Translations under genes and position numbers: made by a program | Notes under the pieces: generated by a model | The model's database searches: none | Seen by the model: only the letters and a program-made list of their open reading frames with translations | What the model was told of the DNA's origin: nothing | In this document: positions 1 to 64,000 of the stretch, piece by piece | How the letters are laid out: each line of letters starts with the position of its first letter | Position numbering within the stretch: the first letter of the stretch is position 1 | Origin: Tabrizicola sp. TH137 | Lineage (GTDB): Bacteria > Pseudomonadota > Alphaproteobacteria > Rhodobacterales > Rhodobacteraceae | DNA: 64,000 nucleotides | Assembly (NCBI RefSeq): GCF_002855575.1 | Contig: NZ_PKRQ01000002.1 | Location: forward strand, 806,001-870,000 | Direction of reading: 5' to 3'

Positions 1-243
1 ATCGCGCCAGTAAAGGCGGAAGATCTGTTCAAAGACCGCCCGCTGTTCCGGCCGGCTGACGAAACAGGCATGCAGCGTCCAGTAGAAATCCACCCTCTCG
101 GTGAAGCCCGCAGCCTCCACCGCCCGGATCGCGTCGATCACCCGCCCCGGCCCGATGGGCAACCCCGCCCGCCGCAGCGCGCGGGCGAAATGCGCGATGT
201 TATGGGCAAGCTTGCCACTTTCCGGCAGGGCAAGGTCATCCAT
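1..243 (-). CDS. vWA/CoxE-like protein, N-terminal part (runs off the window)
   Basis: Only the first 81 codons are present; the gene continues past position 1. Translation on the minus strand from ATG at 243 begins MDDLALPESGKLAHNIAHF and goes on with an LRRAGLPIGPGRVIDAIRAV segment and a YWTLHACFVSRPEQRAVF segment. This is the usual N-terminal helical region of CoxE/YehP-type von Willebrand factor A proteins. These proteins pair with a MoxR AAA+ ATPase as a chaperone or metal-insertion unit. The neighbour at 338-1249 is such a MoxR on the same strand, 94 bases upstream, so the two likely form an operon. The vWA MIDAS motif would lie outside the window and cannot be checked here. Confidence 0.8.
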   Translation of the reverse strand, partial: MDDLALPESGKLAHNIAHFARALRRAGLPIGPGRVIDAIRAVEAAGFTERVDFYWTLHACFVSRPEQRAVFEQIFRLYWRD

Positions 244-307
244 CCTCAGCCCCTTTGCCACATGGGACGAATGTTCAGCGCCCCACGTGTCGCAGCCCTC
301 GCAAGAT

Positions 308-332
308 GAGTATTTGGGCCAAGATGAAGGGG
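308..332. repeat. Dispersed intergenic element, family A copy 1
   Basis: The 25-base sequence between the moxR and coxE-like genes reads, on the minus strand, CCCCTTCATCTTGG then CCCAAATACTC. The same layout recurs at 8863-8888 and 17075-17099, always outside genes. It is described here as a repeat only; no function is known to me. Confidence 0.6.
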
Positions 333-337
333 CAGCG

Positions 338-1249
338 TCACGTGAAGACCAACCCCTTCTTCACCTCGTCCAGCAGCTTCTTCGCCTCGGACCCCTGCAA
401 TTTCTGGATATCGTCCTGATATTTCAGGATCGCCCCCAGCGTATCGGCAATCACCTCGGGCGAAAGCTGGATCACGTCCAGCGCCAGCAGGCATTTGCAC
501 CAGTCGATGGTCTCGGCCACGCCCGGCTTCTTGAACAGGTCCTCGGACCGCAGCCGCTGCACGAAGGCCACCACCTCGCGGCTGAGCCTCTCCTGCGCCT
601 CCGGCACCCGGGCGCGCAGGATATCAAGCTCCCGGTCAAAGCCGGGATAATCCACCCAGTGATAGAGGCAGCGCCGCTTCAGCGCGTCATGCACCTCGCG
701 CGTGCGGTTCGATGTCAGGATCACGATCGGCGGCTCCGGCGCCTTCACCGTCCCCAGTTCCGGGATCGTCACCTGAAAATCCGACAGCGCCTCCAGAAGG
801 AAGGCCTCGAAAGGCTCATCCGTCCGGTCCAGCTCGTCGATCAGCAGGACGGGCGCCCCCCCCGGCTGCGGCCGCATCGCGGCCAGCAGGGGCCGTTCCA
901 CCAGATAATCCTCGGTGAACAGCTCCGCCCGCAAGGCATCCCGATCCGCGCCCCCCCCGGCCTCTGCCGTCCGGATGGCGATCATCTGCGCCGCGAAGTT
1001 CCATTCATAGACGGCTGACGCCGCATCAAGCCCCTCATGGCATTGCAGCCGGATCAGCCTGCGCCCCAGGGCGGTGGCCAGAACCTTGGCGATCTCGGTC
1101 TTCCCCACCCCTGCCTCACCCTCAAGGAACAGGGGCCGTCCCAGCCGCAGCGACAGGAAGACCACGGTGGCCAGCGCGCGCGAGGCGACATAGCCCTGCC
1201 CGTCCAGCACTGTCACGACCTCGTCGATGGATGCGGGCGTCGGATGCAA
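338..1249 (-). CDS. MoxR-family AAA+ ATPase
   Basis: A 303-residue AAA+ ATPase of the MoxR/CoxD type, thought to act as a chaperone with the vWA protein encoded just downstream (1-243). Visible motifs are Walker A GEAGVGKTE, Walker B VLLIDELDR, a sensor-1 segment ending ILTSNRTRE, and the arginine-containing ALKRRCLYHW segment typical of MoxR. The C-terminal lid is helical. I place the start at the TTG at 1249 (protein beginning with HPTPASIDEV): a strong GGGAGG lies seven bases upstream, and family homology begins there. The in-frame ATG at 1309 would add about 20 unlikely residues. The substrate cannot be told from sequence; vWA/MoxR pairs serve CO dehydrogenase, methanol dehydrogenase and other complexes. 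Confidence 0.9.
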   Translation of the reverse strand: MHPTPASIDEVVTVLDGQGYVASRALATVVFLSLRLGRPLFLEGEAGVGKTEIAKVLATALGRRLIRLQCHEGLDAASAVYEWNFAAQMIAIRTAEAGGGADRDALRAELFTEDYLVERPLLAAMRPQPGGAPVLLIDELDRTDEPFEAFLLEALSDFQVTIPELGTVKAPEPPIVILTSNRTREVHDALKRRCLYHWVDYPGFDRELDILRARVPEAQERLSREVVAFVQRLRSEDLFKKPGVAETIDWCKCLLALDVIQLSPEVIADTLGAILKYQDDIQKLQGSEAKKLLDEVKKGLVFT

Positions 1250-1398
1250 TGGCCCCTCCCTTGCCTGCGGATGCCGCCCATGCTTGGCCCCGGCCCGAGA
1301 GGGGGTCAAGCCGCCACAACCACAGATGCGACCAATGGAGGGGGGGCCACCCGCCGCAAGACTTGCAACGCCCGCGCGCCCATGCCACCCCTTGGCCC

Positions 1399-2454
1399 AT
1401 GCGTGTGCTGGCGATCCTGACGGTGCGGAACGAGGGCAGCTTCCTGCTGGAATGGCTGGCCCATCACCGCGCGGCGGGCATCACCGACATCCTCGCCTTC
1501 TCCAATGACTGCACCGATGGCACCGACCTGATGCTCGACCGGCTTCAGGCGATGGGCTGGCTGACCCATCTCCGCAACGACGGCCCGCATGAAAAGGGGC
1601 CGCAATGGCAGGCGCTGAAGACCGCCGCCAGCCATCCGCTCACGAAAGCCGCCGACTGGATCCTCGTGCTCGACATCGACGAATTCGTGAACATCCATGT
1701 CGGCGACCGCACCATTGCCGCCCTCCTCCACGCCCTGCCCGAGGCCGATGCCATTGCCCTGACCTGGCGGATGTTCGGCAATGCGGGCGTGGTGGGGCTG
1801 ACCGATGCGCCGGTCACCGAAACCTTCACCCGCGCCGCACCCGACCCGCTGGAATGGCCCTGGCGCGCGGTGATGTTCAAGACGCTCTACCGCAATGACG
1901 GCCGCTTCGGCCAGCCGGGCGTCCACCGCCCCAAAGGGCAGGCCACCGACCGCCAGCGCTGGTTCGACAGCGCAGCGCGCCCCCTGCCGGGCGGACCGCC
2001 GCGCATCTTCGCCCCGCTGGGCCATCCCAACTACCGCCTCGCCCAGTTGAACCATTACGCTCTGGGCAGCATGGAAGGCTATCTGGTCAAGGCCGACCGC
2101 GGCCGCGCCAACCGCGAGGCTTCGGCCTTCGATCTCGGCTATTGGGTGGACCGGAACCTTTGCGATGCCGAGGACCGCTCCATCCTCGCCCTGCCCAGCC
2201 AGGCCCTGCGCGCGGACCTGCTGGCGGACCCGACTCTCGCCCGCCTGCACCGCGCCGCCTTCGACTGGCGTCGCGCCCGATTTCTGCACCTGATGCGCGA
2301 CGAGGGATGGCGCGCGCTCTTCGGGCGGCTGATGATGACACCGCCCAGCCGCGCCCTGACCGCCGCCGAGGCACGGCTGATATGGACCCATGCCCTGCGG
2401 GAGGCCCCCGAACCGCGCGCCCCCGAACCGCGCGCCCCCGAACAGCCCGATTGA
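1399..2454 (+). CDS. Glycosyltransferase family 2 (Glyco_tranf_2_4 type)
   Basis: A 351-residue cytosolic GT-A fold transferase. The N-terminus MRVLAILTVRNEGSFLLEW and the following AFSNDCTDGTDLMLDRL are the nucleotide-sugar binding start of the Glyco_tranf_2_4 group. VLDIDEFVNI supplies the acidic metal-binding DxD-like motif. The middle holds the conserved TWRMFGNAGV segment, also present in the GT2 domain at 42444. The start is the ATG at 1399, where homology begins; the open frame extends upstream over the moxR promoter region without homology. The C-terminus ends in a short tandem repeat (PEPRAPEPRAPEQ), matched by a 15-base DNA repeat at 2408-2445. Donor and acceptor sugars are unknown; a role in surface polysaccharide is inferred. 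Confidence 0.85.
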   Translation: MRVLAILTVRNEGSFLLEWLAHHRAAGITDILAFSNDCTDGTDLMLDRLQAMGWLTHLRNDGPHEKGPQWQALKTAASHPLTKAADWILVLDIDEFVNIHVGDRTIAALLHALPEADAIALTWRMFGNAGVVGLTDAPVTETFTRAAPDPLEWPWRAVMFKTLYRNDGRFGQPGVHRPKGQATDRQRWFDSAARPLPGGPPRIFAPLGHPNYRLAQLNHYALGSMEGYLVKADRGRANREASAFDLGYWVDRNLCDAEDRSILALPSQALRADLLADPTLARLHRAAFDWRRARFLHLMRDEGWRALFGRLMMTPPSRALTAAEARLIWTHALREAPEPRAPEPRAPEQPD

Positions 2455-2565
2455 CACCCCCGCCCGGAGGCCCCACATCCTTTGGGATGGGTGCAGGCCG
2501 TCCCGCCTCTGGCGGATCGCCAAAAGGATCGCGCAAAGGCCTGCATCCGCTTCAGAATCGCCATA

Positions 2566-2603
2566 AACTTGCCCTTTGCAGCGCCTAGCTCTGAGGGCAA
2601 GTT
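2566..2603. repeat. 10-bp inverted repeat in intergenic region
   Basis: A perfect inverted repeat: AACTTGCCCT at 2566-2575 and AGGGCAAGTT at 2594-2603, separated by 18 bases. It lies between two co-directional genes, about 80 bases before the next start. It could be an operator or a hairpin in the leader. There is no following T-run to suggest a terminator. Confidence 0.5.
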
Positions 2604-2684
2604 GATCCAGACGAGTCCGGGGCCGCGGCGAAAGGCCTGCCGCCGAACCCGTGACCGAGACCCGAGCAGAAGGGGCATCCGCCC

Positions 2685-3731
2685 ATGTCCGACCGCGCCG
2701 ATGGCGACCTGACCGATCCCGACGCCGCCACTTCCGGCGAGGCTTCCGGCATCGTCACGCTGCAACGCGCGGAATGGATGGACAGGATCGACAGGCTCTG
2801 CGCCGAAGAAGGCTATTTCGAACCGCTCGGCCCCCGCCACCATGCCTATTTCCACGATGACGGCCCGGTCCTGCTGGTCACCTTCGAATCGCTGGAACGC
2901 ATCCTCTCCCGCAAGGGCCAGATGCCCTTTGGCCATAATGTCGCCCTCGCCAACCGCTGGTCGCACCTCACCCTGATCTGCGAAGGCGAGACATGGTTCC
3001 GCGATCCCGCCGTCTGGGGCTATTTCGACCGTCTCGTCGATGAGGCCTTCTTCGAGGATTTCGACCGCGTGATCTTCTATGGCGGCGGGGCGGGCGGCTA
3101 TGCCGCCTGCGCCTATTCCGTCTGCGCCCCCGGCGCGACGGTCCTCGCCGTCAGCCCGCGCGCCACGCTCGACCCCGTCCTCGCCGGCTGGGACCACCGC
3201 AATCCGGCTGCAAGACGGCTCGACTTCACCACACGCTACGGCTTCGCCCCGGACATGACCGAAGGCGCGGCACGCGTCTTCCTGATCTACGACCCCTACC
3301 TGCCCGAGAACGCGATGCATGCCGCGCTCTTCCGCAAGCCCTGGGTGACGAATCTGCCCGCCCGGCATTTCGGCGACGCCATCGAAACCGCCATCGAGAT
3401 GACGGACCTTCTGCCCGACCTTCTCCGCGCGATCTTCGAAGACCGCCTCACCCCCCAGGTCTTTGCCCGCCTCCTGCGCATCCGCCGCCGGTTCCTGCCC
3501 TATCTCAAGGGCATCCTGCGCAAGGCGGAAATGGCCGAACGGCCGCGTCTCGCGCTGATGGTCTGCCGCTCCGTCACGCGGCGCCTCGGCGGCCCGCGCT
3601 TCCGCCGCCGCCAGCGGGAACTGGAACAGCTCCTCGGCCTGCCCAGCCAGCTCCCCCCGCCCGACGGCCCGCCCGAGCGGCCGCAGCCCCTGATGATCGA
3701 GGCCACCGCCGTCCAGCCCAGCCAGAGCTAG
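2685..3731 (+). CDS. Conserved hypothetical protein, alpha/beta-hydrolase-like
   Basis: A 348-residue protein of unknown function. Its central part (about residues 90-220) reads like an alpha/beta-hydrolase core. There is a beta strand ending VIFYGGGAGGYAA, where a hydrolase would have its GxSxG nucleophile elbow. Here the serine position holds alanine, so classical hydrolase chemistry is unlikely. The strand ATVLAVSPRATLDP follows, and then an acidic strand VFLIYDPYLPENA. The C-terminus is rich in arginine and then proline (about residues 265-348). Some database entries for similar Rhodobacterales proteins carry phosphosulfate-reductase names; nothing in the sequence supports that. It follows the GT2 gene on the same strand, 230 bases away, and might act with it. 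Confidence 0.7.
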   Translation: MSDRADGDLTDPDAATSGEASGIVTLQRAEWMDRIDRLCAEEGYFEPLGPRHHAYFHDDGPVLLVTFESLERILSRKGQMPFGHNVALANRWSHLTLICEGETWFRDPAVWGYFDRLVDEAFFEDFDRVIFYGGGAGGYAACAYSVCAPGATVLAVSPRATLDPVLAGWDHRNPAARRLDFTTRYGFAPDMTEGAARVFLIYDPYLPENAMHAALFRKPWVTNLPARHFGDAIETAIEMTDLLPDLLRAIFEDRLTPQVFARLLRIRRRFLPYLKGILRKAEMAERPRLALMVCRSVTRRLGGPRFRRRQRELEQLLGLPSQLPPPDGPPERPQPLMIEATAVQPSQS

Positions 3732-3839
3732 GCCGGGACAGAGCTGGGCCAGGAGAGACCTGGGCCAGGACAGGCCGAACCGGCGCGCAGGCCGAACTCG
3801 GCACTGGAAAGGCGGCCGAAGTTGCGCTAGGCGCGGATC

Positions 3840-4880
3840 ATGACCCAGCGCCTCACCCTCCGCCGCCCCGATGACTGGCACCTCCACCTGCGCGACGGCG
3901 CGATGCTTCAGGGCGTGCTGCCCGAAAGCGCCCGCCACTTCGCCCGCGCCATCATCATGCCGAACCTCGTCCCGCCCGTGGTGACAGGGGCGCAGGCCGC
4001 CGCCTATCGCGACCGCATCCTCGCCGCCCTGCCCGAAGGGATGCGCTTCACCCCGCTGATGACGCTCTACCTCACCGAAGGCACCGACCCCGCGGATGTC
4101 GCCGCCGCCCATGCGGATGGCATCGTGACCGCGGTGAAACTCTACCCCGCGGGCGCGACCACCAATTCCCATTCCGGCGTGCGCGACATCGCCAAGGTCA
4201 TGCCGGTGCTGGAGCGGATGGCCGAGATCGGCCTGCCCCTCTGCGTCCATGGCGAAGTGACCACGCATGAGGTCGATATCTTCGACCGCGAGGCCGTCTT
4301 CATCGACACCGTCCTCGATCCGCTGCGCCGCCGCCTTCCCGAATTGCGCGTGGTGATGGAGCACATCACCACCGAGGAAGGCGTGGCCTATGCCCGCGCG
4401 GGCAATGACACCCTCGGCGCGACGATCACCACCCACCACCTGATCATCAACCGCAACCACATCCTCGCGGGCGGGATCAAGCCGCATTACTACTGCCTGC
4501 CCGTGGCCAAGCGCGAAAAGCACCGCCTTGCGCTGCGAGCCGCCGCCACCTCCGGCGACCCCCGCTTCTTCCTCGGCACCGACAGCGCGCCGCATGTCGA
4601 TGCGCTGAAGGAACATGCCTGCGGCTGCGCGGGCTGCTTCACGGCGACCAACACGATGCAACTTCTGGCCCATGTCTTCGAAGAGGAAGGCGCCCTCGAC
4701 CGGCTGGAAGCCTTCGCATCGCTCAACGGTCCGCGCTTCTATGGCCTTCCCCCGAACGAAGAGCGCATCACGCTCACCAAAGGTGCGGCGGCGCAGTGGC
4801 CCGCCAAGATCTTCACCGAAGCCGGCCCCGTCACCGTCTTCGACCCCGGCTTCCCCGTGCACTGGCATGTGGAGGCCTGA
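3840..4880 (+). CDS. pyrC: Dihydroorotase (class II)
   Basis: Dihydroorotase cyclises N-carbamoyl-aspartate to dihydroorotate in pyrimidine synthesis. The 346-residue length is that of the E. coli-type class II enzyme. The zinc-binding HxH is in [10 protein letters not shown] near the N-terminus. The carboxylated-lysine strand is [19 protein letters not shown], later ligands are in CVHGEVT and VVMEHITT, and the catalytic aspartate is in FLGTDSAPH. The start at 3840 ([14 protein letters not shown]) matches the family. The 108 bases before it hold short imperfect repeats of GGGCCAGGA but no clear promoter. pyrE follows at 5644, with a toxin-antitoxin pair inserted between them. Confidence 0.97.
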
Positions 4881-4891
4881 CATCCCCATTT

Positions 4892-4909
4892 GAAATGTGT
4901 ACACATTTC
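4892..4909. promoter_or_regulatory. Perfect 18-bp palindromic operator before brnTA
   Basis: GAAATGTGTACACATTTC is a perfect palindrome 31 bases upstream of the brnT start. BrnA antitoxins are ribbon-helix-helix DNA-binding proteins that repress their own promoter, so this is the likely BrnA or BrnT-BrnA operator. The A/T-rich character, unusual for this DNA, also fits a promoter core here. Confidence 0.75.
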
Positions 4910-4939
4910 GTGTAGCGTCACGCGCATCGTTCAGGTGCG

Positions 4940-5245
4940 GTGCGTGTGGTGCAGTTCGACTGGGACGAGGCGAAACGGCAGGCGAACATCACCCGTCACG
5001 GGATTGATCTCCTCCTTGGCGCGCTCATCTTCGAAGGCCCCACCGTCGAAGCAGAAGACCTGCGACAGGACTATGGCGAACGCCGCTTTACCGCTGTCGG
5101 CTTTGCGGACGACCTCTTTCTGGTTGTCGTCTACACCCGGCGCGGCGACCGGTTCCGCCTCATCTCGACACGGAAAGGAGGGCGCCGTGACCGACGCCGC
5201 TACAGGATCGCTATCACTCTCGGACATTCGCCGCCTGAAGGATGA
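4940..5245 (+). CDS. brnT: BrnT-family type II toxin
   Basis: A 101-residue ribonuclease toxin of the BrnT family, with a RelE-like fold that cleaves RNA when free of antitoxin. Family signatures are the N-terminal FDWDEAKRQANITRHGIDL, the central strand LFLVVVYTRRGDRFRLIS, and the basic end RKGGRRDRRRY carrying the catalytic arginines. The start is the GTG at 4940 (a second GTG follows at 4946); no ATG fits. The last 13 residues after RRRY look like read-through over the start of brnA, whose frame overlaps by 59 bases. Such overlap couples translation of the two genes, with the toxin first, the usual brnTA order. Confidence 0.9.
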   Translation: MRVVQFDWDEAKRQANITRHGIDLLLGALIFEGPTVEAEDLRQDYGERRFTAVGFADDLFLVVVYTRRGDRFRLISTRKGGRRDRRRYRIAITLGHSPPEG

Positions 5246-5480
5246 AGGTCGCCTGTCGATTTCCCCCGACGCCCCGGAAGCCGAAATCGACGATCCCGAT
5301 TTCTGGGACAGGGCACAGGTGACAGACCGCCCAAAGCGGAAATCCGTCCACCTTCGGCTCGACGCAGAGGTGTTCGATTTCTTCGTCGCCAGCACCCAGG
5401 GCAAGGGCCATATCCGCAAGATGCAGGCGGTGCTCTCGGCCTATATGCGCGCTCACCGCTCCAACCGGCCCTCGGATTGA
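5187..5480 (+). CDS. brnA: BrnA-family antitoxin
   Basis: A 97-residue antitoxin that neutralises BrnT and represses the operon. The start is the GTG at 5187, preceded by a strong AAAGGAGGG ribosome-binding site. The middle has the BrnA signature DDPDFWDRAQV, and then the ribbon-helix-helix DNA-binding end KSVHLRLDAEVFDFFVAS followed by IRKMQAVLSAYMRAH. The open frame extends further upstream inside brnT, but that part has no family similarity. The palindrome at 4892-4909 is its probable binding site. Confidence 0.9.
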   Translation: MTDAATGSLSLSDIRRLKDEGRLSISPDAPEAEIDDPDFWDRAQVTDRPKRKSVHLRLDAEVFDFFVASTQGKGHIRKMQAVLSAYMRAHRSNRPSD

Positions 5481-5488
5481 AACTCCGC

Positions 5489-5519
5489 GGTCAGGCGGCA
5501 GGCGCGGCTCAGCCTGACC
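5489..5519 (+). terminator. Hairpin after brnA
   Basis: GGTCAGGC (5489-5496) pairs with GCCTGACC (5512-5519) across a 15-base loop, eight bases after the brnA stop. No T-run follows, so it may be a weak or Rho-assisted terminator. Confidence 0.4.
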
Positions 5520-5643
5520 ACGGCCGATCGCGCTTGACGCGGTTCGCCGTTCCGGTCAATCCCGCAACACAGCGGACAAGACCGCAGCATCGGCCCAACC
5601 CGTTTCAGGCCCCTCTCGGGGCTGCCTCCGAAGGATGCCTCGC

Positions 5644-6324
5644 ATGATCCCCACCGCCTTCCCCCCGAAAGAGGAAATCGCCCGCCTCACTGCCCGCGCG
5701 CTGCTGGAGATCAAGGCCGTCCATTTCAACGCCGAAACGCCCTTCACGCTGGCCTCCGGCCTGCCGTCGCCCACCTATATCGACTGCCGCAAGCTCATCA
5801 GCTACCCGCGCATCCGCTCCACCCTGATGGATTTCCTCGCCGTCACCGTCATGCGTGACGCCGGGTTCGAGGCTTTCGACAACATCGCCGGCGGCGAAAC
5901 CGCAGGCATCCCCTTCGCCGCGCTGGTGGCCGAACGCCTCGCCCTGCCGATGACCTATGTCCGGAAAAAGCCCAAGGGATACGGCCGCAACGCCCGCATC
6001 GAAGGCGCGATGACCGAAGGCCAGCGCGTCCTTCTGGTCGAAGACCTCACCACGGATGGCGGCTCGAAGCTTTCCTTCGTCGATGCGATCCGCGAAACCG
6101 GGGCGACCTGCGGCCATACCGCGGTGATCTTCTACTATGGCATCTTCCCCGAAACCCCGCAGCGCCTCGCCGATCACGGCGTCGCCCTGCACCACCTCTG
6201 CACCTGGTGGGACGTCCTGGCCGAGGCCCGCGCCTCCGGCAGCTTCGATGCCGCGACCCTGGCCGAGGTCGAAGCCTTCCTGCACGACCCCCGCGCCTGG
6301 CAGGCCGCCCGCGCCAAATCCTGA
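5644..6324 (+). CDS. pyrE: Orotate phosphoribosyltransferase
   Basis: Transfers phosphoribose from PRPP to orotate, giving OMP in pyrimidine synthesis. The 226-residue protein shows the orotate loop [18 protein letters not shown], the catalytic [11 protein letters not shown] and the PRPP-binding motif [14 protein letters not shown] prefer the ATG at 5644 ([11 protein letters not shown]) over the ATG at 5635: GAAGG lies nine bases before 5644, but directly against 5635. The C-terminal helical extension of about 40 residues is common in alphaproteobacterial PyrE. Confidence 0.96.
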
Positions 6325-6560
6325 ACGGCAGGTTAAAATTCCTGTGGGCGGGGCTGTGGATGCTTTGTGCAGGACTCAGCCGCCCATCCCCCAGACCGAC
6401 CCCGCCTTGGGGTTCCACCCGGACAAGCCCCGCAAGATGTGGTAGGCTCTCCCTCCGGCACGCGACTCGCCGCGTGCTTTTCCACAGGGTTGTTCCCGCC
6501 TGTTCCCGCAGGCCGAACCGGGGCATATGCGACCCCGGCAGTCAATGAACCGAGGCAGAC

Positions 6561-8854
<2,294 letters not shown>

Positions 8855-8862
8855 CCGACCAA

Positions 8863-8944
8863 CCCCTTCATCTTGGCGAGAAATACTCTCCAGGGGTGAA
8901 TGGCCGCGCGGGCACCGCGCGGACAGCGGGGACGGAACGTCCCC
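8863..8944. repeat. Family A element copy 2 with two GC-rich hairpins
   Basis: CCCCTTCATCTTGG at 8863 leads to AAATACTC ending at 8888 (family A). It is followed by the hairpin CCGCGCGG-GCA-CCGCGCGG (8904-8922) and a second one, GGGGACG-GAA-CGTCCCC (8928-8944). The position just after the SDR stop suggests 3'-end or terminator function for the hairpins. The remaining bases to the alr start at 9094 show nothing I can name. Confidence 0.6.
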
Positions 8945-9093
8945 TGACGGCGGAGCCGTAGCGCGGCAGCGCGCAGGCGATAGGAAAGGAACGCGCGGAA
9001 GCCGCACCGCAAGATCACGCCTCCGCCACCCGACGCCCCCGCCCCCAGAATTCCCTTGACCGCAGCCCCGCCCCTGCCGAAAACCCCCGGACC

Positions 9094-10152
9094 ATGGCCA
9101 CAGCAACCCTCACCATCGACCTCGACGCCATCGCCGCCAACTGGCGCGCGCTGGACCGCCTCTCCGCCCCCGGCACCCAGACCGCCGCCGTCGTCAAGGC
9201 CGATGCCTATGGCCTCGGGATCGACCGCGTCGCCCCGGCGCTGGCCCGCGCGGGCGCACGGCGCTTCTTCACCGCCGTCGCCGAAGAAGGCGCAAGACTG
9301 CGCCAGATCCTCGGCCCCGGCCCCCAGATCGGCATTCTCGGCGGCCATATGGCCGGGGATACCGAGATGATCCATGACCTCGACCTCACCCCGATGCTCA
9401 ACTCGGTGCAGCAGGTCACCCGCCACCTCGAATCCCTGCCCGGCCATCCCTTCGGCATCCAGCTCGATACCGGCATGAACCGGCTCGGTCTGGAAGACCC
9501 CGAATGGCGCGCCATCGCCCCCATCGTGCTGGAGGCGGGTCCCGATTTCCTGATGTCGCACCTCGCCTGCGCCGATGAACCCGACCATCCGATGAACGCG
9601 GCCCAACTGGCGCAGTTCCACCGCATGACCGATGGCACGGGTATCCCGCGCAGCTTTGCCGCCACCGGCGGCATCCTCCTCGGCCCTGACTACCATTTCG
9701 ATCTCACCCGCCCCGGCATTGGCCTCTATGGCGGCCAGCCCTTCGCAGAGGCGCATCCCACCGTCACCCTCTCCCTCCCCGTCATCCAGACGCGCGCCGT
9801 GGCCGCGGGCGAAACCGTGGGCTATGCCAATAGCTGGACCGCCGACCGCCCCACCACCGTCGCCACCCTCTCGGCAGGCTATGCCGATGGCCTGCCCCGG
9901 ACACTGTCGAACAAGGTCCATCTCTGGGATGGCGATACCCCCGTCCCGTTGATCGGCCGCGTCTCGATGGACCTCATCACCGCCGATATCGGCCACCTGC
10001 CCGAAGTGCCGCGCAGCCTCGATATCCTCGGCCCCCATCAGGGCGTGGACGACCTCGCCACCATCGCAGGCACCATCGGCTACGAAATCCTCACCTCGCT
10101 CGGCCCCCGTTACGCCCGCCGCTATGTCACCCGTCAGGGGGGGCAGGCGTGA
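9094..10152 (+). CDS. alr: Alanine racemase
   Basis: A PLP enzyme making D-alanine for peptidoglycan. In this 352-residue protein the PLP lysine is Lys35 in [12 protein letters not shown]. The second catalytic base, tyrosine, is in [12 protein letters not shown], with the GRVSMDLI segment after it. The alr stop overlaps the mlaE start by four bases (10149-10152), so the two are translationally coupled. The chain alr-mlaE-mlaF-membrane protein is a tight operon. dnaB-alr neighbourhoods are common in alphaproteobacteria. Confidence 0.96.
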
Positions 10153-10934
10153 CGGCCCTCACCGCGCCCCTTGCCGCCATCGGGCGGCCCGTGCTGGCGG
10201 CGCTGGCCGCCATCGGGCGCGTGGCCTTCTTCGCGGCCAGCGTGATCGGCCATATCTTCCGCCCGCCCTTCTACCCGCGCGAATTCTTCCACGCGCTGAT
10301 GCAGATCGGCTGGTTCTCGCTGCCCGTCGTGGGCCTGACCGCCGTCTTCACCGGCGGCGCCCTCGCCCTGCAAATCTATTCCGGCGGCGCGCGCTTCAAC
10401 GCCGAGGCGGTGGTCCCCTCCATCGTCGCCATCGGCATGGTGCGCGAACTCGGCCCCGTCTTGGGCGGCCTGATGGTCGCGGCCCGCGTCGCCTCCTCCA
10501 TCGCGGCGGAAATAGGCACGATGAAGGTCACCGAACAGATCGACGCGCTGGTGACCCTCTCCACCAACCCGATCAAATACCTCGCCGTGCCGCGCGTGCT
10601 GGCCGCCACGCTGGCCGTCCCCGTCCTCGTCGCCGTGGGCGATGCCATCGGCATCGCGGGCGGCTGGCTCGTGGGCGTCAACCGCCTCGGCTTCAACTCC
10701 ACCACCTATCTCCAGAACACGGTGGATTTCCTCGAAACATGGGACGTGGTCTCGGGCCTGTGGAAAGGCGCCGCCTTCGGCTTCATCGTGGCGCTGATGG
10801 GCTGCTATCACGGCATGAATTCCGGCCGCGGCGCGCAAGGCGTGGGCGCCGCCACCAAATCCGCCGTGGTGGGCGCCTCGGTCCTGATCCTCGCCGCCAA
10901 TTACATCCTCACCGAACTGTTCTTCTCCGCATGA
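10149..10934 (+). CDS. mlaE: MlaE-family ABC transporter permease
   Basis: The integral membrane subunit of the Mla-type phospholipid transporter, which moves lipid between the inner and outer membranes. It has 261 residues, begins with GTG at 10149, and has about five to six hydrophobic segments. The MlaE signature [21 protein letters not shown] (about residues 119-139) contacts the ATPase. The neighbour mlaF supplies the ATPase. No mlaD (MCE protein) or mlaB gene is adjacent, so the substrate-binding part must be encoded elsewhere or replaced. Confidence 0.93.
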
Positions 10935-11677
10935 TCACCCTGTCCGGCGTCACCAAGACCTTCGGCAAGAACCGCGTCCTGCGCGGGGTGGACCTGACCA
11001 TTCCCTCAGGCCAGAGCATGGTCATCATCGGCGGCTCCGGCACCGGGAAATCCGTCCTGCTGAAATGCATCCTCGGCCTCGTCCACCATGACACCGGCAC
11101 CATCACCCTCGACGGGCAGGATGTGACGAAGGCCGACCGCGACGCCTTCCTCGCCCGCTTCGGGATGCTCTTCCAGGGCGGCGCGCTGTTTGACAGCCTC
11201 CGCGTCTGGGAAAACGTCGCCTTCCGCCTGATGCGCGGCCCCGCCAAGCGCCCCAAGGCCGAGGCGCGCGCCATCGCCATCGAAAAACTCCGCCGCGTGG
11301 GCCTGAAACCCGAAACAGCCGACCTCTTCCCCGCCGAACTCTCGGGCGGGATGCAGAAACGCGTGGGCCTCGCCCGCGCCATCGCGGCGGAACCCGAAAT
11401 CATCTTCTTCGACGAACCCACCACCGGGCTTGACCCGATCATGGCCGGCGTCATCAATGACCTGATCCGCGAGATCGTGACAGAGATGGGCGCCACCGCC
11501 ATGACCATCACCCATGACATGACCTCGGTCCGCGCCATCGCCGACCGCGTCGCCATGCTGCATGACGGCGTGATCCAGTGGACCGGCCCCATCGCCGACC
11601 TCGACACCACGCCAGACCCTTACGTCCAGCAATTCATCCACGGCCGGGCCACGGGCCCCATCGCGGCGGTGCGCTGA
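10931..11677 (+). CDS. mlaF: MlaF-family ABC transporter ATPase
   Basis: A 248-residue ABC ATPase that powers the MlaE permease. It has Walker A GGSGTGKSVLLK, Q-loop FGMLFQGGALFDSL, signature LSGGMQKRVGLARA, Walker B IIFFDEPTTGLDP and switch histidine ITHDMTSV. The FQGGALFDSLRVWENV segment is typical of the Mla/Ttg2A group. The ATG at 10931 overlaps the mlaE stop (ATGA). The stop at 11675-11677 shares a base with the next ATG, so the operon continues. Confidence 0.95.
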   Translation: MITLSGVTKTFGKNRVLRGVDLTIPSGQSMVIIGGSGTGKSVLLKCILGLVHHDTGTITLDGQDVTKADRDAFLARFGMLFQGGALFDSLRVWENVAFRLMRGPAKRPKAEARAIAIEKLRRVGLKPETADLFPAELSGGMQKRVGLARAIAAEPEIIFFDEPTTGLDPIMAGVINDLIREIVTEMGATAMTITHDMTSVRAIADRVAMLHDGVIQWTGPIADLDTTPDPYVQQFIHGRATGPIAAVR

Positions 11678-12051
11678 TGCAGGCCTGGCTAGAGCAGGCC
11701 CTTTCCCTCCTCTCGGCCTCCGCGGCCTTCCGCAGCCTCGCCCTCGCCATACCTCTGGCCATCACCGTCGCAGCCCTGGCCGGCTGGCGCCAAAGGGTGG
11801 AAGGCGCGGGCCAGCTTGCGCTGTTCGGCCTCTTCGTCTGCCTCTGGCTCGCCATGCCCTGGACCTTCGCCTATCTCGAATTGCAACAGGCCAGCCTTGC
11901 CCTCTCCCTCCTCTGCTGGTTCTGGCTGCTGCTCGCCTGGGCGCGGCATGTGCTGGGCGACTGGCCCGCGCCGATCTGGGGCCACTGGCTGGTCGGCACC
12001 CTCCTCTGGGTGCTGCCAGTGACCGGCGCCATCGTCCTGATCCGGGGCTGA
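11677..12051 (+). CDS. Small integral membrane protein of unknown function
   Basis: A 124-residue hydrophobic protein with about four predicted membrane helices (roughly residues 18-36, 45-63, 69-87 and 100-121). There are no catalytic motifs. The ATG at 11677 overlaps the mlaF stop by one base, so it is translated with the lipid transporter and may assist it. I do not recognise a named family. Confidence 0.7.
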   Translation: MQAWLEQALSLLSASAAFRSLALAIPLAITVAALAGWRQRVEGAGQLALFGLFVCLWLAMPWTFAYLELQQASLALSLLCWFWLLLAWARHVLGDWPAPIWGHWLVGTLLWVLPVTGAIVLIRG

Positions 12052-12053
12052 CC

Positions 12054-12070
12054 GTTTCCGCCCCGGAAAC
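12054..12070 (+). terminator. Short hairpin after the mlaF operon
   Basis: GTTTCC-GCCCC-GGAAAC forms a six-pair hairpin starting three bases after the stop at 12051. It lacks a T-run and is a weak candidate for the operon end. Confidence 0.35.
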
Positions 12071-12189
12071 AGCCCCGCCCAAGGGCCGCCATCGTTTCCC
12101 GCAGCGCCCTGCCCCAGCGAAAACCGTTGCCGAATCCCCCCGGCAAGCCCTTTCCTGTCATTGTGGTAAAGAGTGTCCCGGTATCGCCC

Positions 12190-12957
12190 ATGTCCCTGTC
12201 TTCCCTGCCCAGGCTGCGCCCTGTCCTGCATCTCGCGCAAAGCCTCGCCCATGGCGTGCTGATCCTCCTCACCCTCGCCGCCCTCGCCGCCACCCTGCTC
12301 GCCGCCCTGGGCCAGCTTCCCTGGCTGCATCTCCCCCTCCGCTATGGCGAAACCGACCTGCCGCAGTCCGGCCGCTGGGCGCAGATCGCCCTCACCGCGC
12401 TGCTCTGCCTCATCTGCCTCTTCCTGCCCGCCAATTCCCGCATGGCGCGGCTGGAACGCAGCCACCGCTCCTTCGCCATGGGGCTGGAAGACGTGGCCCA
12501 TGCCTATCGCCTCGCCCATGCCGCCGACCGCGCGGGGGTCTTCGCCCTGTCGGGCGAATTCGACTCCATGCGCGCCCGCCTCGCCCATCTGCGCGATCAC
12601 CCCGATCTCGGGCATCTGGAACCCGAACTCCTGCAACTCGCCGCGCAGATGAGCTTTCAGACCCGCGACCTCGCCCGCACCTATTCCGATGACCGCGTTG
12701 CCCGCGCCCGCAGCTTCCTGCAACAGCGCCAGGAAGAGGTGGCGGCGCTCACCGACCGCCTCACTCTCGCCCGCCAGACCGTCGATGAACTCCGCCGCTG
12801 GCTCACGGATATCGAGGTGGAGGAACGCCAGGCCGAGGCGCAGATCAAACGGCTGGAGGCCGATCTGCGCGAAATCCTGCCCCAGATCGGCTATGCGATG
12901 GAGGCAGAGGAAAATCGCGACACCACCGTCGTCCAATTGCCCAAGCCGGGGAAATGA
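12190..12957 (+). CDS. Membrane-anchored coiled-coil protein, conserved hypothetical
   Basis: A 255-residue protein. There are two membrane helices near the N-terminus (about residues 18-42 and 64-82), then a cytoplasmic helical region. Residues from about 170 to 235 form a strong coiled coil (FLQQRQEEVAALTDRLTLA, then DELRRWLTDIEVEERQAEA). I recall similar proteins near radA being labelled DNA repair protein, but the sequence itself gives no nuclease or DNA-binding motif. The ATG at 12190 is chosen because membrane-helix and family-like sequence begin there. The frame could extend to a TTG at 12127 without support. It is followed closely by a PqiA-like gene and radA. Confidence 0.65.
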   Translation: MSLSSLPRLRPVLHLAQSLAHGVLILLTLAALAATLLAALGQLPWLHLPLRYGETDLPQSGRWAQIALTALLCLICLFLPANSRMARLERSHRSFAMGLEDVAHAYRLAHAADRAGVFALSGEFDSMRARLAHLRDHPDLGHLEPELLQLAAQMSFQTRDLARTYSDDRVARARSFLQQRQEEVAALTDRLTLARQTVDELRRWLTDIEVEERQAEAQIKRLEADLREILPQIGYAMEAEENRDTTVVQLPKPGK

Positions 12958-12993
12958 CTTGAACCGCAGCGCCATCGGGGGCCAGATGCGCCC

Positions 12994-13422
12994 ATGCGGC
13001 TGCCCGTCCTCCTCAACCTCGCGCTCCTGATCCTCTTTCCCGTGGCATGGTTCGCGCCGCTTCTGCGCGCGGGCCTCCTGCCGCTCTTCGGCCTGTCGGA
13101 AATCTCCGTCGTGACCGGCCTGCAATCGCTCTGGGACACCGATCCCGCGCTGGCCCTGCTGGTCAGCTTCCTCGCCCTCTTCGCCCCCTACGCCAAGGTG
13201 ATCGGCCTCGCCCTGATCGACTTCCGCCTCCTCTCCCCCCGCGCTCTGCCCGCGCTGCGCCTGATGGGCCGCCTCGCCATGGCCGACATCTTCCTCATCG
13301 CCCTCTACATCGTGCTGGCCAAGAGCACCGGCATCGGCACCATCGAAACCGCCTGGGGCCTCTGGCTCTTCACCGGCTGCGTGGCGTTCTCCCTGCTCCT
13401 GTCGCACCGCAAGCGCGCTTGA
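12994..13422 (+). CDS. Paraquat-inducible protein A-like membrane protein
   Basis: A 142-residue protein with about four membrane helices, matching a single PqiA domain. Marks are LFPVAWFAPLLRAG near the N-terminus, the GLQSLW turn, LALFAPYAKVIGLALIDF and the final helix ending in a basic SHRKRA. Full-length PqiA has two such domains and N-terminal zinc-ribbon cysteines, which are missing here. PqiA proteins partner MCE-type lipid transporters, so proximity to mlaEF (about 1.3 kb upstream, same strand) may be meaningful. It lies 32 bases before radA. Confidence 0.75.
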   Translation: MRLPVLLNLALLILFPVAWFAPLLRAGLLPLFGLSEISVVTGLQSLWDTDPALALLVSFLALFAPYAKVIGLALIDFRLLSPRALPALRLMGRLAMADIFLIALYIVLAKSTGIGTIETAWGLWLFTGCVAFSLLLSHRKRA

Positions 13423-13454
13423 ACCCCCTGCCCCCAACCGATACCAGAAAGGGC

Positions 13455-14813
13455 ATGAGCAAATCCGCCCCCGCCTTCACCTGCACCGCCTGCGGCGCCG
13501 TCCACCGCAAATGGGCGGGCAAATGCGATGCCTGCGGGGCCTGGAACTCCATCGTGGAAGAGGCCCCGCTCTCCACCGGCCCCAAATCCCTCGGCGCCAA
13601 GGGGAAAACCATCCCCCTCACCGACCTCGCCACCGAAGAGGCCCCGCCCCCCCGCGCCGCCTCGGGGATGGAGGAGCTTGACCGCGTCCTCGGCGGCGGC
13701 CTTGTCCCCGCCTCGGCCATCCTCGTGGGCGGCGATCCCGGCATCGGGAAATCCACCCTGCTTCTGCAAGCCACCGCCAGCTTCGCCCGGCGTGGCCTCA
13801 AATGCCTCTACATCTCGGGCGAAGAGGCCTCCGCCCAGGTCCGCATGCGCGCGCAACGCCTCGGCCTTTCCGATGCCCCCGTTTCCCTCGGCGCGGAAAC
13901 AGCACTCCGCGACATCCTCACCACGCTCGACGCCGAACGCCCCCACCTCGCCGTCATCGACTCGATCCAGACGATGTGGCTCGACACGGTCGAGGCCGCG
14001 CCCGGCTCCGTCTCCCAGGTCCGCGCCGCCGCGCATGAGCTTGTCACCTTCGCCAAACGGCGCGGCGTGGCCATCATCCTCGTCGGCCATGTGACGAAGG
14101 AAGGCCAGATCGCCGGCCCCCGCGTGGTCGAACACATGGTCGATACCGTCCTCTATTTCGAAGGCGAACGCGGCCACCAGTTCCGCATCCTGCGCGCGGT
14201 CAAGAACCGCTTCGGCCCCGCCGACGAAATCGGCGTGTTCGAGATGACAGGCGACGGCCTCGCCCAGGTCACCAACCCCTCGGCCCTCTTCCTGTCGGAT
14301 CGCGGGCAAACCACCCCCGGCTCCGCCGTCTTTGCCGGGATCGAAGGCACGCGCCCTGTCCTCACCGAAATCCAGGCCCTTGTCGCCCCCTCGAACCTCG
14401 GCACCCCCCGCCGCACCGTCGTCGGGCTCGACAGCGGCCGCCTCTCCACCATCCTCGCCGTGCTCGAGGCGCGCTGCGGCATCCCCTTCGCGGGTCTTGA
14501 CGTCTTTCTCAACGTCGCAGGCGGCATGCGCGTCTCCGAACCCGCCGCCGACCTCGCCGTCGCCGCCGCCCTGCTTTCCGCCCGCGAAGACGTGGCCCTT
14601 CCCCCCGACATGGTGCTTTTCGGCGAAATCTCCCTCTCCGGCGCCCTCCGCCCGGTCGGACAGACCGAAAACAGGTTGAAAGAAGCCTCGAAACTTGGTT
14701 TCTCACAGGCGATTGCGCCGGACCGTTCCAAGATCGGGGCGGAAACGGGGATGCGGGTGCGTCAGATGCCCGACCTCACGGCCTTCGTGGGCGAGATGTT
14801 CGGGGCGGGCTGA
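13455..14813 (+). CDS. radA: DNA repair protein RadA/Sms
   Basis: A RecA-like ATPase that promotes branch migration in recombination. In this 452-residue protein, the N-terminal zinc finger is CTACGAVHRKWAGKCDACGAW (four cysteines). Walker A is GGDPGIGKSTLL. The RadA-specific KNRFGP motif is in VKNRFGPADEIG, and the C-terminal Lon-protease-like domain begins around residue 300 (GTRPVLTEIQALV). The start is the ATG at 13455, with AGAAAGGG just before it; the frame is open far upstream through the PqiA-like gene. Confidence 0.97.
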   Translation: MSKSAPAFTCTACGAVHRKWAGKCDACGAWNSIVEEAPLSTGPKSLGAKGKTIPLTDLATEEAPPPRAASGMEELDRVLGGGLVPASAILVGGDPGIGKSTLLLQATASFARRGLKCLYISGEEASAQVRMRAQRLGLSDAPVSLGAETALRDILTTLDAERPHLAVIDSIQTMWLDTVEAAPGSVSQVRAAAHELVTFAKRRGVAIILVGHVTKEGQIAGPRVVEHMVDTVLYFEGERGHQFRILRAVKNRFGPADEIGVFEMTGDGLAQVTNPSALFLSDRGQTTPGSAVFAGIEGTRPVLTEIQALVAPSNLGTPRRTVVGLDSGRLSTILAVLEARCGIPFAGLDVFLNVAGGMRVSEPAADLAVAAALLSAREDVALPPDMVLFGEISLSGALRPVGQTENRLKEASKLGFSQAIAPDRSKIGAETGMRVRQMPDLTAFVGEMFGAG

Positions 14814-14844
14814 TCCCCCCGGCAGGACAGGAGCAGGACGGCAC

Positions 14845-15438
14845 ATGGAAGGTTTCACCCTGATCGACGCGGTTGTCGCCGGCGTCATCATCCTCTCGGC
14901 GATCCTCGCCTATTCGCGGGGCTTCGTGCGCGAGGCCATGGCCATCGTCGGCTGGATCGGCGCCGCCTTCGTGGCCTTCCTCTTCGCCGCCCCGGTGCAG
15001 CCGCTGGTCAAGGAACTCCCCGTCGTGGGCGAATTCCTGGGCGACAGCTGCGAATTGTCCATCATCGCGGCCTTCGCCGTGGTTTTCGCAGGCGCGCTCA
15101 TCATCGCCTCGCTCTTCACGCCGCTCCTCTCCTCTGCCATCCACCGCACCGCCCTGGGCGGGCTCGACCAGGGCCTCGGCTTCCTCTTCGGCGTGGCGCG
15201 CGGCGTCCTTCTCGTCGCCGTGGCCTTCCTCGTCTATGACCGCGCCGTGGCCGCCAATGCCATCCCGATGGTGGATGACAGCCGCTCCGCCAAGGTCTTC
15301 GCCGCCTTCCAGGACAATCTCGACGCACAGGTCCCGACCGATGCCCCCGGCTGGATCGTCGCCCGCTACAACGACCTGACCCAGGTCTGCGTCGGCGAAG
15401 CGGCCCCGGCCGAAGCCGCCCCCGCCACCTCCGGCTGA
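14845..15438 (+). CDS. cvpA: CvpA family protein
   Basis: A 197-residue inner-membrane protein of the CvpA family, named for colicin V production and linked to envelope stress and purine-operon context. It has an N-terminal hydrophobic start (FTLIDAVVAGVIILSAILAYS) and the family RGFVREAMAIVGWIGA turn, with four membrane segments in the first 130 residues. The C-terminal tail is hydrophilic and Ala/Pro-rich. GACAGGAGCAGG upstream gives the ribosome site for the ATG at 14845. purF follows at 15552, the classical cvpA-purF order. Confidence 0.92.
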   Translation: MEGFTLIDAVVAGVIILSAILAYSRGFVREAMAIVGWIGAAFVAFLFAAPVQPLVKELPVVGEFLGDSCELSIIAAFAVVFAGALIIASLFTPLLSSAIHRTALGGLDQGLGFLFGVARGVLLVAVAFLVYDRAVAANAIPMVDDSRSAKVFAAFQDNLDAQVPTDAPGWIVARYNDLTQVCVGEAAPAEAAPATSG

Positions 15439-15551
15439 TCCGCACAGCAACCTTGCGCCCCTGCACCCGCCGCAGCGCGGCAAAGGGGCGTGACTTCGCC
15501 GTGACAAAGCACTAGATCACTCCCATCCACTTCCCCGGATTCGGAGGCCCC

Positions 15552-17015
15552 ATGCGCCCCTTCCTCTCGCACCCCTTCGATGATGACAAATTGAAGGAGG
15601 AGTGCGGCGTGTTCGGCGTCATCGGCATGGCCGATGCGGCGAATTTCGTGGCCCTCGGCCTGCACGCGCTCCAGCATCGTGGGCAAGAGGCGGGCGGCAT
15701 CGTCGCCTACCACCCCGAACACGGTTTCAACTCCGCCCGCCGCTTCGGCTATGTCCGCGACAACTTCACCAAGGCCGAGGTGATGGACACCCTGCCCGGC
15801 GAACTCGCCATCGGCCATGTCCGCTATTCCACCGCCGGCTCCAAGGGCGCGACCGCCATCCGCGACGTGCAGCCCTTCTTCGGCGAATTTTCCATGGGCG
15901 GCGCCGCCATCGCCCATAACGGCAACCTCACCAATGCCGCCGCGCTGCGCCGCGAACTGATCGAACGCGGCTCGATCTTCCAATCCTCGTCAGACAGCGA
16001 ATGCATCATCCACCTGATGGCGCGCTCGATCCAGAAGACGATCCCCGAACGCATCAAGGATGCGCTCCGCCGCGTCGAAGGCGCCTTCTCCGTCGTCGCC
16101 ATGACCCGCACCAAACTCATCGGCGTGCGCGATCCCCTCGGCGTCCGCCCCCTCGTCCTCGGCCGCATCGGCGATCACGGCTGGGCGCTTTCGTCGGAAA
16201 CCTGCGCGCTCGACATCATCGGCGCCGATTTCATCCGCGAAATCGACCCCGGCGAAATGGTGGTGATCGAGAACAACAAGGTGGAAAGCTTCCGCCCCTT
16301 CTCCCCCGCCAAATCGCGCTTCTGCATCTTCGAACATGTCTATTTCTCGCGCCCCGACTCGATCCTTGGCGGCCGCTCCGTCTATGAAACCCGCCGCCAG
16401 ATCGGCGTGGAACTGGCCCGCGAAGCGCCTGTCGAGGCCGATCTCGTCTGCCCCGTCCCCGACAGCGGCACCCCCGCCGCCATTGGCTTCGCCGCCGAAA
16501 GCGGCATCCCCTTCGGCCTCGGCATCACGCGCAACCAGTATATGGGGCGCACCTTCATCGAACCGACCGAACAGATCCGCAACATGGGCGTGCGGCTCAA
16601 GCTGAACGTCAACCGCGCCCTCATCAAGGGCAAGCGGGTCATCCTCGTCGATGACTCGGTCGTCCGCGGCACCACCTCGCGCAAGATCAAGGACATGATC
16701 CTCGACGCGGGCGCCGCCGAGGTGCATTTCCGCATCGCCTCCCCGCCCACCGCCTGGCCCTGCTTCTACGGCGTGGACACGCCCGAACGCGACAAGCTCC
16801 TCGCCGCCACCATGTCGGAAGACGAGATGCGCGACTGGATCGGCGTGGACAGCCTGAAATTCATCTCGCTCGACGGCCTCTACCGCGCCGCGGGCGAAGC
16901 GGCGGGCCGCGACCCCGCCAATCCGCGCTATTGCGATGCCTGCTTCTCCGGCGAATACCCGGTGGCCCCCTCCGACAAGATCGAGGAAGGCTTCCAGATG
17001 AAGGCGGCCGAATAG
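15552..17015 (+). CDS. purF: Amidophosphoribosyltransferase
   Basis: Catalyses the first step of purine synthesis, PRPP plus glutamine to phosphoribosylamine. The glutaminase nucleophile is Cys18 in KEECGVFGV, after a 17-residue propeptide as in Bacillus-type enzymes. The PRPP site is VILVDDSVVRGTTS. All four cysteines of a 4Fe-4S cluster can be matched: RFCIFEHVYF, WPCFYGVD and the pair in RYCDACFSGEYP. It is therefore the iron-sulfur, propeptide-processed class rather than the E. coli class. Length is 487 residues. CGGAGG lies before the ATG. Confidence 0.97.
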   Translation: MRPFLSHPFDDDKLKEECGVFGVIGMADAANFVALGLHALQHRGQEAGGIVAYHPEHGFNSARRFGYVRDNFTKAEVMDTLPGELAIGHVRYSTAGSKGATAIRDVQPFFGEFSMGGAAIAHNGNLTNAAALRRELIERGSIFQSSSDSECIIHLMARSIQKTIPERIKDALRRVEGAFSVVAMTRTKLIGVRDPLGVRPLVLGRIGDHGWALSSETCALDIIGADFIREIDPGEMVVIENNKVESFRPFSPAKSRFCIFEHVYFSRPDSILGGRSVYETRRQIGVELAREAPVEADLVCPVPDSGTPAAIGFAAESGIPFGLGITRNQYMGRTFIEPTEQIRNMGVRLKLNVNRALIKGKRVILVDDSVVRGTTSRKIKDMILDAGAAEVHFRIASPPTAWPCFYGVDTPERDKLLAATMSEDEMRDWIGVDSLKFISLDGLYRAAGEAAGRDPANPRYCDACFSGEYPVAPSDKIEEGFQMKAAE

Positions 17016-17049
17016 GCCTTCCGCCCCGTCCGGCGCAAAGCACCGCCCC

Positions 17050-17099
17050 CCCCGCTGCGGGGCGCGCGCCCTTGCCCCTTCACCTTGGATCAAATACTC
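17050..17099. repeat. Hairpin and family A element copy 3 after purF
   Basis: CCCCG-CTG-CGGGG (17050-17062) forms a hairpin. It is followed by CCCCTTCACCTTGG...CAAATACTC (17075-17099), the third family A copy. It lies between purF and the next gene on the same strand, so it may end the purF transcript. Confidence 0.55.
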
Positions 17100-17127
17100 A
17101 CGCCCGGCCAGCCACGGAGCCTGACGC

Positions 17128-17790
17128 ATGACCCAGAAGATCGCCCTCGTCACCGGCGCCTCGCGCGGCCTCGGCGCGGCCATGGCCGAACAGCTTGCCC
17201 TGCGCGGCTGGCATGTGGTGGCCGTCGCCCGCACCGTGGGCGCACTGGAGGAACTGGACGACCGCGTGAAATCCGCCCGCCTGCCCGGCGCGGGCGCGCT
17301 CACCCTCGCGCCGATGGACGTGACGAACGAGGACGCCATGCGCCATCTCTGCCGCTCCGTCCATGACCGCTGGGGCCATCTCGACCTCTGGGTGCACACG
17401 GCCATCCATGCCGCCCCCCTCGCCCCAATGGGCAGCCTCGATGCCAAGGATTGGGAAAAATCCATCGCCACCAATACCCGCGCCACGGGGCTCCTGATCC
17501 CGATGGTCGAACCCCTCCTGCGCGCCGCCCCCGATGGCGGCACGGCCTTCTTCCCGGATGACCCGAAAGCCGGCCAGAAGTTCCACGGCGCCTATGGTGC
17601 GACCAAGGCCGCGCAGATCGCGCTGGCGCGGTCATGGCAGGCCGAGGCGACAAAGCACGGCCCCCGCATCGTGATCGCCGAACCCGCGCCCATGCCCACC
17701 GCCACCCGCGCCCGTTTCCATCCCGGCGAAGACCGCGCGAAACTGGCCGATATCCGCGCCGAGGCCGCCCGCCTGCTCGACCTGATCTGA
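17128..17790 (+). CDS. Short-chain dehydrogenase/reductase
   Basis: A 220-residue SDR with the NAD(P)-binding TGASRGLGAAMAEQLA and the catalytic tyrosine and lysine in GAYGATKAAQ. The usual NNAG is replaced by HTAIHAAPLAP, and the serine region before the tyrosine is unusual (TAFFPDDPKAGQKFHGAYG). The protein ends soon after, shorter than the usual 245-260 residues. It may act on another substrate class or be weakly catalytic. purF lies upstream and another SDR downstream, both on the same strand. The substrate is unknown. Confidence 0.8.
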   Translation: MTQKIALVTGASRGLGAAMAEQLALRGWHVVAVARTVGALEELDDRVKSARLPGAGALTLAPMDVTNEDAMRHLCRSVHDRWGHLDLWVHTAIHAAPLAPMGSLDAKDWEKSIATNTRATGLLIPMVEPLLRAAPDGGTAFFPDDPKAGQKFHGAYGATKAAQIALARSWQAEATKHGPRIVIAEPAPMPTATRARFHPGEDRAKLADIRAEAARLLDLI

Positions 17791-17870
17791 ACTAACATGT
17801 CAGTTTGCCCTTGCTCCCGCCCCGCGCATCCGCTTGACTGCGCGCGTCAGCGATAGGGGATCACCGAACC

Positions 17871-18605
17871 ATGCGCCTCGCCGGAAAAACCGCCTTCTGC
17901 ACCGCCTCCGGCGCCGGGATCGGCCTTGCCACCATCCGCGCCTTCAAGGCCGAAGGCGCCCGCGTCATCGCCACCGACATCAGCAGAAAGGCGGTGGAGG
18001 ACCTGCGCAATGAAGGCTTCGATGCCCACCGCCTCGATGTCACCGACGGTGCCGCCGTGGCTGCCATGGCGGCAGAGACCGGCCCTGTCGATATCCTCTT
18101 CAACTGCGCAGGCTTCGTCCATGCCGGCACGATCCTGGATTGCGAAGAGAAGGATTTCGACTTCTCGGTCGAATTGAACGTCAAGGCGCTCTACCGCGTC
18201 ACCCGCGCCTTCCTGCCTGCCATGCTGGAACATGGCGGCGGGTCCATCGTCAACATCGCCTCGGTCGCCTCCTCGATCATCGCGGCGCCCAACCGCTTCG
18301 TCTATGGCGCGACCAAGGCCGCCGTCATCGGCATCACCAAATCCGTCGCCGCCGATTACGTGACCCGCGGCATCCGCTGCAACGCCATCTGCCCCGCCAC
18401 AGTGGAATCGCCTTCGCTGGAACAGCGCATGCGCGCCCAAGGGGATTACGCGGCCGCCCGCGCCGCCTTCATCGCCCGCCAACCCATGGGCCGCATCGGC
18501 CAGCCCGAGGAAATCGCCCATCTGGCCGTCTATCTCGCCTCTGACGAATCCGCCTTCATGACCGGACAGGCGATCAGCATCGACGGTGGCTGGACCAACG
18601 TCTGA
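17871..18605 (+). CDS. Short-chain dehydrogenase (DHRS6 / 2-keto-3-deoxy-L-fuconate dehydrogenase-like)
   Basis: A 244-residue SDR with ASGAGIGLATIRAF as the cofactor loop, the NNAG-equivalent FNCAGFVHAGTILDC, the catalytic NIASVASS serine, and YGATKAAVIGITKSVA with tyrosine and lysine. IRCNAICPATVESPSLEQR and AIDGGW-like SIDGGWTNV match the DHRS6/BDH2 group, which includes bacterial 2-keto-3-deoxy-L-fuconate dehydrogenases. With the fucose-dehydrogenase-like SDR at 8066 it could belong to a non-phosphorylative fucose pathway, but the genes are 9 kb apart. The start is the ATG at 17871. Confidence 0.8.
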   Translation: MRLAGKTAFCTASGAGIGLATIRAFKAEGARVIATDISRKAVEDLRNEGFDAHRLDVTDGAAVAAMAAETGPVDILFNCAGFVHAGTILDCEEKDFDFSVELNVKALYRVTRAFLPAMLEHGGGSIVNIASVASSIIAAPNRFVYGATKAAVIGITKSVAADYVTRGIRCNAICPATVESPSLEQRMRAQGDYAAARAAFIARQPMGRIGQPEEIAHLAVYLASDESAFMTGQAISIDGGWTNV

Positions 18606-18616
18606 CCCCGGAGGCC

Positions 18617-18719
18617 GCGAAAATTCTTCACGGAAGAATTTTCGCCCCAGCGCAGAGACAGAAGATTTTTCTCCGAAAAATCTTCATTCCCCGAAAATTC
18701 TTCGTACGAAGAATTTTCG
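18617..18719. terminator. Array of three A/T-rich perfect hairpins between convergent genes
   Basis: Hairpin 1: GCGAAAATTCTTC (18617-18629), loop ACG, GAAGAATTTTCGC (18633-18645). Hairpin 2: GAAGATTTTT (18661-18670), loop CTCCG, AAAAATCTTC (18676-18685). Hairpin 3: a 28-base perfect palindrome at 18692-18719 with arm CGAAAATTCTTCGT. Hairpins 1 and 3 share nearly the same arm. They fill the gap between an SDR ending at 18605 (plus) and a lyase gene ending at 18724 (minus). A bidirectional terminator is the simplest reading; the T/A-rich arms give U-runs on both strands. Confidence 0.75.
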
Positions 18720-18723
18720 CCCC

Positions 18724-19839
18724 TCACACCGCCGCCAGCCCTTCCGCGATCCCCGCCCAGAGCGCCTCGACCGGCTCCACCCCGATCGACAGCCGCAGAA
18801 AGCCTTCGGGCACCGCATCGCCCCAGCGCGCGCGGCGTTCGCCCGCGCTATGGGTGGACCCAAAGCTTGTCGTCCGCGCCATATAGGGGCAGGCTTCCAG
18901 AAACCGCTCCGCCGCCTCGGCACTCTCCAGGGTCACCCCGATCAGGAAGCCGAAGCCCCGCGCCTGCCGTGCCATCACCGCATGGGACGGGTCACCGGCC
19001 AGCCCCGGATAGCGCAAGGCCCCCACCTTGGGATGCGCGGCCAGCCGTTCTGCAATCACCTGCGCGCTCGCGCACATCCGCGCGAGGCGCAGTTCCAGCG
19101 TCTCGATCCCCCGATGCACCAGCCAGGCCTCGAATGCCCCCGGCACGGCGCCCGACAGTTTCCGCCAGTCCCGCACCCGTGCCATCAGCCCAGCATCCCG
19201 CCCCGCCACATGGCCGAAGAGCACATCCGCATGCCCCCCCGGCGCCTTGGTATCCGCGGCCACCACCAGATCCGCCCCAAGGTCCAGCGGGCGCTGCAAC
19301 ACCGCCGTCAGCGTGGTGTTGTCCACGATCACCACCGCCCCCGCCGCCTTGGCCCGCGCGGCCACCGCAGCAATGTCGCAGACCTCCAGCCCCGGATTGG
19401 AGGGCGTCTCCAGATAAACGATCCCCGCGCCGGCGAAATCCGCCTGCCCCATCTCCACCGTCGGCACATAGTCCAGCGTCACGCCGAAAGGTTTCAGGAA
19501 CCCTTCCGCGAAAAGCCGCACGGTGTAATAGCCGTCCGAGGGCAGCACCACCCGCTTGCCCGGCACAACCGCCGCGAAAAGCGCCGCCGAGATCGCCGCC
19601 ATGCCTGACGGAAAGCTCACGCATGGCGCGCCTTCCAGCACGGCCAGCTGCGCCTCCACCTCCTCCCATGTCGGCATCGCCATCCGGCCATAGATGAACC
19701 CGCCCACATCGCTGCGCGGCAGGTGATAGGTCGCGGCACTGACAAGAGGCGGCGTCACCGGATCGCCCTGTTCCAGCCGCGCCGCACGGTGATGCAGCAG
19801 GTCTGCGAAGCGGCGGTCGTCCTCATTGCGGATGGTCAT
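18724..19839 (-). CDS. Cystathionine gamma/beta-lyase-like PLP enzyme (Cys/Met metabolism)
   Basis: A 371-residue member of the Cys/Met-metabolism PLP family, which cleaves or exchanges the gamma or beta side chain of sulfur amino acids. Visible are FIYGRMAMPTWEEVEAQLA, the PLP-stacking SFPSGMAAISAALF, the VYLETPSNPGLEVCDI aspartate/asparagine region, IVDNTTLTAVLQRPLDLGAD and the PLP lysine in ADTKAPGGHADVLFG. The family usually has S-x-TKY-x-GH at that lysine; here it is ADTKAPGGH. The C-terminus has the SFGSTHSAGERRA substrate-carboxylate region. The exact reaction (beta- or gamma-elimination) is not decided. It reads in the same direction as the amine-catabolism genes upstream, 144 bases apart. 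Confidence 0.85.
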   Translation of the reverse strand: MTIRNEDDRRFADLLHHRAARLEQGDPVTPPLVSAATYHLPRSDVGGFIYGRMAMPTWEEVEAQLAVLEGAPCVSFPSGMAAISAALFAAVVPGKRVVLPSDGYYTVRLFAEGFLKPFGVTLDYVPTVEMGQADFAGAGIVYLETPSNPGLEVCDIAAVAARAKAAGAVVIVDNTTLTAVLQRPLDLGADLVVAADTKAPGGHADVLFGHVAGRDAGLMARVRDWRKLSGAVPGAFEAWLVHRGIETLELRLARMCASAQVIAERLAAHPKVGALRYPGLAGDPSHAVMARQARGFGFLIGVTLESAEAAERFLEACPYMARTTSFGSTHSAGERRARWGDAVPEGFLRLSIGVEPVEALWAGIAEGLAAV

Positions 19840-19920
19840 GGGGCGGGTCTCCTTCCGCGCCGATCCTTCCCCCGGCGCAGGGCCGGATGCAACCCCGCAC
19901 CGTTGCGCCCCGCCGCACCC

Positions 19921-19977
19921 CCGGGAGGGCTGCCTGCCCTCCCGGACCCACCCGGGGATATTTTCAGACAGAAAGTG
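19921..19977 (-). terminator. Hairpin plus family B element, copy 1
   Basis: CCGGGAGGGC (19921-19930) pairs with GCCCTCCCGG (19936-19945) around TGCCT. Next to it is the 22-base element at 19956-19977 beginning GGATATTTTCAGACAG, identical at 30900 (inverted) and 37743. On the minus strand it begins seven bases after the stop of the dehydrogenase gene at 19984, so it probably ends that transcript. Confidence 0.6.
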
Positions 19978-19983
19978 ATGGGG

Positions 19984-20883
19984 TCATTCCAGCCGGGCCG
20001 GGAAGCCTTCCGCCCGCAGATCGGTCCCCAGCGCATCTTCCAGCAGCTTCACGATCTGCGTCGATTGCGCCGTCCCGCCATAGACGGCCTTGCCTTTCAT
20101 GAAGGTCTGGTTGGTCAGCGAGGCAAGGTCCAGCGGCACCCCGAATTCCTTGCCGAAGCCCATGGCAAAGCCCAGATCCTTCAGCGCAAGGTCCATCGTG
20201 AAGGCGATGTCATAGCTGCCATTCAGGATAAGCTGCCCCTCCGTCTCATGCACGAAACTCGTGCCGGAGGAGGCGGTGATCGCCTCCCAGGACGTCTTCA
20301 GGTCCAGCCCCCCCCGCTTGGCCAGCATCAGCGCCTCGCCATCCGCCACCAGATGGATGAAGGCCAGCATGTTCGTGATCACCTTGATGATCGCCGCCGA
20401 TCCCAACGGGCCCATATGGAAGATGCGCTTCCCGATCGCCTGCAAGGCGGGCTTGTGCAGCTCGAAGAGGTCGGCATCGCCCCCCACCAGCACCGTGATC
20501 TCGCCCCGCGCGGCCAGATGGACGCCCCCGGTCACAGGCGCCTCCAGCAGCCGCACGCCCCCCGTCCTCGCCAGCCCCGCCAGCCGCAGGATATCCTCGC
20601 GCCCCAGCGTCGAATTCTCGATCCAGGTCGCCCCGGGCTTCATCGTGGTCAGAAGCTGCGCCAGCACCGCCTCCGACACGGCCGGCGAGGGCAGGCAGGT
20701 AAAGACATGGTCCGCCTCTGCCGCCACGCCCGCCGGGCTGTCGGCCACCCTCGCCCCCATCGCCCGGTGCCGTTCCGCCAGCGCCGGATCGCGGTCATAG
20801 ACCGTGACCTCATGCCCCGCGCGGATCAGGCTGGCCGCCAGATGCCCCCCGAGGTTGCCGAGGCCCACATATCCATATTTCAT
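19984..20883 (-). CDS. NAD(P)-dependent beta-hydroxyacid dehydrogenase family protein
   Basis: A 299-residue enzyme of the 3-hydroxyisobutyrate dehydrogenase/tartronate-semialdehyde reductase family. The Rossmann motif is YGYVGLGNLGGHLA at the very N-terminus. The substrate loop is LEAPVTGGVHLAARGEI, and the catalytic lysine is in GSAAIIKVITNML, followed by a helical dimerisation domain. The start overlaps the aldehyde dehydrogenase stop by four bases, so the two are coupled. It may reduce or oxidise an intermediate linked to the aldehyde dehydrogenase step. The substrate is unknown. Confidence 0.88.
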   Translation of the reverse strand: MKYGYVGLGNLGGHLAASLIRAGHEVTVYDRDPALAERHRAMGARVADSPAGVAAEADHVFTCLPSPAVSEAVLAQLLTTMKPGATWIENSTLGREDILRLAGLARTGGVRLLEAPVTGGVHLAARGEITVLVGGDADLFELHKPALQAIGKRIFHMGPLGSAAIIKVITNMLAFIHLVADGEALMLAKRGGLDLKTSWEAITASSGTSFVHETEGQLILNGSYDIAFTMDLALKDLGFAMGFGKEFGVPLDLASLTNQTFMKGKAVYGGTAQSTQIVKLLEDALGTDLRAEGFPARLE

Positions 20884-22310
20884 GCCCCATGCCCCACGAT
20901 GGCCTTGACCTCGCAGAAGTCATGGATGCCCCAATCGGCATATTCCCGTCCGTTGCCCGACTGCTTGTAGCCGCCGAAGGGCGCGAACGTATCCCAGGCC
21001 GGGTAGTTCAGGCTGATCTGCCCCGCCCGCAGCCGCCGCGCCACGGCCACGGCCTCCGGCGTCGGCCCCTGCACATAGGCGGCAAGGCCATAGACCGTGT
21101 CATTGGCCATCGCCACCGCCTCATCCACCGTGTCATAGCCGATGACCGACAGGACGGGGCCAAAGATCTCTTCCCGCGCCACCGTCATGTCATTGGTGAC
21201 ATGGCCAAAGACCGTGGGCCGCACGAACCAGCCCCGGTTCACGCCGACCGGACGGCCCACGCCACCGGTGACCAGCGTCGCGCCCTCGTCGATCCCCTTC
21301 TGGATCAGGGCCTGCACCTTGTCGAATTGCAGCTTGCTGACCAGCGGCCCCATCGTCACGGACGCGTCATTGGGATCGCCCACGACCACGGCCTCCGCCG
21401 CTTCCTTCGCCACGGCCAGCGCCTCGTCCATCCGGCCCGCCGGCACGAACATCCGCGTCGGCGCATCGCAGGACTGCCCCGTATTGCCAAAGCAACCCTC
21501 GACCCCGCCCTTCACGGCTGCCGCCAGATCGGCGGTGGGGAGGATGATATTGGCCGATTTCCCGCCCAGTTCCTGCGCCACGCGCTTCACCGTGGGTGCC
21601 GCCGCCGCCGCCACGGCCGTCCCCGCGCGGGTGGACCCGGTAAAGGACACCATGTCCACCTCGGGATGGGCCGACATCCGCGCCCCCACTTCCGGCCCGG
21701 TCCCGTTCACCAGGTTGAACACCCCCGCCGGAACCCCCGCCGCATGGCAGACCTCGGCAAAGAGGATGCCCGACAAGGGCGCAATCTCCGACGGCTTCAG
21801 CACCATGGTGCAGCCTGCCGCGATGGCCGGCCCCACCTTGCAGGCGATCTGGTTCATCGGCCAGTTCCAGGGCGTGATCAGCGCGCAGACCCCGATCCCC
21901 TCGCGGATCAGCAGCGTCTCGCCCCGCATCTCTTCCCAGTGGAACTCCTTCGCCGCCTTGATCGTGCTTTCCAGATGCACCTGCCCTGCCCAGGCCTGCG
22001 CCTCGCGCGCCCAGGCCATCGGCGCGCCCATCTCGGTGCTCATGGCGACCGCGAATTCCTCATAGCGCTTGTTGTACTCGGCCAGAATCGCCTCCAGCAG
22101 CGCGATCCGATCCGCCGCCTTCCAGGAGGAAAAGCCGTCAAAGGCCGCCCGCGCCGCCAGGATCGCCCGGTCGGCATCGGCCACTGTGCCCAGGGCCACC
22201 TGCGCGACGATCTCCTCCGTCGCGGGGTTTTCCACACCCATCGTGGTCCCGCCCAGAGGCGCCACCCATTCCCCGTTGATGTAGAATTTCGAAAGATTCG
22301 CGTAAGCCAT
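20880..22310 (-). CDS. NAD(P)-dependent aldehyde dehydrogenase
   Basis: A 476-residue aldehyde dehydrogenase oxidising an aldehyde to the acid. The cofactor region is ALITPWNWPMNQIACKVGPA, the general-base glutamate is in AQELGGKSANIIL, and the nucleophilic cysteine is in GNTGQSCDAPTRM. The C-terminal EEIFGPVLSVIGYD is also present. I choose the ATG at 22310 (MAYANLSKFYI): GAGG sits six bases upstream. The GTG at 22322 would add four residues inside the ribosome site. It sits between mttB-like and beta-hydroxyacid dehydrogenase genes. Betaine-aldehyde or a similar small aldehyde is a plausible but unproven substrate. Confidence 0.92.
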   Translation of the reverse strand: MAYANLSKFYINGEWVAPLGGTTMGVENPATEEIVAQVALGTVADADRAILAARAAFDGFSSWKAADRIALLEAILAEYNKRYEEFAVAMSTEMGAPMAWAREAQAWAGQVHLESTIKAAKEFHWEEMRGETLLIREGIGVCALITPWNWPMNQIACKVGPAIAAGCTMVLKPSEIAPLSGILFAEVCHAAGVPAGVFNLVNGTGPEVGARMSAHPEVDMVSFTGSTRAGTAVAAAAAPTVKRVAQELGGKSANIILPTADLAAAVKGGVEGCFGNTGQSCDAPTRMFVPAGRMDEALAVAKEAAEAVVVGDPNDASVTMGPLVSKLQFDKVQALIQKGIDEGATLVTGGVGRPVGVNRGWFVRPTVFGHVTNDMTVAREEIFGPVLSVIGYDTVDEAVAMANDTVYGLAAYVQGPTPEAVAVARRLRAGQISLNYPAWDTFAPFGGYKQSGNGREYADWGIHDFCEVKAIVGHGA

Positions 22311-22318
22311 TCTGATCC

Positions 22319-23878
22319 TCACCGGAAATAGATGTTGAACCGCGCCCTGATCGCGGCATCGACCTCGGGCTCCACCCGGCAGCCCGCCTTCGCCAGAATC
22401 TCATTCTTGCGCCGGATCGCGGTGTCCAGCAACAAGGGTTTCCCGGCCTCGTTCCATTCCTTGGGGCTCATCCGGTTGCCCACATTGGGATAGATATATT
22501 CCGTCTGCATCAGGCTCAGCGTCTGCTCCGACCCGAGGTAATGCCCCGGCCCGCCCAGACAGACCTCCTTCATCGCCTCGATGGAGGTGCTGTCCTCCGT
22601 CACGTCGATCCCCCGCACCAGCCGCATCGCCTGCCCCAGCAGGTCATCGCCAAGAACGAGGCTCTCCAGACAGAAGCCCAGCAGCGAGGCATGCATCCCC
22701 ACCGCCTCATAGCACATGTTCAGCCCCGCCAGACCGGCCAGCGAATTGGTGATCCCCTGCTCCCACCCGGCCTGCATGTCGGGAAGCTTCGAGTCGGAGA
22801 TGCCCGAGGCAGCGCCCCCCGGCAGGTCATAGAAACGGTGCATCTGCGCGCAGCCCGCCGTCAGCAGCGCCTGTTCCGCCGACCCGCCGCTCATCGCCCC
22901 GGTCCGCAGGTCGCTGACAAAGGGCCAGGTGCCAAAGATCGCCGGCGCCCCCTTCTTGATCGCGTTCACATAGACGACCCCGGCAAGGCACTCTGCCACC
23001 GCCTGCACGATGGTCAGGGCGATGGGCGCAGGCGCCGTCGCCCCCGCCTGCCCCGCCGACAGCAGCAGCATGGGCATGCCCCGCCGGATGCAATCCTCCA
23101 TCGTGATGCAGGACTCTTCCGCAAACTTCATCGGCGGCACGACGAAGCAGTTGGAATTGCTGACAAATGGCCGCTCCAGCCACTTCTCCTCGCCACCCGC
23201 CACCATATAAAGCATGTCAAAACAATCCGCGACATGGGACGGATCGCTGAAGGATGTCCCCACATGCTTCTTCGTGCCCGCAAGGCAGGCATAAAGCGTG
23301 TTCAGGTCCATCTCCCTGTTGTCCACCACATCGCGGCAGACCATGGTGCGCTGATAGAAATGGATGTTGTCGAGGTTATCGACCAGCCGCGCCCCGTCAT
23401 ACAGGTCCTGCGCCGTCGACTCCCGATAGTCCAGCGTGATCGGGTCCACGATATGCACCGCCGCCCCCGCCGTGCCGAAATGCACATTCGTCCCGGTCAG
23501 ATGCAGGTCATGCTTGGGGTCGCGCGCATAAAGCGTGATGTCCCGCGCCGCCACCGCCAGCATGTCCTCCACCAGCGCGCGGGGGAAGCGCAGCCGCCCG
23601 TCATCCCCCTGGATTGCCCCGGCGGCGGTCATGATCTCCACCCCCGATTTCGGCGCCTGGCTCAGCCCGATCACCTCCAGCGCCTCAAGGGCCGAGGCAT
23701 GGATCTTCGCCATCCCGGCTTCCGTCAGGGGCTTGTACTGCCCCCCCGGCATCCCGCCCCGGACCGGCCGCACATTCTCGGCCAGAGGGGCCGCCCGCAG
23801 CGCCACCCGCGCCGACCGGCCCCCGGATCGCCCGGAAGCCCGCCGCGTCGGTTCGCACACCTCGCCAATATCGCTCAT
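22319..23878 (-). CDS. MttB-family (trimethylamine/betaine) methyltransferase, non-pyrrolysine
   Basis: A 519-residue protein of the MttB superfamily. Archaeal MttB demethylates trimethylamine using pyrrolysine read through an in-frame TAG. This gene has no internal stop. Residues such as TWPFVSDLRTGAMSGGSAE replace the pyrrolysine region, as in MtgB, the glycine-betaine methyltransferase of Desulfitobacterium. The start has a basic N-terminal tail, then VRPVRGGMPGGQYKPLTEAG where the family begins. No corrinoid-binding partner (MttC-like) is encoded next to it. It lies with dimethylglycine/sarcosine-type dehydrogenases, supporting a role in demethylating quaternary amines. The exact substrate is open. 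Confidence 0.88.
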   Translation of the reverse strand: MSDIGEVCEPTRRASGRSGGRSARVALRAAPLAENVRPVRGGMPGGQYKPLTEAGMAKIHASALEALEVIGLSQAPKSGVEIMTAAGAIQGDDGRLRFPRALVEDMLAVAARDITLYARDPKHDLHLTGTNVHFGTAGAAVHIVDPITLDYRESTAQDLYDGARLVDNLDNIHFYQRTMVCRDVVDNREMDLNTLYACLAGTKKHVGTSFSDPSHVADCFDMLYMVAGGEEKWLERPFVSNSNCFVVPPMKFAEESCITMEDCIRRGMPMLLLSAGQAGATAPAPIALTIVQAVAECLAGVVYVNAIKKGAPAIFGTWPFVSDLRTGAMSGGSAEQALLTAGCAQMHRFYDLPGGAASGISDSKLPDMQAGWEQGITNSLAGLAGLNMCYEAVGMHASLLGFCLESLVLGDDLLGQAMRLVRGIDVTEDSTSIEAMKEVCLGGPGHYLGSEQTLSLMQTEYIYPNVGNRMSPKEWNEAGKPLLLDTAIRRKNEILAKAGCRVEPEVDAAIRARFNIYFR

Positions 23879-23930
23879 CGCCCGTTCTCCCTTGGCAGGG
23901 CCCGCCCGGCGCCAACGCCACGCAAGCCCT

Positions 23931-23984
23931 CACTTTCTGTCCAAAAATATCCTCGGGGGGTCCGGGGGGCAGACGGCCCCCCGG
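23931..23984 (-). terminator. Hairpin plus family B element, copy 2 (diverged)
   Basis: The 22-base element at 23931 reads CACTTTCTGTCCAAAA in this strand and differs from the other copies at two bases. Beside it CCGGGGGGC (23962-23970) and GCCCCCCGG (23976-23984) form a hairpin. Reading the minus strand this follows the stop of the gene at 24006, and a TTTTT run follows the hairpin. It therefore may separate that operon from the mttB-like gene. Confidence 0.6.
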
Positions 23985-24005
23985 GGGTTCCACCCGCGCA
24001 ACGTC

Positions 24006-26450
24006 TCACATCCGCACCCGCTCCGATTTCGGGTCATGCATCGGCACCAGCGAGGCCACCGCCCGATGCCGAACACCCGCCACCTCGATCTCATAGGCCG
24101 ATCCCAGCACCTCTTCCTCGCTCTCGCCCGCGCAAGGCACATAGCCCATGCCGATCGCCCCGCCGAGGAAATGCCCGTAATTCCCGCTCGTCACCGGCCC
24201 CACGATCTTGCCATCCCGCACGATCGCCTCGTTGTGGAACAGCATCACCTCGGGGTCTTCCATCCGGAACTGCACCATCCGGCGCGACAGCCCCGCCTCC
24301 GCCTTCCGCAGCACCGCCTCGCGCCCCATGAAATCCGGCTTCTTCTTCGACACGGTAAAGCCCAGACCCGCCTCCAGCACATGATCCTCATCGGTGATGT
24401 CATGGCCCCAATGGCGATAGGCCTTCTCGATCCGGCAACTGTCCAGCGTGTGCAACCCGCACAGCGTGAAGCCCAGACCCTCGCCCGCCGCCTCCAGCGC
24501 CTCGAAGACATGCGCCGTCTGGTCGGAACTCACATAAAGCTCCCAGCCCAGCTCGCCCACGTAAGTGACCCGATGCGCGCGGGCCAAACCCATCCCCACC
24601 TCGATCTCCCGCGCCGTCCCGAAAGGATGGCCCGCATTGGAAAAATCGTCGGGGGAAACCCGCGCCATCAGATCGCGCGCCTTCGGCCCCATGACGCAGA
24701 GCACGCTTTCCGCCGCCGTCATGTCGGTGATGGTGACGAATTCCTCCCCCAGACAGCGCCGCAGATGCGCCAGATTGCGCTGAAGCGTCGCCCCCGGCAC
24801 CACCAGCAGATAGGCCGTCTCCGACAGCCGCGTCACCGTCAGGTCGGCCTCGATCCCGCCCCGGTCATTCAGGAACATCGTATAGACAATGCGCCCCGGC
24901 GCCACATCCACCTCCGCCGAACAGACCCGGTTCAGGAAGGCAGCCGCATCCCGCCCCTCCACCCGGATCTTCCCGAAGGACGTCATGTCGAAGAACCCGA
25001 CCCCCTCCCGCACGGCCAGATGCTCGGCCTTCTGGTTCTCGAACCAGTTCTGCCGCTTCCAGGAATAGCGATATTCACGCTCCTGCCCCGGACGCGCGAA
25101 CCAGTTCGCCCGCTCCCATCCGGCCACCTCGCCAAACACCGCGCCCCGCGCCTTCAGATGCTCATGCAGCGGCGTCCGCCGCACCCCGCGGCTCGTCACC
25201 ACCTGCCGATAGGGGAAATGGTCCGCATACAAGAGCCCCAGCGTCTCGCTCACCCGCTCCTTGAGGTAAGCCCGGTTCCGCTGGAACGGCTGCGCCCGGC
25301 GGATATCCACCTCCCAAAGATCAAAGGGCGGCTCCCCTTCCGTGATCCACGAGGCCAGCGCCATCCCCGCGCCGCCCGACCCGGCAATCCCGACCGAGTT
25401 ATACCCGGCCGCAATCCAATAGCCCCGCAATTCCGGCGCCTCGCCCAGATAATAGCGGTCATCCGGCGTGAAACTCTCCGGCCCGTTGAAAAACGTATGA
25501 ATCCCCGATGTCTGGAACAACGGCATCCGGTTCATCGCATGCTCAAGGATGGGCATGAAATGATCCCAATCCTCGGGCAGCGTGTCGAACATGAAATCCT
25601 CGCGGATGCCCTCCATCCCCCAGGGCTTCGCCTTGGGCTCAAAGGCCCCGATCATCATCTTGCCCGCGTCGGATTTGTAATAGGCGCATTCATCCGGTAC
25701 CCGCAGCACGGGCAGATGGCCCAGCCCCTCCACCGGTTCGGTGATCAGATAGAAATGCTCGCAGGCATGCAGCGGCAGCGTGACGCCCGACTGCGCCGCC
25801 AGATCGCGCCCCCACATCCCCCCGCAATTCACCACCACATCGGCGGCGATGAACCCAGGCTCCCCATCCGCGCCCACATAATCCACCCCGGTCACGCGGC
25901 CGCCCGCCTGACGCACCCCCGTCACCTTCGTATGCTCAAAGATCGCCGCCCCGCGCATCCGCGCGCCCTTGGCCAGCGCCATGGCGATATTCGCCGGGTC
26001 GCATTGCCCGTCCAGCGGCAGATGCACCGCCCCCACCACATCCGACACGTTCAGATGCGGATACATCTCCTTCACCTGCGACGGCGAGATTTCCGCCACA
26101 TCCACCCCGAAGATGCGCGCCACCGTCGCCTGCCGCAGCAATTCCTCGCGCCGATGCTCCGTCAGCGCGACCGAGATGCTGCCCACCTGCCGCATCCCCG
26201 TCGCCACCCCGGTTTCGGCCTCCAGCTTCACATACAGATCCGCCGAATACTTCGCCAACCGCGTCATGTTCGCGGAACCGCGCAACTGCCCGATCAGCCC
26301 CGCCGCATGCCATGTCGTCCCGCTGGTCAACTGCTTGCGTTCCAGCAGCACCACGTCCTTCCACCCCGCCTTGGCCAGATGATAGGCCACCGAACAGCCC
26401 GACACGCCGCCCCCGATGACCACGGCACGCGCGTTTGCAGGAATGGTCAT
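24006..26450 (-). CDS. FAD-dependent dimethylglycine/sarcosine-dehydrogenase-like oxidoreductase with GcvT domain
   Basis: An 814-residue two-part enzyme. The N-terminal half is a DAO-type flavoprotein starting ARAVVIGGGVSGCSVAYHLA, with GTTWHAAGLIGQLRGSAN after it and VVNCGGMWGRDLA further on. From about residue 430 there is a GcvT-like folate-binding half (FFDMTSFGKIRVEGRDAAAF, GELGWELYVSSDQ, AYRHWGHDITDEDHVLEAG). This is the plan of dimethylglycine dehydrogenase and sarcosine dehydrogenase, which oxidatively demethylate and pass formaldehyde to tetrahydrofolate. A paralogue of equal length is two genes upstream (27478). The start overlaps the preceding stop by four bases. Confidence 0.9.
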   Translation of the reverse strand: MTIPANARAVVIGGGVSGCSVAYHLAKAGWKDVVLLERKQLTSGTTWHAAGLIGQLRGSANMTRLAKYSADLYVKLEAETGVATGMRQVGSISVALTEHRREELLRQATVARIFGVDVAEISPSQVKEMYPHLNVSDVVGAVHLPLDGQCDPANIAMALAKGARMRGAAIFEHTKVTGVRQAGGRVTGVDYVGADGEPGFIAADVVVNCGGMWGRDLAAQSGVTLPLHACEHFYLITEPVEGLGHLPVLRVPDECAYYKSDAGKMMIGAFEPKAKPWGMEGIREDFMFDTLPEDWDHFMPILEHAMNRMPLFQTSGIHTFFNGPESFTPDDRYYLGEAPELRGYWIAAGYNSVGIAGSGGAGMALASWITEGEPPFDLWEVDIRRAQPFQRNRAYLKERVSETLGLLYADHFPYRQVVTSRGVRRTPLHEHLKARGAVFGEVAGWERANWFARPGQEREYRYSWKRQNWFENQKAEHLAVREGVGFFDMTSFGKIRVEGRDAAAFLNRVCSAEVDVAPGRIVYTMFLNDRGGIEADLTVTRLSETAYLLVVPGATLQRNLAHLRRCLGEEFVTITDMTAAESVLCVMGPKARDLMARVSPDDFSNAGHPFGTAREIEVGMGLARAHRVTYVGELGWELYVSSDQTAHVFEALEAAGEGLGFTLCGLHTLDSCRIEKAYRHWGHDITDEDHVLEAGLGFTVSKKKPDFMGREAVLRKAEAGLSRRMVQFRMEDPEVMLFHNEAIVRDGKIVGPVTSGNYGHFLGGAIGMGYVPCAGESEEEVLGSAYEIEVAGVRHRAVASLVPMHDPKSERVRM

Positions 26451-27481
26451 GTCTTTGTCTCCGAAGGGATCAATACCAGTTTTCCGGGAAACCGCCCCGC
26501 GGCCAGATCGGCCTGCGCGCGCCCGATATCGCGCAGAGGATAGGTGTTCGATACCACGGGCCGAAGGCGCGCGGTGTTGATGATCGTGACCAGACCCGCG
26601 AACACCTCGCGCGGCTGATGGGTGGCGCCATAGATCGTCAGATCGTTCAGATAGACCCGGCGCAGATCGCCCTGCACCATCGCCCCCGCCACCGCCCCGC
26701 TCGTCGCATAGCGCCCGCCGGGCCGCAGCGCATCCAGCCGCTGCTGCCAGCCGTCACCGCCCACCACATCAATCACCACGTCAAACGCCTTGTCCTGCGG
26801 CACGCCATCACGCGCCAGCACCGCCACGTTCATGGCGCGCAGGGGGGCGGATTTCGACAGGCTGCACTGCCCGGTCACCTCGGCCCCGCGCAGCAGCGCC
26901 AGTTGCACCGCCGCCAGCCCCACCCCGCCCGAGGCTCCGGTCACCAGCACCCGCTCCCCCACCGCCACTTGCGCCCGGTGCAACAGGTTATGCGCCGTGC
27001 CATAGGCACAGGGCATCGCCCCGATTTCCACATCGGACAAAGGCGAGGCGCTGACATCATGCAGATGCCGCGCCTTCACGAGGCAATATTGCGCGAAGGC
27101 CCCGTCAAACTCCGATCCGATCGACACGAAGGCAATCGGATTTTCGGCCGTCGGCTCATGCTGGTTCGTCGGGCAGATCACCCGCGCGCCCAGCGCCAAT
27201 CCCTCAACCCCGTCGCCCAGCGCCACGATCCGCCCGCAGAGGTCAGAGCCCTGTATCCGAGGAAAGCCCATCGACCCCGACCATCCCGCCGCCCGCCCCT
27301 CGCCGCCATACCAGCCGACGCGCGTGTTGATATCGGTCATGTTGACGCCCGCCGCCAGCACACGCACCAGCACCTCGCCCGCTCCCGGACGCGGCACGGG
27401 GATATCGTCACGCCAGACCAGCGCCTCCGGCCCGCCATGGCGGATCAACTGCACGCCAGACATGGTGGCCGGGATCGTCAT
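26447..27481 (-). CDS. Zinc-less alcohol dehydrogenase / quinone oxidoreductase family protein
   Basis: A 344-residue medium-chain dehydrogenase/reductase. It has the GroES-like N-terminus GAGEVLVRVLAAGVNMTDINTR, the GSDLCGRIVALGDGV turn, and the NADPH-binding VLVTGASGGVGLAAVQLALLRGAE. The zinc-binding cysteines of true alcohol dehydrogenases are missing, placing it with quinone oxidoreductase-like enzymes. It overlaps both neighbours by four bases, so it is made together with the two FAD/GcvT dehydrogenases. Its role among them is not known; recycling an aldehyde or unsaturated product is possible. A start at the inner ATG (MSGVQLIRHGG) is also possible. Confidence 0.88.
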   Translation of the reverse strand: MTIPATMSGVQLIRHGGPEALVWRDDIPVPRPGAGEVLVRVLAAGVNMTDINTRVGWYGGEGRAAGWSGSMGFPRIQGSDLCGRIVALGDGVEGLALGARVICPTNQHEPTAENPIAFVSIGSEFDGAFAQYCLVKARHLHDVSASPLSDVEIGAMPCAYGTAHNLLHRAQVAVGERVLVTGASGGVGLAAVQLALLRGAEVTGQCSLSKSAPLRAMNVAVLARDGVPQDKAFDVVIDVVGGDGWQQRLDALRPGGRYATSGAVAGAMVQGDLRRVYLNDLTIYGATHQPREVFAGLVTIINTARLRPVVSNTYPLRDIGRAQADLAAGRFPGKLVLIPSETKT

Positions 27482-29925
27482 GCCCGGATACGCTCGTTCT
27501 TCGCATCCCAGAGCGGCGCATCCTCGCAGACCACCGCCGGATAGCGTTCCCCGAAAATCTCCACCTCGACCGCCGTCCCCGGCACCGCCAGCTCCGCCCG
27601 CAGCATGCCCAGCGCCACGACCTTGCCCACCCGATGCCCGAAATAGCCGCTCGTCGTCTCGCCCACGACCTGACCGTCATGCCAGATCGTGCTCATATAG
27701 GGCGGATCGCAGTCCCCCGCCTCCACGGTCAGGGTCACGAAACACTTCGTCACCCCCCGCTGCTTCTCCGCCTCCAGCGCCGCCTTGCCCCGGAAGGCAG
27801 GCTTGGCCCAATCCACGAACCGCTCCAACCCGCCCTGCAAGACGGTGTAATCGGTGGAAAGATCGCCCTTCCAGGCCCGATACCCTTTCTCCACCCGCAG
27901 GGAATTCAGCGCGAACATCCCGAAAGGCCGCAGCCCCAAAGGCCGCCCCGCCGCCAGCACGGCGGCAAAGACATCAGGCGTATCGCCCACACGGCTATGG
28001 ATCTCCCAGCCGAGTTCCCCGGCAAAACTCACGCGCATCAGGACGATCGGCCGTCCGGCAAGCTGCGCCACCTGCCAGGTCAGCCAGCCCTTCGCCAGAT
28101 CGGCCTCCGCCCCCGCCGCAGCCAGCACCTCCCGCGCCTTCGGCCCGGTCAGGATCTGCGTTGACCACTCCGCCGATTCATCCACCAGCGTCAGACCGGC
28201 AGGCAGGGTGGACAGCAGCCATTCCTTGTCATGCATCTGCGCCGTGGCGGCGGTGATCAGCAGCACCTCCTCCTCCGCGATCCGCGCGACCGACATCTCG
28301 GTGACGATCCGCCCCTTCTCATCGGCGAAATAGGCCAGACCCAGCCGCCCGATGCCCGGCACCTTCCCTGTGATCTGCGCCGAGAGCCAGTCCACTGTCC
28401 CCGCCCCGCGCACCCGGAACCGGCTGAACCCCGGCAGGTCAAGGATGCCGCAGGCATCGCGCACGGCCAGGCATTCCTCGCGCACCGCGCCGAACCAGGG
28501 CCCTTCCCGCTCCCAGGTCCGCTGCGCCGCCTCCGACGTGTCATCGCCGGGCCGCGCATACCACAGCGCCCGCTCCCAGCCATTGTAAGGCCCGAACTGC
28601 GCCCCCATCGCCGCAACCGTCTCATGCACCGCGGAAAGCTTCTTCCCCCGCCCCACAGGCCAGACATGATGCGGGAAATGGATGGCATATTCATGCCCAT
28701 AGACTTCCATCCCCTTGGCCACGCAGTAATCCGGGTCCTCGAACCCGGTAAAGCGGCGCGGATCGCAGGACCACATGTCCCATTCCGTCGCCCCCTCCGT
28801 CACCCATTCCGCCAGCACCTTGCCCGCGCCCCCCGCCTGACAGATGCCAAAGGTGAAGACACAGGCCTCAAAGGCATTGGGCACGCCGGGCATAGGCCCG
28901 ATCAATGGGTTGCCATCCGGGGTATAGGGGATCGGCCCGTTGATGACCTTGGTCAGGTTCGCCTGCGCCAGCAGCGGCACCCGCGCCATCGCGTCATTGA
29001 TATGCCATTCCAGCCGCTCCAGATCGTCGGGGAACAACTGGAAGGAAAAATCCTCCGGCATCGGGTCATCGGCCTTGTCCCAATGCGCTCGGCAATTCCC
29101 CTCATAAGGCCCCAGATTGAAACCATATTTCTCCTGCCGCAGGTAATAGGAGGAATCCACATCCCGCAGCAGCGGCAGCTTGTGCCCCACCCCTTTCGAC
29201 CAGCTTTCCAGTTCGGGGATCGTGTCGAAGAGCATGTATTGATGGCTCATCACCATCATCGGCAGGTCGCGGCCGAACATCTTGGCCACCTCGCGCGCAT
29301 AATAGCCGGCGGCGTTCACCACGATCTCGCAGCGGATCTCGCCCTTCGGCGTCTCCACCACCCACTCATCCCCCTCGCGCCGCACCCCCGTCGCCGGGCA
29401 GAACCGCTCGATCCGCGCCCCCATCTGGCGCGCCCCCTTGGCCAGCGCCTGCGTCAGTTGCGCCGGGTCGATATCGCCATCATAAGGGTCATACAGCGCC
29501 CCGGTCAGGTCATGCGTCTCGACGAAAGGGTAACGCGACCGGATCTCGTCGGGGCCAAGGATATCAAGGTCCATCCCCTGATACCGCCCCATCCCCACCA
29601 CGCGCTTGAATTCCTGCAACCGCTCCTTGCTATGCCCCAGCCGCACCGACCCGGTCACATGGTAATTCATCGGATAATCCACGGCCTCGCCCAGACCGCG
29701 ATAGAGCTGCGCCGAATAGCGCTGCATGTTCATGATCGACCAGCTCGACGAAAAGGTCGGCACATTCCCCGCCGCATGCCATGTGCTGCCAGCGGTCAGC
29801 TCGTTCTTCTCCAGAAGGACGCAATCCGTCCATCCCGCTCTGGCCAGATGATAGAGCGACGACGCCCCCACCGCGCCCCCGCCAATGATCACCACCCGCG
29901 CGCTCGTGGGAAAATCCGCCATCAC
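27478..29925 (-). CDS. FAD-dependent dimethylglycine/sarcosine-dehydrogenase-like oxidoreductase with GcvT domain
   Basis: An 815-residue paralogue of the protein at 24006 with the same plan: FAD domain ARVVIIGGGAVGASSLYHLA then GSTWHAAGNVPTFSSSW, a central FAO_M-like segment, and a GcvT half (LDLPGFSRFRVRG, GELGWEIHSRVGD, YRAWKGDLSTDYTVLQGGLER). GNVPTFSSS resembles the covalent-flavin or substrate loop of sarcosine/dimethylglycine dehydrogenases. It is the first gene of the minus-strand operon and starts 111 bases from the divergent LysR gene. That position suggests control by that regulator through the site at 30000-30014. The ATG at 29922 is an alternative start one codon in. Confidence 0.9.
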   Translation of the reverse strand: MMADFPTSARVVIIGGGAVGASSLYHLARAGWTDCVLLEKNELTAGSTWHAAGNVPTFSSSWSIMNMQRYSAQLYRGLGEAVDYPMNYHVTGSVRLGHSKERLQEFKRVVGMGRYQGMDLDILGPDEIRSRYPFVETHDLTGALYDPYDGDIDPAQLTQALAKGARQMGARIERFCPATGVRREGDEWVVETPKGEIRCEIVVNAAGYYAREVAKMFGRDLPMMVMSHQYMLFDTIPELESWSKGVGHKLPLLRDVDSSYYLRQEKYGFNLGPYEGNCRAHWDKADDPMPEDFSFQLFPDDLERLEWHINDAMARVPLLAQANLTKVINGPIPYTPDGNPLIGPMPGVPNAFEACVFTFGICQAGGAGKVLAEWVTEGATEWDMWSCDPRRFTGFEDPDYCVAKGMEVYGHEYAIHFPHHVWPVGRGKKLSAVHETVAAMGAQFGPYNGWERALWYARPGDDTSEAAQRTWEREGPWFGAVREECLAVRDACGILDLPGFSRFRVRGAGTVDWLSAQITGKVPGIGRLGLAYFADEKGRIVTEMSVARIAEEEVLLITAATAQMHDKEWLLSTLPAGLTLVDESAEWSTQILTGPKAREVLAAAGAEADLAKGWLTWQVAQLAGRPIVLMRVSFAGELGWEIHSRVGDTPDVFAAVLAAGRPLGLRPFGMFALNSLRVEKGYRAWKGDLSTDYTVLQGGLERFVDWAKPAFRGKAALEAEKQRGVTKCFVTLTVEAGDCDPPYMSTIWHDGQVVGETTSGYFGHRVGKVVALGMLRAELAVPGTAVEVEIFGERYPAVVCEDAPLWDAKNERIRA

Positions 29926-29999
29926 ATCCTCCGTCCATTCCGCGCGAAAGGATGACAGCGCGCCGCCCCCCTTTCAATTCGCCCGGACCCGGCATATTG

Positions 30000-30014
30000 A
30001 TCGGAAAACCCGAT
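30000..30014. promoter_or_regulatory. LysR-type box in divergent promoter region
   Basis: ATCGG (30000-30004), spacer AAAAC, CCGAT (30010-30014): an inverted repeat that contains the T-N11-A motif (T at 30001, A at 30013) typical of LysR-family binding sites. It lies 23 bases before the lysR start and 75 bases from the divergent dehydrogenase start. Confidence 0.6.
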
Positions 30015-30036
30015 TAGGCACAGCCCAGACGCGCCC

Positions 30037-30888
30037 ATGCAGATCGACCTTCTGGAAACCTTCCTCGACCTCTGCGACACGCGCAGCTTCAACCGCAGCG
30101 CGGAACGGCTCGGCATCACCCAATCCACCGTCTCGGCCCGCATCGCGGCGCTGGAACAGTCCCTCGGCGCGAAACTCTTCACCCGCTCCCGCGCCGGCAC
30201 CGACCTCACCACCGAAGGCAAGCGCTTCGAACCCCACGCCCGCGCCCTGCGCCATGAATGGCACGAGGCGCGGCGGAGGATTCAGGTCCCCGACCGCGCC
30301 GCCCATCTGATCCGGCTCGGCATCCAGAACGACCTCGCCGCCCAGCATATCGGCGAATGGATCGCCGATTTCCGCCGCGCCCTACCCGATACGGCCTTCT
30401 ACATCGAACCCGACTATTCCAACCAGATGTGCGCCGATGTCCTCACCGGCATCCTCGACTTCGCGGTGATGTATGCCCCGAAACCCCATCCCGACCTGCA
30501 TTTCTCGGAACTGGGCGAAGTCACCTACCGCATGATCTCGACCGACACGGATCGCCGGGCCGAGGTGAACCCCCAGACCTTCATCTTCGCCCATTTCTCG
30601 CCGATGTTCGAAACCATGCATCGCGAGGTGACGCCCGAATTCGCCTCCGCCCCCGTCTCGGTCGGCCAAAGCGCCACCGTCGCCTCCCTCCTCACCGCAA
30701 TGGGCGGCGCGGGCTATGTCCTTGAACGCAGCGCCACCCAGATGCTCGCCTCCGGCCGCTTCCGCGAGGTGACGGATGCCCCGGTCCTGCGCCAGCCGGT
30801 CTATGCCGCCGTCCATCTGCGCCACCGCATCACGCCCCTGCACCGCAAGCTTCACCGCATCGTCCAGCGCCGCCTCACGGGCCGGTAA
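30037..30888 (+). CDS. LysR-family transcriptional regulator
   Basis: A 283-residue LysR regulator. The N-terminal winged helix-turn-helix reads LETFLDLCDTRSFNRSAERLGITQSTVSARIAALEQSLGAKLFTR. It is followed by a linker helix and a periplasmic-binding-like effector domain from about residue 90 (HLIRLGIQNDLAAQHIGEW). It is transcribed away from the amine-catabolism operon and is the likely regulator of it. The LysR-box-like site at 30000-30014 fits autoregulation as well. The effector is unknown; a methylated amine or amino acid is a guess from the context. Confidence 0.9.
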   Translation: MQIDLLETFLDLCDTRSFNRSAERLGITQSTVSARIAALEQSLGAKLFTRSRAGTDLTTEGKRFEPHARALRHEWHEARRRIQVPDRAAHLIRLGIQNDLAAQHIGEWIADFRRALPDTAFYIEPDYSNQMCADVLTGILDFAVMYAPKPHPDLHFSELGEVTYRMISTDTDRRAEVNPQTFIFAHFSPMFETMHREVTPEFASAPVSVGQSATVASLLTAMGGAGYVLERSATQMLASGRFREVTDAPVLRQPVYAAVHLRHRITPLHRKLHRIVQRRLTGR

Positions 30889-30899
30889 GGCGCCTTCTC

Positions 30900-30950
30900 C
30901 ACTTTCTGTCTGAAAATATCCTCGGGGGTCCGGGGGCAGACAGCCCCCGG
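30900..30950 (+). terminator. Family B element copy 3 with hairpin, after lysR
   Basis: The 22-base element at 30900-30921 (beginning CACTTTCTGTCTGAAA) is the exact reverse complement of copies 1 and 4. CCGGGGGC (30930-30937), loop AGACA, GCCCCCGG (30943-30950) follows. It sits 12 bases after the lysR stop. The rest of the stretch to the hutC stop (30951-31115) shows nothing I can name. Confidence 0.6.
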
Positions 30951-31115
30951 CGACCTGCCACCTGTCCCCGCCGCCGGGGCACCTCACCCGAAGGGCCGCG
31001 ACCTTGCCACCCTCGGGGTCCCAGGCACCCAGAACCCCCACCTATGACCTGACATCCCCGCCATAACCCACCTGCCTGGCCCTCCCCGCCGTTGCGCGAA
31101 ATGCCCCGCCAGCGC

Positions 31116-31170
31116 GCGCTGCGTGGCCACAGTCTGCTGCACAGTTTGCGGCACGGAAAACGGCACAGCC
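31116..31170. repeat. 16-bp core plus three 12-bp tandem units, copy 1
   Basis: GCGCTGCGTGGCCACA (31116-31131) is followed by TGCTGCACAGTT, TGCGGCACGGAA and AACGGCACAGCC (31135-31170). The same 16-base core and the same kind of 12-base units occur at 58403-58457. It lies just beyond the 3' end of hutC. On the minus strand the units would encode a four-residue pattern (AVPF-SVPQ-TVQQ) in both copies. Confidence 0.6.
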
Positions 31171-31182
31171 AGGACGGGCCGC

Positions 31183-31869
31183 TCAGACCATGGTCCGCAG
31201 CCGATATCCCGGCCCGTGCAGCAGCCGGACAAAGGTGATCGGCGCCTCCGCCGTCCAGGTCGCCCGCTCCGTCACAAAGACCGGATCGCCCGCCCGTATC
31301 CCCAGCGCCGCCGCCTCCGCCGCCGTTGCCAATTCGGCAGAAAACTCAATATCCCCCGTGGCATAGGCCACATTCTGCACCAGCCATTCATTGGCGCTGA
31401 CCGCCGCGAAATCCGGCACCACGCCCCCCGGCAACACCGCGATGTTCAGCCAGCGCACCTCATGCGCAAAGGGCCGCCCCCCCGCCAGATGCAGCGTCTC
31501 CAGAAACAGCAACCGCGCCCCCGCCGCCACCCCCATCCGCAGCGCCACCGACAGCGGCACAGCCTCCATCCGGCGCTCCAGAACGCGATGACCATAGACC
31601 TCACCCCGCGCCTCAACCTCCTGACGGATAATGGAAATCTCCAGCGTCGCCTTGCGCACCGGCAGCAGCGCGACCCGCGTCCCCGCCTTCCGCCGCCGCT
31701 CCAGCAACCCCGCCTCCGCCAGATCGCGCAGCGCCCGGTTCACCGTCGCCCGCGCCACGCCGAACTCCACCGCCAGCGCCTCTTCCCCCGGAATCACATC
31801 CCCCGGCGCCCAGACCCGCCCCCGGATGCGGCGCAGCACCTCGTCCCGCACGCCCTCCCAGCCCATCAC
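31183..31869 (-). CDS. hutC: GntR-family histidine-utilisation repressor HutC
   Basis: A 228-residue GntR/HutC regulator. The N-terminal winged helix has GDVIPGEEALAVEFGVARATVNRALRDLAEAGLLERRRKAGTRV. The C-terminal UTRA domain binds the effector, urocanate in characterised HutC proteins. It overlaps the hutF stop by four bases (ATGA) and is the last gene of the hutF-hutC arm. The palindrome at 33238-33251, between the two divergent arms, is the probable operator, so HutC would control both arms and itself. Confidence 0.92.
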   Translation of the reverse strand: MMGWEGVRDEVLRRIRGRVWAPGDVIPGEEALAVEFGVARATVNRALRDLAEAGLLERRRKAGTRVALLPVRKATLEISIIRQEVEARGEVYGHRVLERRMEAVPLSVALRMGVAAGARLLFLETLHLAGGRPFAHEVRWLNIAVLPGGVVPDFAAVSANEWLVQNVAYATGDIEFSAELATAAEAAALGIRAGDPVFVTERATWTAEAPITFVRLLHGPGYRLRTMV

Positions 31870-33212
31870 GCCCGCTCCCGCAGGCCCGCCATCACCGCGC
31901 GGAACCGCCGCTCCACCGCCTCCCGCGCCACATGCCGCCCGCCCGTCACCACATGCCGCCCGGCCGACCAGACCTCCGCCACCAGCGCATCATTCCCCGC
32001 AAAAACAAAGGCATCGAGGATTTCATCCCCCTCCCGCCCCGCCAGATGCAGCGCCCCCATCTCCAGCGCCACAAGGTCCGCCACCGCCCCCTCGGCAATC
32101 GCGCCCGAGGCCCGCCCCGCCGCCATCGCCCCCCCGGCGACGCAACCCTCCCACAGCACCCGCCCCGTGGACCGCGTCCCATCGGCCAGCATCGCCCGCC
32201 CCCGGTTGCGCAGCCGCTGCGAATATTCAAACAGCCGCAATTCCTCGGCGAGCGAGATCCGCACATTGGAATCCGACCCCACGCCCCAATGCCCGCCCGC
32301 CGCCGCAAAGCGCACCCCGTCGAAGATGCCATCCCCCAGATTGGCCTCGGTGATCGGGCACAGCCCCGCCACCGCCCCCGACCGTGCCAGCGCCACCGTC
32401 TCTCCTTCCGTCATCTGCGTGCAATGGATCGGGCACCACCGCCCATCCACCGCCGCATTGGCCAGCAGCCATTCGACAGGCCGCGCCCCCATCGCGGCAG
32501 AAACCTCTTCCACTTCCGCCACTTGCTCGGCCAGATGGATATGGATCGGCGCCCCCGGCGCGATCTCCTCCGCCATCCGCAGCCCGGCCCGATCCACCGC
32601 CCGCAGGGAATGCGGCGCCACCCCCGTCACCCCGTCCGGCACGCGTTTCACCGATGCCGCTGCCCCCTCCCACAGGGCGGCAAAGCGCTCCGGATCATTG
32701 CCAAAGCGCTTCTGACCCGAGGTCAGCGCCCGCCCGTCACAACCCCCACGCTGATACAGCACCGGCAGCAGCGTCAGGCCGAACCCGGTTTCTTCCGCGG
32801 CGTTGACGATCCGTTCAGACATTTCTGCGAGGTTTGCATAGGGCGCGCCTCCGGGCTGATGATGCAGATAATGGAACTCCGCCACGGCGGCGAACCCGGC
32901 CTCGGCCATCTCCACCATCACCTGCGCGGCAATCGCCTCCACATCTTCGGGCGTCAACCGGTCCAGAAAGCGATACATCAGGCTCCGCCAGGTCCAGAAA
33001 CTGTCCTGCCCCGCGCTCCGCCGCTCTGTCATCCCTGCCATCGCGCGCTGAAACATGTGCGAATGCAGGTTCACCGGCGCGGGCAGCAGGCATCCGACCC
33101 GCATCCCCCCCGCCGCAGGCCCGACCGACGCAATCCGCCCGTCCTCGATCCGCAGCCCCACATCCGAAGCCCAGCCCCCCGGCAGCAATGCGCGTTCCGC
33201 ATGGATCAGCAT
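31866..33212 (-). CDS. hutF: Formimidoylglutamate deiminase
   Basis: Hydrolyses N-formimino-glutamate to N-formyl-glutamate and ammonia, the five-step branch of histidine breakdown. The protein has 448 residues and the amidohydrolase fold. The zinc HxH is in LPAPVNLHSHMFQRAMAG, further ligands are in APHSLRAVDRAGLR, IHIHLAEQVAEVEEV and PIHCTQMTEGE, and the aspartate is in HWGVGSDSNVRISLAEE. The start is the ATG at 33212 (MLIHAERALLPGG); the frame is open far beyond, over hutI. The next enzyme of this branch, HutG N-formylglutamate deformylase, is not in the window. Confidence 0.95.
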   Translation of the reverse strand: MLIHAERALLPGGWASDVGLRIEDGRIASVGPAAGGMRVGCLLPAPVNLHSHMFQRAMAGMTERRSAGQDSFWTWRSLMYRFLDRLTPEDVEAIAAQVMVEMAEAGFAAVAEFHYLHHQPGGAPYANLAEMSERIVNAAEETGFGLTLLPVLYQRGGCDGRALTSGQKRFGNDPERFAALWEGAAASVKRVPDGVTGVAPHSLRAVDRAGLRMAEEIAPGAPIHIHLAEQVAEVEEVSAAMGARPVEWLLANAAVDGRWCPIHCTQMTEGETVALARSGAVAGLCPITEANLGDGIFDGVRFAAAGGHWGVGSDSNVRISLAEELRLFEYSQRLRNRGRAMLADGTRSTGRVLWEGCVAGGAMAAGRASGAIAEGAVADLVALEMGALHLAGREGDEILDAFVFAGNDALVAEVWSAGRHVVTGGRHVAREAVERRFRAVMAGLRERA

Positions 33213-33237
33213 CTCGGTCCCTCGCTTGACAGGTCCA

Positions 33238-33251
33238 TATGTATATACATA
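33238..33251. promoter_or_regulatory. HutC-type palindromic operator
   Basis: TATGTATATACATA is a 14-base perfect palindrome in the 72-base gap between hutF (minus) and hutI (plus). HutC sites in proteobacteria centre on TGTATATACA-like palindromes, so this probably represses both arms until urocanate builds up. Confidence 0.8.
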
Positions 33252-33284
33252 ATAGCGCCAACCTCGAACATAAGGCAAGGTGCC

Positions 33285-34472
33285 ATGGCGATTCTCCTGA
33301 CCGGGATCACGGCGGCGACGATGCGGGGCGGCTATGGCCTGATCCCCGACGCCGCCCTCCTGATCGAAGGCGACAGCATCGCCTGGATCGGCCCGCGCAG
33401 CAGCGCACCACGGGCTGAAACCATTGACTTCCAAGGAAAACTCCTCACCCCCGGCCTGATCGACGCCCATACCCACCTCGTCTTCGCCGGCAACCGCGCT
33501 GCCGAGTTCGAGCTTCGCCTGCAAGGCGCCAGCTATGAGGAAATCGCCCGTCAGGGCGGCGGCATCCTCTCCACCGTCACCGCCACCCGCTCCGCGACCG
33601 AGGATGACCTCATCGCCCAATCCCTCCCCCGCCTCGACGCGATGATCGCCCAGGGCACCACCACCGTCGAAATCAAATCCGGCTACGGCCTGACGGTTGC
33701 CGACGAACTCAAGATGCTCCGCGCCGCCCGCCGCCTTGGGCAACTCCGCCCCGTGACCATCGTCACCACCCACCTCGCCGCCCATGCCATCCCCCCGGAA
33801 TACAAGGGAAATCCCGACGCCTATATCGAAGGCGTCGCCATCCCCTCCCTCCGCGCCGCCCATGCCGAAGGCCTGATCGACGCCGTGGATGCCTTCTGCG
33901 AAACCATCGCCTTCACCCCCGCACAGGTGGACCGCCTCTTCACCGCCGCCCGCGCCCTCGGCCTGCGGGTCAAGCTCCACGCCGAACAGCTTTCCGACCA
34001 GGGCGGCGCGCAACTCGCCGCCCGCCACGCCGCGCTTTCGGCGGATCATCTCGAACATCTCTCCGCCGAAGGCATCGCCGACATGGCCCATGCGGGCACC
34101 GTCGCGGGCATCCTGCCCGGCGCCTTCTACACCCTGCGCGACACGCATCTCCCGCCCATCGCGACACTCCGCGCGGCCAGCGTCCCGATGGCCGTCGCCA
34201 CCGATTGCAACCCCGGCTCCTCACCCATGACCTCGCTGCCCCTGGCCATGAACATGGCCTGCACCCTCTTCCGCATGACCCCGGAAGAGGCGCTGCTCGG
34301 CACCACCGCCCATGCCGCCCGCGCCCTCGGCCTGTCCGATCGCGGCACGCTCGCCCCGGGCATGCGCGCCGATCTCTGCCTCTGGAACCTCGCGCATCCA
34401 GCCGAACTCAGCTACCGGATCGGGGCTGAGGCCTTGCATAAATCAATCATCGGAGGCCGCGTTGACCCCTGA
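33285..34472 (+). CDS. hutI: Imidazolonepropionase
   Basis: Opens imidazolone propionate to formiminoglutamate, step 3 of histidine breakdown. The 395-residue amidohydrolase has the metal HxH in [15 protein letters not shown]. Other marks are the EIKSGYGLT substrate region, the histidines in [13 protein letters not shown] and [13 protein letters not shown], and the catalytic aspartate in [11 protein letters not shown]. The ATG at 33285 has AAGG nine bases before it. The hutH start lies inside the end of hutI, an 11-base overlap. Confidence 0.97.
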
Positions 34473-35991
34473 AATCCTCAATCCGGGCGGCACTACGCTT
34501 ACACAAATCGAACATATCTACCGGTCGCAGCGTCCTGCCCGCCTGCACCCTTCGGCCCGCGCCGGGGTCGAAGCCGCAGCCGCCCGCATCGCCTCCGCCG
34601 CCGCAGGCGAAACCGCCGTCTATGGCGTCAACACAGGCTTCGGCAAACTCGCCTCGCTCAAGATCGCGGCCAAGGACACCGCCACCCTCCAGCGCAACCT
34701 GATCCTGTCGCATTGCTGCGGCGTGGGCGACCCCATGCCCCGCCCGATCGCCCGACTGATGATGGCGCTGAAACTCCTCTCCCTCGGCCGCGGCGCTTCC
34801 GGCGTGCGGTGGGAGGTCATCGCCCTCCTCGAAGCCATGCTGGAACAGGGCGTGACTCCCGTTATCCCCGCCCAGGGCTCCGTCGGCGCCTCCGGCGATC
34901 TCGCCCCCCTCGCCCATATGACCGCCGTGATGATCGGCGCGGGCGAGGCCGAGGTGGACGGCAAGATCCTCCCTGCGACCGAAGCCCTTGCCGCGAAAGG
35001 CCTTTCCCCCGTCACGCTCGGCCCCAAGGAAGGCCTCGCCCTCATCAACGGCACGCAATTCTCCACCGCCTATGCCCTGGCGGGCCTCTTCGACGCCTGG
35101 CGCAATGCGCAGGCCGCACTTGTCATTTCGGCCCTGTCCACCGATGCCATCATGGGCTCCACCGCCCCCCTCCATCCGCAGATCCACGCCCTGCGCGGCC
35201 ATGCCGGGCAGATCGAGGCCGCCGCCACCCTGCGCGCCCTGCTCGACGGGTCGGAAATCCGCGAAAGCCACCGCGAAGGCGATACACGCGTGCAGGATCC
35301 CTACTGCATCCGCTGCCAGCCGCAGGTCACCGGCGCGGCGATGGATGTCCTGCGTCAGGCCGCGCAAACCCTTGAAATCGAAGCCAATGCCGCCACCGAC
35401 AACCCGCTGGTGCTGGCCGACGGCCAGATCGTTTCGGGCGGCAATTTCCACGCCGAACCCGTGGGTTTCGCCGCCGACATGATCGCCCTGGCGATCAGCG
35501 AAATCGGCGCCATCGCCCAGCGCCGCGTCGCCCTGATGGTGGACCCGACCCTCTCCTTCGACCTGCCCCCCTTCCTGACGCCGAACCCCGGCCTCAACTC
35601 CGGCCTGATGATCGCCGAAGTCACCACGGCGGCGCTGATGAGCGAAAACAAGCACCTCGCCCATCCCACCGTCACCGACAGCACCCCCACCTCCGCCAAT
35701 CAGGAAGACCATGTCAGCATGGCCGCCCATGGCGCCCGCCGCCTGCGCGCAATGAACGCCAACCTCTCCCGCATCCTGGGGGTGGAGGCGCTCTGCGCCG
35801 CCCAGGGCGTGGAATTCCGCGCACCGCTCGCCACATCGCAACCGCTGCAAAAGACCCTCGCCCGCCTGCGCAGCGAGGTCGCCACCCTGGGCGAAGACCG
35901 CTACCTCGCGCCCGACCTCGAAACCGCCGCCCGCCTCGTCGCCTCCGGCGCGCTGGCAGAGGCTGCCTCCCTCCCGCTTCCCATGCTCTGA
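34462..35991 (+). CDS. hutH: Histidine ammonia-lyase
   Basis: Converts histidine to urocanate and ammonia. The self-made MIO cofactor comes from Ala143-Ser144-Gly145 in [15 protein letters not shown], the same positions as in Pseudomonas Hut[13 protein letters not shown] supplies the active-site tyrosine, and [13 protein letters not shown] and [16 protein letters not shown] follow the family. The start is the TTG at 34462: GGAGG is five bases upstream and family sequence begins at once; no ATG fits. Length is 509 residues. Confidence 0.96.
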
Positions 35992-36002
35992 AGGGCAACC
36001 CC

Positions 36003-37685
36003 ATGAACACCCGTCACAATCTCCGCGACATCTACCCCCCCACCGGCCCCGAAATCACCGCCAAAAGCTGGCTGACAGAGGCACCGATGCGGATGCTGAT
36101 GAACAACCTGCACCCGGACGTGGCCGAAAACCCGCATGAGCTTGTGGTCTATGGCGGCATCGGCCGCGCGGCCCGCACATGGGAGGATTTCGACCGCATC
36201 GTCGCCACGCTGAAAACCCTCAACGATGACGAAACCCTGCTGGTGCAATCCGGCAAACCCGTCGGCGTCTTCCGCACCCACAAGGACGCGCCCCGCGTGT
36301 TGATCGCCAATTCCAACCTCGTGCCCCATTGGGCGACCTGGGACCATTTCAACGAGTTGGATAAGAAGGGCCTCGCCATGTATGGCCAGATGACCGCCGG
36401 GTCCTGGATCTACATCGGCACCCAAGGCATCGTCCAAGGCACCTACGAAACCTTCGCCGAGGCCGGCCGCCAGCATTACGGCGGCGACCTGAAGGGCAGA
36501 TGGATCCTTACCGGCGGCCTCGGCGGCATGGGCGGCGCGCAGCCCCTTGCCGCCGTCATGGCCGGGGCCTGCTGCCTCGCCGTCGAGGTGGACGAAACCC
36601 GCATCGACTTCCGCATCCGCACCCGCTACCTCGACGCCAAGGCCCATACGCTCGACGAGGCCCTCGCCCTCATCGCCGACTGGACGGCGAAAGGCGAAGC
36701 AAAATCCGTGGGCCTCCTCGGCAACGCCGCCGAGATTTTCCCCGAACTGGTCCAGCGCATGAAGGCAGGCGGCCCCCGCCCCGACATCGTCACCGACCAG
36801 ACCTCCGCCCATGATCCCCTGCATGGCTATTGCCCCGCAGGCTGGACAACCGCCGAATGGCGCGCGAAACAGGAAACCGCCCCGAAAGAGGTGGAAAAAG
36901 CCGCCCGCGCCTCCATGCGCGCCCATGTCGCCGCGATGGTGGATTTCTGGAACGCGGGCGTACCGACGCTCGACTACGGCAACAATATCAGACAGGTCGC
37001 TCAGGATGAGGGGCTCGAAAACGCCTTCGCCTTCCCCGGCTTCGTCCCCGCCTATATCCGCCCCCTCTTCTGCCGTGGCGTAGGCCCCTTCCGCTGGTGC
37101 GCCCTCTCCGGCGATCCCGAAGACATCTACGCCACCGACCGCGCGATGAAGCGGCTCTTCCCGGAAAACGCCCATCTCCACCGCTGGCTTGACATGGCGC
37201 AGGACCGCATCGCCTTTCAGGGCCTGCCCGCCCGCATCTGCTGGATTGGCCTCGGCGACCGCCACCGCGCGGGGCTGATGTTCAACGACATGGTGAAATC
37301 GGGCGAGTTGAAGGCCCCCGTCGTCATCGGCCGCGACCATCTCGATAGCGGCTCCGTCGCCTCCCCCAACCGCGAGACAGAGGCGATGAAGGACGGCTCC
37401 GACGCCGTCTCCGACTGGCCGCTTCTGAACGCGCTTCTGAACACTGCCTCCGGCGCGACCTGGGTCTCGCTCCATCACGGCGGCGGCGTGGGCATGGGCT
37501 TCAGCCAGCATTCCGGCATGGTCATCGTGGCGGACGGCACCGAAGATGCCGCGCGCCGCCTGAACAACGTGCTCTGGAACGATCCGGCCACCGGCGTCAT
37601 GCGCCATGCCGATGCGGGCTATGACATCGCGCTCGACCACGCCCGCGCGATGGATCTGCGCCTGCCCGGCATCCTGGGGAACTGA
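36003..37685 (+). CDS. hutU: Urocanate hydratase
   Basis: Adds water to urocanate using tightly bound NAD, giving imidazolone propionate. The 560-residue protein has the NAD-binding [17 protein letters not shown], the [17 protein letters not shown] segment holding the active-site cysteine, and the C-terminal [19 protein letters not shown] signature. It lies 11 bases after hutH and ends the hutI-hutH-hutU arm. A GC-rich hairpin follows at 37693. Confidence 0.98.
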
Positions 37686-37692
37686 AACAGGA

Positions 37693-37713
37693 AGGGGGGC
37701 TTTGCGCCCCCCT
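37693..37713 (+). terminator. Terminator hairpin of the hut operon
   Basis: AGGGGGGC, loop TTTGC, GCCCCCCT: an eight-pair GC hairpin eight bases after the hutU stop, followed by CTCTTC. Confidence 0.7.
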
Positions 37714-37714
37714 C

Positions 37715-37764
37715 TTCGCCTGCGGCGAATTCACCCCCCGCAGGATATTTTCAGACAGAAAGTG
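37715..37764 (-). repeat. Small hairpin and family B element, copy 4
   Basis: TTCGCC-TGC-GGCGAA (37715-37729) is followed by the family B element at 37743-37764, beginning GGATATTTTCAGACAG. On the minus strand it follows the stop of the PHP gene at 37780, so it marks the 3' end of that gene while the hairpin at 37693 serves hutU. Confidence 0.6.
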
Positions 37765-37779
37765 AAGGGGTTGCGCAGG

Positions 37780-38736
37780 TTAGACGCGCGGGTTCCCCCC
37801 TTCAACCTCGCGCCAGAACGGGTTCGACCAGGCGCGTTTTCCCGCCGCATCAATCACCGTCACGCGCAGCCAGGGGCTGTTCAGAAGCCGCGCCAGGGGC
37901 ACCTCCGTCCGGGTCATGGAATGCCCATGCACGCCCTTCGCCCCGGTCCCCCATCCCTGCACGATGACGGAAGACACGGCAGAGCTTTCCACCACCAGCC
38001 GATCCCCTTCGATCCGCACATCGCGCAGCTCCGGCCCCTGCGAGGAATAGAAATCCCCCCGCTTCAGCGCCGCCAGCAACGCCTCGGGTTCATTCGCCTG
38101 CGACTTCACCATGACCCAGCCGCCGAAATGGTCGGGCTCGGAGAAATGCGCGTCATCCGTGGCGATCATGGTCAGCTTGCGCCCTTCGGTCAGCAGCAGG
38201 TCCGCGATGGCGAAACCGTCCGCCCGGTCGCAGCCGGTGGCGCAGCCGTGGTTATAGACCTCCACCGCATGGGCCGCCGTCACCGCCCGCGCATCCGCCA
38301 GCGTCAGCCCCGACCATTGCGGATGGGCAATCGCCACGAAGGCCCCCGCCGCCACCGCCCGCGCCGCGATCTCGGCCGCCGTTTCCTGATCGGCGCGCGG
38401 CACGAAATCAGGGCTGTTCGAGGGCGCGAAATCCGGCGGCAGGCCGACGGCAAGGATATGCCACAGCTCGCCATTCGCCATCGCCCCGGAATGCAGTTCC
38501 GCCCCGAGGATGGTGGTGAACCCCTCCGCCCGGAACGGCACCGTATCCACGATCGGATAGCCCCACATCCCCACGAAATGATCCGTCAGCGCAAGGAAAT
38601 CATAGCCCTCCGCGCGGTAGCGGCGGCAGACCTCTTCGGGCGACAGCACCCCGTCCGACCGGGTGGAATGGGTGTGCAGGTTGCCGCGCCAGAAACGCCC
38701 GGGGGCGGTGAAGGCGGAAAGCGGTCGCTGCATCAT
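37780..38736 (-). CDS. PHP-domain metal-dependent phosphoesterase (CehA/McbA-like)
   Basis: A 318-residue PHP-domain hydrolase. Metal ligands can be seen in WRGNLHTHSTRSDGVLSPEE, FLALTDHFVG, ILGAELHSG, FVAIAHPQWSGL, AVEVYNHGC and MIATDDAHF. This set matches the CehA/McbA branch, which includes carbaryl hydrolase relatives as well as phosphoesterases of unknown substrate. The protein is likely cytosolic with two or three metal ions. It is convergent with hutU and divergent from the flavin reductase gene. The substrate cannot be told. Confidence 0.85.
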   Translation of the reverse strand: MMQRPLSAFTAPGRFWRGNLHTHSTRSDGVLSPEEVCRRYRAEGYDFLALTDHFVGMWGYPIVDTVPFRAEGFTTILGAELHSGAMANGELWHILAVGLPPDFAPSNSPDFVPRADQETAAEIAARAVAAGAFVAIAHPQWSGLTLADARAVTAAHAVEVYNHGCATGCDRADGFAIADLLLTEGRKLTMIATDDAHFSEPDHFGGWVMVKSQANEPEALLAALKRGDFYSSQGPELRDVRIEGDRLVVESSAVSSVIVQGWGTGAKGVHGHSMTRTEVPLARLLNSPWLRVTVIDAAGKRAWSNPFWREVEGGNPRV

Positions 38737-38877
38737 GATCCTCCGTCACTGAGTCGCCCGCCACCCTAGCGCCGCTCTGTGACAGGTGCATCCCCCTTCC
38801 GGGCGCGACGCCCCCCATTGCCGCAGCCGCGAAAACCCTTATCTGATGACCTCCCGCAAGAAGAGGCCCCCCGCCCC

Positions 38878-39381
38878 ATGACCGACCAATCCCCGCTGGA
38901 ATTCACCCCCGGCCCCGATACCCGCCGCGCCCTGCGCGATGCGCTGGGGCGCTTTGCCACCGGCGTCACGGTCGTCACCTGCCTTGGCCCCGAAGGCCCG
39001 CTCGGCATCACGGTCAACAGCTTCGCCTCCGTCTCGCTCGATCCCGCGCTGGTGCTCTGGTCGGTGGACCGTGCCTCGTCGCGCGCCGCCGCCTTTGCCG
39101 AGGCGGCCACCTTCGCCATCCATATCCTCGGGCGCGAGGAACGCGACCTCGCCGCCCGCTTCACCCGCAATGGCGGGGGCTTCGACGGTCTCGACTGGAC
39201 CGACAGCCCGGACGGTCTGCCGCGCCTGCGCGGCACGCTCGCCCGCTTCGATTGCGCCCGGCACGCGGTGCATGACGGGGGGGATCACCTCATCCTCGTG
39301 GGCGCCGTGCTGCGGGCCGCCTTCCGTCCCGGCGCGCCGCTTCTCTTCTCGCAGGGGCATTTTGGCGATTTTGCCCCCTGA
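38878..39381 (+). CDS. Flavin reductase-like domain protein
   Basis: A 167-residue protein of the flavin-reductase-like family (HpaC/DIM6/NTAB). Marks are ALGRFATGVTVVTCLGPEGPLG, ITVNSFASVSLDPALVLWSVDR and FAIHILGREERDLAARF, with the flavin phosphate-contact SFASVS. The end GAPLLFSQGHFGDFAP is also familiar. Such enzymes reduce FMN or FAD with NAD(P)H for a partner monooxygenase, or bind flavin themselves. No monooxygenase gene is next to it. The start is the ATG at 38878; upstream in-frame sequence is not family-like. Confidence 0.88.
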   Translation: MTDQSPLEFTPGPDTRRALRDALGRFATGVTVVTCLGPEGPLGITVNSFASVSLDPALVLWSVDRASSRAAAFAEAATFAIHILGREERDLAARFTRNGGGFDGLDWTDSPDGLPRLRGTLARFDCARHAVHDGGDHLILVGAVLRAAFRPGAPLLFSQGHFGDFAP

Positions 39382-39516
39382 TCCACTTTAAATCCTGCAA
39401 TCCGCTCCCATCTTTGCCGCAAGACGGCAGAAATGCGCGGTATCGTGGCAAGGCGGACCATATCGCCAGACGCGACGGCCTGTGATACTGACATTCGACA
39501 GGGGATTGAGCAGGAC

Positions 39517-39879
39517 ATGCAGTTGCAGGTGCCTTTGAGCGAACTTGAAACCGACGAGATGCGCGACGGCTGCGGCGATCTCGCCGTGGACGAGATGACC
39601 GAACGCGCCACCTCGGCGGCGGCCTTTCTCAAGGCCCTGTCGCATGAGGGGCGGCTGATGATCCTCTGCCATCTCTCATCGGGCGAGAAATCGGTGACCG
39701 AACTGGAACGCCTGCTGGAACAGCGTCAGGCCGCCGTCAGCCAGCAACTCGCGCGGCTCCGGCTCGAAGGGCTGGTCGCCTGCCGCCGCGAAGGCAAGGC
39801 GATCTACTATTCGATCCAGGACCCGAAGGTCAGCCGCACCATCGCGCTGGTCTATGACATGTTCTGCCGCGAGGCCTGA
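39517..39879 (+). CDS. ArsR-family repressor, SqrR/BigR-like
   Basis: A 120-residue winged helix regulator (KALSHEGRLMILCHLSSGEKSVTELERLLEQRQAAVSQQLARLRLEGLVACRREGKAIYYSI). Cys51 in MILCHL and Cys117 in MFCREA are 66 residues apart, the same spacing as the persulfide-sensing Cys41/Cys107 pair of SqrR from Rhodobacter capsulatus. A thiol- or sulfide-sensing role is therefore likely. Two further cysteines (Cys19 and the one in LVACRREG) are not part of that pair. The start is the ATG at 39517. No sulfide-oxidation gene is adjacent. It is convergent with the SDR, three bases apart. Confidence 0.88.
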   Translation: MQLQVPLSELETDEMRDGCGDLAVDEMTERATSAAAFLKALSHEGRLMILCHLSSGEKSVTELERLLEQRQAAVSQQLARLRLEGLVACRREGKAIYYSIQDPKVSRTIALVYDMFCREA

Positions 39880-39882
39880 CCG

Positions 39883-40617
39883 TCACCCTCGCCCGACGAA
39901 AGGCATGTCGCGCGCCATGATCGTCAGGAAGGGGATATTGGCCGAAAGCGGCAGCCCTGCCATGTGCAGCACCGCATCGGCCACATGGGCCACATCCATC
40001 ACCGGTTCCACCCGCACCGTTCCATCGGCTTGCGGAACGCCTTTGGTGAAGGCCGCCGCCATATCCGTCAAGGCATTGCCGATGTCGATCTGACCGCAGG
40101 CGATATCGAACCGCCGCCCGTCCAGCGCGAGCGTCTTGGTAAGCCCCGTCACCGCATGTTTCGACGTGGTATAGGGCGCAGAGCCCGGCCGCGGCGCATG
40201 GGCCGAGATCGACCCGTTATTGATGATCCGCCCGCCCTGTGGGCTCTGCCGCCGCATCAAGCCAAAGGCCGCACGGGCGCAAAGAAACATGCCGGTGATG
40301 TTCACCCGCTCCAGCCGCAGCCAGTCTTCCACCGGAATCTCGTCGATCGGCGCGGCCTTGACCGAAATCCCGGCATTGTTGAACAGCACATCCAGCCGCC
40401 CCCAGTCGCGTTCCAGCGCGGCAAAGGCCGCCTCCACCTCGCCCGGTTCGCCCACATCCGCAGGCAGGATCAGCGCCGGATGACCCTCCGCCGTCTCCTC
40501 CAGCGCGTCCCGCCGCCGCCCGATTAGGGCAACCTGCCAGCCCGCCGCGAGGAAGGCCCGCGCCGTGGCGCGCCCGATGCCGCTGCCCGCCCCGGTGATC
40601 ACGATCCTGCCCGTCAT
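39883..40617 (-). CDS. Short-chain dehydrogenase/reductase
   Basis: A 244-residue SDR beginning [22 protein letters not shown], with LFNNAGISV, the serine in [16 protein letters not shown] and the tyrosine/lysine in [14 protein letters not shown]. The ATG at 40617 overlaps the stop of the glycosyltransferase gene upstream (ATGA), so they are translated together. The open frame upstream of it lies inside that gene. The substrate is unknown; the coupling suggests a sugar or surface-glycan step but does not prove it. Confidence 0.85.
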
Positions 40618-42272
40618 TCTCCACCCTCCTCGACATATCCGAATTTCATCAGCCATAGCAGGCAGCGCTCCACCCGCGCCACGCTTTGCCCGGTTGCCCC
40701 GGCGATCTCGCCCGCCGCAGCCCGCCCCCGCGCCGCCAGCGCATCCGCCACCGCCTCGACATCCTGCATCGTCTCGAAGACGCGCCGCGTCGTGGCATAG
40801 TCGCGCAAGGCCCAGAGCCGCGCCACAGGCACCGCCCCCCCGATCCAGCGATAGCCCCCCTGCCGCGGCAAGGCCCGTGTGGGAAAGCCGCCGAAATAGA
40901 CCGCAGGCGAAGGCGCCACCGGCAGATGCGCCGGGTTGATCGGCGGATGCCGGGCGGGATCGGCCCGCCGCCGGATCGCATCCAGTTCCGCGAAAAGCGC
41001 CTGCATCTGCGGCACCACCACCCCCCAGTCGAACAGGCTGCGCGCCCGCGCCCGCCCCGCCGCGCCCATCCGCGCGCGCAGGTCCGGCCCGGTCATCAAG
41101 GCCCGCACCGCTTCGGCCAGCTTCGCCACGTCGATCGCCGTCACCGCCGAAAGCTGGCTCAGATACTGGATATAGCTGTCCGTCCCGCCATGATAGCGCA
41201 GCCCCGTCGCCGTCACATGCTCCACCCGCGCGCCCGTGACGGGAACGCGCAGACCCGCCCCCCCATCCACCGTATCGCGGATGCCATCCCAGTCCGAGGC
41301 CACCACCGGCAGCCCCGCCGCCATCGCCTCCACCGGCGCAATGCCGAAACTCTCCTGAAGATTGTCGATGGGAAACAGGAACATCTCCGCCGCCGACAGC
41401 GCCGCCAGCCGCCGCCCCGCCCCCTGATGCGGCAGGTGATGCAGGCCCACATCGGGCATCAGTTCCGCAGCCGGTTCCAGAAAGATGCGCCGCCCGTAGC
41501 TATCGGCGAAATCGCCGTAAAGGATCAGGTGCAGCCGCCGCCCAGTCCCCGCCTGCGCCCGCTGCAAGGCAAGATAAACGGGCAGCGGATCGAACTTCTC
41601 ATGCGGGCTCAGCCGTGCCACGACCAGCGCCACGCTGTCCTCCGCCGCGATCCCCAGTTCCGCCCGCAGCGCCGCCCCCGCCGCCGGATCGGGGGCAAAG
41701 GCGTCGCAGTCGATCCCCAAAGGGATGACCGGCATCTGCGGTCGTGGCGGAACGACCCCGCCAAAGCGCGCGGCCAGAAATTCGTCGATCATCTCCATCT
41801 GCGTCTCCAGCGCCGCCTTCACCGCGCGCGAGGTGCAGATGACCGCATCCCATTCCGCCTGCGGACTTGCGCGCAGATGCCAGGCCCCTTCCATCACCGC
41901 CTTGGTGGAAATCGTATGCGTGATCCCGCAGATCGCATAGGCCGTCGCCCCCCAGAGACCGCGCCGCCAGGTCTCGGTCGCGAAATTGGGGCCGGAAAAG
42001 AACATCGTGCCGACCGGCGCCATGGCGCGGGCATTCTCCAGCCGCTCCACCCGCACAGCCGCGCCGGGCCGCAACTCTTCGGCCAGCGCCCGGAACCCGC
42101 GCTCATCCATTGGGCCGTGGGTCAGCCCGACCCATTCCCCCACATCCGCATGGCGGAACCATCCCCTCAGGAAACTGTCCCCCGCCATCCGCCGCCCGTT
42201 CACGCCCTTGCCCGGGTCAAAGCCATCCGGCGCATACCAGATCGCCGCATTGCGCTCCACCCGCCCGGTCAT
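40614..42272 (-). CDS. Glycosyltransferase family 4 with C-terminal extension
   Basis: A 552-residue GT-B fold transferase. The C-terminal Rossmann half has the usual GT4 segment [19 protein letters not shown], and the donor-binding [19 protein letters not shown] with the conserved E-x7-E. About 140 residues follow after the GT4 core: a Pro-rich linker, then a helical part ending [33 protein letters not shown]. That end looks like a winged-helix fold, unusual for a glycosyltransferase. It is transcribed away from the GT2-methyltransferase gene at 42444 and starts the minus arm of the glycan island. Donor and acceptor are unknown. Confidence 0.85.
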
Positions 42273-42443
42273 CCTGCCGTAGCCCCTATCATGCCCGCCT
42301 CCACTCGCACCAACCGGCCCGATGCTACGGGGCCACCGCGCCCCGGTCCAGCCGCCGCCGCCCGGCCAAGGACGCTTGACGCAACCTGCGGCAACAGGGC
42401 ATCACGGGGCGCAAGGGCGGTGCAATCTGGGTAAGGGTCGGCA

Positions 42444-44324
42444 ATGAAGGCGGAACGCAAGGCAAAGCGGCCGCGCGGGGCATCCGACCTCTGGGGAACC
42501 GCGCCCTTCCCGCTGAAACGCCACAACAGCCCGCATGGCCAGGTCACCGCCGTCTCGATGATGAAGGATGAAGGCCCCTTCGTCATCGAATGGGTGGCCC
42601 ATCACCTCGCCCTGGGCTTCACCGATCTCGTGGTCTATACCAACGACTGTTCCGACGGCACCGACGACATGCTCATCCGGCTGGAGGAACTGGGCCTCGC
42701 CCATCACCGCCGCAATGTCATCCCCGAAGGCCTGCGCCCGCAGCCCAGCGCGCTCAACTACGCGCAGGAAGAACCGGTGGTCTGCAAATCCGACTGGGTC
42801 ATGGTCTTCGACGCCGACGAATTCCTCTCGATCCGCCACGGCGACGGCACGCTGGACGGCCTCATTGCCGCCGCCAAGGCGCAGGATGCCAATGGCATCG
42901 TCGTCACCTGGCGCATCTTCGGCTCGGGCGGGGTGGTGGACTGGTCCCGCGCCCCGGTGACGGAACAATACCTCTACGCCGCCCCGCCGATGTGGAACAA
43001 GGGCTGGGGGGTCAAGACGCTCTTCACCTTCGATCCCGATTACTGGAAACTCGGCATCCACCGCCCCAAGATGAAGAACCGCCATATCCAGACGGGCTTC
43101 CCCGACACGGTCAAATGGCTCAACGGTTCGGGCCGCGAGATGGAGGATTACTTCAAGTTCCGCGGCTGGCGCTCCATCACCCGCACCGTCGGCTATGACT
43201 GGGTGCAACTGAACCACTATGCCGTGAAATCGGTGGACAGCTACGCCATCCGCAAGATGCGCGGCAACGTCAACAACAAGAAAGACAAGTACAATTCCGA
43301 CTACTGGGCGCTTCAGGACCGCAACGAAGTGCGCGACGACACCATGCTGCGCTACAGCGACCGCCGCAACGCGCTGATGGCGCAATTGCTGGAAGACCCG
43401 GTTCTGCACCGCCTCCACCATGCCGCCCTTGCGCGGGCCGAGGCGCGGCTGGCCGAACTCAAGGAAACCGAGGCCTACCACCAGCTTGTCGCCGACCTCG
43501 CCAAGGCCTCTGCCATCCCGATCACCCAGATCACCGCCAAGCCGCCGCAGCCGCGCGACAAGGAAAAGATCGCCGCGCTGATGTCCGATGTGGAAAAGCG
43601 CCGCAATGCCAAGGCGAAAGAGGATCGCAAGGCCGCGCCCGCCGAACCAAAGCCCCCCGTTACGCCCATGGGCAGCTATGTCGCAGGCCCCATCGACGCC
43701 TCGCTCGACATCCCGCTCGACTGGAAGGCCAATCACACGGTTGACGTGCCGATGGACCCGCGCGTCTTCACCCCACCCACCCTCCTGATCATCGAGGCGG
43801 GCAAGTTTGAACGCGGCCTCGCCCGCCGCATGCCGCATCTGCTGCCGCGCGATGGCCGGTTCCTGACCCTCGGCGCGGGCTGCGGCTTCCTCTCCGCCCA
43901 TCTCGCCCGCACCCGCCCCGACCTGACGATCCTCATGGCGGAAGGCGATCCCGGGCTGCATCCCGTCATCGCCCGGCTCTGCGCCCGCAACGGCCGCGCC
44001 TTCGATGCCCGCTTCCGCCTGCTCGACCAGGACCTCGGGGCCGACCCCGCCGCCCGGCTCCTCGCGCTCGTGGCAGAGCACCGCCCCACCTCCCTCATGA
44101 TCGCCGAGGCGACGCTGCCCCCCGCCGCCCTGATCGCCGCCCTGCCCGCCCTCTCCCCCCTGCCCGATCAGCTTTTCCTCGCCGGCCGCTGGATCGAGGC
44201 CTTCCATACCGACCTGCCCGCCGTCGAAACGGCCCTCGCCGCCCAAGGCTGGCACGGCCCGCAATACGGCTTCGATCCCGTGCTGACACGCGGCTATGGG
44301 CGTGTCCCCGACTCCACACCCTGA
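42444..44324 (+). CDS. Glycosyltransferase family 2 fused to a methyltransferase-like domain
   Basis: A 626-residue two-domain protein. Residues about 30-320 are a Glyco_tranf_2_4 GT2 (TAVSMMKDEGPFVIEWVAHH, YTNDCSDGTDDMLIRL, VMVFDADEFLSI as the DxD, TWRIFGSGGVVDW). Residues about 330-440 are a basic, charged helical linker (KEKIAALMSDVEKRRNAKAK). From about residue 445 there is a Rossmann domain with the S-adenosylmethionine glycine motif RFLTLGAGCGFLSAHLA and the acidic strand ILMAEGDPGLHP, like FkbM-type methyltransferases. The likely role is to add a sugar and methylate it, or cap a chain. It opens the plus arm of the island. Confidence 0.85.
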   Translation: MKAERKAKRPRGASDLWGTAPFPLKRHNSPHGQVTAVSMMKDEGPFVIEWVAHHLALGFTDLVVYTNDCSDGTDDMLIRLEELGLAHHRRNVIPEGLRPQPSALNYAQEEPVVCKSDWVMVFDADEFLSIRHGDGTLDGLIAAAKAQDANGIVVTWRIFGSGGVVDWSRAPVTEQYLYAAPPMWNKGWGVKTLFTFDPDYWKLGIHRPKMKNRHIQTGFPDTVKWLNGSGREMEDYFKFRGWRSITRTVGYDWVQLNHYAVKSVDSYAIRKMRGNVNNKKDKYNSDYWALQDRNEVRDDTMLRYSDRRNALMAQLLEDPVLHRLHHAALARAEARLAELKETEAYHQLVADLAKASAIPITQITAKPPQPRDKEKIAALMSDVEKRRNAKAKEDRKAAPAEPKPPVTPMGSYVAGPIDASLDIPLDWKANHTVDVPMDPRVFTPPTLLIIEAGKFERGLARRMPHLLPRDGRFLTLGAGCGFLSAHLARTRPDLTILMAEGDPGLHPVIARLCARNGRAFDARFRLLDQDLGADPAARLLALVAEHRPTSLMIAEATLPPAALIAALPALSPLPDQLFLAGRWIEAFHTDLPAVETALAAQGWHGPQYGFDPVLTRGYGRVPDSTP

Positions 44325-44426
44325 CGCCAAGCACGCCCGACCGCCCGAAGATATGGACAGCGCCCCGCGCTTTCGGGCATCCTGCACCCAACCAGAAGAA
44401 GCCCGCACCGGGCAGAGTGAGGCATC

Positions 44427-45242
44427 ATGTCAGTATCCCAGCGTCGTCCCGTGGCATCCCTCTGGATCGGCGAACGTTTGCATTACCTCAACCAGCTTTG
44501 CCTTCTGTCGCATGTCCGCAACGGGCATCCGACGATCCTCTATTGCACGCATGAGGTGTCGAACGTCCCCGCAGGGGTCGAGGTCCGCAAGGCCACCGAC
44601 ATCATGAAGATCGACATGGATATCGTGGCCCAGACGTCGGAATCCTTCCTGTCCAACGTCTTCCGCTACAAGATGATCAAGGCGATCGACGCGATCTGGA
44701 TCGACTGCGACGCCTATTGCCACAAGCCCTTCCCCGACGAGATGCAGAACATCTTCGCAGGCCATGGCTTCCGCGGCGCGCTGAATTGCGGCGTGGTCTA
44801 TATCCCGCCGAAGGGCGAATTGATCGACCGCCTGCTCGACTATTACGAAAACCTGCCCGACGCGCCCGCCTGGTTCAACAAGCAGCAGCGGAAAAAGCTG
44901 GAAAAGCAGCCCAGCTCCCTGCCGCAGGCCGTCCGCATCTACAATGCCGAACGCACCGCCTTCGGCCCGCAGGCCTTCACCTGGTTCGCCCAGCAGACCG
45001 GCGATTATGACAAGGCGCTGACGCCCGATTACCTCTATCCCGTGCCGTTCCAGCTCAACGACGTGTTCTACGATCCCTATGGGCGGGTCGAGGGACATTT
45101 CACCGACAACACCCTCTCCGTCCATCTCTACACCAACGGCACCAAACCCTGGTGGCGCCGCAACCCGCCCCTGCCCAATTCCTATGCCGCGCGCATGTGC
45201 GCGATCGAAGGGGTCGATCCCGCAAAGGCGCTCGAGGAATAG
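44427..45242 (+). CDS. Glycosyltransferase, GT32/A4GALT-like
   Basis: A 271-residue protein resembling the sugar-transferase (DXD) group that includes GT32 and the Gb3-synthase C-terminal domain. IDAIWIDCDAYCHKPF provides the acidic DxD-like motif, RGALNCGVVYIP is the acceptor region and TDNTLSVHLYTNGTKPWWRR the conserved C-terminal Leu/His strand. The N-terminus SLWIGERLHYLNQLCLLSHVRNGH is typical of such bacterial proteins. It follows the GT2-methyltransferase by about 100 bases. The sugar is not known. Confidence 0.75.
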   Translation: MSVSQRRPVASLWIGERLHYLNQLCLLSHVRNGHPTILYCTHEVSNVPAGVEVRKATDIMKIDMDIVAQTSESFLSNVFRYKMIKAIDAIWIDCDAYCHKPFPDEMQNIFAGHGFRGALNCGVVYIPPKGELIDRLLDYYENLPDAPAWFNKQQRKKLEKQPSSLPQAVRIYNAERTAFGPQAFTWFAQQTGDYDKALTPDYLYPVPFQLNDVFYDPYGRVEGHFTDNTLSVHLYTNGTKPWWRRNPPLPNSYAARMCAIEGVDPAKALEE

Positions 45243-45332
45243 GACCATGCCCCCGGCCCACCTCGCCGCCCCCTGCCCCTCCGCGACGGCCCTCCCGCCG
45301 CCCGATGCGGATGCTGCGGCACTGGCCTTGCG

Positions 45333-46769
45333 ATGAAACCGCCGCCCAACGGACCGCCGCCCGTCCCGCCCGCCCCTTCCGAAGGGGTGCTGATCCGGGC
45401 CGAGAATGGCGATGTCGTGACCTGGGATGAGACCGGCCTGACCCTCCGCCTCTCTGACAGCGTCCTTGCCGACCTGCGCCAGCGCCTGCCCCTCCCCACC
45501 CCGCGGGCCGAGGCGCGCGCTCTCGGCGATATCGACGCCTGGAACCTGCGCGATCAGGACGGCTGGCTCCTGTTCGACGCCCGTCTCGACCCCGCCCTCG
45601 GCACCCGCGCCTATCGCCGCGCCCATGCGGGCGGCGACATCCTCGCCGCCGCACCGGGGCCGCTCCTGGCGCTCCTCGCCCTTGGCGGCCAGCGCCGCGC
45701 GGGCTTCTCTCCGCGCCGCCCGGCCTTCCCCCATCACATCCTCGCCCCCGGCGACGATATCGGGGCCGTCGGCCTTGAAGGCACCGCCCGCGCCGAAGCC
45801 ACCGCCCGCCTCCAGCACCTCCCCTGGTCCACCCGCGAGTCCCTGATTGCCGAGGCGTTGCTCTCCGACCGCCTTGCCGAGGCCCGCGCCCTGCCCCTTT
45901 TCCTCTGCCGCGCCGAAACCGATGCCAGCGCCAGCATCGACGCGCTTCCCTCCGGCCTCGCCTTCGCCAATCTGCTGACGGCCATCGACAGCGGCATCGC
46001 CGCCGCACGCAGCCTCGGCACCCGCCTGCGCATCCCCGCCATCGCGCTGGATTTCGGGCTGGAGGATCGCGCCAGCGACGCCCCCGCTCTCGCCCGCGGC
46101 CTCCGCCGCCTCATGGCCCGGCTGGAGGCGGAACTGATCCGCCGCGACATCGAACGCCCGGTCTTCCTCCTCACCGCCGAGTCCGGCACCGCCCGCGACA
46201 CCACCCACCCCGCCATCGCCGCCCATGCGGAACTGTCCTGGCAGCCCGGCCCCCATCGGCTGACCATCGCCGCCCCCGGCTACATGTTCGAACAAACCGC
46301 CTTCGGCCGCCCCACAGATACCGCCCGCGCCCGCATGGCCCGCATGGACGCCTTCGCCCTGACCGAGGCGCTGGCCCGCCGCGACTGGTTCTGCCCCACC
46401 TTCCTGCTGGCCGAGGCGACAGAGCGCCAGATCCGCGTCACCGCGCAATCCATGGGGCCACTCACCCTCTCCGATGCGCTGGACGCAGGCCCCGCCTGCG
46501 GCTTCCGCCTCTCGCAGACCGAGGCGCGCATCACGGCCGTAACCCTTGCCCCCGACGATCCCCGCGCCCTGATCCTGACGACCGACCGCCCTGCCACTGG
46601 CGGGCTGCTCCACTACGCCCATGGCGCCGACCCGGCACCGGGCCGCGCCGGGTTGCCGCCCAATCGCGGCGGCGTGCGGGACGACTGGCAGGCCCCCGGC
46701 CCCGAGGGCGGCCCGCCCCTGCACCGCTGGGCCTTGCCGTCCCTCTTGCGCATCTGGGGGGCGGCATGA
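45333..46769 (+). CDS. Hypothetical protein in glycan island
   Basis: A 478-residue protein that I cannot assign. It starts with a proline-rich segment and lacks a clear signal peptide. The body has no transmembrane region. The end (ALILTTDRPATGGLLHYAHG, then NRGGVRDDW and PLHRWALPSLL) resembles the closing beta domain of some carbohydrate esterase-like or SGNH-type proteins, but I find no serine nucleophile motif I trust. It overlaps the next gene by four bases, so it is translated with the LamG-like protein and sulfatase. Modification or recognition of carbohydrate is a weak inference from the context. Confidence 0.6.
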   Translation: MKPPPNGPPPVPPAPSEGVLIRAENGDVVTWDETGLTLRLSDSVLADLRQRLPLPTPRAEARALGDIDAWNLRDQDGWLLFDARLDPALGTRAYRRAHAGGDILAAAPGPLLALLALGGQRRAGFSPRRPAFPHHILAPGDDIGAVGLEGTARAEATARLQHLPWSTRESLIAEALLSDRLAEARALPLFLCRAETDASASIDALPSGLAFANLLTAIDSGIAAARSLGTRLRIPAIALDFGLEDRASDAPALARGLRRLMARLEAELIRRDIERPVFLLTAESGTARDTTHPAIAAHAELSWQPGPHRLTIAAPGYMFEQTAFGRPTDTARARMARMDAFALTEALARRDWFCPTFLLAEATERQIRVTAQSMGPLTLSDALDAGPACGFRLSQTEARITAVTLAPDDPRALILTTDRPATGGLLHYAHGADPAPGRAGLPPNRGGVRDDWQAPGPEGGPPLHRWALPSLLRIWGAA

Positions 46770-47500
46770 CCGGCCCCCTCCTCTTTCCCGGCCGCCTGCC
46801 GGATGGCGCGCTTGTCCGTGGCGACACCCTCCCCACGCAGCCGACCCTGCGCCCAAGCACCCCACCCGCCGCCCCAGCCCCCGTCTGGCTGTCCTGCAAT
46901 CACGCCCCGGAAACTACCCCGCTCCATCTCTGGCCCGCCTCCAACGGTCAGGCGGCCGCCTCCGTCCCCGCCAATGACAGCGGCACCGCACGAAGCGCCA
47001 GCGGCGCACTCATCTTCCGCGCCGGCGAAAATTCCGGCCTCTGCCTCGCCGATGCCCTGCCCGATGCCGCCACCGCCAGCCTTGGCGCGATCTTCCGCCC
47101 CGCCCCCGCCGCATCCGCCGGCACAATCCTGTCGCTGCAACCGCAGGACGGCAGCGGCTATCTCTTCCTCGCCCATGAGGACGGCCAACTCCGCATCGGG
47201 CGCAAGGATGCCGACCTCTCGCTGACCGCCCCTGCGCCCGAAGGTGCCATCCTCGCGGGCCTCTCCCTCGCGGCAGGCCGCGTCACGCTCTTCGTCAATG
47301 GCACGGCGGCCAGCAGCGCCCCGCTCGCCCTCTCCGGTCCCGCCGACCTCTTCATCGGCTGCCGCACCGCCCGCCCCGGCCTGAAGAACAAGCTGGGCAG
47401 CTTCCACCTCGCCGATGTGCTGCTCTGGCCCGGCGATCCGGCCCCGGACCTCGCCGCCGCCTGCGCGCTCCGCGCCGAAAGGGGGCAGCATGGGCTTTGA
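46766..47500 (+). CDS. LamG/concanavalin-A-like domain protein
   Basis: A 244-residue protein. The second half looks like a LamG-type jelly-roll domain: TASLGAIFRPAPAASAGTILSLQ, GSGYLFLAHEDGQLRIGRKD, AGLSLAAGRVTLFVNGTAASSAP, ADLFIGCRTARPG and a final LGSFHLADVLLWPGD. Such domains bind glycans or form beta-sandwich modules. There is no obvious signal peptide. It overlaps the unknown gene before it by four bases and the sulfatase start by 11 bases, so the three are coupled. Confidence 0.7.
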   Translation: MTGPLLFPGRLPDGALVRGDTLPTQPTLRPSTPPAAPAPVWLSCNHAPETTPLHLWPASNGQAAASVPANDSGTARSASGALIFRAGENSGLCLADALPDAATASLGAIFRPAPAASAGTILSLQPQDGSGYLFLAHEDGQLRIGRKDADLSLTAPAPEGAILAGLSLAAGRVTLFVNGTAASSAPLALSGPADLFIGCRTARPGLKNKLGSFHLADVLLWPGDPAPDLAAACALRAERGQHGL

Positions 47501-49856
47501 CCGGGAAACGATCCGCGATGGCAATCTCTGCCTGATCTGGATCGACGACATGATCGACATCTTCACCTGGCGCAACGCTTTCGGCGTCACCATCCGGACC
47601 CCGAACATCGACCGGCTGATGGCCGAAGGCACCCGCTTTGCCAATGCCTATGCCACCATTCCGCTCTGCGCCCCCTGCCGGGCCGAAATCTCCACCGGCC
47701 TCTCGCCCTTCCGCACCGGCCTGGTGGACCTCAACCGCTTCTGGCGCGACGTCCTTCCCGCCACCGCCTCATGGGTCTATGACCTGCGCCGCGCAGGCTT
47801 CCGCACCTTTACCACCGGCAAGACCGACGCCAATTACAGGCCGATGCCGGAAGCCTATCGCCGCATCCTCTTCCACGAAGATGCCGAGGCCGCCGACCGC
47901 GGCCGCCGTCGCGGCGTCCACCCCTATCTCGACAAGGGGCCGGGCATCGCGGGCGTGAACCATCCCGATGATGACGGGTCAATGGATCACACCTTCTACG
48001 ACCATGCCGTCGCCCAGAATGCCATCGACTATCTCGGTCGCGCCGATCCCGCCCGCCGCCACCTGATCCAGCTCGGCTTCAAGCATCCGCATTACAACCT
48101 CACCTGCCCCGACCGCTTCTATCAGCTTTACGATCCCGCGCAGATCACCTGGCCCGACAGCGCCCATCCCGATGATTTCACCGGGCCGCAGCCGGGCATG
48201 GCCGTCTATGAACTGGCCTATATCGTCAATGGCCAATGGACGCCTGAAAAGGCGGGCGATCACGCCTGGCGGCAGGTGGTGCGCGCCTATTTCGCCGCCT
48301 GTTCCCATGTCGATCACGAGATCGGGCGTTTCATGGATGCCCTGCGCGCCTCCCCCCTCGGCGGCAACACCACCGTTGTCCTGCTCTCCGACAACGGCTT
48401 CAACCTCGGCACCCATGACAGCTTCCACAAGATGAGCCAGTGGGATAGCGCCGCCCATGTCCCCCTTGGCCTCTGGCATGCCGCCATGCCCGGCGGGACC
48501 GAGGTCGCGCTGCCCGTCTCGCTCCACAACCTGCCCAAGACGCTGCTCGACATCGCCGGGCTCCCCCCGCGCGAAGACTGGGTCTCGGGGCAAAGCCTTC
48601 TGCCCCTGATCGACCCCTCCTTCGGGACCTATGACCGCACGAAATCCCCGCTCACCGCCGTCTTCGGCACCCTTTCCGTGCGCCCCTCGGTCGAGGGCCT
48701 CGATCACCTGCGCTACTTCCGCTACCCGAATGGCGAAGAACATGTCTATGACGTCATCGCCGATCCGGGTGAGACGACAAACCTCGCGGACGGCCCCCAT
48801 ACCCCCGACCTGCGGCAGGAACTCGTCAAGGCCGCCGCCGATCTGGGCCTTGACCTGCGCGGGATGGAAACCCCCGGTTCCGGCCTGCACGCGATGATGG
48901 CGATGGACGGCACCGTTGTTCTGGAAGGTGGCGCCGCCGACAACCATTACTGGGCCTATGGCGCGTCAGCGGACCGGATCGTCGAACGCCCCGATGGCGG
49001 GCATGACACGCTCTGGTATCTCGCCGGTCCCGATGGCCATGTCCTGCGCGTGCCCGCCAATATCGACTGCGTCCGCATCGGCACGGTCACCGCAAGGAAC
49101 GAAGCGGATGGCAAGATCGGCAAGGTTCTCCGCATCGTCGCCCATCCCGAAAGCGCCCTTGACTTCGAGGCATCCGAACGCGTCTCCGTCCATGTCCGCG
49201 GATCGGATCAGGGCGACGTCATGCTCGGCCCCGTCTATGCCGGCGCGATCTTCGAAGGCGGCGCAGGCGATGACCGCCTCGTCGCCCAATCGATGCGCCG
49301 CAACGACCGCCACGCCTTCTATGGCGGGGCAGGCAATGACACGCTGATCGGCGGCAACGGGCGCGACACGCTCGACGGCGGCCCCGGCGATGATGTGATC
49401 GAGGCCGGCGACGGTTTCGCCAAACTCTATGGCGGCCCCGGCAATGACACGCTCCGCGCGGGCGACCGCAGCGTGGAAATCCACACCGGTCCCGGCCGGA
49501 ACGAGGTCACTTCCGGCCCCGGCAATGACCGCATCTTCGCAGGCCCCGGCGAGAACCGCATCACCGGCGCGGGCGGCGGCGTCACCTATACCGTCGCCTG
49601 GGGCGGGGTGACCGAGATCACGGGTTTCTCCGACGATGACCACCTGATCCTCGCCGGCTGGCCCGAGGCACCGCTCCTCGCCGCCGAAGGCGATGCCGTC
49701 ACCGTCACCGCAGGCCTCTCCACCGTGGTCCTCCATGGCCGGACAGACCCGGACCGCATCCGCGCCCGGATCGGCCATGCCGACCGCTTCCTCCACGCGA
49801 CTGCGCCGCTGCCCGACAGCTTCCCCCCGCCCGAAGACGAGGATGGCGATGGCTGA
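47490..49856 (+). CDS. Sulfatase fused to RTX (hemolysin-type) calcium-binding repeats
   Basis: A 788-residue protein. Residues about 10-440 are an alkaline-phosphatase-superfamily sulfatase: LCLIWIDDM with the metal aspartates, the formylglycine segment C60-A-P-C-R-A-E-I-S-T-G, TTGKTDANY, HPHYNLTCPDRF and TVVLLSDNGFNLGTH. The usual motif is C-x-P-S-R; here the fourth position is also cysteine. After a beta-rich stretch, residues about 600-700 contain GGxGxDxLx nonapeptides (FYGGAGNDTLIGGNGRDTL, DGGPGDDVIEAG, LYGGPGNDTLRAG), which bind calcium and are typical of type I secretion substrates. There is no Sec signal. An exported enzyme acting on sulfated glycan or choline-sulfate-like esters is inferred. 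The ATG at 47490 follows GGGGG. Confidence 0.88.
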   Translation: MGFDRETIRDGNLCLIWIDDMIDIFTWRNAFGVTIRTPNIDRLMAEGTRFANAYATIPLCAPCRAEISTGLSPFRTGLVDLNRFWRDVLPATASWVYDLRRAGFRTFTTGKTDANYRPMPEAYRRILFHEDAEAADRGRRRGVHPYLDKGPGIAGVNHPDDDGSMDHTFYDHAVAQNAIDYLGRADPARRHLIQLGFKHPHYNLTCPDRFYQLYDPAQITWPDSAHPDDFTGPQPGMAVYELAYIVNGQWTPEKAGDHAWRQVVRAYFAACSHVDHEIGRFMDALRASPLGGNTTVVLLSDNGFNLGTHDSFHKMSQWDSAAHVPLGLWHAAMPGGTEVALPVSLHNLPKTLLDIAGLPPREDWVSGQSLLPLIDPSFGTYDRTKSPLTAVFGTLSVRPSVEGLDHLRYFRYPNGEEHVYDVIADPGETTNLADGPHTPDLRQELVKAAADLGLDLRGMETPGSGLHAMMAMDGTVVLEGGAADNHYWAYGASADRIVERPDGGHDTLWYLAGPDGHVLRVPANIDCVRIGTVTARNEADGKIGKVLRIVAHPESALDFEASERVSVHVRGSDQGDVMLGPVYAGAIFEGGAGDDRLVAQSMRRNDRHAFYGGAGNDTLIGGNGRDTLDGGPGDDVIEAGDGFAKLYGGPGNDTLRAGDRSVEIHTGPGRNEVTSGPGNDRIFAGPGENRITGAGGGVTYTVAWGGVTEITGFSDDDHLILAGWPEAPLLAAEGDAVTVTAGLSTVVLHGRTDPDRIRARIGHADRFLHATAPLPDSFPPPEDEDGDG

Positions 49857-50985
49857 CACATCCGCCCTGCCCCCCTTCGCCCCCGACCGTCCGATGACCC
49901 TGCGCCTCCTGCCGAAGGTCACGCTGGTCCCCTGGGGTCTGACCGATCCCCCCGGGGCCCGCCGCGCCGCCGCCCTCTTCGACGCCGCAGGCCAGCCCAT
50001 CCCCGAGGCAGAGTGCTGGCGCTGGTGGGGCGAACCGATCACGACCTTGCCCGACCGCGATCCCGCCGCCACGCCCGAACTGCTGCCCGGCCGCTGGCTG
50101 TTCGGCGGGCTCTTCTACGGCCATTTCGGCCATCTCCTCTGCGAATCCACCGCCCGCCTCTGGGCGCTGGACCACGCCCCCGGCATCACCGGCATCCTCT
50201 TCCACCCCAAGCTGCGCTTCACCCATGAAAACCGCATGATCCGCGATCACCTCGCCCTGTTCCAGGCGCTGGGTCTGGCCGACCATCATATCCGCGCCCC
50301 CCAGACACCCGTCCTGGTCGAGGAAATGGTCATCCCCGAACAGGGTTTCGGCATCGGCGACATGGCCGCAGGCCGCCCCCAATACCGCGCCTTCATGCGC
50401 GACCGCCTCTCCCGCGCCGCCCCGCCAGAGGGGCCGGACCACATCTACATCTCCCGCGCGCGGCTGCCTTCGAAACGTGGCTCCGTCCTGCTCGAAACGC
50501 GGATCGAGGCGCTTATGGAACAGGCGGGTTACACCATCTTCCACCCGCAGGAACATCCGCTGACTGTGCAGCTTGCCCGCTACCGCGCCGCCCGCCGCAT
50601 CGTGGCGCTCGACGGCTCCGCCCTCCACCTTGCCGCCATGGTGCTGCACCCCGAGGCGCAGGTCGCCATCCTCAATCGCGGCCCCTCGCAGAACATCGAC
50701 GATTACCTCCGCCAGTTCCGCCATTTCGCCGGCATCGACCCGGCCCGGATCGACGCCGTCCGCGACTACTGGTTCCAGGCCGGCCGCCGTGTGATCAAGC
50801 GCGAAACCCACGCCCTGCTCGACCTGCCCGCCGTCGCCGCGGCCCTCTCCGCCGCAGGCTTCCTCCCCCCCGGCACCGACTGGCCCGCCCTGACCGAAGC
50901 CGACATCACCGCCGCCATAGCCGATCTCGAAACCCGCGCGGGCCACCCCATGACCCGCTACCCGGCAGACCCCGCCCATGCCTGA
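49849..50985 (+). CDS. Glycosyltransferase family 61
   Basis: A 378-residue protein matching the DUF563/GT61 family. Visible marks are the N-terminal GLFYGHFGHLLCESTARLWAL, PDHIYISRARLPSKRG in the middle, and the C-terminal RRIVALDGSALHLAAMVLHPEAQVAIL that binds the nucleotide sugar. The ATG at 49849 has GAGG six bases before it; ATG 49843 is too close to that site. It overlaps the sulfatase stop by eight bases and its own stop overlaps the next gene. GT61 enzymes often act in LPS or capsule synthesis; the sugar here is unknown. Confidence 0.85.
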   Translation: MADTSALPPFAPDRPMTLRLLPKVTLVPWGLTDPPGARRAAALFDAAGQPIPEAECWRWWGEPITTLPDRDPAATPELLPGRWLFGGLFYGHFGHLLCESTARLWALDHAPGITGILFHPKLRFTHENRMIRDHLALFQALGLADHHIRAPQTPVLVEEMVIPEQGFGIGDMAAGRPQYRAFMRDRLSRAAPPEGPDHIYISRARLPSKRGSVLLETRIEALMEQAGYTIFHPQEHPLTVQLARYRAARRIVALDGSALHLAAMVLHPEAQVAILNRGPSQNIDDYLRQFRHFAGIDPARIDAVRDYWFQAGRRVIKRETHALLDLPAVAAALSAAGFLPPGTDWPALTEADITAAIADLETRAGHPMTRYPADPAHA

Positions 50986-51874
50986 TCTGGCCTTCCTCTT
51001 CGTCGTCGAAGGCCCCCGGCTGGAGGCGCAGTCGTTGCTCCTCGCCGCCTCGATCCGACGGCATCACCCGAAGGCCATGATCCTCGGCTACCGCCCGCTC
51101 GGCGCAGAACCGCCCCCCGCCCCGGTTGCGGCGATCTTCGCGGCCACGGGCGGCCTTCTGCTGCCCCTGCCCCCCGCGCGGGGCATCTGGCGCGGCCCCT
51201 ATCCGCATGGCAACAAGATCATCGCCCTCGCCCAGCCCCGCGATGCCGCCATCTCGGTCTTCCTCGACACCGACATGGTGATGACCGCCCCCCTCGCCCC
51301 CGAAGACATGCCCGGTCACGGCGAGGTTTCGGTCGTTCCCGAAGGCATCCAGTCTTGGGGCAAGGAAGAGGGTCGCTGGGAAAGGGTCTATGCCCATTTC
51401 GGCCTCCCCCTGCCCGAAGAACGCATCCGCCTGCTGCGCGGGGCGCGCCGCCACTCCCCGCCCTATTTCAACGCAGGCTTCGTCGCCCAGCGCGAAACCG
51501 ACCGGGTCGAAGGCATGACCTTCGGCCAGCTCTGGCTCGACACCGCCCGCCGCATCGACCACGAGGTCGGCGTCGCCAACAAACGCCCCTGGCTCGACCA
51601 GATCGCCCTTCCCGTCGCGCTGCGCCGCTTCGGCCTCCGTTACCGCCTCATCGACGAGGCGGCGAATTTCTCCATCTCCAACGGGCGCAAGCTGCCCGAT
51701 CCCTTCACCCCGAAGGTGCTGCACTACCACCGCTCGGGCTTCCTGCGCGCCTGGGACGGGGCCGATGCCGTCATCGCCCAGGCGCTCGACTGCCTCCCCC
51801 CCGCCCTCCACCCCGAGGCCGAGGCGATGCTCACCGCCGCCGGTTTCCTCGGCGACCTGATCGAGGAGTCCTGA
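50978..51874 (+). CDS. Nucleotide-diphospho-sugar transferase-like protein (GT8-type fold)
   Basis: A 298-residue protein. AISVFLDTDMVMTAPL gives a DxD motif on a beta strand as in GT8-like transferases. The start LAFLFVVEGPRLEAQSLLLAASIRRH is the nucleotide-binding part, PPYFNAGFVAQRETDRV the acceptor region and KVLHYHRSGFLRAW the C-terminal histidine segment. It overlaps the GT61 gene by eight bases and is followed directly by a GT2 gene. I would call it a glycosyltransferase; the exact family is not certain. Confidence 0.72.
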   Translation: MPDLAFLFVVEGPRLEAQSLLLAASIRRHHPKAMILGYRPLGAEPPPAPVAAIFAATGGLLLPLPPARGIWRGPYPHGNKIIALAQPRDAAISVFLDTDMVMTAPLAPEDMPGHGEVSVVPEGIQSWGKEEGRWERVYAHFGLPLPEERIRLLRGARRHSPPYFNAGFVAQRETDRVEGMTFGQLWLDTARRIDHEVGVANKRPWLDQIALPVALRRFGLRYRLIDEAANFSISNGRKLPDPFTPKVLHYHRSGFLRAWDGADAVIAQALDCLPPALHPEAEAMLTAAGFLGDLIEES

Positions 51875-52732
51875 ATGGCCAAGGATTTCGCCTGCGCCCT
51901 GACCCATGTCCGCCACGAAGGCTTCTTCCTCGCCAAATGGATCGCCCATTACAGCGCCGTCGTGGGCCGCGAGAACCTCCATGTCGTGATCGACGGCGAC
52001 GATTGGGAACCCGATGTCGATCTTTCCGGCATCTCGGTCGAAATCGTCACCGGCGCCCCGCGCCAGCGCATCCGCAACGACCGCTGGATCGCCCGCGAAA
52101 TGTCGGTCCGCGCCAATGCGCTGCGCAAGCGCTATGCCCATGTGATCCGCGGCGATGTCGATGAATATGTGGTCATCGACCCCGACAGCGGCCTGACCTG
52201 GCCGGATGCCTTCGGAGAATTGGGCGATCAGGGCTATATCTTCGCCCTCGGCGTGGACATGGTGCAATCCGCCACCGAAACCGCCCCGCTCGACCGCGCC
52301 GTTCCGATCCTCGGGCAAAGACGGCAGGGCTTCCTCGCCGACCGCTATTCCAAACCCTTCGTCATCTCGCGCTGGAACAACTGGGCCGGCGGGGCGCATC
52401 GCCTGGTCAACCGCGATGTCCGGCTCAGCCGCCATTTCTTCCTTTTCCACATGGCGCTGGCCGACCGTGACCTGGCGCAGGAACGGCTGGCCGCCCGCGG
52501 CGGCCTGACCCAGCACGCCTCCTTCGTGGAACATCAGACGATGCGCCTCGATGCCGTCGGCACCGCCGCCGATCCCCTCGCCTGGACCGAGGCCCTCGCC
52601 CTCGCCCATGCCCAGTTCCCGGTCGAACCCGACGGCACCCCCGCCGGACGCCCCCGCGCCAGCACCGACCCGCGCGCCACCGACAAGGGCCTTCCCGTCA
52701 TCGTGCCGGACCGGTTCTTCGGCCTGGTCTGA
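51875..52732 (+). CDS. Glycosyltransferase family 2 (Glyco_tranf_2_4-like)
   Basis: A 285-residue protein. DFACALTHVRHEGFFLAKWIAHYSAV matches the start of the Glyco_tranf_2_4 group seen at 1399 and 42444. VIRGDVDEYVVIDP is the metal-binding acidic motif, and RWNNWAGGAHRLVNRDVRLSRHFFLFHMAL the C-terminal acceptor part. The ATG at 51875 starts one base after the stop of the gene before it. It ends the plus arm of the island; the next gene is convergent, five bases away. Confidence 0.82.
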   Translation: MAKDFACALTHVRHEGFFLAKWIAHYSAVVGRENLHVVIDGDDWEPDVDLSGISVEIVTGAPRQRIRNDRWIAREMSVRANALRKRYAHVIRGDVDEYVVIDPDSGLTWPDAFGELGDQGYIFALGVDMVQSATETAPLDRAVPILGQRRQGFLADRYSKPFVISRWNNWAGGAHRLVNRDVRLSRHFFLFHMALADRDLAQERLAARGGLTQHASFVEHQTMRLDAVGTAADPLAWTEALALAHAQFPVEPDGTPAGRPRASTDPRATDKGLPVIVPDRFFGLV

Positions 52733-52737
52733 CGGTC

Positions 52738-53829
52738 CTAAAGCGTCACCCTCGGCAAGGCCGCCACCCGCGCCACCACCCGGCGCAGGATCGCCTCCCG
52801 CAGATCGGCGCGGATCAGCAAGGCGGCAATCGCCCCGGCCTTGGCCACCATCTCCCGCACCGCGCCCGGATTGGCCTCCGCCCAGTCCAGCCGCGCGCGC
52901 AGATCCGATCCATCAAGAGCGAAGGGCAGATAGGCCTCCCAGGGCCGGAAATGGCCCGAGGCAAAGGTTTCGAACGGCGTCTCCATGACCATGCCAAGAC
53001 TGCCGGAATGCATCACCCAATAGAAGGACGATCCGACATCCAGCCCCCGCAGCACCGCGATATAGCGATAACCCTGCATGGCAACCTGCGGCATCCTCGG
53101 CCGCTCCAGATGCGCGTGCAGCGGCGTACGCGCGATGACATAGCCGTCGCCATCGACAAATCCCATGTCAAAGCGCGGATCGTCCTTCAGGCGCTCCAGC
53201 AGGCCCCAGCGCGGACAGGCGGCCAGCACCGCGCGCAGCTCCGCCTCGCTCATCCGGCCCTCGCGATGGCGGCGCATCGCCATCTTCACCCGCATCCCTT
53301 CGACCAGACCCTCGGCATCCAGCGCCGCCCGCCCGCCCGTGATCCCGCGCCAGACGACGCGCGGCACCTTCTCCTCCCAGGCCACGGCATCGGGCCGCAC
53401 CGCATCGGCGAAATGCCCTGTGCCGAAATCATGATAGACCGGCAGCGGCAGCAGGATGCGCTGCCCGTCCCCCGTCAACCGGTTGAAGGCAAAGACCGGC
53501 GGCACCGGTTCGCCCTCCGGCGCGATGCGCTTGGCCCGCCGATCCTGCATGTCCAGAACGAAACCGAAATCGGCCCCCGCCGAGCGCAGCGCCGCCAGCG
53601 CGCCCGTCGTCTTTGGGCTGACCTTTCCCTTTGACAGATCGACCGGACGCATCCCCGTCCCCGCCGCATCCAGCGCCAGCACCTCACCGCGCGCCGGACA
53701 CCAGGCAATGGCCATGCCGCTCGACCGCTGCAAGCCGCGCAGCAAGGCCGCATCCCCCTGCGCCACCGGGCCGTGCTGGCCGCCGATCTGTAGATCGACA
53801 GAACGCGCTGTGAACTCGTCTTCCCCCAT
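52738..53829 (-). CDS. Glycosyltransferase family 90 / CAP10-like protein
   Basis: A 363-residue protein with features of the CAP10/GT90 (LpsA-like) family. Visible are VPRVVWRGITGGRAAL for the donor site, MPQVAMQGYRYIAVLRG then DVGSSFYWVMHSGSLGM, and the MVMETPFETFASGHFRPWEAYLPF segment that corresponds to the family's W-x-P-W-x-H-Y-x-P block. Such enzymes transfer xylose, glucose or similar sugars to surface glycans. It lies alone on the minus strand at the end of the island, convergent with the GT2 at 51875. The 309 bases to the next gene start hold no motif I recognise. Confidence 0.8.
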   Translation of the reverse strand: MGEDEFTARSVDLQIGGQHGPVAQGDAALLRGLQRSSGMAIAWCPARGEVLALDAAGTGMRPVDLSKGKVSPKTTGALAALRSAGADFGFVLDMQDRRAKRIAPEGEPVPPVFAFNRLTGDGQRILLPLPVYHDFGTGHFADAVRPDAVAWEEKVPRVVWRGITGGRAALDAEGLVEGMRVKMAMRRHREGRMSEAELRAVLAACPRWGLLERLKDDPRFDMGFVDGDGYVIARTPLHAHLERPRMPQVAMQGYRYIAVLRGLDVGSSFYWVMHSGSLGMVMETPFETFASGHFRPWEAYLPFALDGSDLRARLDWAEANPGAVREMVAKAGAIAALLIRADLREAILRRVVARVAALPRVTL

Positions 53830-54138
53830 GCGCCGACCCTAGCGCGGCCCGCTTCCGCAGCCAACACCCCGCCCCGCCCGCGCCCGGATCAACCCGAGGT
53901 TGCCGCGACTCCGCCGAAACAACCCGCAGCCCGGTTTCCCAAGGCGCCACGGTGCCCGGAACACCGGCAAGACGCGGACCCGCGCCGCAATCTTCCCGAC
54001 CATCACGCAACTATCATGAAAACACAGTTTGCTATCAGCGCGAATCGTGCCACCTATACCGACAAGATCGGCAGGGTAGTCCGATCAGCACCCCGCCCTC
54101 TGCACAGTGCAGCCGGGCGGCCAGAAATGGGGAGCTAC

Positions 54139-55266
54139 ATGACCAAATCCTACTCCACCCTCGACCGCCGCACACTGCTCAAGGGCACCGCCCTCGGCAT
54201 CGGCGCGCTTGCCGCGCCCGCGATCGTTTCGCGCAAGGCCCTCGCCTCTTCGGGCGAGCTGAACTTCACGGGCTGGGCCGGCTATCCGGCGCTGGCCGAA
54301 AAGGTCTTCCCGGCCTTTGAAGCCGCCACCGGCATCAAGGTGAACTTCAAGGAACTTCCCGACCAGGACACGATGTTCGCCGAAGCCAAGGTCGCGCTCG
54401 AAGCCGGCGGCATCGACGTGATCGAACCGACGATCGACCGTGTCGGCGCCTGGGATTCGAACGGCCTTCTCGGCACCTTCGACGAATCGAAGCTGGCGAT
54501 GGACAACTACCTTCCCGGCCTCGCCGATGGCGCGGCGGGCGAACGGTCGCGTCCGGGCGGCGCGCTGAAATACGTCCCCTCCGTCTGGGGGACCGAGTCG
54601 CTGGTCGTCAACACCGCCGACGCCAAGCTCTCCACCCCGCCCTCGCTGGGTGACCTGTTCAACCCGGAAAACCAGGCCGTGCTGCGCCCGCATTCGTCGC
54701 TCGCCGCCATGGGCCGCTGGCTCGACGCACAGGGCAAGCTGCCGCGTCCGTGGATGGACGGCTACAGCGACATGGCCGCCATGGTCGAACTCTGGGATAT
54801 CGCGCTGGCCGAGGCCGTGAAGGCCAAGGGCAATGTCGTGCAGTGGTGGTCGGGCGAGAACGAGGCGAATGCCGGCTTCACCGCCAACGGCGCGACCGTC
54901 GGCCTGTGCTGGGATTCGACCGGCTTCAACCTGCGCAATGACGGCTTCGCCTATGTCGCCCCGGTCGAAGGCGCCTTCGCCTGGCATCAGGGCTTCGTGA
55001 TGATGAAGAACGCCACCAACGTGGAACAGGCCCATGAATTCGTGAAATGGGTCTCCACTGCCGAAGGCGCGGCGGGCTGGGCTTCGGCCTTCTCCTCCAA
55101 CCCGGTGGGCAAGGGTGCGTCCGACCTTCTCGATCCGGAAGTCGCCGCCTATTACAACGGTACCTTCAACGACGACGCGCTGTCGAAACTGTGGTGGTGG
55201 CCCGACCAGTCGGCCGAATTCCTCGCCAAGCGCGCGGAATATGCCGACAAGTACAAGGCGGCCTGA
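54139..55266 (+). CDS. Spermidine/putrescine-type ABC transporter substrate-binding protein
   Basis: A 375-residue periplasmic binding protein of the PotD/PotF type. The N-terminus carries a twin-arginine (Tat) signal: DRRTLLKGTALGIGALAAPA with the RR pair at residues 10-11 and a cut near ALASSGEL. The mature part starts LNFTGWAGYPALAEKVFPAF, and VPSVWGTESLVVNT and CWDSTGFNLRND follow the family. The ATG at 54139 has GGGGAG just before it. A Tat signal implies export in folded form. It heads the operon with the ATPase and two permeases; polyamine or a related cation is the likely ligand. Confidence 0.9.
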   Translation: MTKSYSTLDRRTLLKGTALGIGALAAPAIVSRKALASSGELNFTGWAGYPALAEKVFPAFEAATGIKVNFKELPDQDTMFAEAKVALEAGGIDVIEPTIDRVGAWDSNGLLGTFDESKLAMDNYLPGLADGAAGERSRPGGALKYVPSVWGTESLVVNTADAKLSTPPSLGDLFNPENQAVLRPHSSLAAMGRWLDAQGKLPRPWMDGYSDMAAMVELWDIALAEAVKAKGNVVQWWSGENEANAGFTANGATVGLCWDSTGFNLRNDGFAYVAPVEGAFAWHQGFVMMKNATNVEQAHEFVKWVSTAEGAAGWASAFSSNPVGKGASDLLDPEVAAYYNGTFNDDALSKLWWWPDQSAEFLAKRAEYADKYKAA

Positions 55267-55286
55267 TCGCAGGATCATGCCTTCCT

Positions 55287-55312
55287 CACGCCGGGCCCCA
55301 TGGCCCGGCGTG
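55287..55312 (+). terminator. Hairpin between the binding-protein and ATPase genes
   Basis: CACGCCGGGCC, loop CCAT, GGCCCGGCGTG: an 11-pair hairpin 20 bases after the binding-protein stop. In ABC operons such a hairpin often stabilises or partly ends the message so that the binding protein is made in excess. Confidence 0.7.
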
Positions 55313-55443
55313 TTCATTTGCTGGGCAACACCTTCCGTCTGGCCCCATCCGGCACGACCATCTGGCGATACACATTGCGCCCGGTGTCCAGCCTGCTAGC
55401 CTGACGGCAACGAACAAGAACCACGACAGGGGAACACAGCGCG

Positions 55444-56526
55444 ATGAGCGCCGGTATCGAACTTGAAAACGTCTGCTGCGATTTCGGCAGCTTCCGCGCG
55501 GTTGACAACGCCAACGTCTCCATCAAGCCAGGCGAGTTCTTCTCCTTCCTCGGCCCCTCGGGCTGCGGCAAGACGACGATCCTGCGCATGATCTCGGGTT
55601 TCATCGACCCGACGCAGGGCGCCATTCGCATCGGCGGCAAGGACATGAAGGGCCAGCGCCCGAACCAGCGCCCCACGGCGCTGATCTTCCAGAACCTCGC
55701 GCTCTTCCCGCTCATGCCGATCTGGGAAAACATCTCCTTCGGGCTGGAAGTCCGCGGCGTGGACAAGGCCACCCGCCGCGCCCGCGCCGAGGAACTGCTG
55801 AAGCTCGTCGATCTGCCCGGCGCCGGTGACAAGATGGTGTCGCAGCTTTCCGGCGGCCAGAAGCAGCGCGTCGCCATCGCCCGCGCCCTCGCCGTCGAAC
55901 CGCAGGTGATGCTTCTCGACGAACCGCTCTCGGCGCTCGACCTCAAGCTGCGCCAGCACATGCGCGCCGAACTCCGCGCCATCCAGAAACGCACCGGCGT
56001 CACCTTCATCTACATCACCCATGACCAGGGCGAAGCCCTCGCCATGTCCGATCGGGTCGGCGTCATGTCCCATGGCCGCATCCAGCAGATCGCCGACCCG
56101 CGCGACATCTACAACAACCCGGTCAACGGCTTCGTCGCCTCCTTCGTGGGCGAGAACAACATCTTCACCGGCGACGTGGGCGCGGTGGCCGACGGCATCG
56201 CCGCCTTCTCCACCCCGCATGGGCATTTCCGCGCCCGTCTGGGCGAAAAGGCCACGGGCAAGGGCGTGAAACTCTATGTCCGCCCCGAACACACACTGAT
56301 CAGCGCCACCGCCCCGGCCGAAAACGCCATCCACGGCAAGGTGGAGGAAGTCTCCTTCGAAGGCAATTTCATCGCCGTCCACGCCGTCACCGACAGCGGC
56401 ATGAAGATGACGGCGGAACTCCGCAATGACGGCTCCTCCGCCATCCCCGAAGTGGGCGCGCAGGTCTGGATGGGCTTCGACGCCCGCCACGCCTCCATCC
56501 TGCCCGATGCGGATACGAGGGGCTGA
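55444..56526 (+). CDS. potA: Spermidine/putrescine-type ABC transporter ATPase
   Basis: A 360-residue ABC ATPase with Walker [16 protein letters not shown]-loop [19 protein letters not shown], signature [19 protein letters not shown], Walker [13 protein letters not shown] and switch histidine [14 protein letters not shown]. The C-terminal TOBE domain begins at about residue 265 ([13 protein letters not shown]). The end overlaps closely with the permease gene (three bases apart). The symbol is given by family, not by proven substrate. Confidence 0.93.
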
Positions 56527-56529
56527 CCC

Positions 56530-57453
56530 ATGCAGGACCTGCTCCGCCGCTACGGTCTGGGCCTGACGACGATCATCTGCCTTCTGGTCTTCTTCTGGCT
56601 GGTGATCCTCGTCATCGTCCCCAACATCACCCTCTTCGAAAGCTCCTTCCGCCCCTACCTCCCGGTGACAGAGGTGGGCGGGCCGAAGGATGTCTATTCC
56701 TTCGACAACTACCTCAAGGTCTTCGGGGGCGAGGTGGAAGTCTCCCCCTTCGGGATCACCTTCATGATCCCCGTCCATGTCATGACCTTCTTCCTGACGA
56801 TCTGGTATTCGGTCGTGGTGACGGCGCTCTGCTTCCTGATCGCCTATCCCATGGCCTATTACATGGCCAAGATCGCCAATCCCCGCTCCGTCCCCACCCT
56901 GCTTCTGCTGATCTTCGTGCCCCTCTGGGTGTCCGAGGTGCTGCGCGCCTTCGCCTGGTGGATCATCCTCGCCTTCAAGGGGCCGCTCAACTCGCTGCTC
57001 CTCGCGCTCGGGATCATCGAAGACCCGATCCGCTGGATCACGGATTACGATGCGGTGGTGATCGGCCTGATCTACACCTATGTCCTCTTCATGCTCTTCC
57101 CGGTCTATAACGCCGTCTCCTCGCTGGACACCAACCAGATCGAGGCGGCCGAAGACCTTGGCGCCTCCTGGTGGAAGATCCACTGGCGCATCGTGCTGCC
57201 CCATGCCAAGCCCGGCATCGCCTCCGGCTCCGTCATGGTCTTCATGCTCTCGGCAGGTTCCCTTCTCGTGCCGTCGATCCTCGGCTCCACCACGTCGCAA
57301 TGGTTCACCCAGACCATCAACCAGTGGTTCAACGACGCGCTCGACTGGAACACGGCCAGCGCCTATGCCTTCCTGCTGCTTTTCCTCTGCACGGTCTTCG
57401 TCGCCATCGCGATGCGGGCCTTCAGGGTAAAGCTGTCGGACATCGCGAAGTAA
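56530..57453 (+). CDS. potB: Spermidine/putrescine-type ABC transporter permease (PotB-like)
   Basis: A 307-residue inner-membrane permease with six predicted helices. It starts with a membrane anchor near residues 10-32 and has the EAA loop EAAEDLGASWWKIHWRIVLPHAKPGI that docks on the ATPase. PMAYYMAKIANPRSVP and FVPLWVSEVLRAFAWWIIL follow the PotB pattern. It is co-transcribed with the ATPase and the second permease, 13 bases from the latter. Confidence 0.93.
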   Translation: MQDLLRRYGLGLTTIICLLVFFWLVILVIVPNITLFESSFRPYLPVTEVGGPKDVYSFDNYLKVFGGEVEVSPFGITFMIPVHVMTFFLTIWYSVVVTALCFLIAYPMAYYMAKIANPRSVPTLLLLIFVPLWVSEVLRAFAWWIILAFKGPLNSLLLALGIIEDPIRWITDYDAVVIGLIYTYVLFMLFPVYNAVSSLDTNQIEAAEDLGASWWKIHWRIVLPHAKPGIASGSVMVFMLSAGSLLVPSILGSTTSQWFTQTINQWFNDALDWNTASAYAFLLLFLCTVFVAIAMRAFRVKLSDIAK

Positions 57454-57466
57454 GGGAGGACAGACG

Positions 57467-58306
57467 ATGCATCGCCTTCGCCTCAGCCTCTCGCATCTCT
57501 ACGCGACGCTGTTCCTGATCTACCTCATCGCCCCCCTGCTCGTCATGGCGGGCGCGGCCTTCAACGACTCGCGCCTTCCCTCCATCGTGCCGTGGAAGGG
57601 CTGGACCCTGAAATGGTTCGGGGAAATGGCCTCCGACGAACGGATGATGCTGGCCTTCGTCAACACGCTCTGGGTGGCGGCCGCCGTGGCCCTCATCTCG
57701 GTGATCGTGGGAACAGCCTCAGCCATCCTCATCAACTCGATCTCCGGCCGCGTGCGGACGGTGATCTACGGGCTGATGATCTCCACCATCCTGATCCCCG
57801 GCGTCGTCATCGGCATTTCCACCATGCTGCTTTGGACAAAGGTCGGCAACGCGCTGGATACCGAGTTCTTCCTCTTCGGGGCCGGCCTCCATCTCTCGGT
57901 CCTCGGTCAGGTCAGCTACATCGCCGCCATGGTGATGCTCCTTGTCCTCGCCCGCCTGCAAAGCTTCGATGCCGGGCTGGAAGAGGCGGCGCTCGACCTC
58001 GGCGCCAGCCATTCGCAGGTGATGCGGCGCATCCTTCTGCCCCATCTCTATCCCGCTATCGGGGCCGGCGGCGCCGTCGCCTTCTTCCAGTCGATCGAGA
58101 ATTACAACGTGACCCAGTTCACCCGCGGCGGGGCGGATACGCTGACGGTCTATGTCTTCTCGATGGTCCGTTCGGGCATCACCCCGGCGATCAACGCCCT
58201 CGCCGTGATCATGATCTCCGTCACCATCCTGGCCGCGATCCTCTACGAATTGCGGCGGCGGCGGATCGAACGGCTGATGCGCGAAACCGCCCCGGCCGAA
58301 GACTGA
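57467..58306 (+). CDS. potC: Spermidine/putrescine-type ABC transporter permease (PotC-like)
   Basis: A 279-residue permease. It has the initial helix LYATLFLIYLIAPLLVMAGAAF, FNDSRLPSIVPWKGWTLKWF as in PotC, and the EAA loop EEAALDLGASHSQVMRRILLPHLYPAI. The C-terminal helix is followed by a short basic tail. It completes a four-gene import system (binding protein, ATPase, two permeases). A GC-rich hairpin at 58314 follows. Confidence 0.93.
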   Translation: MHRLRLSLSHLYATLFLIYLIAPLLVMAGAAFNDSRLPSIVPWKGWTLKWFGEMASDERMMLAFVNTLWVAAAVALISVIVGTASAILINSISGRVRTVIYGLMISTILIPGVVIGISTMLLWTKVGNALDTEFFLFGAGLHLSVLGQVSYIAAMVMLLVLARLQSFDAGLEEAALDLGASHSQVMRRILLPHLYPAIGAGGAVAFFQSIENYNVTQFTRGGADTLTVYVFSMVRSGITPAINALAVIMISVTILAAILYELRRRRIERLMRETAPAED

Positions 58307-58313
58307 CAGCCTC

Positions 58314-58344
58314 CGGGCGGCCCCGCCAAAGCCGGGGCCGCCCG
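58314..58344 (+). terminator. Terminator of the polyamine-transport operon
   Basis: CGGGCGGCCCCG (58314-58325), loop CCAAAGC, CGGGGCCGCCCG (58333-58344): a 12-pair perfect hairpin starting eight bases after the potC stop. There is no clear T-run, but the stem is very strong. Confidence 0.7.
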
Positions 58345-58402
58345 CGCATCACCCCTGCGAAACATGACCTTCCCCCCGTTGCGCTGGGCGATATACCCCA
58401 GT

Positions 58403-58457
58403 GCGCTGCGTGGCCACAACTTGCTGCACAGAATGCGGCACAGCATGCTGCACGGCG
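58403..58457. repeat. 16-bp core plus three 12-bp tandem units, copy 2
   Basis: GCGCTGCGTGGCCACA (58403-58418) is followed by TGCTGCACAGAA, TGCGGCACAGCA and TGCTGCACGGCG (58422-58457). It is the second copy of the element at 31116-31170, with an identical core and two of three units nearly identical. It lies just before the glycosyltransferase start at 58476. Confidence 0.6.
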
Positions 58458-58475
58458 ATAACCGGGGAATCCGCC

Positions 58476-59462
58476 GTGTCCGCCAACGCCATCGTCTTCT
58501 TCGCCACCTCCAAATCCGGCCTCGGCCACCTGCGCCGCAGCGCCACCATCGCCCGCGCCCTTCGCCGCGCCGCGCCCACGCGCGCCTTGCGTCTGGTCAC
58601 CAACGCGCCCCCGCAAGGGCTTGATCCCGAAGACCTTTCCGCCTTCGACAGGATCACGGTCGCCGACCGCGCCGCGATGCCCGCCGCGGCCGGCCCCGCC
58701 CCTTTCACCGCTGTCCTCGACACGATGAACCTGCCCGAACTCGAATCCCCGGCCACCCCCCGAATTCTCGTTCTGCGGGAAACACCCGACGCACAGCTCT
58801 CCCGCTTCCAACCCGCCCAGCACCCATGGTCCCGCGTCCTGATCGCCAATCCGGCCAATCACTGGCTGCCGCGAATGCCCGAAGGCAGCACGCAAGACGT
58901 TGTTTCCGTTGGCTGGATCTATCGCATGGCCAAGGCCGCTGGTCCGGACTCCCGGTCGCGCCCGCGCCTTCTCATCGCCACCGGGGGCGGCGGGACAGAG
59001 CAGACGGCAGCCGACCTATATGATCAGATCGGGACTCTTCTGACCCGCCTCCGCCACCTCTGCCCGCTGCCCTTCGACGCCATCCAGGCCATCGGTCCCC
59101 GCGCCCGGTCCTTCGGCCAGGTGCCCGGAATTGATGCCATCACCGACCCCGGCGGCAGCCTGAACCGGCTGTTCCACACCGCCGATGCCGTCATCTCCAC
59201 CGCCGGCTACAACTCCGTCCTCGAACTCGCCACCACCACCACCCCCACCCATCTCATCCCCATCCCCCGCTCCATCGACGATCAGGACAGCCGCGTCCGC
59301 CTCTGGTCCCCCCGCCTCGCCCCCGCCAACTGCCTCCCCCTCGGCCTGACCGGCGGCGACTGGCTGGCCCATGTCCTGCATCACCGCCTCCGCCGCCCGC
59401 CCGTCGATCTCGGCCCCAGTGGCGAAGATCGGGCGGCGCGGGCGATCCTCGCCGTCGCATGA
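58476..59462 (+). CDS. COG4671-like predicted glycosyltransferase
   Basis: A 328-residue GT-B-fold protein beginning at the GTG at 58476 (GGGGAA nine bases before it). The N-terminal AIVFFATSKSGLGHLRRSATIARALRR corresponds to the GxGHxRR loop of predicted glycosyltransferases related to MurG/GT28. RPRLLIATGGGGTEQTAADLYDQI marks the start of the C-terminal half, and DAVISTAGYNSVLELATT is the donor-binding part. The same GLGHxRR layout occurs in the second half of the receiver-fused protein at 63013. It overlaps the next gene by four bases. The sugar donor is not known. Confidence 0.78.
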   Translation: MSANAIVFFATSKSGLGHLRRSATIARALRRAAPTRALRLVTNAPPQGLDPEDLSAFDRITVADRAAMPAAAGPAPFTAVLDTMNLPELESPATPRILVLRETPDAQLSRFQPAQHPWSRVLIANPANHWLPRMPEGSTQDVVSVGWIYRMAKAAGPDSRSRPRLLIATGGGGTEQTAADLYDQIGTLLTRLRHLCPLPFDAIQAIGPRARSFGQVPGIDAITDPGGSLNRLFHTADAVISTAGYNSVLELATTTTPTHLIPIPRSIDDQDSRVRLWSPRLAPANCLPLGLTGGDWLAHVLHHRLRRPPVDLGPSGEDRAARAILAVA

Positions 59463-60196
59463 CCGCCCGCGTCCTCATTGGCGAAAGCCATGTTCTGAAA
59501 CGCTTTTCCAGCGCCACCGCGGCGCAGGCCGCACTCGACCGGGCCGAGGCCCTGCTGGCCGCGGGCATCGCCACCCCCCGCCCGGCCCGGCAGGATGCCG
59601 ATACGCTCCGCTTTCCCCGGATCACCGGCAGCAGCGGCGGCGACCTCGTCGCCACCCTGCCCCATCTGCTGTCTCCCCTGCTGGCCCTGACCCGACTGAA
59701 GGCGCCCGGCCTCCGCCTCGATGGTCACGATCCGCTCCGCCGCATCCGCCCGCGCCTCGCCCTCGCCCCGGCCTCGGTCGCAAGGCTTGCCGACCGGCAG
59801 GCCGCTCTCCTTCCTCCACCGGGGCAAACCCTCTGCCACGGCGATTTCCACCCCGGTCAGGTCATCCGCACCGCCGACGGGCAATCCTGGCTTCTCGATC
59901 TGGATGACCTTGCCCTCGGCCCCGCCGAGGCCGATCTGGGCAACCTGATCGCCTGGCTGGCAACCCGTCCCATCCCCTCGCCCGATCCGCTTCCCCTGCG
60001 GCTGGTCCGCTCGCGCCGCGACGTCGGCGCCTGCTGGCATCTGCTCGGCGGCAGGATAGACGCCGCCTCCCTCAGCGCATATCAGACCCTCGCCCTGATC
60101 CGCCGCGCGCTCAAGCGCGCCGAAGGCGGCGACCGGTCGCTTCTTGATGCCGTCGAAGCCCTGGCCGGGCAAGGCGCAGACCTTGCAAAGGCCTGA
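59459..60196 (+). CDS. Aminoglycoside-phosphotransferase-like (APH) kinase
   Basis: A 245-residue protein of the APH/choline kinase fold. LCHGDFHPGQVIRTADGQ holds the catalytic aspartate (Brenner motif), and SWLLDLDDLALGPAEADLGNLIAW the magnesium-binding aspartate. The N-terminal VLIGESHVLKRFSSATAA has the ATP lysine. It is translated with the glycosyltransferase before it. In that setting it may phosphorylate a sugar or lipid rather than an antibiotic. The next gene is convergent with one base between the stops. Confidence 0.82.
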   Translation: MTARVLIGESHVLKRFSSATAAQAALDRAEALLAAGIATPRPARQDADTLRFPRITGSSGGDLVATLPHLLSPLLALTRLKAPGLRLDGHDPLRRIRPRLALAPASVARLADRQAALLPPPGQTLCHGDFHPGQVIRTADGQSWLLDLDDLALGPAEADLGNLIAWLATRPIPSPDPLPLRLVRSRRDVGACWHLLGGRIDAASLSAYQTLALIRRALKRAEGGDRSLLDAVEALAGQGADLAKA

Positions 60197-60197
60197 C

Positions 60198-61424
60198 CTA
60201 ACGCCTTGAAATCCCGAATTTCTCCATCCGGTACCGCAGGGTGTCGCGTGAAATGCCAAGCATCTCTGCCGCGCGCGACACATTGCCCCCCGTCACCCGC
60301 AGGGCCTTCACCAAAGCCGTCTCTTCCATCTTGGTCAGGTTGGGAACCACGACCTCGTCGCGCTCCGTCTGGTCGATGATCTTGATGTCAGAGGCCGCAA
60401 TCATGCCGTCGCTGGACTGGATCACCGCCCGCTCGATGCAATTCTCCAGCTCGGCCACATTGCCCGGCCAGTCATGCTGCAACAGCTTCACCCGTGCCTC
60501 CCCGGTCAGCCGGGGGCGACTGCGCGAAAAGCGGAAGGCCGTCCGCCGTGCGAATTCCTCGGCCAGCGGCAGGATATCCGAACTGTGATCCGCCAGCGGC
60601 GGCACATCCACCCAGCCCACCTGGATGCGATAGAGAAGATCGGGCCGGAAGGCCCCCTTCCGCTCCATCGCGCCAAGGTTGCGCGACGTCGTCGCGATGA
60701 CCCACAGCCCCGGATCGGCCTCCAGCGCACGCGCCAGCCGGGCCTGATCCTCCTCGCCCATCGCATCGACATGGCGCAGGATCAGGACCCGCGCACCTGC
60801 GGCCAGCGCCGTCTCGATCTGGCCATCCCCACCCACCGAACAATCGACGCTTTCCATCCGCCCGCGCACCTCCTGCGCGCAGTCATAAAGCGCCCGCGCC
60901 GCCAGCGTCTTGCCGCTGCCCCGCGGCCCGGTCAGCAGCACGCCGGGCGGTTGCTGCCCTTCCGCCGCCGAAGCCAGCCGCCGCAGGGTCGCGCGCAGGT
61001 CGATGGCCGAAGAGGATCGCCCGACGATCCGGTCCACCCCGGTCACATCCATGGGCCGCGCGCTGTCCTGCAAGATCAGATCCGCCGCCATCCCGGCGAT
61101 CATCGCCAGAGGCGCGGGCTTCATCAGGAAGTCCCGCGCCCCCCGCTTCATCGCCTCGACCGCAATCCCCACATCGCCATGGCCGGTCATCACCACCACC
61201 TGCGCCTCGGGATTTATGCCGCGCAACGTGGGCAGCAGGTCCAGCCCGTTCTCCCGGCCCAGCCGCACATCCAGGATCACCAGCCGCGGCCTTTCCCGCC
61301 GGAACAGCGCCAGCGCGCTCTGCCCGTCGATGGCGAAACCGGCCGAAAAGCCGCGCCGTTCCAGAAACCCCACGATGGAGCGCGCCAGCACATCCTCATC
61401 CTCGATCACCAGGATATCGGTCAT
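60198..61424 (-). CDS. NtrC-family response regulator lacking GAFTGA
   Basis: A 408-residue regulator. The receiver domain (about 1-120) has ILVIEDED, the phospho-acceptor Asp52 in LVILDVRLG, and the lysine in DFLMKPAP. The AAA+ domain has Walker A LLTGPRGSGKTLAA, but the segment where sigma-54 activators carry GAFTGA is missing, and Walker B is degenerate (VLILRHVDAM). The FRPDLLYRI segment is kept. The C-terminal Fis-type helix-turn-helix is GGNVSRAAEMLGISRDTLRYR. R. capsulatus NtrC also lacks GAFTGA and activates sigma-70 polymerase, so this may be similar. I prefer the ATG at 61424, one base after the kinase stop, over 61433. Confidence 0.85.
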   Translation of the reverse strand: MTDILVIEDEDVLARSIVGFLERRGFSAGFAIDGQSALALFRRERPRLVILDVRLGRENGLDLLPTLRGINPEAQVVVMTGHGDVGIAVEAMKRGARDFLMKPAPLAMIAGMAADLILQDSARPMDVTGVDRIVGRSSSAIDLRATLRRLASAAEGQQPPGVLLTGPRGSGKTLAARALYDCAQEVRGRMESVDCSVGGDGQIETALAAGARVLILRHVDAMGEEDQARLARALEADPGLWVIATTSRNLGAMERKGAFRPDLLYRIQVGWVDVPPLADHSSDILPLAEEFARRTAFRFSRSRPRLTGEARVKLLQHDWPGNVAELENCIERAVIQSSDGMIAASDIKIIDQTERDEVVVPNLTKMEETALVKALRVTGGNVSRAAEMLGISRDTLRYRMEKFGISRR

Positions 61425-61425
61425 C

Positions 61426-62805
61426 TCAGCCATGCCCCGGCAGGATCAGCGTCACTTCCACACCCTCGCTCGGGCGGTTCTTCAGATCCAGCGATCCCCC
61501 CATCCGCTCCACGATCCGCCGCCCCAGCGCCAGACCCACGCCCAGCCCTGCCGCCTTCCCCGTCTCAAAGGGCTTGAACAGCCGCCCCACCATGTCGGGC
61601 GGGATGCCCGGCCCGGTATCGGTGATCGTGATGGCGATCTTGCCATCCGGGCGGCTCGACCAGCCGATCCCCAGCTTGCCGCCCTTCTGCATCGCCTCGA
61701 TGCTGTTCGAGATGATGGAATTCAGCACCTGTTCAAGTTCCGACGGCTGCGCCAGCGCGATGGGATGGCCGCGCCCCCCCGACATCACCGAAACGATCCC
61801 GCGCTTGCGCATCTGCGGCTCGAAATTCTCCAGACAGCGCTGGATCACCTGGTCGATCTGCGCCTGATCCGAAAGACTGCCGGGGTCATTGCGGCTGCGG
61901 ATCAGGAAGGCCCGGATCCAGCTTTCCAGCCGGTCCACCTGATTGGTGATGTCGCGGATCGCATCGCGGCTGTGGTCGGGAATATCGTCCTCCATCGTCA
62001 GCTCCGCGCAGGACCGGATCGCCGCCAGCGGATTGCGCAGCCCATGCGCCACCGCCGAGGCCATCTCGCCCACCACGGCCAGCCGCTCCGTCTCGACGAT
62101 CCGCGCCTCCTGCCGCTGAAGGACGCGGCTGGCATAGGCCACCACCACCGCCAGCCCGCCAAACAGCGCGCAGCCCGCCGCAAGCGCGCCCAGCCAGGCC
62201 AGCTTGCGGATCTCGGTCATCGAGGCAAGCAGGCTTTCCGGTGCCTTGTAAACCTCCACCGCCCCCACGATCTCGCCGGTGATCTCGCGGCGGATCGGGA
62301 TGTAATATTCGATGAACCGGTCCACCCCATCGGGGAAGCCGACATGTTCATCCTTGTCGCCCCGGCTGACAACGCTCAGTTCCGGCTCCAGCCGGCCATC
62401 CATAGCGTGTTCCAGTTCCTCGTTGTCCTCGAACCTCTTGCCCACCATCTGCGGATCGCTCGACCACAGGATGTGCCCATCAAAGGCATAGACATTGGCC
62501 CGGAACACATCCGGCAGCCGCGACACATGCGACACGAATTCCTGCACGTCGGGCGGCGTGGGCGCATCGGTGATGCCCATGAAATAGGGCGCCGCCTGCT
62601 CGACATGGACGATGGAATTCAGGAACTCCGTCGAAACCATCGCATCGCGCATCATCATCTGATGAATAATGTAGCGCGACAACGCCGTCGAAAGGATCGC
62701 GGCAGTCGAAAAGATGGCCAGAAAGCTGATGACGAAAAAGATCGTCAGCATCCGCAGATGATGCGGTGAATCGCGCAGGCTGGTCGCGCCGATCAGAAGG
62801 CTCAT
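61426..62805 (-). CDS. Membrane sensor histidine kinase
   Basis: A 459-residue kinase. Membrane helix one is at about residues 17-40 (MLTIFFVISFLAIFSTAAILS) and helix two at about 183-208, around a periplasmic sensor part of about 140 residues. Then come the H-box VVGEMASAVAHGLRNPLAAI with the phospho-histidine, the N-box LNSIISNSIEAMQKGG, and the G-boxes ITDTGPGIPP and GLGVGLALGRRIVERMGG. The ATG at 62805 has GGAGG five bases before it. The upstream frame to 62910 is not family-like. It is coupled to the NtrC-like regulator and is the likely partner of both that and the receiver-glycosyltransferase protein. Confidence 0.92.
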   Translation of the reverse strand: MSLLIGATSLRDSPHHLRMLTIFFVISFLAIFSTAAILSTALSRYIIHQMMMRDAMVSTEFLNSIVHVEQAAPYFMGITDAPTPPDVQEFVSHVSRLPDVFRANVYAFDGHILWSSDPQMVGKRFEDNEELEHAMDGRLEPELSVVSRGDKDEHVGFPDGVDRFIEYYIPIRREITGEIVGAVEVYKAPESLLASMTEIRKLAWLGALAAGCALFGGLAVVVAYASRVLQRQEARIVETERLAVVGEMASAVAHGLRNPLAAIRSCAELTMEDDIPDHSRDAIRDITNQVDRLESWIRAFLIRSRNDPGSLSDQAQIDQVIQRCLENFEPQMRKRGIVSVMSGGRGHPIALAQPSELEQVLNSIISNSIEAMQKGGKLGIGWSSRPDGKIAITITDTGPGIPPDMVGRLFKPFETGKAAGLGVGLALGRRIVERMGGSLDLKNRPSEGVEVTLILPGHG

Positions 62806-62889
62806 GCCATCCTCCGCCGGTTTCGGTCTCTGCACAGCAAACCACATCTCGCGCGCGGCGCAAATCATGCTGCGCAGGCCCGGGGGGCC

Positions 62890-62936
62890 GTTCTGGGGCA
62901 TTTCCCCCAAATTGCCCCCGCCATTTGCCCCAGAAC
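62890..62936. promoter_or_regulatory. 11-bp inverted repeat in the divergent control region
   Basis: GTTCTGGGGCA (62890-62900) and TGCCCCAGAAC (62926-62936) form a perfect inverted repeat, 25 bases apart, between the kinase and the receiver-glycosyltransferase gene. TTGCCCC occurs twice, at 62912 and 62925, 13 bases apart. A regulator-binding site, perhaps for the NtrC-like protein, is inferred. Confidence 0.55.
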
Positions 62937-63012
62937 CGCCCCGCGGCCGGGGCGAAAGGAGGCACCCCCTCCCCTAGGATGGCGGACAGGACCATTGCCA
63001 ATGGGGGCCAGA

Positions 63013-64000
63013 ATGCCGGATATCCTTCTGATCGAAGACGAGCCGATCATCGCCCGCAATATCGGGATCGCGCTGGGGCGTGCCGGGCATCGCGTCACCC
63101 ATGCCGCCTCCGCGACAGAGGCGCGCCGGGTTCTGGCAGCGGGTCTGGCCTCGGGGACGCATCCCGATCTGGTGATCGCCGACATCTCGCTGGGCGACGG
63201 CGATGGGATCGAGGTGCTCTCGGCCCATGGCCCGCAGCTCAGGGACTGCCCCGTCATCATCATGAGCGGCCAGGACAGCACCGCCAACCGGCTGCGCGCG
63301 GAAGGGATTTCCGTCGCGGCCTTCCTTGCCAAGCCCTTCGCAATGGCGCGGCTCTGCGAACTCGCGGCGGCCCTTCTGGCCGAAAGCCTGCCCGAACAGC
63401 AGCGCAAGCCCGGCCCGTCGGTGATGATGTATTCGCATGATACGATCGGCCTCGGCCATATGCGCCGCAACAGCGCCATCGCCGAGGAACTGGTCGCCCG
63501 CGTGCCGGGCCTGTCCGTCCTGATGCTGGTCGGTTGCCCGGCGGGTATGATGTTCGCCCCCCGTCCGGGGATCGACTACATCAAGCTGCCCTCTCTGGCC
63601 AAGCTTGGCCGCGACCGCTGGCAATCGGGCAGCCTGCGGATCGACGCGGAAACGGCCCGCGCGCTGCGGGCGGGCATCCTCGAACGGGTGGCCGAAACCT
63701 TCAAGCCCGATGTCTTCCTCGTCGATCACGAACCGACCGGGGTCTGGAACGAACTCGTCGCCCCCCTGCGCCGCCTGCGCGAAAGCTGCGGCACGCGCAC
63801 GATCCTTGGCCTGCGCGACATTCTCGATGATCCCGACCGGACCTGTGGCCGCTGGGCCGAAACGGGCACCGACAAGGTGATATCCACCCTCTATGACGAT
63901 GTCCTGATCTACGGGAATGCCGATTTCTACCCCTCCAGCCGCGCCTATGGGCTGGATCGTCTCCGCCCGGATGGGGTGCAGTATTGCGGTGCCGTGACCA
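63013..64000 (+). CDS. Receiver domain fused to a COG4671-like glycosyltransferase (runs off the window)
   Basis: The visible 329 codons form one open frame from the ATG at 63013 to the window end. Residues about 1-125 are a CheY-like receiver: ILLIEDEP, phospho-acceptor Asp57 in DLVIADISLGDGDG, the threonine/serine position in PVIIMSGQDS and the lysine in AFLAKPFAM. After a short linker, from about residue 137, VMMYSHDTIGLGHMRRNSAIAEELV starts a COG4671-like glycosyltransferase. PDVFLVDHEPTGVWNEL, TILGLRDILDDP and VLIYGNADFYPSSRAYGL continue it. Receiver domains normally end in DNA-binding or GGDEF-type outputs; a glycosyltransferase output is uncommon. It is divergent from the kinase gene, so phosphorylation by that kinase is likely. 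The donor-binding C-terminal half is outside the window. Confidence 0.87.
   Translation, partial: MPDILLIEDEPIIARNIGIALGRAGHRVTHAASATEARRVLAAGLASGTHPDLVIADISLGDGDGIEVLSAHGPQLRDCPVIIMSGQDSTANRLRAEGISVAAFLAKPFAMARLCELAAALLAESLPEQQRKPGPSVMMYSHDTIGLGHMRRNSAIAEELVARVPGLSVLMLVGCPAGMMFAPRPGIDYIKLPSLAKLGRDRWQSGSLRIDAETARALRAGILERVAETFKPDVFLVDHEPTGVWNELVAPLRRLRESCGTRTILGLRDILDDPDRTCGRWAETGTDKVISTLYDDVLIYGNADFYPSSRAYGLDRLRPDGVQYCGAVT

Follow-up and report, generated by a model that had tools for sequence, protein, structure and literature searches.

The gene at the right-hand end of the window (the whole stretch of 64,000 nucleotides that was analysed, i.e. G000:C22:806001-870000 in the own genome G000, of 4.66 Mb) encodes a response-regulator receiver that is joined in frame to a glycosyltransferase, as the earlier note had read from the letters of the window. 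The frame on the forward strand (63013-64000) is open up to the window end and runs on along the same contig, with neither stop nor frameshift near that end, to a stop after 532 codons, which gives a protein of 532 amino acids in which the C-terminal half of a GT-B enzyme is indeed reached; in its own genome the gene starts at G000:C22:869013 and its stop ends at C22:870611. Pfam finds Response_reg at residues 4-117 (E 5.5e-16, 59 bits against a cut-off of 30) and Glyco_tran_28_C at residues 347-483 (E 4.3e-11, 43.6 bits against a cut-off of 22). The receiver, described at the outset as CheY-like and complete because of Asp57 and a conserved lysine, has both D57 and K107, and with E8/D9 and S85 the site is whole, so that by domain as well as by site residues (acidic pair, phosphoacceptor Asp, Thr/Ser and Lys) the protein belongs to the response regulators. 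The next gene downstream, which overlaps the fusion gene by 8 bp, encodes a GT4 glycosyltransferase. The features that lie within the window are collected in Table 1.

Table 1. Features of the receiver-glycosyltransferase locus, in window coordinates
Feature	Position	Strand	Basis or remark
Second predicted operator, TGGGCGATATACCCCA, before the second glycosyltransferase	58385..58400	.	17.6 bits, matrix trained on fusion-side sites only
Second GT-B (MurG/GT28-like) glycosyltransferase	58401..59462	+	GT28_C match weak, below cut-off, plus MurG match; true start may be downstream of 58401; at 13/14 loci (14th contig too short)
APH-family (phosphotransferase-like) protein adjoining the second glycosyltransferase	59459..60196	+	Pfam APH E 3.7e-10; at 13/14 loci (14th contig too short)
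NtrC-like response regulator: REC, AAA+ without GAFTGA, Fis-type HTH_8	60198..61433	-	Overlaps kinase gene by 8 bp
Sensor histidine kinase: HisKA, HATPase_c, two hydrophobic segments	61426..62805	-	His of HGLRNP at 62044-62046
Palindrome TGGGGCATTTCCCCCA, predicted operator between kinase and fusion gene	62894..62909	.	1 mismatch to TGGGGCA-WW-TGCCCCA
Weaker second predicted site, same intergenic region	62917-62932		10.5 bits
Receiver (REC) domain of fusion, residues 1-120	63013..63372	+	Pfam Response_reg on full protein, residue alignment
Fusion receiver site	E8/D9 63034-63039; D57 (phosphoacceptor) 63181-63183; S85 63265-63267; K107 63331-63333	+	
Linker, residues 121-134	63373..63414	+	Low conservation between most distant members; identity by domain
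N-terminal half of GT-B glycosyltransferase in fusion	63415..64000	+	GHMRRN motif

The half of the transferase that lies beyond the window carries, next to GT28_C, the motifs GGGGRD, GGYNS and SEQR, and the transferase motifs are kept with small changes in the fusions and in five stand-alone relatives. By its sequence, the transferase part comprises both halves of a GT-B enzyme in full, the donor half being GT28-like. Phmmer relates it to the UDP-glycosyltransferases 7vlb (PDB; E 6.4e-8) and YjiC 6kqx (E 1.2e-7) and to MurG 1f0k (E 1.4e-7), the last match spanning residues 201-356. These MurG/UGT-like GT-B enzymes have the C-terminal GT28 domain in common with the fusion, whereas the N-terminal receiver is found in the fusion only. 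An assignment of the transferase as a MurG equivalog was rejected (TIGR01133, 36.7 bits against a cut-off of 250).

A search for the domain order, with a listing of the gene neighbours, yielded 14 fusion loci with a conserved neighbourhood. The usual order is that of a second GT-B and an APH-like gene, the NtrC-like regulator and the kinase in reverse orientation, and then, on the other side of the divergent promoter region, the fusion, two GT4 glycosyltransferases, an MsbA-like ABC exporter and APH-like proteins; in the window genome a further GT4 comes next, and then a histidine phosphatase. In L026 and G993 an APH-like gene stands ahead of the exporter, while two ORFs lie between kinase and fusion in L025 and possibly one in L115. 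Two annotated stand-alone transferase records come from clusters with a nucleotide-sugar dehydrogenase, glycosyltransferases, a polysaccharide deacetylase and an ABC exporter, and since both the locus and these stand-alone clusters carry genes for glycan assembly and export, the product of the fusion pathway is likely a polysaccharide or glycolipid. The stand-alone homologs WP_243268192.1 (Sulfitobacter) and WP_272808994.1 (Shinella) present the same transferase, followed by further glycosyltransferase genes, but have no receiver.

All 14 loci are alphaproteobacterial and 12 of them hold a full-length, unbroken fusion gene. Within the genus, a full-protein search (E<=1e-30) recovered the fusion from 4 of 19 genomes. 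At E<=1e-60, with the best 3-4 candidates per genome scored, it was present in 6/394 genomes of the family (G000, G002, G064, G114, G258 and G371; a seventh match, G362, is without receiver), 3/390 of the order (G000, G371 and G485; the further matches G362 and G510 are without receiver), 2/385 of the class (G000 and G993) and 1/299 of the phylum draw, namely the own genome G000. A scan of genome contigs added four fusion loci, i.e. in a Rhodobacteraceae MAG (L024), in Pelagibius litoralis (L025), on a Kiloniellaceae contig (L026) and in a MAG of the Rhizobiaceae group (L027), the other 76 of the 80 matches listed comprising the receiver only or little beyond. No plasmid-borne fusion was seen (263 plasmid records matched at E<=1e-20, but in none did any one place span 80% of the query), and no plasmid matched the kinase at 1e-80. 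Transferase homologs that stand alone are common in Alphaproteobacteria (~30-38% identity among the matches listed); in the transferase tree the five that were included group together, separately from the 12 fusions and with 100% support, and this separation fits a single fusion event. Two of the 14 copies are broken, by a stop in REC in G371 and by loss of the frame near the contig end in G064. At the G371 locus (L117:8046-10802) the GT4 gene that follows the fusion gene is broken too, while kinase and regulator still match almost from end to end.

Full-length orthologs of the fusion occur in 11 other genomes, at 46-87% identity. In an alignment of 13 fusion proteins, which includes the G064 fragment and leaves out the stop-bearing G371 copy, E8, D57 and S/T85 are kept in all 13 and D9 and K107 in 12, so that 12 of the 13 hold the five receiver-site residues together. 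The dN/dS ratios (Nei-Gojobori, four close pairs), rough figures because synonymous sites are near saturation, are 0.09-0.11 for REC, 0.06-0.08 for the N-terminal transferase half and 0.055-0.13 for the C-terminal half (residues 345-500). The 11 orthologs and the low ratio of REC led us to reject chance, assembly or a frame artefact as the origin of the gene. That the receiver is a relic or has a structural role only, in a fusion that arose as a recent accident, is hardly credible: the two broken copies and the patchy spread within the genus would suit such an origin, but REC is constrained nearly as much as the transferase halves and its active site is retained throughout most of the family.

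The partner kinase had been placed next door in divergent orientation, and a divergent kinase, together with the NtrC-like regulator, is found at 13/14 loci (the regulator at the G064 locus being cut by the contig end). What did not hold is that it serves the fusion alone; a kinase private to the fusion was rejected on the grounds that its gene overlaps that of the NtrC-like regulator and that the pair occurs also without the fusion, in four genomes of the same genus (kinase 51-79% identical). Because of the 8 bp overlap, the regulator is probably the primary partner of the kinase, and the presence of the pair without the fusion implies that the pair also serves some other function. The kinase gene likely starts at 62805, with GGAGGA upstream, although its ORF reaches 62910, and the two hydrophobic segments of the protein are strong (peaks 2.48 and 2.23).

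In the 411-aa NtrC-like protein of the window the GAFTGA string expected of a sigma-54-dependent activator is absent, and this regulator should therefore not need sigma-54; it is probably sigma-54-independent, though HTH_8 is kept. NtrC of Rhodobacter capsulatus is likewise an NtrC-family regulator that has no GAFTGA and acts independently of sigma-54. The arrangement of REC, AAA+ and Fis-type HTH is shared with the GAFTGA-less NtrC-family regulators and with PgtA (NF047793), a model that covers residues 4-410 of the window regulator, albeit at 166 bits against a cut-off of 650; the window regulator differs from PgtA and R. capsulatus NtrC in that it sits in a glycan locus.

Which kinase addresses the fusion was approached by comparison of the receiver domains of the own genome. 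Pfam (E<=1e-5) gives 52 of these, namely those of the fusion, of its NtrC-like neighbour and of 50 others; with double entries removed, each ranking comprised 51 receivers. Profiles were built from 12 fusion receivers and 12 NtrC-like receivers, and five sets of positions were tried, among them alpha1 (residues 10-25), a main kinase-contact helix of receivers in other systems. Over alpha1 the NtrC-like neighbour ranks first of 51 on the fusion profile and the fusion first of 51 on the NtrC profile. The corresponding ranks are 1 and 2 for a 7-residue face of alpha1, 2 and 8 for the whole receiver, 29 and 9 for beta5-alpha5, and 13 on both profiles for the receiver minus alpha1; as the whole-receiver, 7-residue and beta5-alpha5 ranks are lower, the resemblance is confined to alpha1. 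Fusion and NtrC-like receivers have the alpha1 motif (V/I/L)(L/I)(A/G)R(N/S)I in common, from which, in G371 and G485, the NtrC-like receiver deviates; its G form is seen in both receivers of L026 and G993 and in the NtrC-like receiver only of L025. The likeness supports, without proving, that one kinase may serve both receivers. The alternative, that the fusion receiver is served by a kinase encoded elsewhere and the neighbour acts on the NtrC-like regulator only, draws on the gene overlap, which commonly marks a dedicated pair, and on whole-receiver ranks of only 2 and 8; we consider it quite improbable in view of the alpha1 ranks, the linkage at 13/14 loci and the joint decay of receiver and kinase in one genome, described below.

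Natural variants of the locus bear on the same matter. Among 78 chosen genomes a kinase match (E<=1e-60) was obtained in 10/10 fusion carriers and in 5/68 non-carriers, the match in one of these (G003) being just 33% identical. The associated Fisher p of 2.4e-9 is inflated by linkage, relatedness and the choice of genomes, and physical linkage alone would yield much of the co-occurrence; this one-sided pattern is in keeping with a fusion that depends on the kinase, and with a kinase that can do without the fusion. In G017 (L209:5201-12329) the kinase pair and a palindrome have the ABC-importer genes of the window genome as their neighbours, and the cluster glycosyltransferases had no match in the 12.3 kb examined, on a contig that ends 1.7 kb past the kinase, as if a cassette around the kinase had been gained or lost.

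The converse state is met at L027: the locus is without kinase and regulator, and none of 32 candidates from its genome matched the kinase at E<=1e-30. Here the receiver carries D9Q and K107R, with D57 kept, and the best palindrome in the locus (7000-10500) scores 6.1 bits. On this branch the REC tip is 2.215 long and the GT tip 0.976, against 3.803 and 3.67 for the rest of the trees, so that the pace of receiver evolution, taken relative to the transferase, is about double that in the rest of the tree. This decay is a single event in one MAG of uncertain completeness, in which genes may be missing, and among 199 genomes of its family no further relative with a decayed receiver was found at E<=1e-60 (n=1).

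Between kinase and fusion the palindrome TGGGGCA-WW-TGCCCCA is perfect in G485, has one mismatch in G000, G002 and G018 and two in G010 and G993. A matrix trained on 13 such fusion-side sites was tested independently before the second glycosyltransferase, where 9 of 12 loci have a site of at least 16 bits, a cut chosen after the scores were known (8 sites within the preset range, that of L025 at 289 bp upstream); a site is missing there in G485 (4.8 bits), L026 (1.4) and G993 (11.6). Positions 1-58000 of the window contain no site of at least 16 bits, and a relaxed pattern matches only at the two promoters (58385 and 62894), yet 7 of 100 shuffles gave at least two matches, so that a single window is weak evidence. 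Genome-wide, the matches (backwards control in brackets) number 12 (2) in G000, 9 (1) in G002, 11 (1) in G018, 12 (2) in G010, 4 (3) in G485 and 7 (2) in G993; G000 and G002 each have another one-mismatch site elsewhere, and G010 has a site better than that of the fusion, hence the regulon of the palindrome may be wider than the locus. The kinase-regulator pairs without fusion have the palindrome before the kinase in three of four close cases (22.4-24.8 bits in G017, G016 and G009; 9.4 in G015). In G003 (L213:5639-10526) a distant kinase-regulator pair (33-35% identity) lies ~2 kb from a 21.4-bit palindrome that precedes an ORF of 585 aa next to ABC-type genes; this may be a different regulon.

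Taken together, we think it rather probable that the locus encodes a branched system, in which one kinase would address two receivers, one that sets the amount of an enzyme and one that is part of the enzyme itself. The fusion would then be a response regulator with an enzyme as output, its receiver controlling a GT-B glycosyltransferase of a pathway for glycan assembly and export. The divergent membrane kinase would most likely phosphorylate the receivers of the NtrC-like regulator and of the fusion; the regulator would bind TGGGGCA-WW-TGCCCCA before the fusion operon, and usually also before the second glycosyltransferase, and thereby set the amount of enzyme, whereas phosphorylation of the fusion at D57 would switch the activity or the docking of the transferase, with a direction, and a bearing on catalysis, that we infer. 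Given the overlap between the genes of kinase and NtrC-like regulator, and a palindrome linked to this pair that precedes the fusion operon and usually the second glycosyltransferase, control is probably exerted at both the transcriptional and the enzyme level; a sugar-transfer enzyme under two-component control, as had been proposed, remains probable, but not its placement there instead of under transcriptional control. In favour of the branched system are the retained five-residue site, the linkage at 13/14 loci, the kinase in 10/10 carriers, the alpha1 ranks, the joint decay in L027 and the palindrome before the second glycosyltransferase; against it are that L027 is a single case with D57 kept, that the likeness is confined to alpha1, that the kinase pair exists without the fusion, that sites are missing in three loci and that the palindrome has matches elsewhere.

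Two further roles of the receiver deserve mention. As a docking or localisation module it would allow the membrane kinase, with or without phosphorylation, to hold the transferase near its acceptor and the exporter, and catalysis would not be switched. MurG-like enzymes act at the membrane; the strong hydrophobic segments belong to the kinase, the highest 19-residue value of the fusion (1.76) lying within its transferase part, and the alpha1 resemblance alone would fit such docking. Conservation in 12/13 proteins nevertheless extends beyond a docking helix to the whole phosphorylation site, and L027 retains the transferase though no kinase was found, for which reasons we hold this role to be unlikely. 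Unlikely, too, is that the receiver serves as a phosphate sink that damps the signal from kinase to NtrC-like regulator, such that the abundance of an otherwise unregulated transferase feeds back on transcription; the two receivers may share a kinase and the fusion operon has the palindrome that a feedback loop would require, but a sink has no need to be joined to an enzyme, and kinase and regulator persist without the fusion in the four genomes of the same genus.

Two-component systems are regarded mainly as gene switches. CheB, PleD and RpfG are response regulators with enzymatic output domains, and the well-studied outputs of this kind act on signalling (methylesterase, c-di-GMP). The fusion resembles such regulators in its receiver, its enzyme output and its conserved phosphoacceptor site, and differs from them in that its output looks like a biosynthetic enzyme; to our knowledge, direct control of a biosynthetic enzyme by phosphorylation has rarely been demonstrated. 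The branched system suggests that one sensor may govern a sugar pathway through gene expression as well as enzyme activity. In its stricter form, i.e. dual control of one polysaccharide-type pathway, with one sensor kinase acting through a sigma-54-independent NtrC-like regulator on the amount of the glycan machinery and through the receiver-glycosyltransferase on its rate, the proposal could by our estimate go either way on the present sequence evidence. Nature provides the variants that a direct test of the idea calls for, i.e. the fusion, the enzyme on its own, the kinase pair where the fusion is absent and a decayed receiver where the kinase is absent, and the receiver-transferase could become a model of how surface glycans are controlled rapidly.

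The earlier note knew of no characterised example of the pairing, and for a receiver joined to a GT-B/GT28-like enzyme none was found described in the literature searched (full text at partial coverage, so that an earlier mention in a review is possible). The kind has a precedent, however: receivers attached to metabolic enzymes are already known, and REC joined to a BcsA-like GT2 domain (MTH_548 and relatives) is described in Methanobacteriaceae (PMC5847659). These proteins, too, combine a receiver with a sugar-transfer enzyme and have a narrow phyletic spread, but they are archaeal and of type GT2/PF13641, whereas the enzyme studied here is GT-B/GT28-like; a neighbouring kinase, an operator and decay, all features of the present case, go unmentioned in the passages on these proteins (PMC5847659). 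The fusion itself has no Pfam match to a PF13641-type GT2 domain at E<=1 and is thus not of the Methanobacteriaceae type. As far as seen, what is new here is an output of the GT-B type, a conserved locus that unites it with kinase, regulator and palindromes, and the joint decay.

Some observations concern the surroundings. The glycan operon contains three tandem APH-family proteins (L009:12748-16195) that have no NCBIfam match at E<=1e-8, and a fourth lies at window position 59459. In G362 (L121:6605-15095) the same core of GT-B, GT4, GT4 and ABC exporter, with a transferase that has no receiver, immediately follows the genes of an OmpR-type regulator and of a kinase in which HAMP is matched weakly; a different two-component system thus adjoins the same kind of pathway. 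Beside the window locus, at 54016-58306, lie genes that we read as those of an ABC importer, with an ATPase, two permeases and, ahead of them, what is likely a binding protein; they are 91-98% identical in two genomes of the genus and hence more conserved than most of the glycan genes.
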